A stretch of 27,214 bases of DNA from a virus. The position numbers and the translations under genes are program-made. The notes under the pieces were generated by a model. The model was not told the DNA's origin and did not search any database. It saw only the letters and a list, made by a program, of their open reading frames with translations. Shown one piece after another: positions 1 through 27,214 of this stretch (positions are counted from its first letter, which is position 1; every line of letters starts with the position of its first letter). The stretch is from IMG/VR virus record IMGVR_UViG_3300047667_001116, positions 1-27,214 of that record. One strand, 5' to 3'.

Positions 1-16
1 GTCAAATGGATCACCA
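1..16 (+). repeat. 16-bp direct repeat, copy 1 (copy 2 at 341-356)
   Basis: The first 16 bases of the window (beginning GTCAAATGGATCACC) are repeated exactly at 341-356. In copy 2 the sequence directly follows an ATGAGAACAAGTA start region. This suggests that another member of the same mini-ORF array begins just upstream of the window. Confidence 0.8.
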
Positions 17-19
17 AAG

Positions 20-199
20 ATGAGAACGCGAAAACAAATGGCTACTTGTAACATGCAGTTTGAAATAGATCAAATTTCAAATAGAGTATGGCTTCAAGTC
101 TCAGAAAATGTCAGATGGCAAGTTGCGTCTCGATCATCATTAAGTAAAGTTATCGGTCAAATATTGGAAGTCAAATATGAGAACAATGAGAGCAAGTAG
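20..199 (+). CDS. Tetrapeptide-periodic small protein, array member 1
   Basis: A 59-residue ORF that begins MRTRKQM and ends YENNESK. From about residue 19 a hydrophobic residue falls at every fourth position (I19, V23, V27, V31, V35), usually preceded by Q, R or N, as in QISNRVWLQV. The same pattern recurs in several neighbours. The ORF overlaps the next one by 23 bases, in a segment that supplies both its stop and the next start. No enzyme motif, signal peptide or membrane span is visible. Short XXQV-type repeat proteins occur, from memory, in other tailed-phage genomes with no assigned function. Coding status rests on the shared periodicity and on tiling with its neighbours. Confidence 0.55.
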   Translation: MRTRKQMATCNMQFEIDQISNRVWLQVSENVRWQVASRSSLSKVIGQILEVKYENNESK

Positions 200-341
200 T
201 GCAAGTAATGGAAGACCAAAGATGAGAACAAGTAGTCAAATCTATGGCCAAGTCGGGAGCGATATCTGGAGCAATATCTGGAACCAAGTCTGGAGCAATA
301 TCTGCCGCCAAATCAGGCAGGAGTTAAATGAGAACAAGTAG
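177..341 (+). CDS. Tetrapeptide-periodic small protein, array member 2
   Basis: A 54-residue ORF. It could start at ATG 177 or at the in-frame ATG 222, where the sequence reads MRTSSQI, nearly the start of member 3. Residues 22-50 carry a strict four-residue period of hydrophobics (I22, V26, I30, I34, V38, I42, I46, L50) with N/Q before many of them. Four W residues sit directly after these positions or one step on. It overlaps member 1 by 23 bases and member 3 by 14 bases, so translation could pass from one to the next by coupling. Function is unknown. Confidence 0.5.
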   Translation: MRTMRASSASNGRPKMRTSSQIYGQVGSDIWSNIWNQVWSNICRQIRQELNENK

Positions 342-347
342 TCAAAT
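222..347 (+). repeat. 20-bp direct repeat at 222-241 and 328-347 (start-codon module)
   Basis: The 20-mer beginning ATGAGAACAAGTAGTC occurs exactly at 222-241 and 328-347. In the second copy it contains both the start of member 3 and the TAG stop of member 2. A degenerate copy lies at 177-199 and overlaps the stop of member 1. The repeat therefore acts as a stop/start junction module. Confidence 0.85.
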
Positions 348-516
348 GGATCACCACTATTCGGAGCGAGGTGTAACAGTTGAAGTTTCGAACCGAATTT
401 GTGATGCAGTTATGGCTTTAGTCATGGACCCAGTCTTATTTCAAGTCAATTATCAAGTCATGCTTCAAGTCAGGGATGAAAACCCGGTAGGGCTTACCGC
501 GAACTTTAATTTATAA
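328..516 (+). CDS. Tetrapeptide-periodic small protein, array member 3
   Basis: A 62-residue ORF beginning MRTSSQM. Its middle has eight consecutive hydrophobic residues spaced exactly four apart, from EVSNRI through LQVRDE, with V in almost every case. The protein changes character after RDE and ends in NFNL. Its last codons lie in a 36-bp block that is repeated upstream of the NadR-like gene. The TAA stop overlaps the ATG of the next tiny ORF (TAATG). No known domain is recognised. An exact four-residue period does not match a canonical heptad coiled coil. Confidence 0.55.
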   Translation: MRTSSQMDHHYSERGVTVEVSNRICDAVMALVMDPVLFQVNYQVMLQVRDENPVGLTANFNL

Positions 517-543
517 TGAAATTAACTAAACATTCAGAAGTAA
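508..543 (+). repeat. 36-bp direct repeat, copy 1 (copy 2 at 971-1006)
   Basis: The 36 bases from 508 match 971-1006 with a single difference: G at 518 against A at 981. Copy 2 forms the -10 box and leader of the NadR-like gene. Copy 1 keeps the TATAAT (512-517) but has no recognisable -35 hexamer 17 bp upstream. The single change gives copy 1 an ATG (516-518) that copy 2 lacks. Confidence 0.9.
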
Positions 544-587
544 TATGGCGCAATACAATACAGAATCAAATCAGGGAAGAAAGATGA
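516..587 (+). CDS. Tiny ORF, array member 4
   Basis: A 23-residue ORF (starting MKLTKHSEV, ending NQIREER) that begins in the TAATG overlap with member 3 and ends in an ATGATGA overlap with member 5. It contains one short XXQI-type unit (QNQIREE). Its start codon exists only because this copy of the 36-bp repeat has G where the other copy has A. It may be a remnant or a leader peptide. Coding is uncertain. Confidence 0.25.
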   Translation: MKLTKHSEVIWRNTIQNQIREER

Positions 588-649
588 TGAAAACAATTCA
601 CCGAGTTATTACTGTTGTCTTCGCCGATCAAATCTCAAACCAAGGATAA
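584..649 (+). CDS. Tiny ORF, array member 5
   Basis: A 21-residue ORF (MMKTIHRV to DQISNQG). It begins with the KTIHR motif also found near the start of member 7, encoded by the 17-bp repeat 588-604/798-814. The DQISNQ segment matches the style of the repeat proteins, but it stops early, as if truncated after one repeat. It overlaps member 4 by four bases. It may be a broken copy rather than a functional gene. Confidence 0.25.
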   Translation: MMKTIHRVITVVFADQISNQG

Positions 650-814
650 GCTATATGAAGACAAGTATTCAATTCACTGACCGAGCCTGTAGACAAGTCC
701 ACAGTCAAGTCATGACCCGAGTCAAGTCCCGAGTCTGGAACCGATTTTGGATCCAACTCTGTCATGAAGTCATATCCCAAGTCCGGGATGAAAAAAGTGA
801 AAACAATTCACCGA
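588..814 (+). repeat. 17-bp direct repeat at 588-604 and 798-814
   Basis: The 17-mer TGAAAACAATTCACCGA is present exactly at both positions. In each case it encodes the KTIHR stretch near the start of an array ORF (members 5 and 7). It is a second kind of shared start module, alongside the MRTSSQ type. Confidence 0.85.
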
Positions 815-828
815 CTCTGTTTAATTGA
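655..828 (+). CDS. Tetrapeptide-periodic small protein, array member 6
   Basis: A 57-residue ORF. Residues 15-43 show the clearest repeat in the window: hydrophobics at 15, 19, 23, 27, 31, 35, 39 and 43 (V,V,V,V,F,L,V,V), most preceded by Q or R, as in RQVHSQVMTRV. At DNA level this is a 12-base period of the form CRAGTCNNN. The segment ends ISQVRDE, close to LQVRDE in member 3. It overlaps member 7 by 41 bases. No catalytic motif or transmembrane pattern is visible. Confidence 0.6.
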   Translation: MKTSIQFTDRACRQVHSQVMTRVKSRVWNRFWIQLCHEVISQVRDEKSENNSPTLFN

Positions 829-955
829 CTGCGACAATCAAGTATCGGTGCAAGTTTGCAATAAAGTTTCCGATGGAATATGGCTTAATTCGATACATAC
901 ACTCAATTTAACACATAAAATCCGGAATGAAATTTCTCATGAAAACTCTAGTTGA
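788..955 (+). CDS. Tetrapeptide-periodic small protein, array member 7
   Basis: A 55-residue ORF starting MKKVKTIHR. An in-frame ATG at 764 would add eight residues, but 788 gives the KTIHR start shared with member 5. Hydrophobics recur every four residues in NQVSVQVCNKVSDGI, then the register slips. The ORF ends a few bases past the start of the -35 box of the downstream promoter (952-957). It is the last member before the NadR-like gene. Confidence 0.5.
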   Translation: MKKVKTIHRLCLIDCDNQVSVQVCNKVSDGIWLNSIHTLNLTHKIRNEISHENSS

Positions 956-980
956 CTTGGGTCAAAATATAATTTATAAT
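952..980 (+). promoter_or_regulatory. Sigma70-type early promoter ahead of the NadR-like gene
   Basis: TTGACT (952-957), a 17-bp spacer, then a perfect TATAAT (975-980). The predicted start near 987 leaves a leader of about 30 bases before the ATG at 1018. The -10 region and leader lie in copy 2 of the 36-bp repeat. Confidence 0.8.
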
Positions 981-1006
981 AAAATTAACTAAACATTCAG
1001 AAGTAA
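971..1006 (+). repeat. 36-bp direct repeat, copy 2
   Basis: This copy differs at one base from 508-543. It provides the TATAAT and the untranslated leader of the NadR-like gene. The duplication links the mini-ORF array to this operon's promoter. Confidence 0.9.
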
Positions 1007-1017
1007 AGGATGGAAAG

Positions 1018-2073
1018 ATGTTTGAAGAACAAGGTATCGCAATCGGCAAGTTCATGCCCCTGCATAAAGGACATGAACATATGATCAAATTTGCAGCTGG
1101 GATGCTAGATACACTTCTAGTATTAGTTTCAGGCAGCGAAGATGATGAAATTCCTCTATCAGAACGATATGAATGGGTGAAAGAATTTGTCAGTCGCGAG
1201 CAGCTATTTAATGTTTGCGTGATACATCACACCGACAACTCACCCACACCGATCAACATCGATGAAGACGGAACTGTTCTGGATGAAGAATTCCAACAAT
1301 ATTGGGTAGATGAATTTATACGTGTTAGCAAATCAGCCACGCATGTAGTAAGTAGCGATTTGTACGGCAAAGTATTAGCTGAGCGAATGGGACTCGAATG
1401 GCTTCCAGTGGACCCGAATCGAAAAATTGTGCCTATCAGTGCAACTGCAATTCGCAAAGATCCTGTTAATAACTTTGAATACATTTCAGATTATGCCGCA
1501 TCATTCAAATCTTCTGCTCGTAAAAGAATTACAGTCGTTGGTGCAGAAAGTACTGGTAAAAGCACACTGACAAAGCTGCTTGCTAGAGAATTTAGTGGCT
1601 CGCTTTCGACTGAATACGGTCGAGTAATATCCGAAGCAAGAGGACTAAACCTATCAGGTCGTGATTTTGATGATATCTTTAGAGGTCAAATCGCCCAAGA
1701 TAAAGTCATTGAAAAGAATTCCGTAAGCCCGTTTATGTTTATAGATACCGAAGCATATACGACATATTTATTCGGTCAAATCTACCTCGGCAAGAACCTT
1801 GATTATATCTCTCAGTACGCAGAACAAGAAGATAAAATAGATCTTTACATTCTTATGAAATCTAATGTCGAATTCGTACAAGACGGAGGAAGGATTTTGG
1901 AAGAACAATCCCGACGCGATAAGTTCTTCGATGATATGAAAAGTTTTCTGGTTATGAACAACAAGAATTATGTAATTATCGACGAAGATAATCACAGGAA
2001 AAGATACAACCAAGCATCAAGAGCAGTTTTCAAAGAGCTCTATTATAATATGAAAGAATATGAAAATGATTAA
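1018..2073 (+). CDS. nadR: NadR-like bifunctional NMN adenylyltransferase / ribosylnicotinamide kinase
   Basis: A 351-residue protein with two domains. The N-terminal nucleotidyltransferase domain (about 1-165) has GKFMPLHKGH (HxGH at 16-19) and ISATAIR (140-146), the signature pair for joining NMN and ATP into NAD+. The C-terminal kinase domain (about 168-351) has a Walker A loop GAESTGKST (175-183) and a following EYGR, as in NadR ribosylnicotinamide kinases. It lacks the N-terminal DNA-binding domain of enterobacterial NadR, so a salvage role is likelier than repression. It follows a consensus promoter, with AAGGA upstream of the ATG. It overlaps the next gene by 14 bases. The function is inferred from family motifs and the assignment is strong. 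Confidence 0.92.
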   Translation: MFEEQGIAIGKFMPLHKGHEHMIKFAAGMLDTLLVLVSGSEDDEIPLSERYEWVKEFVSREQLFNVCVIHHTDNSPTPINIDEDGTVLDEEFQQYWVDEFIRVSKSATHVVSSDLYGKVLAERMGLEWLPVDPNRKIVPISATAIRKDPVNNFEYISDYAASFKSSARKRITVVGAESTGKSTLTKLLAREFSGSLSTEYGRVISEARGLNLSGRDFDDIFRGQIAQDKVIEKNSVSPFMFIDTEAYTTYLFGQIYLGKNLDYISQYAEQEDKIDLYILMKSNVEFVQDGGRILEEQSRRDKFFDDMKSFLVMNNKNYVIIDEDNHRKRYNQASRAVFKELYYNMKEYEND

Positions 2074-3079
2074 ATATATTACTAAACAACAATATATGAC
2101 TGAAAGAGATTTAGATAAAAAGGAGTTTGAAGACGGCATACTTTTTAATGTTGCCTGCGGAAACCGAGGGCTACCGTCCGTCATCAATTTCAAAGTATCA
2201 CGATTCGGTAAAAACCGGCGGTTTCCGAATCTAGGTCCTAAAGAAGATAAATTGGGCGTGAAAAAGTTGATCGAAAAATATAGAAATAATCTTCTTGGTC
2301 GCATCAGAAACGGCGAAGATATTGGATGTAAATTAAATCTCACCGCCAAGATAATCATATCAACCTGGTCAAAAAGGTTAAAAGATGGTAATACCGTGCC
2401 TATTACCTATGATGATCTTTCTAATTGGAGAAAAATGGGAATTCCTCACACTGAAGCGGGCATCAACACATATCTATATCCTGACGGCGATGCCGAATAT
2501 CTTTCTGGGTATATTCCAGATTTCGACAAGAAATACACGAGGAATGCCAAAGGAACTATTGAAGGATTTGATCAAACTGAAGAGGAAGTGCATGTTTCGT
2601 ATATTCGAAAATGCGAATTTAAAGAAAAAAATGGCCTGTCCGAATCTAAATTCGCAAAAGCTGTAAAAAATGGCTTGCCGGTAAAGAAAGATTATTTCAA
2701 GACTCCGTATGATAAACGCCACGGCGACGGTTATCCCGAACACTTATCAGACGAAGAAGTGCGCTCATATCTAAAAAACAAAACTCCATGTGAAAATACA
2801 CCATCATATCTCAAGCAAAAACATAGGATGACGCCATATGATTTTGACAAATCATGTAAGAATGGAGCATTTGAGATTGATGGCAATAAATCGGGTAAGA
2901 ACAAAAAATACATTCTCATCGATGAAAATAAAATCTACCGAGTGCTTGACAATCTGATTTTGAAATCACCCGACATCGACCCGGATTCGGAAATAGATCG
3001 GAAAATTGCTGAACTCAAGGAAACCCGGGAAATTGCTGAACTCGAGGAAAAACTTTATAAAATGAAACACGGGAGATAA
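2060..3079 (+). CDS. Unknown protein with repeated excisionase-like helix motifs
   Basis: A 339-residue basic protein coupled to nadR by a 14-base overlap. I do not recognise the family. Three segments look alike: DLSNWRKMGIP (119-129), KFAKAVKNGLPV (197-208) and DFDKSCKNGAF (261-271). Each is followed 20-30 residues later by an acidic helix (for example LSDEEVRSYL). This layout resembles the helix, G-[KL]-P wing and second helix of HTH_17/excisionase-type DNA-binding domains. The C-terminus (311-335) repeats the IAEL unit (KIAELK, EIAELEE) and is likely a coiled coil. DNA binding is an inference from this pattern only. A derivative of a homing-endonuclease DNA-binding region is another possibility. 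Confidence 0.75.
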   Translation: MKMIKYITKQQYMTERDLDKKEFEDGILFNVACGNRGLPSVINFKVSRFGKNRRFPNLGPKEDKLGVKKLIEKYRNNLLGRIRNGEDIGCKLNLTAKIIISTWSKRLKDGNTVPITYDDLSNWRKMGIPHTEAGINTYLYPDGDAEYLSGYIPDFDKKYTRNAKGTIEGFDQTEEEVHVSYIRKCEFKEKNGLSESKFAKAVKNGLPVKKDYFKTPYDKRHGDGYPEHLSDEEVRSYLKNKTPCENTPSYLKQKHRMTPYDFDKSCKNGAFEIDGNKSGKNKKYILIDENKIYRVLDNLILKSPDIDPDSEIDRKIAELKETREIAELEEKLYKMKHGR

Positions 3080-3081
3080 GA

Positions 3082-3507
3082 ATGATCAAGTATAAAGCAG
3101 GATATCTATTGACGGTCAGTTCATGGGAAAATGATACTGATAATAAAGCAACTAAGCAAATCCGCTATACAGATAAAGCAGAACTTAAGTCGGCGGTCGA
3201 GTTCTGTAAACTTTTTACCAAATCTCATCATGATGGTACTGGGTTTATTGGAAACTTCTATGATGTAAATGAACACGAAGAAAGATTAATTCAAGATATC
3301 TTCTATGAGTTTCATTTAAAGAATAAAGAATTTCTTGGCGAAGATTCGAGTGACAAAACTTTAATCAGTGATTGGTGCATGGATTCAGGATATAATTTTG
3401 GACTAACTGGCGGTGATTTCCACACTCGTGTATGTGACGGCATCAAGGTCGAGTATTTCAAAGAAGATGTACAATGCGAAGATATAACAAAGGAGTTTAT
3501 ACAATGA
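3082..3507 (+). CDS. Hypothetical phage protein
   Basis: A 141-residue acidic protein with GGGAG at a good distance before the ATG, starting two bases after the previous stop. No known domain is recognised. It is rich in D/E and aromatic residues, has no membrane segment, and looks like a soluble alpha/beta protein. Its stop overlaps the next start (ATGA), so the two are probably translated together. Confidence 0.75.
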   Translation: MIKYKAGYLLTVSSWENDTDNKATKQIRYTDKAELKSAVEFCKLFTKSHHDGTGFIGNFYDVNEHEERLIQDIFYEFHLKNKEFLGEDSSDKTLISDWCMDSGYNFGLTGGDFHTRVCDGIKVEYFKEDVQCEDITKEFIQ

Positions 3508-3704
3508 AAAATAAATCTGATATACGAGCAGTAACAAAACACTCGACACAAGGCGACATCGCTCTTAGAATGATGGATCTGAAAGAAGAAGATATTTTTA
3601 CTCTCAAGGAACCGGACGGAACTGTAGTAGGCAAATTTAAAGCCACCGGAAGTCCATATTTTAATAAAGACAATGTCGCGACAATTATGTGCGATGCTGT
3701 ATAA
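3504..3704 (+). CDS. Small hypothetical protein
   Basis: A 66-residue protein. ATG 3504 was chosen because AAGGAG lies about 8 bases upstream and the ATGA overlap with the preceding gene is typical of this genome. An in-frame ATG at 3474 lies inside the previous gene and has no ribosome binding site. The centre (FTLKEPDGTVVGKFKATG) looks like a short beta-hairpin. Function is unknown. A late-promoter box overlaps its final codons. Confidence 0.7.
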   Translation: MKNKSDIRAVTKHSTQGDIALRMMDLKEEDIFTLKEPDGTVVGKFKATGSPYFNKDNVATIMCDAV

Positions 3705-3707
3705 ATA
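3700..3707 (+). promoter_or_regulatory. T4-type late promoter box TATAAATA
   Basis: An exact TATAAATA 52 bases before the NadM-Nudix gene, at the edge of a short gap. This octamer is the T4 late-promoter consensus, and the coactivator gp33 is encoded in the window. Confidence 0.55.
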
Positions 3708-3711
3708 TAAC

Positions 3712-3748
3712 TAGAGGCGAAAACCTCTATAACATAATTAGCTAGAGG
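3712..3748 (+). promoter_or_regulatory. Competing hairpins that can mask the NadM-Nudix ribosome binding site
   Basis: TAGAGG occurs at 3712-3717 and again at 3743-3748, where it is part of the Shine-Dalgarno sequence TAGAGGAG. Between them CCTCTA (3724-3729) is complementary to both copies. Pairing with the first copy (6-base loop) frees the ribosome site. Pairing with the second (13-base loop) covers it. The sequence shows the mutually exclusive pairings. A switch function is inference. Confidence 0.45.
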
Positions 3749-3758
3749 AGTTTTAGCA

Positions 3759-4799
3759 ATGACTAAAGAATTTAACACGCTCGTGTTTTGCGGCAGATTT
3801 CAGCCTTTCCATAACGGACACAAGGCAGTAATTGAAAAAGCACTTGAGAATGCAGAGAAAGTAGTGATCGTAATTGGATCATCCTTTCAACCACACACTC
3901 CAAAAAATCCCCTTACATTTAGCGAACGAAGGCTTATAATCCAGGCAGAATTTCCAGAAGAAACCGGTGTTGCTAAACACTATCATCGCCATCCTCGGAT
4001 TGAAATTGTCGGTGTTCCCGATTATCCATATGATGATAATGCTTGGGTAAGCGCAGTCCAAAACGCAGTAGCTTCAGTAAACATACATTCACCAAAGACT
4101 GGTCTCATTGGACACTCGAAAGACAGTAGTTCATATTACTTGAAAATCTTTCCTGATTGGAGGAATCACGTCGAAGTAGATAATGTTGGCGGCATCAATG
4201 CAACAGACATCAGAGAAAGTGCTTACGAAAAGGGCTACTTCAGCGACGAAAATATGCCCGCGGATGCTCTGGCTACTCTCAAGAAAACTCTAAGCCCGTT
4301 TGTTTGGAATGATCTGAGACAAGAATTCCGTGAGGTTGCGGCGTATAAAAAGGCTTGGGAAGCAGCGCCATTTGCTCCAACATTTGTAACCACAGATGCT
4401 GTTCTTACTCAGTCTGGTTACCTTCTGCTCATCAAGCGCGGAAACTTTCCATATAAAGGTTGCTGGGCATTGCCAGGCGGATATCTCGAACCGAATATCT
4501 CAATTGAAGATAACATGATCAAAGAATTGCATGAAGAAACTTGCGTTAGGCTTCCTAAAAAGATATTGAAGGGGTTTATCAGGCGGCGTGATGTATTCGA
4601 CCATCCAGAACGAGATCCTCGTGGTCGGACTATTACTCACGGCTTCTACATTGATCTCGGCTTTCCCGACGAGAAATTGCCGAAAGTCAAAGGCGGCGAC
4701 GATGCTGTGCATGCCGAGTGGGTTCCTCTAAGTGAAATTAGAACCGATAATATGGCGTTCGACCATTACTCTATAATCAAAAGATTCATCAACATCTAA
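3759..4799 (+). CDS. Bifunctional NMN adenylyltransferase / Nudix hydrolase (NadM-Nudix, NatV type)
   Basis: A 346-residue fusion. The N-terminal domain (1-180) has GRFQPFHNGH (HxGH 18-21) and INATDIR (146-152), typical of archaeal-type NadM enzymes making NAD+ from NMN and ATP. The C-terminal Nudix domain (about 205-346) has WALPGGYLEP and the box end KELHEET (255-261). The fusion matches Synechocystis slr0787 and the KVP40 NatV type, where the Nudix part acts on ADP-ribose. The box deviates from GX5EX7REUXEEXGU: I for the first E, K for R and C for G, though the metal-binding E-x-x-E-E is kept. It has a strong TAGAGGAG ribosome site inside competing hairpins. Confidence 0.93.
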   Translation: MTKEFNTLVFCGRFQPFHNGHKAVIEKALENAEKVVIVIGSSFQPHTPKNPLTFSERRLIIQAEFPEETGVAKHYHRHPRIEIVGVPDYPYDDNAWVSAVQNAVASVNIHSPKTGLIGHSKDSSSYYLKIFPDWRNHVEVDNVGGINATDIRESAYEKGYFSDENMPADALATLKKTLSPFVWNDLRQEFREVAAYKKAWEAAPFAPTFVTTDAVLTQSGYLLLIKRGNFPYKGCWALPGGYLEPNISIEDNMIKELHEETCVRLPKKILKGFIRRRDVFDHPERDPRGRTITHGFYIDLGFPDEKLPKVKGGDDAVHAEWVPLSEIRTDNMAFDHYSIIKRFINI

Positions 4800-4802
4800 G
4801 GG

Positions 4803-4831
4803 TTGACAAACATAGACTAATAGATTATAGT
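4803..4831 (+). promoter_or_regulatory. Sigma70-type early promoter
   Basis: TTGACA (4803-4808), a 17-bp spacer and TATAGT (4826-4831). The predicted start near 4838 leaves only about 14 bases before the ATG at 4852, a very short leader that holds just the AAGGA site. Confidence 0.75.
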
Positions 4832-4851
4832 AATAAAAAAGGATGGATGAA

Positions 4852-5073
4852 ATGACAAATGAAATGATTTTTACAATATACTTTACTGGCATTATGTCAA
4901 TCGCATTGGGGCTTGGCGCTTGGTGCTCCCTTTCTACATATGATGTATTAGAAGAATACGGATTTCCTGTGTTTCTGCTCACTTTGCTTTGGCCTATTAT
5001 GCTACCGCTGGGCATGCTCTTTGGAGCTGGATATTGGGCAGGACCTAAACTATACGCTGCATTTATAGAATAA
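4852..5073 (+). CDS. Small two-span membrane protein
   Basis: A 73-residue protein starting MTNEMIF. ATG 4852 is preferred over the in-frame ATG 4843 because AAGGA (4839-4843) is well spaced only from 4852. Two hydrophobic segments (about 4-27 and 40-64, the second with FLLTLLWPIMLPLGMLF) predict two membrane helices with a short acidic loop. It has its own early promoter. A role in altering the host envelope early in infection is possible but not shown. No family is recognised. Confidence 0.7.
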   Translation: MTNEMIFTIYFTGIMSIALGLGAWCSLSTYDVLEEYGFPVFLLTLLWPIMLPLGMLFGAGYWAGPKLYAAFIE

Positions 5074-5084
5074 GGAAGCAGATA

Positions 5085-5390
5085 ATGAACATAACTGATT
5101 TTAAAATAAACGATATGGTGCAACAAAAAGAAACCGCGCACGGCGCATTTTCACTAGGCAAGTTCAATGGTGTAGTTGTTGGGTTTACAGTTAATTCATT
5201 TGGTGAGCCAATTTTGTCGGTAGACATGACGGTCCGTCGGCTTAACGGTACTACGGCGGCAACAATGGTAGCAGAAGGTTATGCACCAGTTGATTTTACC
5301 TTTGGTGTTTTTTGGCACCGCATCTCATCGATACACCCCAGCAATGTCGTGCCGTTTCATGATGTTACCAATTTGATAGAGGACAGTTAG
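5085..5390 (+). CDS. Hypothetical protein
   Basis: A 101-residue protein with AAGGAAG before the ATG. It alternates V, G and polar residues (GVVVGFTVNSFGEPILSV), suggesting a small beta-rich fold. No known domain is recognised. Together with the next gene it has visibly higher GC than the flanking genes, which may indicate separate acquisition. The next ATG follows its stop directly. Confidence 0.7.
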   Translation: MNITDFKINDMVQQKETAHGAFSLGKFNGVVVGFTVNSFGEPILSVDMTVRRLNGTTAATMVAEGYAPVDFTFGVFWHRISSIHPSNVVPFHDVTNLIEDS

Positions 5391-5582
5391 ATGTCAGACC
5401 GAAGAGATGCCAAGTCTGGAACCTACTGGCGTGTCGCGTGGTCGAAAGACTGGGATACGGCAGTGCCGTGGTCAATGTCAGGTGTAGCCATGCCGTATAT
5501 TGGCTCAAGGACTGAGTTAAACGGCGTTGGCATGACCGTGTTTGGCCCGCTTGCTGTGATCCATGTAACATTAACCCTCTAA
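5391..5582 (+). CDS. Small hypothetical protein
   Basis: A 63-residue protein whose ATG directly follows the preceding TAG stop, with AGAGGA upstream. It is rich in W, G and V (VAWSKDWDTAVPWSMSGVAM) and has a hydrophobic C-terminus (VFGPLAVIHVTLTL) that is too short and polar to call a membrane span. No family is recognised. Base composition is GC-richer than most neighbours. Confidence 0.6.
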   Translation: MSDRRDAKSGTYWRVAWSKDWDTAVPWSMSGVAMPYIGSRTELNGVGMTVFGPLAVIHVTLTL

Positions 5583-5593
5583 GGAGCTGAATT

Positions 5594-5812
5594 ATGGAAC
5601 TTTATGAGATATATTTTAAAGCCAAGGCTATAATGGAATCTACAGAGCTCGGTTGGGAAGATAAGTATGATCTGATCTTCTCTAAAGAAATCAGTGAACG
5701 GGTTTACGACTTGAAGACAGGTTCGGGTGTTTGGTATGATCCAGATACCACTTATCAAGAAGACACGGAAGCTTATTTTCGGCAATTTAAAGAATATGTA
5801 GAAGCGCTATGA
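5594..5812 (+). CDS. Small hypothetical protein
   Basis: A 72-residue acidic, aromatic-rich, probably helical protein (MELYEIYFKAKAIME, YFRQFKEYVEAL). AAGGAG lies before the ATG. Its stop overlaps the next start (ATGA). No family is recognised. Confidence 0.65.
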   Translation: MELYEIYFKAKAIMESTELGWEDKYDLIFSKEISERVYDLKTGSGVWYDPDTTYQEDTEAYFRQFKEYVEAL

Positions 5813-5964
5813 TTGAAAAGATAATGATATCTTTGGGTTTCTGGAGTAAATCGTGCCCAGGCGTTCAATGGCAATGTGCGGACTGTCACTGTGAAATGGA
5901 AAGTGACGAAGACCCAGAAGATATCTTTTGTGGATCTTGTCTTTATGAAAGGAATTTAAAATGA
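5809..5964 (+). CDS. Small putative zinc-binding protein
   Basis: A 51-residue ORF linked to both neighbours by ATGA-type overlaps. Six cysteines and one histidine are arranged as C16, C23-x2-C26-H-C28 and C41-x2-C44. The C-x2-C knuckles at 23-26 and 41-44, separated by an acidic loop, fit a small zinc ribbon. Such phage mini-proteins often bind host proteins or nucleic acid, but no role can be assigned here. Confidence 0.6.
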   Translation: MIEKIMISLGFWSKSCPGVQWQCADCHCEMESDEDPEDIFCGSCLYERNLK

Positions 5965-6176
5965 TGAACATACTTATTCTCAAAAACAAAGACGAATATA
6001 AGCGCCAGTCTTTGGATAAAATTACCCAACAACATCTGGTCGCGTTTGGTGTAAAATACAACGACGAGAAGTATTTCGTATTGATAAAAAGTCGACTCAC
6101 TGCTACACTCGGCATGTTATCTGAAGCCGATCTGAGTAAACTAATTCAAGTATACGGGGATGGATTAGTTGAATAA
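5961..6176 (+). CDS. Small hypothetical protein
   Basis: A 71-residue protein starting at one of two adjacent ATGs (5961 or 5964), with AAAGGAA upstream. It overlaps the previous stop. The N-terminal MNILILKNKDEY and FVLIKSRL segments suggest a small alpha/beta fold. No motif is recognised. Confidence 0.65.
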   Translation: MMNILILKNKDEYKRQSLDKITQQHLVAFGVKYNDEKYFVLIKSRLTATLGMLSEADLSKLIQVYGDGLVE

Positions 6177-6387
6177 AATTGTATTTGAATTTACTGAAGA
6201 AATGATGACCATCGCCTTGCTCGCGAACGGCTGGACAGATGGATGGAAATCTGGAGATTGGGTTCGTTCCGATGAGAATGGCGACCACGGAGGTTATTCT
6301 CTAAAGGAAGCTTTCGGGCGGTTGTTGATGACTAAGAATTTGGCTTCCAAAGATTATAATGAACATTGGCGTATGGAAAGGAATTAA
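6169..6387 (+). CDS. Small hypothetical protein with TTG start
   Basis: A 72-residue protein (MNKIVFEFTEEMM). TTG 6169 is chosen because GGGGA lies at proper spacing and it overlaps the preceding stop by eight bases, as in other coupled pairs here. The next in-frame ATG (6202) would lose the N-terminal strand. It contains a W/G/D-rich centre (GWTDGWKSGDWV). No family is recognised. Confidence 0.6.
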   Translation: MNKIVFEFTEEMMTIALLANGWTDGWKSGDWVRSDENGDHGGYSLKEAFGRLLMTKNLASKDYNEHWRMERN

Positions 6388-6391
6388 TATC

Positions 6392-6805
6392 ATGAGCCAT
6401 TACGAGATTGAATATTCGAAAAAAGATAACGGATGGGTGCCTAAAAAGCAAACAAAAAACTATAAGTGCATCCGGATTGCAAATAGTCCTGCTTTCAAAA
6501 CCATCAACGAAGCAGAAACTTGGATCAAAGAAAATGATACCGACCACATCGGCCCCTGGATCGATCACGTCATTGCAGGATCAAGCGGACATCTGATGAC
6601 TCTCGATGATTGGAAAGAAGACTGCGATGACGGAGGGTTTATAGATGATGACGGACACGGAAGTCCTGTAGATGAAAATTATAAGATGATTGAATTGGGC
6701 GGCGATGATTATTTCGATACTGTGGTATCGCCTTCCGATTGGACCGTCCACGGCGGAAAGGGCATCCCAGAAAATACGAAGTACATTCTTTGGTATAATA
6801 GATAA
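6392..6805 (+). CDS. Hypothetical acidic protein
   Basis: A 137-residue protein (MSHYEIEYSKK). ATG 6392 is preferred over the in-frame ATG 6359 because AAGGAA lies about 8 bases upstream. It is strongly acidic, with a D/G-rich stretch (about residues 70-95) resembling a flexible or metal-binding loop, and ends TKYILWYNR. No domain is recognised. Confidence 0.7.
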   Translation: MSHYEIEYSKKDNGWVPKKQTKNYKCIRIANSPAFKTINEAETWIKENDTDHIGPWIDHVIAGSSGHLMTLDDWKEDCDDGGFIDDDGHGSPVDENYKMIELGGDDYFDTVVSPSDWTVHGGKGIPENTKYILWYNR

Positions 6806-6816
6806 GGGATATTATC

Positions 6817-7281
6817 ATGGCACTTATTAACGAGAACATAAGAGAAATAACTGGGATTGGAGAACAAACTCTGGTTGGCGTGAATGTGAAATCGTTTCCG
6901 GCAGGTAGGGCAAACTGTTTTTCTTCTGAACTTGATGATGGTACTATAGTAAGAATATTAAACTTTGGGGCAGAAAAACTTAAAGTGTTAATTGAAAATG
7001 GCGTGGTCGATTGGCCAGTAAAGGTTGTTTTGCACTCCGAATCTTCTAACCTTGCATACGTTTGTGACTCGCGAATACCAGACGAGTGGTATGATGATAT
7101 TTGCACTATTTGTTGTCCGCAGAAATATTTGCCAGAGCACATAAGATTAAAACAACTTCGTGAAATTCAAACTGGATGCCGAGAAGAAATAACAACAGAA
7201 AACGGAGTGCAACTTATAAAGATTAAGGTAAACTCATCTTCACGTGAACTAAAAGCAACATATAAAATGAGGAAAGATTAA
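6817..7281 (+). CDS. Hypothetical protein
   Basis: A 154-residue protein with AAGGG before the ATG. The N-terminal half looks beta-rich (QTLVGVNVKSF, TIVRILNFG). The central part has a cysteine cluster (ICTICCP), and the C-terminal half is basic. No known family. Its stop overlaps the next start (TAATG). Confidence 0.7.
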   Translation: MALINENIREITGIGEQTLVGVNVKSFPAGRANCFSSELDDGTIVRILNFGAEKLKVLIENGVVDWPVKVVLHSESSNLAYVCDSRIPDEWYDDICTICCPQKYLPEHIRLKQLREIQTGCREEITTENGVQLIKIKVNSSSRELKATYKMRKD

Positions 7282-7640
7282 TGTTTAAATGTTTTTTTAA
7301 GAAGAAAGAAAAAGAAAAAGAAGAAGTAGTAGAACAGGTAGTTGAAATACGACCCGAGAAGATTTCCACGGAGAATTTGGAAAAACATTTACCCGAAGAT
7401 TGGAAATTGGAAGGTATGCAGGATCGTTATAAACTTTACGCAGAGATACCCGATCACGGTACAGTATGCATAATCTACGAAAGCTTTCATTACTACCATC
7501 CTTCTTGGCAGATAGACATACCCGATGAAACGAAACTGGCAATTAATTCCGTCATTCTTAAATCTAAAAAAAGTGCGGAAATAGAATTCCAAGATAAAAT
7601 TTCTAAACTAAAAGAATTAGTTATGAAGGAAACAAACTAA
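7281..7640 (+). CDS. Hypothetical protein with charged N-terminal tail
   Basis: A 119-residue protein. It starts MFKCFFKKKEKEKEK-like: a short hydrophobic and cysteine-containing tip, then a run of alternating K and E (8-17), then a folded region rich in aromatic residues (ESFHYYHPSWQIDIPDE) and a C-terminal helix. The tip could touch the membrane, but this is speculative. It overlaps both neighbours by one base (TAATG). Confidence 0.65.
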   Translation: MFKCFFKKKEKEKEEVVEQVVEIRPEKISTENLEKHLPEDWKLEGMQDRYKLYAEIPDHGTVCIIYESFHYYHPSWQIDIPDETKLAINSVILKSKKSAEIEFQDKISKLKELVMKETN

Positions 7641-7948
7641 TGACCACAATTTATTTAGTCTCGGTAGTAGATATGGAACCGTATTCCGACTATGCAGGCG
7701 GTCCTGCTAAGGCTTTTCATACTAAAGAAGAAGCAGAAAGGTTTATCAAAGACCATCCCGATGTTTACGATGCGGGATATTTTACTTTTGACGAAGATAC
7801 GGAAACCCAAATTGAGTGTCATGAAGATACTGAACATGCTCACTACGAAGATGGTTGGGCTTACAGCGGCTATATTCAAGAAATAGAATTAATCGAACAT
7901 GGCCAAAAAGTAGATTGCCAACAAACAAAATCTACAAACATTACTTAG
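7640..7948 (+). CDS. Small hypothetical phage protein
   Basis: A 102-residue acidic protein. It begins TIYLVSVVDMEP and has AFHTKEEAERFIKDHP (24-39). That beta-strand followed by an 'F-x-T-K-E-E-A-E-x-F' helix is common in small phage proteins of unknown function. It starts in a TAATG overlap. Its stop lies inside the hairpin that carries the nadV ribosome site. Confidence 0.65.
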   Translation: MTTIYLVSVVDMEPYSDYAGGPAKAFHTKEEAERFIKDHPDVYDAGYFTFDEDTETQIECHEDTEHAHYEDGWAYSGYIQEIELIEHGQKVDCQQTKSTNIT

Positions 7949-7959
7949 AGGAGCTCTAA
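7945..7959 (+). promoter_or_regulatory. Hairpin containing the nadV ribosome binding site
   Basis: TTAGAG (7945-7950), GAG, CTCTAA (7954-7959) form a perfect 6-bp inverted repeat with a 3-base loop, immediately before the ATG at 7961. The GAGGAG Shine-Dalgarno site lies in its left arm and loop, and the stop codon of the upstream gene is inside it. Ribosomes finishing the upstream gene would melt it, giving translational coupling. Confidence 0.5.
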
Positions 7960-7960
7960 A

Positions 7961-9409
7961 ATGAAAAATATACTACATCTGCTAACAACTATCATCCGTA
8001 CTGACGGATACAAACTATCACAGTTTCTGCAATACCCAGCAAAAACTGCGTACATCAGTTCTTATATCGAGTCGCGCGGTGGAGAAGATGAAAGTGTGTT
8101 CTTTGGAATTCAAGCATTCATCAAAGACTACATGATGTCACCGATTACATTGAAAGACATTGACTTTGCTGAAAAGATATTTCTATTATATGGAGAACCA
8201 TTCAACCGTGCAGGGTGGGAAATTATTCTGAACGAATATGAAGGATATCTTCCATTAGAAATTGAAGCGGTTCCAGAAGGCACTGTTATGCCGACTCGAA
8301 ATATTCAAGTTCAAGTAATCAACACTGACTCTCGTTTGGCATGGTTGGTCTCCTATGTTGAAACTGCAATGCTGCGCGGTGTATGGTATCCGTCAACTGT
8401 TGCTACAAAGTCACGCAAACTAAAGAAAGTTATTGCTCAGGCTCTTGTTAAAACCAGCGACATTCCGGTCGATGAACAGATATTTTTCAAGCTGCACGAC
8501 TTTGGCGCTCGCGGTGCAAGTTCAACCGAGACCTCAGTTCTTGGCGGTATGTCACACCTTGTAAACTTTATGGGAACTGACACCATTGAAGGCATTGTAG
8601 GAGCAATGACATATTACAATGCAGAAGTGTGCGGATTTTCGATCCCAGCAAGTGAACACTCTACTATTACTAGCTGGGGCAGAGAAAACGAAGCCAAGGC
8701 GTATGAAAATATGATCGATCAATTTGCTGGCGAAGGAAAGATCTACGCATGTGTTAGCGACAGCTACAACATCTACGATGCTGTAGAGCGCATTTGGGGC
8801 AAAGAGCTAAAAGAGAAAGTTATCAATAGTGGCGGCACCTTGGTGGTACGTCCTGATAGTGGTGATCCTTTGACTGTTCCAATCGAAGTAGTTAGACTTC
8901 TGATGAAACAGTTTGGATACACTGTAAACTCAAAAGGGTTTAAAGTATTGCCTAGCTGCGTCCGTGTAATTCAAGGCGACGGTATCAATGAAGATTCATT
9001 GCCGCAACTCATTGATAATATGATTGCAGCAGGATACAGCATTGATAATATTGCATTTGGAATGGGTGGTGGTTTACTCCAAGCATGGAACCGAGATACA
9101 CTAAAGTATGCCATGAAAGCATCTGCGCGATGTGATGATGATGGTGTATGGCACGATGTGTACAAAGATCCAATTGATGACAAAGGCAAGTTGTCTAAAA
9201 AAGGTCGACTGGGTCTTGTGCATGAATGCGGCGTAGGTAGCTGCTCTTACCGTACTGTGCCAAAGCACATTGCAGATAAAAAAGGAAATATTATTCGAGT
9301 AATCTGGCGCAATGGCAAATTTTTAATCGAAGATGACTTTGATACAATTCGCAAACGCGCTGAATTGCAAGAAGAGGAGTACATGCATGCTACAGTCGAA
9401 CGGTTCTGA
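7961..9409 (+). CDS. nadV: Nicotinamide phosphoribosyltransferase (NadV/NAMPT)
   Basis: A 482-residue full-length NAMPT. It makes NMN from nicotinamide and PRPP. Visible family motifs in order: DGYKLSQF (15-22), HDFGARG (179-185), IPASEHSTITSWG (228-240) with the presumed catalytic His233, LVVRPDSGDP (294-303), IQGDGI (337-342) and FGMGGGLLQ (366-374). The length equals that of bacterial and phage NadV. Its product is the substrate of the NMN adenylyltransferase domains in the 1018 and 3759 genes, completing a two-step nicotinamide-to-NAD+ route. It has a strong ribosome site in a hairpin. The assignment is strong. Confidence 0.96.
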   Translation: MKNILHLLTTIIRTDGYKLSQFLQYPAKTAYISSYIESRGGEDESVFFGIQAFIKDYMMSPITLKDIDFAEKIFLLYGEPFNRAGWEIILNEYEGYLPLEIEAVPEGTVMPTRNIQVQVINTDSRLAWLVSYVETAMLRGVWYPSTVATKSRKLKKVIAQALVKTSDIPVDEQIFFKLHDFGARGASSTETSVLGGMSHLVNFMGTDTIEGIVGAMTYYNAEVCGFSIPASEHSTITSWGRENEAKAYENMIDQFAGEGKIYACVSDSYNIYDAVERIWGKELKEKVINSGGTLVVRPDSGDPLTVPIEVVRLLMKQFGYTVNSKGFKVLPSCVRVIQGDGINEDSLPQLIDNMIAAGYSIDNIAFGMGGGLLQAWNRDTLKYAMKASARCDDDGVWHDVYKDPIDDKGKLSKKGRLGLVHECGVGSCSYRTVPKHIADKKGNIIRVIWRNGKFLIEDDFDTIRKRAELQEEEYMHATVERF

Positions 9410-9641
9410 AAAGATGGGTGGCGGGGAAACTCCCCACCCTCACTCCACTCTTGAATATGTCCAGTGGATGTCAGGTGTTTGGAAAAAGAATTATGAAGAT
9501 CAAAAAAGATCTTCATCGCCAGAGGGATATGATATTGAAAAATGCAAAAATAATGCTCGTGATCTTGCTAGAGATATGCATGAACGCGGTGAGTTGGAAC
9601 TTTGGAAACAGAAACAAAGAATATTCGGAGATAGAAAATGA
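9387..9641 (+). CDS. Small hypothetical protein overlapping the end of nadV
   Basis: An 84-residue protein. ATG 9387 has GAGGAG 7 bases upstream, inside nadV, giving a 23-base overlap. Early residues are G/P/H-rich (MGGGETPHPHS), followed by a charged helical region (KNNARDLARDMHERGELELW). The sequence at 9416-9439 can fold into a GC-rich hairpin just after the nadV stop. No family is recognised. Confidence 0.65.
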   Translation: MLQSNGSEKMGGGETPHPHSTLEYVQWMSGVWKKNYEDQKRSSSPEGYDIEKCKNNARDLARDMHERGELELWKQKQRIFGDRK

Positions 9642-10051
9642 TGAAACTTGATTTAAATAAGATGTCAAAGCAAGATGTAATAAATCTTATATCATTCAAA
9701 GAAAGAGAAATTGTACTTCTCAAAGATAGACTGAAGATGCATAGCTTTGATGATAGAAAAAAGAAGTCTGAACAGTACGAAAAGCAAAAGCAACTCAATA
9801 ACCGTCGCGGTGTATGGGCAAGGAAAAATATAGAGGTTGGTGATATCATCAAAGTCACTGGTTCTCGTAATACATCGGATAGAAAAGTACTGTCTGCAGC
9901 ACACGGCTTAATCGTAGATGCAGTTAGATGGAACAAACACACTAAACAACACGAGCCGCATCACTATTTGAGCACCGAGCATATGTGGAACAAGGTAACT
10001 CATATTTTCAGGAACGACGAATTTGTGAATATAAAGGATCTTATAGGTTGA
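9638..10051 (+). CDS. Hypothetical protein with N-terminal coiled coil
   Basis: A 137-residue basic protein. Residues 8-50 form a charged helix (ISFKEREIVLLKDRLKMH), probably a coiled coil. A compact domain with a VGDIIKVTGS strand pair and an H/W-rich C-terminal part follows. It starts in an ATGA overlap with GGAG upstream. The VGDIIKV segment resembles a small beta-barrel entry. No family is recognised. Confidence 0.7.
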   Translation: MMKLDLNKMSKQDVINLISFKEREIVLLKDRLKMHSFDDRKKKSEQYEKQKQLNNRRGVWARKNIEVGDIIKVTGSRNTSDRKVLSAAHGLIVDAVRWNKHTKQHEPHHYLSTEHMWNKVTHIFRNDEFVNIKDLIG

Positions 10052-10076
10052 CTTGATGTAATTTTTGTTATATAGT
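10048..10076 (+). promoter_or_regulatory. Sigma70-type early promoter
   Basis: TTGACT (10048-10053), a 17-bp spacer and TATAGT (10071-10076), beginning inside the last codons of the preceding gene. The predicted start near 10083 leaves about 24 bases before the HNH gene ATG (10107). Confidence 0.75.
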
Positions 10077-10106
10077 AATATTAACATAAGCAAAAGGGTC
10101 TATGAT

Positions 10107-10520
10107 ATGCTCTGTGAAATAAAAGTTGCAAAACATAAAAAATCCATGAAGAATAATCATCGGTACAACTCTCGGTTCACCTGGTTTTCTTTGGGCCAAA
10201 CACGATGCCATTGCTGTGGCGTGCAACTAAACTGGGCTCCTCATCATAAAAATTCTGCTACATTCGAGCACCTCGTTCCTAAATCTCACGGTGGTACTTA
10301 TAACGCGAGAAACGGCATCATTGTATGCGCAAGGTGTAACGAAACAAGAGGGAATACAGATTGGATTGATTGGGTGATCATGAACCAATTCCCCAAAAAA
10401 GAGTGGCTCATCGGAAAGTACATCGACGCGGTGGAATTTTACTACAATCACGCCCCGTTAAATGACGGATTGAAAAAGAAATATGTTGAATATATACGCA
10501 GTGCGTTGGCACACCAATAA
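10107..10520 (+). CDS. HNH endonuclease
   Basis: A 137-residue protein. Zinc-knuckle cysteines C34/C37 and C74/C77 frame the HNH core FEHLVPKSHGG (E54-H55), N66/N69 and CARCNETRG, a standard HNH arrangement. Such phage enzymes are either free-standing homing nucleases or DNA-processing nucleases, and the sequence does not decide between these. ATG 10107 is used because the upstream in-frame ATG (10065) lies before the predicted transcription start. AAGGG is well spaced. It has its own promoter. Confidence 0.85.
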   Translation: MLCEIKVAKHKKSMKNNHRYNSRFTWFSLGQTRCHCCGVQLNWAPHHKNSATFEHLVPKSHGGTYNARNGIIVCARCNETRGNTDWIDWVIMNQFPKKEWLIGKYIDAVEFYYNHAPLNDGLKKKYVEYIRSALAHQ

Positions 10521-10542
10521 ATAATTGAAAGAGGATTATAAG

Positions 10543-10959
10543 ATGAAAATTAAACGCAGCAGTTTGGCTTATCGGATGATTGATAGAGTTGCCATGGATC
10601 CATCGGAAAATGGTTGTAAACTATTCTGGCAATTTGTCGGTAGCGTAGTGGCTCATGCAGGCCTTGGTACCATAACGGCAGGCCTTATTATGACAGCAGT
10701 GGCTTGCTTGGCGGGCGTCTTTTATCTGCCCGTTCTTGTACTTGCGAGGCTACCGTTCCCTGCACCTGATGGACCTCTTGAGGCGTTGTTTTTCTTAGGA
10801 GTAGTCATGTGGGCGTTTATAATAGTAGCTGTCGTATGGGGGAGCATCGTCGCAGTGAAAAATAAGATAAGTGCCAGCGAAAGAGAACCTAGTCTTGTAA
10901 CGCAGTACATTCGAGCTAAAAAGCAGAAAATCTGCCCAATCGTTGAGTATGTAGATTGA
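10543..10959 (+). CDS. Membrane protein of unknown function
   Basis: A 138-residue protein. ATG 10543 has AAAGAGG 8 bases upstream; an in-frame TTG at 10525 has no site. A basic N-terminus (KIKRSSLAYR) is followed by hydrophobic stretches at about 35-68 (long enough for one or two spans, with a PVLVLARLPFPAP turn) and 80-103 (FFLGVVMWAFIIVAVVWG). A soluble charged tail follows. It is likely an inner-membrane protein with two or three helices. No holin-specific feature is recognised. The TTGA overlap couples it to the next gene. Confidence 0.7.
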   Translation: MKIKRSSLAYRMIDRVAMDPSENGCKLFWQFVGSVVAHAGLGTITAGLIMTAVACLAGVFYLPVLVLARLPFPAPDGPLEALFFLGVVMWAFIIVAVVWGSIVAVKNKISASEREPSLVTQYIRAKKQKICPIVEYVD

Positions 10960-11483
10960 GTAGAGATATATGGGTATCTAGCGATTTTCACTTCCAGCAA
11001 GCTAATATACTGAAATTCAAAGATGCCGACGGAAAACTTTTCAGAGGGGACAAGTTTTCCGATGCGGACGAAATGGATCAGCACATGATTGATCAGCACA
11101 ATAAAATGGTCAAGCAAGGCGATATTTTCTATTGCCTGGGCGATGTGTTTTTCGGCGACAAAGATAAGTTCAAGAAACTTTGGCCAAGACTGAACGGGAA
11201 AAAGAGACTGATTGTCGGAAACCATGACGACATCATATTTCTTTCCAGTGGCGGCTTTTTCAGTAAGGTTCAAGAGTCCCGTATATGGAAAGAATTCGGA
11301 TTAATTATGACACACCGACCAGCAGAACCTTCGCAGATGTGGGATCATAAACAAGATTTACCTTTGATGTCCATTCATGGTCATATTCATCATAATAAAT
11401 CTCCAGAAGGTCTCTATAAAAATATGAGCATGGAAGCAATCGACTACACGCCAATGAATATTGAAGATTTAAGGATTAGATAA
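10956..11483 (+). CDS. Calcineurin-like metallophosphoesterase (small type)
   Basis: A 175-residue protein with all family motifs: D10-F-H12, G62-D63, G88-N89-H90-D91, H120 (THRP) and H141-G-H143. This arrangement binds two metal ions for phosphoester hydrolysis. The size matches small phage and bacterial single-domain phosphoesterases of unknown substrate. The start is TTG 10956, overlapping the preceding stop as TTGA; no in-frame ATG precedes the D-x-H motif, so TTG is the only start that keeps the active site. Substrate is unknown. Confidence 0.88.
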   Translation: MSRDIWVSSDFHFQQANILKFKDADGKLFRGDKFSDADEMDQHMIDQHNKMVKQGDIFYCLGDVFFGDKDKFKKLWPRLNGKKRLIVGNHDDIIFLSSGGFFSKVQESRIWKEFGLIMTHRPAEPSQMWDHKQDLPLMSIHGHIHHNKSPEGLYKNMSMEAIDYTPMNIEDLRIR

Positions 11484-12026
11484 ATGCTAGGTTACATGAG
11501 AAATTGGTTTCGTTCAAATAAAGTATACTTTCAAAAGATTAATATGTTTGTAAAATTTGGCAAAAATGTGGAAGTAGGATCGTATACAAAGATACAAAGC
11601 AACTGTGAGATAGGAAACAATGTCGTATTGGGCACCTGGACAGAAATCAACGATAGTACAACTATCGGCAATAACGTGATACTCGGAGATTGGGTAAAAA
11701 TCGGATACAATGTTATTGTGGAAGATAATTGCGTGATACCGGACCATGTTCGTATCATGCCAAATTCGAGGGTTAAAGCAGGAACGGTATTCAAAGGAAA
11801 CGAGCTTGTTTTCGGATATGGACAACAGGTTCCAGATTGTTGTAGTGGTTCTGTGATTTCAGCGATTGAAATTAAAGGAAAAGATTATATGCAAGTAAAT
11901 TTCATTGCCGGAAAATTTCTAATACCGGGAAACGATTTCAATTATGCAAACGAATTGATGGAATCATTTATGTGGGGCATCCACGATATTATTATGGACT
12001 TTAGAGTGGAGAAGAAGCTAAAATGA
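11484..12026 (+). CDS. Left-handed beta-helix (hexapeptide repeat) protein
   Basis: A 180-residue protein. Residues about 24-95 contain hexapeptide repeats of the [LIV]-G-x-x-x-x type: VEVGSY, CEIGNNVVLGTW, TIGNNVILGDW, VKIGYNVIVEDNCVIP. These form the triangular coils of the LbH fold found in trimeric acyltransferases and gamma-carbonic anhydrases. The C-terminal 80 residues are not repetitive. No catalytic His of the acyltransferase type is obvious, so it may be a binding or structural protein. A phosphoesterase precedes it. Confidence 0.75.
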   Translation: MLGYMRNWFRSNKVYFQKINMFVKFGKNVEVGSYTKIQSNCEIGNNVVLGTWTEINDSTTIGNNVILGDWVKIGYNVIVEDNCVIPDHVRIMPNSRVKAGTVFKGNELVFGYGQQVPDCCSGSVISAIEIKGKDYMQVNFIAGKFLIPGNDFNYANELMESFMWGIHDIIMDFRVEKKLK

Positions 12027-12196
12027 ATATCAAACAACTTATCAAACGCTTGAAGAAAAATGCTTATATCTTCGCTTGTAACGGAGATGTGAAAAAATCT
12101 ATCGCTTGTCTTGATATTAGTGCTATGCTAATTCGAGAAGGTTATGAAAATATCTCGGGTCATATTGACTTCGAAGAAAATGGAGAAATTGAATGA
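12023..12196 (+). CDS. Small hypothetical protein
   Basis: A 57-residue protein overlapping both neighbours (ATGA on each side). The N-terminus is a basic helix (NIKQLIKRLKKNAY), then CNGDVKKSIACLDISAML, ending acidic. No family is recognised. Confidence 0.55.
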   Translation: MNIKQLIKRLKKNAYIFACNGDVKKSIACLDISAMLIREGYENISGHIDFEENGEIE

Positions 12197-12420
12197 AATA
12201 TCCACACCAGGTAAATGACTACACAATCGCGCCTTATTATACTTACCGCGAACCCGAACTTAAGAAATATATTGTTTCTCTTGGCGGCTGTAAAATCTCG
12301 GTCTTCAAAACATATGTAGAAGCAGCAGAACTTGTTGTTAAACTCGTAACAGATCCTTGGCATCTTGACCGTGGTTGGACTGCGGCCGATAGAGCTAAAA
12401 GAGCTGGAAGGACTCGCTAG
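12193..12420 (+). CDS. Small hypothetical protein
   Basis: A 75-residue protein starting in an ATGA overlap, with GGAG upstream. It has a strand-helix pattern (KKYIVSLGGCKISVFKTYVEAAELV) and a basic C-terminus (ADRAKRAGRTR). No family is recognised. Confidence 0.6.
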   Translation: MKYPHQVNDYTIAPYYTYREPELKKYIVSLGGCKISVFKTYVEAAELVVKLVTDPWHLDRGWTAADRAKRAGRTR

Positions 12421-12422
12421 TC

Positions 12423-12611
12423 ATGATGTATGAATTTTCAGTGGGTAAAATGAATACCCAGAGTTGCAACTGTGTTGGCCGTCGACCTGGGTTTCCTAAA
12501 TGTCCATGTATGATGGTGGGTTTAATAGAGAGAGATGGTCGATGGATCGAGCCTGAAAAGGACCTAGGACCTGTTAACTTTCGACACTCAAAACCAATTA
12601 AGGAAGAATAG
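12423..12611 (+). CDS. Small cysteine-rich protein
   Basis: A 62-residue protein with CNC (15-17) and KCPC (26-29) pairs spaced about 10 residues apart. This would fit a small zinc or disulfide knuckle. The start could be ATG 12423, 12426 or a later Met; none has a strong ribosome site. No family is recognised. Confidence 0.5.
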   Translation: MMYEFSVGKMNTQSCNCVGRRPGFPKCPCMMVGLIERDGRWIEPEKDLGPVNFRHSKPIKEE

Positions 12612-12770
12612 ATGAACTATCTCCAAGATGGATGGTTGGCAAGGTCGATAGTAGCAAATAAAGCTGGATGCACAAAGAGTGCAGACGCAACAGCTAAAAT
12701 TATCCGCGCTCAATTTATTACTTACAGCGAGGAACAAGAACCGGATCGTCCTATTTGGGAGGAGAAATGA
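12612..12770 (+). CDS. Small hypothetical protein
   Basis: A 52-residue protein whose ATG directly follows the preceding TAG, with AAGGAAG upstream. A helical, Ala-rich centre (SIVANKAGCTKSADATAKI) precedes an acidic tail. The stop overlaps the next start (ATGA). No family is recognised. Confidence 0.55.
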   Translation: MNYLQDGWLARSIVANKAGCTKSADATAKIIRAQFITYSEEQEPDRPIWEEK

Positions 12771-12994
12771 TGAGCAGTCAATGGCAGTCAATGGACTTTG
12801 CACCTAAGGACGGCAAAGAGATAATGATATATGCACATCACAGAATATTGATTGTCAAATGGTCGTGGAGGTTCCGCAATTGGATTCTTACCTCAGACCC
12901 CACTCCAGAAGAAAATGACAAATGGTATGGTATCGGTGCATCAGTACCAACTCACTGGATGCCACTACCCGAAGCACCAACAGAGGAAGAATGA
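12767..12994 (+). CDS. DUF551-like phage protein
   Basis: A 75-residue protein with the two hallmarks of DUF551: an N-terminal W-x-x-x-x-x-A-P-K-D-G (FAPKDGKEIMIY, 11-22) and a C-terminal THWMPLPEAP (62-71). The family is common in phages and prophages and its function is unknown. ATG 12767 is used because GGAGG precedes it and the ATGA overlap matches neighbours. Confidence 0.75.
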   Translation: MMSSQWQSMDFAPKDGKEIMIYAHHRILIVKWSWRFRNWILTSDPTPEENDKWYGIGASVPTHWMPLPEAPTEEE

Positions 12995-12995
12995 A

Positions 12996-13190
12996 ATGGC
13001 TACACCATCTGACTTTGTCCTAGGAACAAAGAAAGCTCAACAGCAGTTAGCCAACGGGGAAACACTTCTGAGTTGTTACCGAACGGGGTTCGGGCATTTC
13101 GGCTATCGCAGATACACGACATCCAATGGCGGTAATAAGTGCAAAACATCGGTAATGTACCGCATTCGAGTAAAATTGAGGAGAAAATAA
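12996..13190 (+). CDS. Small basic hypothetical protein
   Basis: A 64-residue protein starting MATPSDFVLG at ATG 12996, with GAGGAAG upstream. Longer in-frame starts lie within the DUF551 gene and lack a ribosome site. The C-terminal half is strongly basic (YRRYTTSNGGNKCK, VMYRIRVKLRRK), suggesting nucleic-acid contact. No family is recognised. Confidence 0.6.
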   Translation: MATPSDFVLGTKKAQQQLANGETLLSCYRTGFGHFGYRRYTTSNGGNKCKTSVMYRIRVKLRRK

Positions 13191-13191
13191 T

Positions 13192-13392
13192 ATGAATTTT
13201 AATAGATACGAGGCACTACATAAATGCCCGCAGGGTCATGAGTTTATGGCTCCTGCTGACCCTTTCAACCCAGACAATGTGTCTAGTCATCGCTGTCCAG
13301 AATGTTTAGAGGTATTTCTTAAGGCGAACGTGCCCGATGGGTTGCAAGTTGGCGGAGTCACACAAATTCGACAAGGCGTTGCATACTTATAA
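13192..13392 (+). CDS. Small zinc-ribbon-like protein
   Basis: A 66-residue protein with C12-P-Q-G-H16 and C35-P-E-C38, a plausible four-ligand zinc ribbon. The second knuckle is CPEC. It follows the previous gene by one base, with GAGGAGA upstream. The role is unknown. Confidence 0.65.
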   Translation: MNFNRYEALHKCPQGHEFMAPADPFNPDNVSSHRCPECLEVFLKANVPDGLQVGGVTQIRQGVAYL

Positions 13393-13417
13393 CCAATAAT
13401 AATTTAAGGAATACTAG

Positions 13418-13711
13418 ATGTTTAACAATGAAAATGAAAACCTGCACAATTTATCAGTTGCGTTGATGAACCGTTACGATATCCGCCCATCTGAAGCAGG
13501 TAGACTCATGGCGGATATCGATGATATGGCGAGCAAGTATATCAAAACAGACCGAGCTCACCGCGAGCTACCTATTGATACACTTGGACGAGGTGTAACT
13601 GCATGTCACCTCAACGGCTATTATACGCTTGAGAACGTACTGCAATCGGCCACATTCTTCTGGGATGTGGCCGTGGCCGAACACGCCAAGACATCAACGG
13701 AGGACGAATAA
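13418..13711 (+). CDS. Hypothetical protein
   Basis: A 97-residue acidic, mainly helical protein (SVALMNRYDIRPSEAGRLM, TFFWDVAVAEHA). AAGGAA precedes the ATG. No known domain. It is followed two bases later by the next gene. Confidence 0.65.
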   Translation: MFNNENENLHNLSVALMNRYDIRPSEAGRLMADIDDMASKYIKTDRAHRELPIDTLGRGVTACHLNGYYTLENVLQSATFFWDVAVAEHAKTSTEDE

Positions 13712-13712
13712 A

Positions 13713-13946
13713 ATGTCAGATACAATCAATTATGAAAATTCCATCACGGAAGATCACATCATGTGCCATGAAATTGTTGCGAGTGCAGTACATATTAAAA
13801 ATGATGCTGGAGATTGGGTAACTATAGGATATGATGGCACATTTGAGTGTAGCAACCCAGATGCAGTCACAGAACTAGCCGAAATTTTTTGGAACCATCT
13901 ATCCACGTTGCCGACACTGGGCACAACGCCGATGAAGGAAGAATGA
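13713..13946 (+). CDS. Small hypothetical protein
   Basis: A 77-residue acidic protein starting MSDTINYEN. ATG 13713 has GGAGG about 10 bases upstream; a longer in-frame start at 13629 lies within the previous gene. The centre VHIKNDAGDWVTIGYDGTF looks like paired strands, followed by a helix (AVTELAEIFWNHL). It overlaps the next start. Confidence 0.65.
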   Translation: MSDTINYENSITEDHIMCHEIVASAVHIKNDAGDWVTIGYDGTFECSNPDAVTELAEIFWNHLSTLPTLGTTPMKEE

Positions 13947-14170
13947 TGCCAGTTGATCTTGGAGGAGAACATGTAAAGCCAGTCGATCTCGGGAATGTCT
14001 CAGCAATCTCATTCGGCGAGCGACAAGCCCACTACCTGAACAGTTTTGGAGGAGATAACATTCAGGCACGTGTTCAAATGCTTGATCTATCTTACGCTGA
14101 GGCTATGGGAGAAATGATCGAAGAAATTCATACAATGTTGCGGCATCAATGCGGTATAGCAGATGAGTAA
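13943..14170 (+). CDS. Small hypothetical protein
   Basis: A 75-residue protein starting at ATGATG (13943/13946) in an overlap with the previous stop, with AAGGAAG upstream. Residues 4-17 repeat PVDLGGEHVKPVDLG, a short internal duplication. The C-terminal half is helical and ends HTMLRHQCGIADE. No family is recognised. It is the last gene before the promoter region at 14180. Confidence 0.6.
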   Translation: MMPVDLGGEHVKPVDLGNVSAISFGERQAHYLNSFGGDNIQARVQMLDLSYAEAMGEMIEEIHTMLRHQCGIADE

Positions 14171-14179
14171 TAAAAGTGG

Positions 14180-14206
14180 TTGACAAGCACCTTGCTTTGG
14201 TATAGT
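14180..14206 (+). promoter_or_regulatory. Sigma70-type early promoter
   Basis: TTGACA (14180-14185) with TATAGT (14201-14206) at 15 bp, or TAGTAT (14203-14208) at 17 bp. The -35 is perfect. The -10 spacing is ambiguous. Confidence 0.6.
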
Positions 14207-14207
14207 A

Positions 14208-14221
14208 TATAAATATAAATA
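14208..14221 (+). promoter_or_regulatory. Two overlapping TATAAATA late-promoter boxes
   Basis: TATAAATA occurs at 14208-14215 and again at 14214-14221, sharing two bases, and directly abuts the early promoter. The downstream ATG is at 14240. The early and late elements would serve the same gene at different times. Confidence 0.55.
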
Positions 14222-14239
14222 ACTGGAACAGGTGAAATC

Positions 14240-14587
14240 ATGACTTCTACAATCAACCGTGCTGACGTAGGTGAAACCAACGGACTTGTTAACGGTATCG
14301 CTTACCATAGCGACCGCCACGATCAAACCGGCGGCGTCGCAACAGTCGGTTGGACCACCAAAGGTCTTGAAATTACTCGGTTGCGGTTGCTTTCAGACCC
14401 AGGCTTTCCTGTTTATGATGTTTCATACTGCCACGGAATTCTGGACGGTCGGCACGTAGATGTTCGGCTTCCTTTTTCCCAGTTGCCAAAGTACGGCAAG
14501 GGCGGATATAAAGCTGCTCTCTATGCCGAAGCTAAGGCAACCGGATCATTCATCAAGGGATTGTTTTCAATCTCTACACTTTGTTGA
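14240..14587 (+). CDS. Hypothetical protein under dual early/late-type promoters
   Basis: A 115-residue protein with AGGTGA before the ATG. It is G-rich with alternating strands (GLVNGIAYHSDRHDQTGGV, VATVGWTTKGLEIT) and ends with a helix (KAALYAEAKATGSFIKGLF). No family is recognised. The GC content is higher than that of neighbours. Confidence 0.7.
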   Translation: MTSTINRADVGETNGLVNGIAYHSDRHDQTGGVATVGWTTKGLEITRLRLLSDPGFPVYDVSYCHGILDGRHVDVRLPFSQLPKYGKGGYKAALYAEAKATGSFIKGLFSISTLC

Positions 14588-14597
14588 GGTTAAAGAA

Positions 14598-14987
14598 ATG
14601 AAAATTCTATTTTCAATGGCAGCTGCTTTATTTTTAGGTGGCTGCTATACTACCACCAATTACGGCTATGTTACTCCTACAGTACAGGAATCATATCCTA
14701 GAACTATTTACAGTGAATACAGTCCGCCTGTGGCCATTTACAAACCTGTTTGTTACATGCGAGCAGTTCCAGTTTATGGCAATCGACAAGTAATTGACCA
14801 GCCAGACGACAACCGCGTCATTGCAGGAAGTATTATTGGTGCTATTGCAGGACACGAACTCGCAAGTAACAACAGAGAATTGGGTTTAGTTGTTGGTGCA
14901 ATTATCGGCGGCTCCATCGCCAATACTCCGAGGGTTCGCACAGAGCGGGTAGTAATTGCAAGCACTCAGCAAAGATTTTGTAATTAA
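14598..14987 (+). CDS. Predicted lipoprotein with glycine zipper
   Basis: A 129-residue protein. Residues 1-16 (MKILFSMAAALFLGGC) form a lipoprotein signal peptide with lipobox LGGC, so Cys16 would be lipidated. Residues 77-110 form a glycine zipper (AGSIIGAIAG, GLVVGAIIGGSIA) of the 17-kDa surface-antigen/SlyB type. ATG 14598 is used since earlier in-frame starts would bury the signal peptide. Phage lipoproteins can block superinfection or take part in lysis. Neither role is shown here. Confidence 0.8.
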   Translation: MKILFSMAAALFLGGCYTTTNYGYVTPTVQESYPRTIYSEYSPPVAIYKPVCYMRAVPVYGNRQVIDQPDDNRVIAGSIIGAIAGHELASNNRELGLVVGAIIGGSIANTPRVRTERVVIASTQQRFCN

Positions 14988-15208
14988 TGTTCACGAATGA
15001 GATAGAGTGGACGGAAAGCATTTCCACAATAATGGATGAAACCGGGAAACTTGAAGACTTTCAAGTCTTCATAGATGATACCGGAATTTATATGAGACAA
15101 TTCAACGATACTTCACAAACTTACGATATAATTTGTCTAACCCATGACATGTTCCGCGATTTTAATCTTGCGCTGAATGAAGGAGAAGGTATGTTCATGG
15201 TCGAATAA
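14987..15208 (+). CDS. Small hypothetical protein
   Basis: A 73-residue acidic protein starting in a TAATG overlap with the lipoprotein gene. Alternating strands (FQVFIDDTGIYMRQF, YDIICLTHDMF) suggest a small beta-rich fold. No family is recognised. Confidence 0.6.
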   Translation: MFTNEIEWTESISTIMDETGKLEDFQVFIDDTGIYMRQFNDTSQTYDIICLTHDMFRDFNLALNEGEGMFMVE

Positions 15209-15222
15209 AAAGGAATAATAAA

Positions 15223-15699
15223 ATGTTTACACAAGCACAAATAGAAGAAATGGTAGATTTACTTTGTGTCTTAGACGAAAACACTAAAATCTACGTGGGC
15301 TGCGATTCAGTTCGTTTTAAGAAGAACGGCAAGAGATATGCAAAATTTGCAACTGTTGCGGTTATTCATATGAATGGTAAGAACGGCTGCCGTGTTTTCA
15401 GGCACAAATCAATCGAACCGGATTATGATCTAAAGAGCAGCCGTCCTACAATGCGTCTCATGAATGAAGCGCAAAAGGTCTGTGAACTTTACGTTCAAAT
15501 TGCTCCTTTCGTCGACGAATACGAAATCGAGATCCATCTTGACATCTCAACAGATCCTAAAAATGGTTCTAACTGCGCTGCTACACAAGCTGCAGGATTT
15601 GTGCTTGGAATGACAGGAATAACGCCAAAATTGAAGCCAGATGCTTTTTCGAGTTCTTTTGCAGCAGATCACTATGCAAACTCTTTTGGCGAAACATAA
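15223..15699 (+). CDS. YkuK/DUF458-like RNase H-fold protein
   Basis: A 158-residue protein matching the pattern of the DUF458 (YkuK) family: YVGCDSV (D28), ATVAVIHMNGKNGCRVF, then HLDISTDPKNGSN (105-117) and KPDAFSSSFAAD (138-149). The conserved acidic residues (D28, D107, D149) are placed as in RNase H-like nucleases. The activity of the family is not established, to my knowledge. A good AAAGGA site precedes the ATG, and hairpins follow the stop. Confidence 0.75.
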   Translation: MFTQAQIEEMVDLLCVLDENTKIYVGCDSVRFKKNGKRYAKFATVAVIHMNGKNGCRVFRHKSIEPDYDLKSSRPTMRLMNEAQKVCELYVQIAPFVDEYEIEIHLDISTDPKNGSNCAATQAAGFVLGMTGITPKLKPDAFSSSFAADHYANSFGET

Positions 15700-15700
15700 T

Positions 15701-15740
15701 TCCTATCGAATAGATAGGATTTCTACGAGCAATAAAGCTC
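15701..15740 (+). terminator. Tandem hairpins after the YkuK-like gene, possible weak terminator
   Basis: TCCTATC (15701-15707) and GATAGGA (15713-15719) form a 7-bp stem with a 5-base loop, followed by TTTCT. A second 4-bp hairpin GAGC/GCTC spans 15727-15740. The T-run is short, so termination would be partial. Confidence 0.4.
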
Positions 15741-15766
15741 AAATACTTTTATAGGAGACTACAAAT

Positions 15767-16369
15767 ATGAAAATGATGATTACTTCAGCCGCGCTTATTG
15801 CAGCATTGTCTACAACAGCGGCATATGCAAACGGCGACTGGGAAAATTCCACAGTAGAAGTTCAAATGATTTCTGGCCCACTCGACTTCAGCATTGCAGC
15901 CAATGAAGATAATATCGGCAATCTGGAAGTTGGGTATACTACATTTGAATATGCAATGGGCGCGGTCGACGCAGATGTCCGGTTTGCAGTTTCGACTGAC
16001 ATGCTCGCCACAGATAATATGACATTGACTGCGCAGTATAATGTGTCGACGATGATTTTTTCGGATTTGCTTGCTTACGGCACAACAGAACTTGCGTATG
16101 CAACAGATACATCTTTTAGCGAGGGTGCCTGGACTGTCGCGCCATCTGCGGGAATTCTATTCGCATTCCACGACAACGTCGCAGTATATGGCGAAGTCGG
16201 CTATGCATGGGCAATCGATGATGATTTCAGCCAAGAAGGTGGGTATGTTGAAGTTGGTTTGCCAATCTCGCTATCCGAGAGTGTGATGCTGACGCCGAGC
16301 GTGGCGCAGACATTCGACACGGGTCAAGATGCGGCAAACGCAAAAATTGAAGTATCGTTCAACTTCTAA
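15767..16369 (+). CDS. Predicted secreted outer-membrane beta-barrel-like protein
   Basis: A 200-residue protein. A signal peptide (1-21) ends in AYA before NGDW. The mature part has alternating strands with aromatic residues (LEVGYTTFEYAMG, AVYGEVGYAWAI, GGYVEVGLPI) and ends KIEVSFNF. A C-terminal F after alternating hydrophobics is the barrel-assembly signal of outer membrane proteins. The size fits an 8-stranded barrel. Phage-encoded outer membrane proteins (such as Lom) alter the host surface. That role is an inference. A strong terminator follows, so it sits alone between hairpins with a GGAG ribosome site. Confidence 0.75.
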   Translation: MKMMITSAALIAALSTTAAYANGDWENSTVEVQMISGPLDFSIAANEDNIGNLEVGYTTFEYAMGAVDADVRFAVSTDMLATDNMTLTAQYNVSTMIFSDLLAYGTTELAYATDTSFSEGAWTVAPSAGILFAFHDNVAVYGEVGYAWAIDDDFSQEGGYVEVGLPISLSESVMLTPSVAQTFDTGQDAANAKIEVSFNF

Positions 16370-16374
16370 GGTAA

Positions 16375-16409
16375 AAAATGGAGCGAAATGTTCAATTTCG
16401 CTCCATTTT
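16375..16409 (+). terminator. Strong intrinsic terminator
   Basis: A perfect 15-bp stem (16375-16389 with 16395-16409) with a 5-base loop. The stem begins AAAA and ends TTTT, giving a terminator in both directions. It closes the outer-membrane-like gene. The next promoter begins three bases later. Confidence 0.85.
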
Positions 16410-16411
16410 CG

Positions 16412-16440
16412 TTTACAAACGTTAATGAATAGTATATAAT
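16412..16440 (+). promoter_or_regulatory. Sigma70-type early promoter for the 33-59 operon
   Basis: TTTACA (16412-16417), a 17-bp spacer and perfect TATAAT (16435-16440), directly after a strong terminator. The predicted start near 16447 gives a leader of about 105 bases before ATG 16553. Confidence 0.8.
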
Positions 16441-16450
16441 AGAATTTCAA

Positions 16451-16520
16451 GGTGTGGTTCACCAACGGACCCGAGAGAAGCCAGGGTTAGCTTCTAACAT
16501 ACATTCAATAAAAAATGTAT
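16451..16520 (+). other. Structured 5' leader RNA candidate
   Basis: The leader can form three hairpins: GGTG/CACC (16451-16454, 16460-16463), AGAAGC/GCTTCT (16476-16481, 16490-16495) and ATACAT/ATGTAT (16499-16504, 16515-16520). The 8-base loop of the second contains GGGT (16484-16487), complementary to ACCC just upstream (16469-16472), so an H-type pseudoknot is possible. It does not match any riboswitch consensus I know. Other intergenic gaps in this window are much shorter or AT-simple. Confidence 0.4.
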
Positions 16521-16552
16521 AAAATTTCCAAATCATTAAAAGGAGATTCAAA

Positions 16553-16756
16553 ATGACTAATATTCCCTTTGCAATAGTTAAAGACAAGCACGGCGCACAA
16601 GCATCTATTTTCATCAAGCCCGATAACGAACATCGAGTATATTATGCTGATAATGTGGGCCACCAGTTTTTTAGGGAAGATTTTCCAAACACATCAATTG
16701 AAATTATTGAACAATCTGTTTTAGATTGGGCAGAAGGAAGAAGGATTTTAGAATGA
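16553..16756 (+). CDS. Small hypothetical protein, paralogue of the next gene
   Basis: A 67-residue protein with AAGGAG before the ATG, first gene of the operon. Its C-terminal half (DFPNTSIEIIEQSVLDWAEG) aligns with that of the next protein (QFPGKSIYYVEDAVENWLLG), with shared F-P-x-x-S-I, E and W-x-x-G. It looks like a tandem gene duplication. Function is unknown. Its stop overlaps the next start. Confidence 0.7.
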   Translation: MTNIPFAIVKDKHGAQASIFIKPDNEHRVYYADNVGHQFFREDFPNTSIEIIEQSVLDWAEGRRILE

Positions 16757-16962
16757 AAAAACTTGTAGACACTCAGATTAGAGAATCGGAAGGCACTGTA
16801 CTTAAAGCTTCTATATACCATATAGAAGAAAGCGGATTTTCTATTGATTTTGAAATCAATGGCGAAACAGTTAAAACAGAACAGTTTCCAGGGAAATCAA
16901 TTTACTACGTCGAAGATGCTGTAGAGAATTGGTTATTGGGAATTAAAAAATTAAACGGTTAG
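16753..16962 (+). CDS. Small hypothetical protein, paralogue of the previous gene
   Basis: A 69-residue protein starting MKKLVDTQIRES at ATG 16753, overlapping the previous stop (ATGA). It shares the F-P-x-x-S-I...W-x-x-G-x-x-x-L ending with its neighbour. The N-terminal part is two or three short strands (LKASIYHIEESGFSIDFEI). No family is recognised. Confidence 0.7.
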   Translation: MKKLVDTQIRESEGTVLKASIYHIEESGFSIDFEINGETVKTEQFPGKSIYYVEDAVENWLLGIKKLNG

Positions 16963-16977
16963 GAGTTAAAATATTAA

Positions 16978-17226
16978 ATGGCAACTATAATTGAACAACA
17001 ATCTCCCGAACGAATACATTTTGCAATAGAAAAGAAACTTTCGCAGGGAAGTTCTTATATTGATTCGCTTGTTGATTATGCAAGAGAAAATAATATCGAA
17101 ATCGAGACAGTAGCAGAAATTGTTAAAAAATCGTCCATTATTAAAGAAAAGGTTCGTTCTGAAGCAAAAGATAAGAGGTTATTGAAAAATAATGACACCA
17201 ATCCTTCAGCACAGTTCTTTGAATGA
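16978..17226 (+). CDS. 33: gp33-like late-transcription coactivator
   Basis: An 82-residue protein. It aligns with T4 gp33 over its helical core: S-Y-x-[ED]... ENN-I (27-40), then an alanine and hydrophobic helix, SSIIKEKVRSEAKDKRLL (52-69) against T4 SGIIEKIQSEAIDENLL. It ends in a hydrophobic tip (SAQFFE), where T4 gp33 carries its sliding-clamp contact. gp33 links the clamp to RNA polymerase to activate late promoters. It is the gene directly before 59, also adjacent in T4. The identification is by motif recall and not by a search. The AGGAG site is rather far (12 bases). Confidence 0.8.
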   Translation: MATIIEQQSPERIHFAIEKKLSQGSSYIDSLVDYARENNIEIETVAEIVKKSSIIKEKVRSEAKDKRLLKNNDTNPSAQFFE

Positions 17227-17794
17227 AAATGGGTTTAAAGCATATATTACATATCTTGCCCTAAAAAGACACTTTACCTCATCATACGATTATCATAAAT
17301 ATAATGGTAAAGTAAATGCATCCTACGAAAGTTTTATCAAGCGCAGAGATGCATTCTCATTTCAGCGTATCAGCAAGCAAAGAGATTTCGAAAATATCAT
17401 ACTTGCTAATATGATTGAAAACCCCAAAATATGGATAGGCGATTTGTTGGGCGAAGGCGCGAGAGAAAAATATCTCGGCTGGAAATCAAAACAAGGCGCA
17501 ATAACATATCATGTGTCCGAAAATTTATCTGAACTTGATGATGATTTTCAGAGCAACTTTAAGGTAGATAAAGGTTGCTATCCACATCTGGCAGACCTTT
17601 ATCTGCAAAAAAGAATTTCACTGGAAACTTTTTGCATTTTAGTGAAACTTACGAACACGCAAAAATACTGGGAAGAAGCCGTAATTGATAAGGTTATATT
17701 CCCAGACATAATGAGAACGGTTGACAAATATTACCCATTTATTAACTTTTCTTCAGAAAAAATGAAAAAAGTTTTGAAAGATCATTTTTTCTGA
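17192..17794 (+). CDS. 59: gp59-like replicative helicase loader
   Basis: A 200-residue protein close to T4 gp59 (217 residues). Shared segments include SYDYHKYNGKV (30-40) against KYDVIKYNWCM, FIKRRDAFSFQRIS (48-61) against YQKRRDKYFFQKLS, and a NPKIWIGDL segment against DAWIGDI. gp59 binds forked DNA and gp32 and loads the gp41 helicase, all three of which are encoded here. It overlaps the gp33 gene by 35 bases. The start at 17192 keeps the N-terminal helix homologous to T4. No strong ribosome site is seen, so coupling is likely. Confidence 0.88.
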   Translation: MTPILQHSSLNENGFKAYITYLALKRHFTSSYDYHKYNGKVNASYESFIKRRDAFSFQRISKQRDFENIILANMIENPKIWIGDLLGEGAREKYLGWKSKQGAITYHVSENLSELDDDFQSNFKVDKGCYPHLADLYLQKRISLETFCILVKLTNTQKYWEEAVIDKVIFPDIMRTVDKYYPFINFSSEKMKKVLKDHFF

Positions 17795-17802
17795 TATAAA
17801 TA
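17795..17802 (+). promoter_or_regulatory. T4-type late promoter box TATAAATA
   Basis: An exact TATAAATA two bases after the end of gene 59 and about 80 bases before gene 32. A weak sigma70-like pair, TTGCCG (17808-17813) and TATACT (17832-17837) with an 18-bp spacer, lies just downstream and could supply early gp32. Confidence 0.5.
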
Positions 17803-17880
17803 TATGGTTGCCGCTTGAAAGAGCCGTAACGTATACTTAGCAATATAAAACATACATCGCAAAACAAGGAGAATATATAA

Positions 17881-18810
17881 ATGTCTTTTGCAAATTTAAA
17901 GAAAAATCGTTCTAAGTCCCTCGACAAGCTTTCCTCACAATTGGATAAAATGGCTTCTAAGGGCTACTCTGATCCCATGAAAGAAAAATACTGGACGCCG
18001 ACGAAAGACGCGGCTGGTAACGGATTTGCCATAATCCGATTTCTTCCTGCACCTGATACCGAAGATATGCCGTTCGTTCGTATTTGGGACCACGGCTTCC
18101 AAGGACCAGGCGGTTGGTACATCGAAAAATCCCTTTCAACTCTACAACAAGATGATCCATTGGGCAAGTACAATTCCCAGCTTTGGAATTCTGGCGTAGA
18201 TGCGGATAAAGAACAGGCACGTAAACAGAAACGTCGCCTCAAGTATCATGCAAACATTCTTATCATCAAAGACAGTGCCAATCCTGATATGGAAGGTAGA
18301 GTCATGCTTTACGCTTTCGGCAAGAAAATCTTTGATAAGTTGAATGATCTTATGAACCCACAGTTCGAAGATGAAACACCTGTAAATCCATTCGACTTCT
18401 GGGAAGGTGCTAACTTTAAACTAAAAATCCGTCAATTTGAAGGTTATCCTAATTACGATAAATCTGAATTTGACGACGCATCAGAACTTGTTGAAGGTAA
18501 TGATGAAAAGCTCGAAGAGATATTCGGACAATTAAATTCACTTCAAGAACTAATTGCAGCAGATCAATTCAAGCCTTATGCAGAACTTGAAGCAAAACTA
18601 CATCGTGTTCTTGGTATTACTGGAGAATCGACATACGATTCTGGTAGTAAGGCTGAAGATATCGATGAAGATCTCAATATGGGTAATCTTGCGAAAAGCA
18701 AAGATGAAACCACTTCAAAAGAAGCAGAATCTAAATCAGAACCAGAAACTGGATACAGTGATGATGAAGATGATGAACTTGCTATCTTTAAAGATCTTGT
18801 ATCTGACTAA
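17881..18810 (+). CDS. 32: gp32-like single-stranded DNA-binding protein
   Basis: A 309-residue protein. It follows the T4 gp32 layout: N-terminal cooperativity region with LDKL and KLSSQLDKMASKG, OB core with AGNGFAIIRFLP (45-56), HGF (71-73), HANILIIKD (123-131), FGKKIFDKLN (146-155) and WEGANFKLKI (174-183), then an acidic C-terminal tail (DDEDDELAIF). The tail in T4 binds gp59, UvsX and other partners. T4 ligates zinc with one His and three Cys. Here the His is kept (H71) but the protein has no cysteine at all, and the region reads STLQQDDPLGKYNS. The gene has AAGGAG and an AT-rich leader suited to gp32 autoregulation. Confidence 0.95.
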   Translation: MSFANLKKNRSKSLDKLSSQLDKMASKGYSDPMKEKYWTPTKDAAGNGFAIIRFLPAPDTEDMPFVRIWDHGFQGPGGWYIEKSLSTLQQDDPLGKYNSQLWNSGVDADKEQARKQKRRLKYHANILIIKDSANPDMEGRVMLYAFGKKIFDKLNDLMNPQFEDETPVNPFDFWEGANFKLKIRQFEGYPNYDKSEFDDASELVEGNDEKLEEIFGQLNSLQELIAADQFKPYAELEAKLHRVLGITGESTYDSGSKAEDIDEDLNMGNLAKSKDETTSKEAESKSEPETGYSDDEDDELAIFKDLVSD

Positions 18811-18820
18811 GATACCACAC

Positions 18821-18850
18821 GGAGGAGCCCCAGCGGCTCCTCCATTTTTC
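18821..18850 (+). terminator. Strong intrinsic terminator after gene 32
   Basis: A perfect 9-bp GC-rich stem, GGAGGAGCC (18821-18829) and GGCTCCTCC (18835-18843), with a 5-base loop, followed by ATTTTTC. It ends the gene 32 transcript. Confidence 0.9.
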
Positions 18851-18870
18851 ATCCAAACATAGGTACAAAT

Positions 18871-19167
18871 ATGAAAAAGGAAATTGATTCTGTTGAAGAA
18901 TTTGATTTCGGCTTCTCATTCGTCGACGAAGAGTACGAAGCTGTTAAAGAAGATCAAGGCAAACTTCAACGAGAAAATAAAACAACAAAGGGACAGGTAA
19001 AAGATCTAGAAGAACGATTGGATCTTCTATACCGTTCTATTCTACCATTCTTGAATAATCTTTGTAAGAATCCAGAAAATTCTACAATTCTCTGGCCAAA
19101 TAGGGTAGAAAGAATTGAACAATTCAAAGATCGTTTGAAAAACATAGCAGAAGGAAAAGAAATTTGA
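18871..19167 (+). CDS. Conserved T4-like phage protein between 32 and uvsX
   Basis: A 98-residue protein. Order of parts: an acidic N-terminus with EEFDFGFSFVDEE (9-21), a coiled coil with QRENKTTKGQVKDLEERLDLLY, and LPFLNNLCKNPENSTILWPNRVE (58-80) leading into a final helix. I recall similar proteins with the 'LPLLNNL.K.PE...I.WP.R' signature in marine T4-like phages, without known function. Its stop overlaps the uvsX TTG start, which ties it to recombination. Confidence 0.75.
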   Translation: MKKEIDSVEEFDFGFSFVDEEYEAVKEDQGKLQRENKTTKGQVKDLEERLDLLYRSILPFLNNLCKNPENSTILWPNRVERIEQFKDRLKNIAEGKEI

Positions 19168-20255
19168 GCACATTACTTGAAAAAATGCTGAAGACAGGCA
19201 ACACTAAACACTCATCAGTTTTATCTACATCGCCTTTCTTTAATGAAAAAGAAGCGATACCGACCGACCTACCCATATTGAATATTGCCTTTAGTGGATC
19301 ACTTGACGGTGGTCTTTTACCAGGGCTTACCGTAGTAGCAGGCGATTCGAAAACATTTAAAACCATGCTTTCGCTTTATTGCATGAAGGCATATCTGGAC
19401 AAGTATCCGACCGGAATCGCGCTACTATATGATTCTGAATTTGGTATAACTCCAGAATACTTACAGAGCTTTGAAATTGACATTGATCGTGTAGTCCATG
19501 TTCCAATTAAAGATGTTGAAGAATTGAAGTTCGACATTGTCCAGAAACTTGACGCCATTGATAAAAAAGATAAAGTCTTTATCATGATTGACTCGATTGG
19601 CAACCTTGCTTCGAAAAAGGAACTTGAAGATGCACAGAATGAGAAATCTGTTGCAGATATGAGCAGAGCTAAATCTATAAAGTCGCTTTTCCGTATCATC
19701 ACGCCTTATTTGACGACTAAAGGCATACCATGCCTTGCTATCAACCACGTTTACAAAACACAAGAAATGTATTCAAGAAATGTCGTGTCTGGTGGAACGG
19801 GAATTATGTATTCAGCAAATACGGTTTTCATCATCACAAAGGCTCAAGAGAAAGACGGCAAAGAACTTACTGGTTGGAAATTTACTATCAATATCGAGAA
19901 ATCTCGTTATGTCCGTGAAAAAGCAAAGCTGCCTTTCATGGTCACATATGAAGGCGGTATCCAGAAATGGGATGCTATCTTCGATTTGGCACTCGAAGAA
20001 GGATTATTGATCAAGCCTAAAATGGGCTGGTACCAGACAGTAGATCCTGAGACTGGTGAGATAAGTGAAAAGAGCTATCGGCTTGCAAAAGTAATGGAAA
20101 TGGATAACTATTTCCAAAAACTAATACAAAATGACGCTTTCAAAAAGGCCATCGAAAGTAAATATAAACTTTCGGTACCTAAAATGAGACAACCAGGTAC
20201 TGATGACGATGATGAAGATATCGAAGATGATGATAATAACCTTGACAATGACTGA
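19164..20255 (+). CDS. uvsX: UvsX-like RecA-family recombinase
   Basis: A 363-residue protein. N-terminal SPFFNEKEAIPTDLPILNIA (23-42) matches the T4 UvsX start region. The Walker A loop is GDSKTFKT (60-67), close to T4 GPSKSFKS. FIMIDSIGNL is Walker B, and INHVYKTQEMYS and VSGGTG complete the RecA core. The C-terminus ends in a long acidic tail (TDDDDEDIEDDD). It pairs homologous DNA on gp32-coated strands. The start is TTG 19164, overlapping the previous stop as TTGA, with AAGGAAA upstream. It is supported because an internal ATG (19185) would cut the conserved N-terminus. Confidence 0.95.
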   Translation: MSTLLEKMLKTGNTKHSSVLSTSPFFNEKEAIPTDLPILNIAFSGSLDGGLLPGLTVVAGDSKTFKTMLSLYCMKAYLDKYPTGIALLYDSEFGITPEYLQSFEIDIDRVVHVPIKDVEELKFDIVQKLDAIDKKDKVFIMIDSIGNLASKKELEDAQNEKSVADMSRAKSIKSLFRIITPYLTTKGIPCLAINHVYKTQEMYSRNVVSGGTGIMYSANTVFIITKAQEKDGKELTGWKFTINIEKSRYVREKAKLPFMVTYEGGIQKWDAIFDLALEEGLLIKPKMGWYQTVDPETGEISEKSYRLAKVMEMDNYFQKLIQNDAFKKAIESKYKLSVPKMRQPGTDDDDEDIEDDDNNLDND

Positions 20256-20270
20256 TAATTGATATATAAT
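20242..20270 (+). promoter_or_regulatory. Consensus sigma70-type promoter for gene 41
   Basis: TTGACA (20242-20247), a 17-bp spacer and TATAAT (20265-20270): a full consensus promoter. The -35 lies in the last codons of uvsX. The predicted start near 20277 falls inside the left arm of the next hairpin. Confidence 0.85.
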
Positions 20271-20274
20271 GTAT

Positions 20275-20318
20275 TTTTAGCCAGGTCAAAATTGATTTTT
20301 TGCCCTGGCTAAAATTTT
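20275..20318 (+). terminator. Terminator-like hairpin overlapping the gene 41 transcription start
   Basis: TTTTAGCCAGG (20275-20285) pairs with CCTGGCTAAAA (20304-20314), an 11-bp stem, followed by TTTT. The 18-base loop can extend the stem past one mismatch (CAAAA with TTTTTG). It could terminate uvsX transcripts. Transcripts from the promoter just upstream would carry it at their 5' end. Confidence 0.7.
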
Positions 20319-20341
20319 AATTCCATTTATGAAAGGTGAGC

Positions 20342-21775
20342 ATGTTAGAACAAACTATTATAGCAAATTTACTCTACAACGCAGAATTTTCTCGTAAAGT
20401 AATTCCATATATTAAAGAAGAATACTTTGATGATGTTTCATCTAAAAAGATTTTCACTTCTTTTTCAGAATATGTCGAACAATATAAAGAACCCCCATCA
20501 GTTGAAGCATTAAAAATAACACTTGACAATCGTAAAGATCTCAACGAAGATTTATACAAGATCATTAACATCGAGATTGACAAGCTAAAAATTGATAAAG
20601 ATACAAATCAAGAATGGCTCTTAGATGAGACTGAAAGATTTTGTCAAGATAAAGATCTTTTCAATTCTATCCGCAAATCAATTCTTATTCTTGACGGCGA
20701 AGATAAAGAATATGATAAGGGCGCAATACCTAAACTGTTGTCTGATTCATTGGGCATAAGTTTTGACAGTCACATTGGCCACGATTACATGGAGGATGCC
20801 GCAGAACGGTATGAATTTTATCATAGAACAGAAGAACGCATACCATTCGATGTTGACATTCTCAATAAAATTACAAAGGGCGGTCTTCCTAGAAAATCAT
20901 TGACTGTCTTGCTCGCCACGACCGGCGGTGGTAAATCTTTGGTCAAATGTCACATGGCTGCAACTTCATTCATGCACGGTAAAAACGTTCTTTATATCTC
21001 TTCTGAAATGGCCGAAGAACGAATTGCCGAGCGAATTGACGCCAATCTTTTGAATGTGACACTAGATGCCTTAGTTGAAATGCCGAAAGATGTATTCGAG
21101 AAAAAGATACAAAGGATACGCGGCAAACAACCTGGCCAGCTTATCTTCAAGGAATACCCAACTGGTTCCGCGCATGCTGGTCATTTTAGACACCTCTTGA
21201 ACGATCTGAGACTCAAGAAGAACTTTGTACCGGATATCATTTTCGTAGATTATTTGAATATCTGTGCTTCTTCTCGTATTAAAGGTGCTGCTGCTGCAAA
21301 TTCATATACGTTGGTAAAATCCATCGCAGAAGAAATTCGTGGACTTGCCATGGAATTTAATTGTCCAATTGTGACTAGCAGCCAATATAACAGAGCAGCA
21401 TATGATTCGAGTGATGTTGACTTGACTAATACATCGGAATCAATGGGCGTAGCGCACACCGCAGATTGTATCTTAGGTCTTATAACATCAGAGGAACTCG
21501 AATCACTCGGTCAAATAATGTTCAAGCAACTTAAGAACCGTTGGGGCGATTTAGGCACTAACCGAAGATTCATAACTGGCATAAACAGATCAAAGATGAG
21601 AATATTTGATCTTGAAGAAGATGTACAGTCTCAGGTACAAAACGAAGCAGATCAAAAATACACGGTGAAGATACAAAGTGAAGATAAGCCAGCATTTGAT
21701 TCTACTTCTTTCGGCAAAGAAGATAACGAGCGGTTCAAAACAAACAAATTCAAAAAATCAGGAGGATTTAAGTAG
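20342..21775 (+). CDS. 41: gp41-like DnaB-family replicative helicase
   Basis: A 477-residue protein. It parallels T4 gp41 throughout: N-terminal EEYFDD, GISFDSHIGHDYMED, FDVDILNKITKGGLP, Walker A TTGGGKS (193-199), LYISSEMAEERIAERIDANLL, a KEYPTGSA segment, LRLKKNFVPDIIFVDYLNIC (Walker B) and ESMGVAHTAD near the arginine-finger region. It unwinds the fork 5' to 3' as a hexamer with primase. ATG 20342 is chosen because AAAGGTGA is spaced for it; a GTG at 20336 would sit on the ribosome site itself. It has its own consensus promoter. Confidence 0.95.
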   Translation: MLEQTIIANLLYNAEFSRKVIPYIKEEYFDDVSSKKIFTSFSEYVEQYKEPPSVEALKITLDNRKDLNEDLYKIINIEIDKLKIDKDTNQEWLLDETERFCQDKDLFNSIRKSILILDGEDKEYDKGAIPKLLSDSLGISFDSHIGHDYMEDAAERYEFYHRTEERIPFDVDILNKITKGGLPRKSLTVLLATTGGGKSLVKCHMAATSFMHGKNVLYISSEMAEERIAERIDANLLNVTLDALVEMPKDVFEKKIQRIRGKQPGQLIFKEYPTGSAHAGHFRHLLNDLRLKKNFVPDIIFVDYLNICASSRIKGAAAANSYTLVKSIAEEIRGLAMEFNCPIVTSSQYNRAAYDSSDVDLTNTSESMGVAHTADCILGLITSEELESLGQIMFKQLKNRWGDLGTNRRFITGINRSKMRIFDLEEDVQSQVQNEADQKYTVKIQSEDKPAFDSTSFGKEDNERFKTNKFKKSGGFK

Positions 21776-21948
21776 TGAGCTACTACGTAAAAAAGAATAA
21801 AAATACCTTTACTGTAATCGAAAAAGAGACAGGCTTATTTTTGAAATCATCAGATCGGGAAAAAGAAATCCGAGAATTGTGTCGTAAATTGAATTTGGGC
21901 ATGGGATTCAATGGATTGACCCCTGCTTTCTTTGCAGAATATAGTTGA
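21775..21948 (+). CDS. Small conserved phage protein with GTG start
   Basis: A 57-residue protein starting at GTG 21775, which overlaps the TAG stop of gene 41 (TAGTG), with GGAGG nine bases upstream. A basic N-terminal strand pair (YYVKKNKNTFTVIEKE) is followed by a helix (REKEIRELCRKLNLG) and GFNGLTPAFF. The final G-x-T-P-x-F-F ending is, from memory, common in small T4-like phage proteins of unknown role. The downstream promoter begins in its last codons. Confidence 0.65.
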   Translation: MSYYVKKNKNTFTVIEKETGLFLKSSDREKEIRELCRKLNLGMGFNGLTPAFFAEYS

Positions 21949-21973
21949 CATATCAGTGAAGATGGTTTATAAT
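21945..21973 (+). promoter_or_regulatory. Consensus sigma70-type early promoter
   Basis: TTGACA (21945-21950), a 17-bp spacer and TATAAT (21968-21973): a perfect consensus. The start near 21980 leaves about 28 bases before ATG 22008, and this leader includes a nine-base C run. Confidence 0.85.
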
Positions 21974-21998
21974 ATTAATATACACTGAAAACGGAGAA

Positions 21999-22007
21999 CC
22001 CCCCCCC
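21999..22007 (+). repeat. Nine-base C homopolymer between ribosome site and start codon
   Basis: CCCCCCCCC lies between GGAG (21993-21996) and ATG 22008, setting their spacing at 11 bases. No other run of this length of G or C is evident in the window. It is prone to slippage in replication and to sequencing error. Confidence 0.8.
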
Positions 22008-22547
22008 ATGTATGATCGTAACGGACTCAAGCTTTCCTCCCCCGAAAGAGAATCACTAAACACCTATTACAGAACAGCAGTTGATCTTACCAACAAAAAA
22101 TATGCTGCTGTTGCGTATGCCACGGCAGAATTTAAAGATCAGTGGTCAATGTTTACCATTGGCGATTTCAAAGATCCAAGGGATGCTGCGTATGTTGCCC
22201 AAGAATTTTTCAAACAATACAGCAAAAATGCTGTTCGCCTAATTTTCAAAGACGGCGACTGGACGCAGGTTGCTCGTGAATTTCGCGAAAATATCGAAAT
22301 TCCGATGTGGCAATACCCGGCCGAGGGTCTCTCGATTGAAGATATTCTAGGCGAATCAGGATGCGGTTATACGAATAACTATGTATCTGGTGCTCGGGCC
22401 GCTTTGGTAGAAGTAATTAAGGTCTTCAAACTGAAAACGCCTGATCTCAAGACGGCAAAAACCCTAATAAATAAAGTCGAAGAAGCTTACAAAAGCGGTC
22501 AATCTTACCGAGAAGCTGCTCGTCATACAATGAATGTGAAAGGATAA
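22008..22547 (+). CDS. Hypothetical protein
   Basis: A 179-residue protein behind a perfect early promoter and a C9 tract. Residues 30-85 (YAAVAYATAEFKDQWSMFTI, GDFKDPRDAAYVAQEFFKQY) show strand-strand-helix spacing with D-F-x-D-P-x-x-A-A, faintly like an AP2/ERF DNA-binding domain. That match is weak. The C-terminal third is helical and basic. I do not recognise the family with confidence. Confidence 0.75.
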   Translation: MYDRNGLKLSSPERESLNTYYRTAVDLTNKKYAAVAYATAEFKDQWSMFTIGDFKDPRDAAYVAQEFFKQYSKNAVRLIFKDGDWTQVAREFRENIEIPMWQYPAEGLSIEDILGESGCGYTNNYVSGARAALVEVIKVFKLKTPDLKTAKTLINKVEEAYKSGQSYREAARHTMNVKG

Positions 22548-22556
22548 TATAATATA

Positions 22557-23078
22557 ATGGCTACTTTTTTAAATCTCAAAAAAGAAATTGATAAGATCAA
22601 AGGCACCACCTTCTGCGGCATCACAACGCTTACTGCAGTAAAACTCAAAGGTGGCAAAAAGAACGAAATGCAGGGTCGTGTTACAAAGAAAATGGAAGAC
22701 GGAAACGTGATGCTATTTTCCAATACCAAAGACCCTGGCTATGTATCTATCGTTCACAAGCGGATGGTCGCAGAGGGCAAAGATCCTTCTACATTCGTGC
22801 CTAAGCCACGTGCTTGGGGTACTCGTATGGGCAACAGCCCGTTCATCGAACACAATAACAAACATTATCTCGAGTGCTTTTTTATCTCATCAGGTAAAAC
22901 GACATACTATCTCGACGATGAAGTTATTGAAAAAGAAGATATCGAAGGGCTTGATATTAAAGCGCCTGTGACAGAGAAGCAAGAAGAATCGCAAGGCGGT
23001 ATCGAAAACAAAGTTGTAATCCGTACATTTGCGATTGAATCTATCGAAAATCTGAAACTAAGAGGGAAACAAATATGA
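22557..23078 (+). CDS. Conserved hypothetical phage protein
   Basis: A 173-residue protein. Residues 13-45 contain KIKGTTFCGITTLTAVKLKGG and KNEMQGRVTKK, a segment I recall from unknown proteins of several large phages. SFVP-like and WGTRMGNSPFIEHNNKHYLE follow, then an acidic linker and a strand-rich end. The basic glycine-containing N-terminus could bind nucleic acid. It overlaps the next start by an ATGA-type junction. Confidence 0.75.
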   Translation: MATFLNLKKEIDKIKGTTFCGITTLTAVKLKGGKKNEMQGRVTKKMEDGNVMLFSNTKDPGYVSIVHKRMVAEGKDPSTFVPKPRAWGTRMGNSPFIEHNNKHYLECFFISSGKTTYYLDDEVIEKEDIEGLDIKAPVTEKQEESQGGIENKVVIRTFAIESIENLKLRGKQI

Positions 23079-24685
23079 ATGAAAACAATGAAAATGATTC
23101 TTTGGAAGAGGAGCATAGCGCTAAAGAAGAAATAATTACTGTATACGGAGATATTGTAGAGAGTAAACGCTCACTGCCAGTATATAACGATTTTCTCCCG
23201 TATGAAATATCAAGAGGAAAAATACGCAGCCATTTTGGCGGCATTGAACTTCTTCACGACTATATGAGAGAAAATCATCTCGAGTGGATGATGACATTCT
23301 TTTCTGATGTCCAATCTGTTTTCTCCACAGAAAGAAGTGTAACGACAGGTCATTCCAAATATGTCATTACTACGGCAGTTGCAGATGCAAAGGCTGATAC
23401 TGCCTTCTTGGATTCACTTAAACATTACTGCGAGATGAATGATGCGCAATTGGTTATTATGCCTTGCGAAAGTGTAACAAATAGCTTCGAAAATAAAAAG
23501 GCAATATTCGATCCTGTCTTCAACGATCCTTCAATTATGGTTGTGACTGAAGACACGAGATTGAATGATAACTTTTCACTTTGTAGCATCCAAGTCTCCG
23601 CAAAGCAAATCAAATCTATCACAGGACTTTCTAGGCTAGGCAACCGCGAAGGTTCCTACGTATTCGCAAGCCCAAAACAATTCCTTGAATATATACCTTC
23701 TGGAAATAAACGTGGTAAAAACTATGCCATTATGACTCCTGGTGCTTGTACTTTACCGTCTTATTATAGTGAAACTTTTGTTTCAAAGAGACTGTCTTAT
23801 ATTGCTCAGTCCGACCACAAAGTTGGAGCGATCATAGTCGACATTCGCAATGAACAAAAATTCGATTTTAGACAGATACAAGCGGATGGAGAAGGCTCGT
23901 TTATTGATATGGGTACTGAATATAATCCGGATGGATCTACGAGTGAAGTACCAGTTAATGTTGTTCTAGGCGATCTCCACGGTGATAGCGTTGACGAACC
24001 TGCTCTGTCATATTTTGTAGATTTATTTTCAAAGTTCAAAAGAATCGATAACTTGTTCATACATGATATACTTGATGGACATTCGATTAGTCACCACATC
24101 AAAGATATTGCGGCAAAAGCTTTAAGAAGTATCAACAACGACGATTCTCTCGAGCAAGAATTGAAGGTTACATTTGACATTGCACATTTAATATATGAAG
24201 AATTGAAACCAGTAAATATGCACATCGTGAAATCAAACCACGATGAATTTTTATCGCGATATCTCGAAGCAGGCAATTATGTTTTTGACCCGAAAAATCA
24301 TTATCTCAGTTTGAAAATTGCTCAGGCGTTATTCGAAAATAAAGACGTGATGAAACATGCCTTCGAGTGTGTAGGGAAAGAAATACCAGAGAATTGGATA
24401 TTCCATGACAGGAGTAGTTCCTTTACAGTTGCTGGTGTTGAATTGGCTGCACACGGTGATCTTGGTATGAATGGCGCGAGACCGTCTGTGAATTCTCTCG
24501 AAAAGATATATGGAGAGTGTGTCACTGCTCACTCGCACACACCCGCTATACAACGCGGGGTCTTTCGTGTGGGTACCCTTACTAAGCTCGATTTAGGTTA
24601 CAACCGTGGACCGTCGTCATGGTCCCACACGTGCGGCTTAGTCTATGCAAACGGGCAAAAACAGCTCATCAACTATGTTCCGTAG
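23075..24685 (+). CDS. Large metallophosphoesterase, T5 A1-like
   Basis: A 536-residue protein. The C-terminal half has a calcineurin-like active site: G299-D300-L-H302-G-D304, DILDG (331-335), SNHDE (387-391), AHGD (459-462) and AHSH (485-488). The N-terminal 290 residues are a separate region with no recognised motif. Length and layout, including the YNRGPSSW ending (509-516), remind me of the T5 A1 protein type, a phosphoesterase-fold nuclease linked to host DNA breakdown. That specific link is from memory and moderate. A divalent-metal phosphodiesterase activity is well supported. Confidence 0.8.
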   Translation: MNENNENDSLEEEHSAKEEIITVYGDIVESKRSLPVYNDFLPYEISRGKIRSHFGGIELLHDYMRENHLEWMMTFFSDVQSVFSTERSVTTGHSKYVITTAVADAKADTAFLDSLKHYCEMNDAQLVIMPCESVTNSFENKKAIFDPVFNDPSIMVVTEDTRLNDNFSLCSIQVSAKQIKSITGLSRLGNREGSYVFASPKQFLEYIPSGNKRGKNYAIMTPGACTLPSYYSETFVSKRLSYIAQSDHKVGAIIVDIRNEQKFDFRQIQADGEGSFIDMGTEYNPDGSTSEVPVNVVLGDLHGDSVDEPALSYFVDLFSKFKRIDNLFIHDILDGHSISHHIKDIAAKALRSINNDDSLEQELKVTFDIAHLIYEELKPVNMHIVKSNHDEFLSRYLEAGNYVFDPKNHYLSLKIAQALFENKDVMKHAFECVGKEIPENWIFHDRSSSFTVAGVELAAHGDLGMNGARPSVNSLEKIYGECVTAHSHTPAIQRGVFRVGTLTKLDLGYNRGPSSWSHTCGLVYANGQKQLINYVP

Positions 24686-24699
24686 ACTTGAAACTTCGT

Positions 24700-24900
24700 A
24701 TGTGGGTTCTACATAAGCTTAATTATTATGTTATCTCAAAATTGATAAGAACACTTGAGAAGCACATTAAACTTTCGAACGAATTAGATCAAAGAACCAG
24801 CTCAAGAGATTGGGCTGGTTCTAAATCAGCACAGGATGTACATCTGAATCAAACATTGAAGGTGCTGAAAGAACGATTGAGGTATTACACGAGCGAATAG
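24700..24900 (+). CDS. Small hypothetical protein, start uncertain
   Basis: A 66-residue helical, basic ORF (MWVLHKLNYYVISKLIRTLE to LKERLRYYTSE). No ribosome site is visible before ATG 24700, TTG 24688 or the longer in-frame ATG 24619 inside the phosphoesterase gene. Translation may depend on read-through ribosomes. A 12-bp hairpin lies within it. No family is recognised. Confidence 0.45.
   Translation: MWVLHKLNYYVISKLIRTLEKHIKLSNELDQRTSSRDWAGSKSAQDVHLNQTLKVLKERLRYYTSE
24793..24822 (+). other. 12-bp hairpin within the small ORF
   Basis: AGAACCAGCTCA (24793-24804) pairs with TGGGCTGGTTCT (24811-24822), with one G-T pair and a 6-base loop. There is no following T-run, so it is not a classical terminator. 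It could mark an RNA-processing site or transcript end. Confidence 0.6.
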
Positions 24901-24940
24901 CAGGGTTGCATAAACATAGACTGATTTAGACAAAACAGCA

Positions 24941-24948
24941 TATAAATA
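24941..24948 (+). promoter_or_regulatory. T4-type late promoter box TATAAATA
   Basis: An exact TATAAATA 36 bases before ATG 24985, in a true intergenic gap. Just upstream, 24905-24933 resembles the early promoter at 4803 (shared AAACATAGACT spacer) but with a decayed -35 (TTGCAT) and no -10. Confidence 0.6.
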
Positions 24949-24984
24949 TTCCTATACAATAACACACACACATAGGAGCGTACA

Positions 24985-25263
24985 ATGCTTAAAGAATACT
25001 TCATGAACCGAAAAACCACCTGCGAACTATATAAATTAAACGATCGCGAACTCAATGATATTGGGTTAACTCGTGGTGATATAGATGATCTTAATCAGGA
25101 AGGTGTTTCTTTCATATCTGCACTGTTTGCTGAAATTAAAAGCCTAACGAATATGAAAACTAAAACCCAATTCGTAGATGAATATCTTTCACACTCTATA
25201 GATCGGGTTGATCTTGAAAGACGTGAGCGAGAACTTGTAAAGATGGGTTACCTACAATGGTAA
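24985..25263 (+). CDS. DUF1127-like protein with DUF3563-like tail
   Basis: A 92-residue protein. Residues 9-36 (ELYKLNDRELNDIGLTRGDI in the core) match the DUF1127 signature 'L..L.DREL.DIGL.R.DI'. Residues 65-87 (DEYLSHSIDRVDLERRERE) resemble DUF3563, 'YL..A.D..DLERR.R.L'. Both families are typical small regulators of alphaproteobacteria, and some DUF1127 proteins bind RNA. This suggests acquisition from, or mimicry of, an alphaproteobacterial host. AGGAG is suitably spaced behind a late-type promoter. Confidence 0.75.
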   Translation: MLKEYFMNRKTTCELYKLNDRELNDIGLTRGDIDDLNQEGVSFISALFAEIKSLTNMKTKTQFVDEYLSHSIDRVDLERRERELVKMGYLQW

Positions 25264-25391
25264 AAAGGTTCTTCGTAAAGTTATTAGCGTCGATTGAAAG
25301 ATCAAGAGAAAAAACTGCTGCCACCCATCTATTAAAATTTCACAGACATTTACTGGATGAAGCCACTATAAAGCGCTTAGAAAACATATAA
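25257..25391 (+). CDS. Small basic helical protein, DUF1127-like
   Basis: A 44-residue ORF overlapping the previous gene by seven bases. Its composition (FFVKLLASIERSREKTAATH, then LLDEATIKRLENI) resembles the amphipathic N-terminal helix of short DUF1127 proteins ('AI.R.RE...A...L') without the DREL-DIGL core. It may be a split partner of the preceding gene. Its stop overlaps a TATAAATA box. Confidence 0.5.
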   Translation: MVKRFFVKLLASIERSREKTAATHLLKFHRHLLDEATIKRLENI

Positions 25392-25394
25392 ATA
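25387..25394 (+). promoter_or_regulatory. TATAAATA box, possible late promoter
   Basis: An exact TATAAATA overlapping the stop of the small ORF and 65 bases before ATG 25459. A terminator lies between it and that gene, so its use is doubtful. Confidence 0.35.
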
Positions 25395-25438
25395 ATACCG
25401 AACGTGGTATTTCAAGGGTCGCCATTGGCGGCCTTTTT
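25394..25438 (+). terminator. Double-hairpin intrinsic terminator
   Basis: AATACC/GGTATT (25394-25399 with 25406-25411) forms a first stem. GGTCGCC/GGCGGCC (25417-25423 with 25427-25433, one G-T pair, 3-base loop) forms the second, followed by TTTTT. This is a good intrinsic terminator that separates the DUF1127-like pair from the glycan module. Confidence 0.8.
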
Positions 25439-25458
25439 CGTTATTTGGAGCCTTATAA

Positions 25459-26097
25459 ATGAAACAATACATAGTCTGCCTGAAATATGGTAACAAATAT
25501 GGCCCAGAATATGTAAATAAACTTTACAATATGGTAAAACGCAATACAACTATAGATTATGAATTTGTATGCATGACCGAGAATATTTCAGGACTCGATC
25601 CCCATATTACTATTTTACCACTAGAAACTGATAACAAAATAGATATAGGTTGGTGGTATAAAATAAATTTATTCGATCCCAATTTTCCTTTAAAGGGGAC
25701 GTTATTATTCATTGATCTTGATGTAATTACATTCAATGATCTTGACAAGTTCTTCGAATATGAACCAGGCGAATTTGTCATAATAGAAAACTTTCATAAA
25801 AATCATCCGTGTATAATGAACAGTTCTTGTTTCAGAATGGAAAGTGAAACATATTCGCACGTATATAAAGAATTTTTAGCCAACCGAACAAACGTGATGA
25901 AAAGATTTACTGGCGATCAAGACTGGATGAACCACACCATCAAAGATAATAAATTTTGGCCTTTGGATTGGGTGAGAAGTTATAAGTGGGATATGAAGGG
26001 CGATGCATCAAATCCAGATACTTCGATTGCAGTGTTCCACGGGAGACCCAATCCGCATGAAATAAATACACCATGGAGTAAAGAACATTGGAGATAA
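25459..26097 (+). CDS. GT-A type glycosyltransferase
   Basis: A 212-residue protein. It starts YIVCLKYGNKY with a nucleotide-sugar fold pattern. It has LLFIDLDVITF (82-92) with a D-x-D metal site (D86-L-D88), and a later FTGDQDWM (150-157), as in GT8-like and capsule-type transferases. It would transfer a sugar from a nucleotide donor. The acceptor is unknown. It begins a three-gene set of sugar and methyl transfer genes, with GGAG upstream. Confidence 0.8.
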   Translation: MKQYIVCLKYGNKYGPEYVNKLYNMVKRNTTIDYEFVCMTENISGLDPHITILPLETDNKIDIGWWYKINLFDPNFPLKGTLLFIDLDVITFNDLDKFFEYEPGEFVIIENFHKNHPCIMNSSCFRMESETYSHVYKEFLANRTNVMKRFTGDQDWMNHTIKDNKFWPLDWVRSYKWDMKGDASNPDTSIAVFHGRPNPHEINTPWSKEHWR

Positions 26098-26098
26098 A

Positions 26099-26629
26099 AT
26101 GAAAACTGGCAGAGAATACGTGATTGAAAGATTTGCGAATGATAATGGATGGGTAAGAGGTGCTGAACTTGGTGTCTGGAAGGGCAGAACCTTCAAGCAT
26201 CTACTAAGATCTGTAGACTACTTGGAATTAATAGGAGTCGATTTATACGAAGCACAGCCAGACAACACGGGACCTGAAAAATGGTTGCCAGGTGAACACG
26301 GGCATCCTTGGAGCCATGAACAATATTACAAAGATATTTTAAATTTTTGCGGGACTGTGGGCGAAAGAGGTGAAATCTGGAAAATGTCTACGGATGAAGC
26401 GGCAAAACAAATAGAGGATGATAGTCTCGATTTTGTTTTTATAGATGCCGACCATTCCTACGAAGGTTGCAAGGGTGATATAGAAAATTGGTCGCCGAAG
26501 GTTAAGACAGGCGGTTATGTTATGGGCCATGATATAACTTGGCCTGGTGTTAAACAGGCTGTAGAAGAATATTTTGAAAATGATTATAGGGAGAGTACCG
26601 ACACTGTTTGGTACCATATAAAGAAATGA
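26099..26629 (+). CDS. Class I SAM-dependent methyltransferase
   Basis: A 176-residue protein. Motif I is AELGVWKG (22-29). An acidic end of strand 2 is IGVDLYE (45-51). FVFIDADHSYEG (112-123) and a GGYVMGHDI segment (138-146) fit the Methyltransf_24 group, often found in glycan-modification loci. It starts one base after the glycosyltransferase stop and overlaps the next gene (ATGA), so the three act as one operon. Substrate is unknown; a sugar hydroxyl is plausible. Confidence 0.82.
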   Translation: MKTGREYVIERFANDNGWVRGAELGVWKGRTFKHLLRSVDYLELIGVDLYEAQPDNTGPEKWLPGEHGHPWSHEQYYKDILNFCGTVGERGEIWKMSTDEAAKQIEDDSLDFVFIDADHSYEGCKGDIENWSPKVKTGGYVMGHDITWPGVKQAVEEYFENDYRESTDTVWYHIKK

Positions 26630-27189
26630 AAGAATGGTTCGAAAACAAAACTGTGGCCTTAGTTGGAAATGCGATGTCTCTCTTTGACAGCGATTACGGC
26701 AAAGAGATCGATTCTCACGAAGTCGTGGTTCGCCTCAACAAAGCCGCTATGTTGGTTAACAAATTTGATTGCCCAAAGAGTCACGGAAAGAAAACAGATG
26801 TGTGGGGATTTTGGAATGTATTGGAATATCATCAATATTTCGGAGATTATCCTGGTGTAAAGAAAATGCACGCCGGACATCAGTTCAGGTCGAATGATCT
26901 TATCAGAAAGGCCGATTTTGTCTACCCGAATGAATTATATAAACCTTTGAAGGAGGTTTCAGGTCCCAGAAAGAATCCTACTACCGGATTTATTATGATT
27001 GATTATATCATGCATTGCAACCCCGCTAAGATGAATGTATACGGTTTCGACTTTAAGAAAACTCCTACTTGGACTGATCCCAAGCGCATCAAGGAAAAAA
27101 GATGCCCGCATAATTACGATGTTGAGGAACAATACTGTATGGAACATGTTTTTTCCAAGCCAAACGCATTTCTTAGATATAATAAATAA
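26626..27189 (+). CDS. GT29 sialyltransferase-like protein
   Basis: A 187-residue protein. Residues 11-40 match the sialyltransferase L-motif pattern: LVGNAMSLF, then EIDSHEVVVRLNKA. Residues 118-143 (PTTGFIMIDYIM, VYGFDF) match the S-motif, and CPHNYDVEEQY (160-170) holds a His and Glu placed like the catalytic VS region. It is shorter than animal enzymes, having no membrane anchor. ATG 26626 overlaps the previous stop. It may add a sialic-acid-like sugar to a phage or host glycan. The activity is not proven. Confidence 0.8.
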   Translation: MKEWFENKTVALVGNAMSLFDSDYGKEIDSHEVVVRLNKAAMLVNKFDCPKSHGKKTDVWGFWNVLEYHQYFGDYPGVKKMHAGHQFRSNDLIRKADFVYPNELYKPLKEVSGPRKNPTTGFIMIDYIMHCNPAKMNVYGFDFKKTPTWTDPKRIKEKRCPHNYDVEEQYCMEHVFSKPNAFLRYNK

Positions 27190-27214
27190 CATAATAACCC
27201 TTTGGAGACACTCA
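27190..27214 (+). other. Window end: ribosome site for the next gene
   Basis: After the GT29 stop, TTTGGAG (27202-27208) looks like a Shine-Dalgarno site. The next gene probably starts just past the window, continuing the same operon. Confidence 0.4.

Follow-up and report, generated by a model that had tools for sequence, protein, structure and literature searches.

An array of small overlapping genes with a four-residue hydrophobic repeat in an uncultivated phage, and the link of its family to DUF6745

Organization of the array and its surroundings

The window analysed here is the whole 27,214-nucleotide stretch of IMG/VR record IMGVR_UViG_3300047667_001116, a 27.2-kb uncultivated virus record whose T4-like replication genes encode a gp32-type SSB (phrog_224), UvsX (phrog_97), a DnaB-type helicase (phrog_19), and a late-transcription regulator (phrog_254). 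The left end of the window contains the 3′ portion of a small-gene array. Seven + strand ORFs (20–199, 177–341, 328–516, 516–587, 584–649, 655–828, and 788–955) are joined by junctions of −23, −14, −1, −4, +5, and −41 nucleotides, exactly as given in a preliminary description of this DNA. The array runs off the start of the contig, and seven is therefore a lower bound.

ORFs of at least 20 residues that begin with ATG cover 0.99 of positions 20–955 on the + strand and 0.30 on the − strand. Across 1000 dinucleotide shuffles of this region the mean coverage was 0.45 and the maximum 0.92, so that the near-complete cover described earlier stands. The same region encodes a hydrophobic residue (Val, Ile, Leu, Met, or Phe) at every fourth position in runs of up to nine, compared with at most seven in the shuffles, and contains 46 i,i+4 hydrophobic pairs against a shuffle mean of 10.8, a count that no shuffle reached. 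At the DNA level, self-matching peaks at lag 12 (z = 9.7) and lag 24 (z = 5.1), and an excess is absent at lags 3, 6, 9, and 15.

The preliminary description treated the seven ORFs as one family, five of them with the four-residue period. A profile of related genes (see below) supports five frames, here called tetrad ORFs, and gives no support to the other two (Table 1). ORF 516–587 is not supported as a member; its ATG lies inside a repeated promoter/leader module (D2). ORF 584–649 (profile E about 1.8) is probably a truncated remnant of a gene, because its start module duplicates that found at 797 (repeat D3, 71% identity over 49 nucleotides). Translation probably begins at 222, 328, 584/587, 655, and 788/797; a purine-rich sequence resembling a ribosome-binding site lies ahead of each of these positions. 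Tetrad ORF 2, for which a longer frame begins at 177, contains seven lag-4 hydrophobic pairs where 1.9 are expected, and is overlapped by tetrad ORF 3 over 14 nucleotides. Tetrad ORF 6, with an additional in-frame ATG at 764, has the weakest profile match of the five. The ORFs lie in different frames and have start modules in common (repeats D1, D3, and D4), as had been described.

Table 1. Features of the array and of the adjoining module in the window
Feature	Positions	Strand	Description
Tetrad ORF 1	20–199	+	59 aa; profile E 2e-6; 5′ context lost at contig start
Tetrad ORF 2	222–341	+	Probable start MRTSSQIYGQVGSDIWSNIWNQVWSNICRQIRQELNENK; profile E 2.7e-9
Tetrad ORF 3	328–516	+	62 aa; profile E 6.3e-7; AGGAG before ATG
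MKTIHR start module, probable truncated copy	584–649	+	21 aa, MMKTIHRVITVVFADQISNQG; repeat D3; profile match not significant
Tetrad ORF 5	655–828	+	57 aa; profile E 2.8e-9; single helix 3–50 predicted
Tetrad ORF 6	788–955	+	Start at ATG 788 or at GTG 797 (KTIHR start module); profile E 0.0024
Promoter/leader module, copy 1	476–543	+	TTTATAATGAAATTAACTAAACATTCAGAAGTAA; includes start of unsupported ORF 516–587
Promoter/leader module, copy 2	939–1006	+	Precedes NadR-like gene at 1018–2073

The two copies of the 68-nucleotide D2 module are 78% identical; one stands before ORF 584 and the other, which holds a TTGACT-17 nt-TATAAT element at 952–980, before nadR. The NadR-like gene thus sits behind a duplicated promoter module that is also present in the array. 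It belongs to an NAD salvage trio within this one phage, together with a nucleotidyltransferase-NUDIX gene (3759–4799) and a NAMPT gene (7961–9409).

The tetrad family: coding character, predicted fold, and diversification

When IMG/VR was searched for four exact CAAGTC-N6 units, at least 120 stretches were found, and the reversed pattern had no match in the array-bearing genomes. When CAAGTC is read as Gln-Val, most matched loci are series of small ORFs encoding [Q-V-x-x]n. Among the matches listed there are at least 279 complete tetrad ORFs of up to 180 residues in at least 89 loci, a few of which are unrelated simple repeats; the ORFs are mostly 50–80 residues long and number up to 18 per locus. 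They typically start with M-K-S/T/Q/A-V or a lineage variant, and end in lineage-specific tails (KENLK, DEK, DDRL, NEIS, HEIGS, and others). Of 147 junctions between close neighbors in the listed matches, 70 are 4-nucleotide overlaps, with overlaps of 17 (15 cases), 14 (13 cases), and 8 nucleotides (13 cases) following.

A family profile was built solely from these other IMG/VR loci, with the window left out. Run against 5474 sequences (782 frames from the window and 4692 controls made by shuffling or reversal), it gave its five best scores to window frames, with the E-values of Table 1 against 0.027 for the best control. On sequence grounds, this ranking makes the window array a divergent representative of a family that is large and undescribed. 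Only 9 of its 35 core pairs are exact CAAGTC, and its tetrad ORFs end in VRDEN, VRDEKSEN, IRNEIS, or IRQELNENK, tails similar to those of L014, L063, and L195. Arrays that have diverged to a similar degree and yet remain open are found in G047 (L456). Contigs frequently end within tetrad arrays, as at window position 1, in L063, and at both ends of G049. Assemblies probably break inside these arrays, and the family is therefore likely to be under-counted.

The tetrad family is coding, to judge from its codon patterns. Free codons in 1276 distinct units from the listed matches, each with CAAGTC on either side, contain no in-frame stop, where about 130 would be expected by arithmetic from the base frequencies at free codon positions; stops are present in frame +2 of the same units. 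Other lineages use the synonymous Gln-Val cores CAGGTC, CAAGTG, CAGGTT, and CAGGTA, and two DUF6745 proteins of phage records carry Gln-Leu or Ser-Leu tetrads. It is therefore the protein register that is conserved, and not a DNA hexamer. A ribosome-binding-like match of at least 4 nucleotides precedes 46% of tetrad starts, compared with 27% of control positions, and one tetrad ORF of L020 and one of L069 can be read downstream of TTGAC-type and TATAAT hexamers and AAGGT. The preliminary description had named a lack of frame conservation as the sign of a non-coding repeat; the absence of stops and the synonymous cores are the opposite of this. In the window's own phage, the tetrad genes would likewise be translated.

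An exact period of four drifts around a helix by 40 degrees with each unit, a geometry at odds with both heptad coiled coils and pentapeptide solenoids. Both kinds of protein resemble the tetrads in their regular hydrophobic spacing, and both were rejected: the window frames show a hydrophobic excess at lag 4 and nothing comparable at lag 7 or lag 5, and have no Pfam match, in agreement with what had been proposed. AlphaFold2 models window ORF 5 as one helix (residues 3–50; mean pLDDT 81, pTM 0.39), although the program tends toward a single helix for such repeats and the model is not strong evidence. Q-V also recurs every four residues in the QVT-x linkers of bacterial ATPase-like proteins that the same scan picked up, but these are short, uniform (TPQV, TEQV), and confined to one protein, without free positions or gene arrays. 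In L220, L230, L246, L258, and similar bacterial loci, the Q-V-T-x repeats are linkers in proteins of about 400–600 residues and directly precede a conserved C-terminal helical segment.

Changes in the free codons hit mainly the first and second codon positions and involve all bases. Within loci, first and second positions carry 1.09–1.48 bits, and the two third positions 0.81 and 0.49 bits. Among unit pairs separated by a single base change, 1107 are nonsynonymous and 81 synonymous, about three times the expected ratio, or 3.5 times when restricted to transitions. Since these pairs are not independent, and since unit copying could damp silent variation, the excess is consistent with diversifying selection and is not proof of it. 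In the relatives, the 12-nucleotide units and the start and end modules are visibly reshuffled. L020 and L069, for example, align at about 85% in the flanks, while the tetrad ORFs between these keep their start context and differ in the order, number, and free residues of their units. The diversification by shuffling of DNA modules that the preliminary description suggested is thus seen in relatives. For the window's array, no array-bearing close relative having been found, such shuffling is suggested solely by repeats D1, D3, and D4.

The closest described parallel is found in Borgs, mobile elements whose genes contain in-frame, rapidly evolving amino acid tandem repeats (PMC9879509). Borg repeats are perfect amino acid repeats, mostly disordered, that are inserted into varied existing proteins (PMC9879509). 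Tetrads differ in that one motif extends across many phages, with variable positions at fixed places and whole genes in tandem.

Positions 1–3000 of the window had no match by DNA similarity among phage records, the exact start module had none in IMG/VR, and no family in Pfam, PHROGs, NCBIfam, or PADLOC matches the window ORFs. Intact tetrad proteins give weak matches to phrog_5189 and phrog_23568 (function unassigned). A tblastn search of phages with tetrad peptides, in which low-complexity masking limits BLAST, found only prophiGD102-1, inside a DUF6745 protein. No close relatives were found via NadR. UvsX led to 80 loci, and the 24 records tested had neither arrays nor DUF6745, in a scan whose profile did match 7 of 8 positive-control records, one of them the window. 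Comparison of the locus between related phages, as proposed at the outset, therefore found nothing conserved at this place. In the literature covered, which did not extend to subscription journals and preprints, no description of DUF6745, of the tetrad motif, or of tandem small-gene arrays was found.

Linkage and fusion to DUF6745

DUF6745 is encoded in 26 of 49 array-bearing viral records, compared with none of 50 other viral records and none of the 24 UvsX relatives (26/49 vs. 0/74; Fisher p = 2e-13, with a few near-identical pairs making the array-bearing records not fully independent). Many of the 23 array-bearing records without DUF6745 are short fragments. In the array phages, the DUF6745 gene lies on the same strand as the tetrad ORFs and upstream of them, with a gap that is mostly 3–109 nucleotides and otherwise 370–576 nucleotides, and this order recurs in independent lineages.

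Elsewhere, the tetrads are part of the DUF6745 protein. Arrays of 7–55 units lie at one fixed place inside larger proteins that match PF20530 (E 2.9e-23 for L082), in phages and also, as judged from sequence likeness, in bacterial contigs (such as L256, L260, L274, L283, and L287). Fused forms include L450 2182–3627 (a Mycobacterium abscessus prophage) and L451 3001–4278 (Siphoviridae sp. cta39025), in which the tetrads are Q-L-x-x and S-L-x-x; the register is the same and the residues are different. Many DUF6745 proteins (PF20530; phrog_31813), among them gp38 of the Mycobacterium prophage prophiGD102-1, contain such long internal arrays, whereas gp174 of the Microcystis phage Ma-LMM01 is a DUF6745 protein without tetrads. 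Those of the array phages (for example L020 7240–8085) likewise lack tetrads, and the alignment shows a short loop at the position that the array takes up in the fused proteins. What is one internal segment in the fused proteins takes the form of separate overlapping genes in the window. In an AlphaFold2 model of fused L076, confidence is high in the two flanking parts (pLDDT about 90); the tetrad segment is modelled as helical, at a pLDDT below 50. A fold search with a fused DUF6745 model found no significant solved structure, and BFVD gave DUF6745 or unnamed phage proteins. PADLOC models did not match array-type DUF6745.

A further small gene, conserved in sequence (AAQGDFxIxRI...AHSETGHxHV), recurs in most array loci at no more than about 1.6 kb from DUF6745, as at L020 6847–7200, L453 243–602, and L452 2081–2452. 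Its copies in array phages have no Pfam match. It is absent from the window, and a similar gene (gp175) precedes DUF6745 in Ma-LMM01.

No DUF6745 gene was found in the 27-kb window record, and no window ORF matches DUF6745 in Pfam. The contig begins inside the array, and the DUF6745 gene would lie upstream, beyond its left end. Proteins that are fused in one lineage and encoded side by side in another are usually physical partners, and it is on this pattern that a partnership between tetrads and DUF6745 is suggested. The strength of this link narrows the earlier verdict that the function of the array is unknown.

Proposed diversified helix partners and alternative readings

On balance, we find it probable that the array encodes diversified helix partners of DUF6745. 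The array would consist of small, translated, paralogous genes for "tetrad proteins" of the form [polar-hydrophobic-x-x]n, with Q-V-x-x as archetype and mostly 40–80 residues in length. Ribosomes would probably start on each gene either at a dedicated ribosome-binding site or by re-initiating at an overlapping stop and start. The products would be single amphipathic helices in which the hydrophobic stripe is fixed and the two free positions vary between copies. Copies may arise through duplication and unequal recombination of 12-nucleotide units, so that the reading frame would always be kept, with amino acid changes favored at the free positions. The helices would be the separately encoded form of the segment held inside DUF6745 elsewhere, and would most likely bind or complete the upstream-encoded DUF6745 in trans. 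DUF6745 would most plausibly gain exchangeable, fast-diversifying contact surfaces against a variable target in the host or a rival phage. The many varied copies, the excess of amino acid change, and the patchy distribution among phages suggest a target that keeps changing, for example a host factor; we take this as a real possibility that falls somewhat short of probable. More tentative, and somewhat unlikely, is the fullest version, in which tandem libraries of coupled, reshuffled single-helix genes serve as the trans variable segments of a split DUF6745 and track host targets. Several points run counter to the partner reading. The window tetrads have diverged further than those of the archetype, one copy is truncated, and local decay is possible; the 27 kb contain no DUF6745 gene, and the 24 UvsX relatives have neither arrays nor DUF6745. 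The excess of nonsynonymous change could also stem in part from unit copying that keeps silent sites uniform, and a single helix is the usual AlphaFold2 outcome for repeats of this kind.

The foremost alternative, which we consider unlikely, is that the small proteins act alone, as membrane-active or self-assembling helices or decoys, with DUF6745 as just a neighbor in an accessory region. Several arrays per genome can indeed lie far from DUF6745 (in G022, DUF6745 is at 14 kb, with one array at 20 kb and another at 32 kb), and the window array adjoins nadR. However, tetrads sit inside DUF6745 in other phages and in bacteria, and the operon-like adjacency recurs across independent lineages. Next in order comes the improbable reading that the archetype is coding and the window array a decaying, non-functional remnant. 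Local decay of this array is possible, given its diverged cores, the truncated copy, and one weakly matched frame; against non-functionality stand the 99% open-frame cover, the persistence of the period in five frames, the ribosome-binding-like sequences retained at the starts, and the diverged open arrays of G047.

Two further readings place the repeat in the DNA itself. A neutral 12-nucleotide minisatellite, expanding in frame since out-of-frame changes break genes and yielding proteins that are tolerated and not useful, would be comparable to the tandem repeats in Borg ORFs. It would account for the uniformity of the units at any one locus, for their reshuffling, and for steps that preserve the frame. 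We regard it as quite improbable: whole genes are repeated, with conserved starts, tails, and stop–start overlaps, amino acid positions vary more than silent ones, and a single partner gene is strongly associated. Disfavored as very improbable is a non-coding DNA or RNA repeat with ORFs as by-products. The strong 12-nucleotide period and the recurring hexamer core are what it predicts, but the units contain no in-frame stops and the cores vary synonymously. A structured RNA or CRISPR-like repeat was also rejected, as Rfam gave one chance-level match, outside the array, and inverted repeats are absent.

What is new here is a gene architecture and a protein family, not a proven mechanism. An exact-period-four repeat is encoded as up to 18 serial micro-genes, among the matches listed, in many uncultivated phages, some of which have T4-like UvsX or capsid genes; in isolate records, tetrads were found only as inserts inside DUF6745. 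Such micro-ORFs are easily missed. Their link to DUF6745 is the first lead on this domain, and the excess of amino acid change, together with linkage and fusion to one domain, makes the arrays a testable candidate for a diversifying phage–host interaction system.
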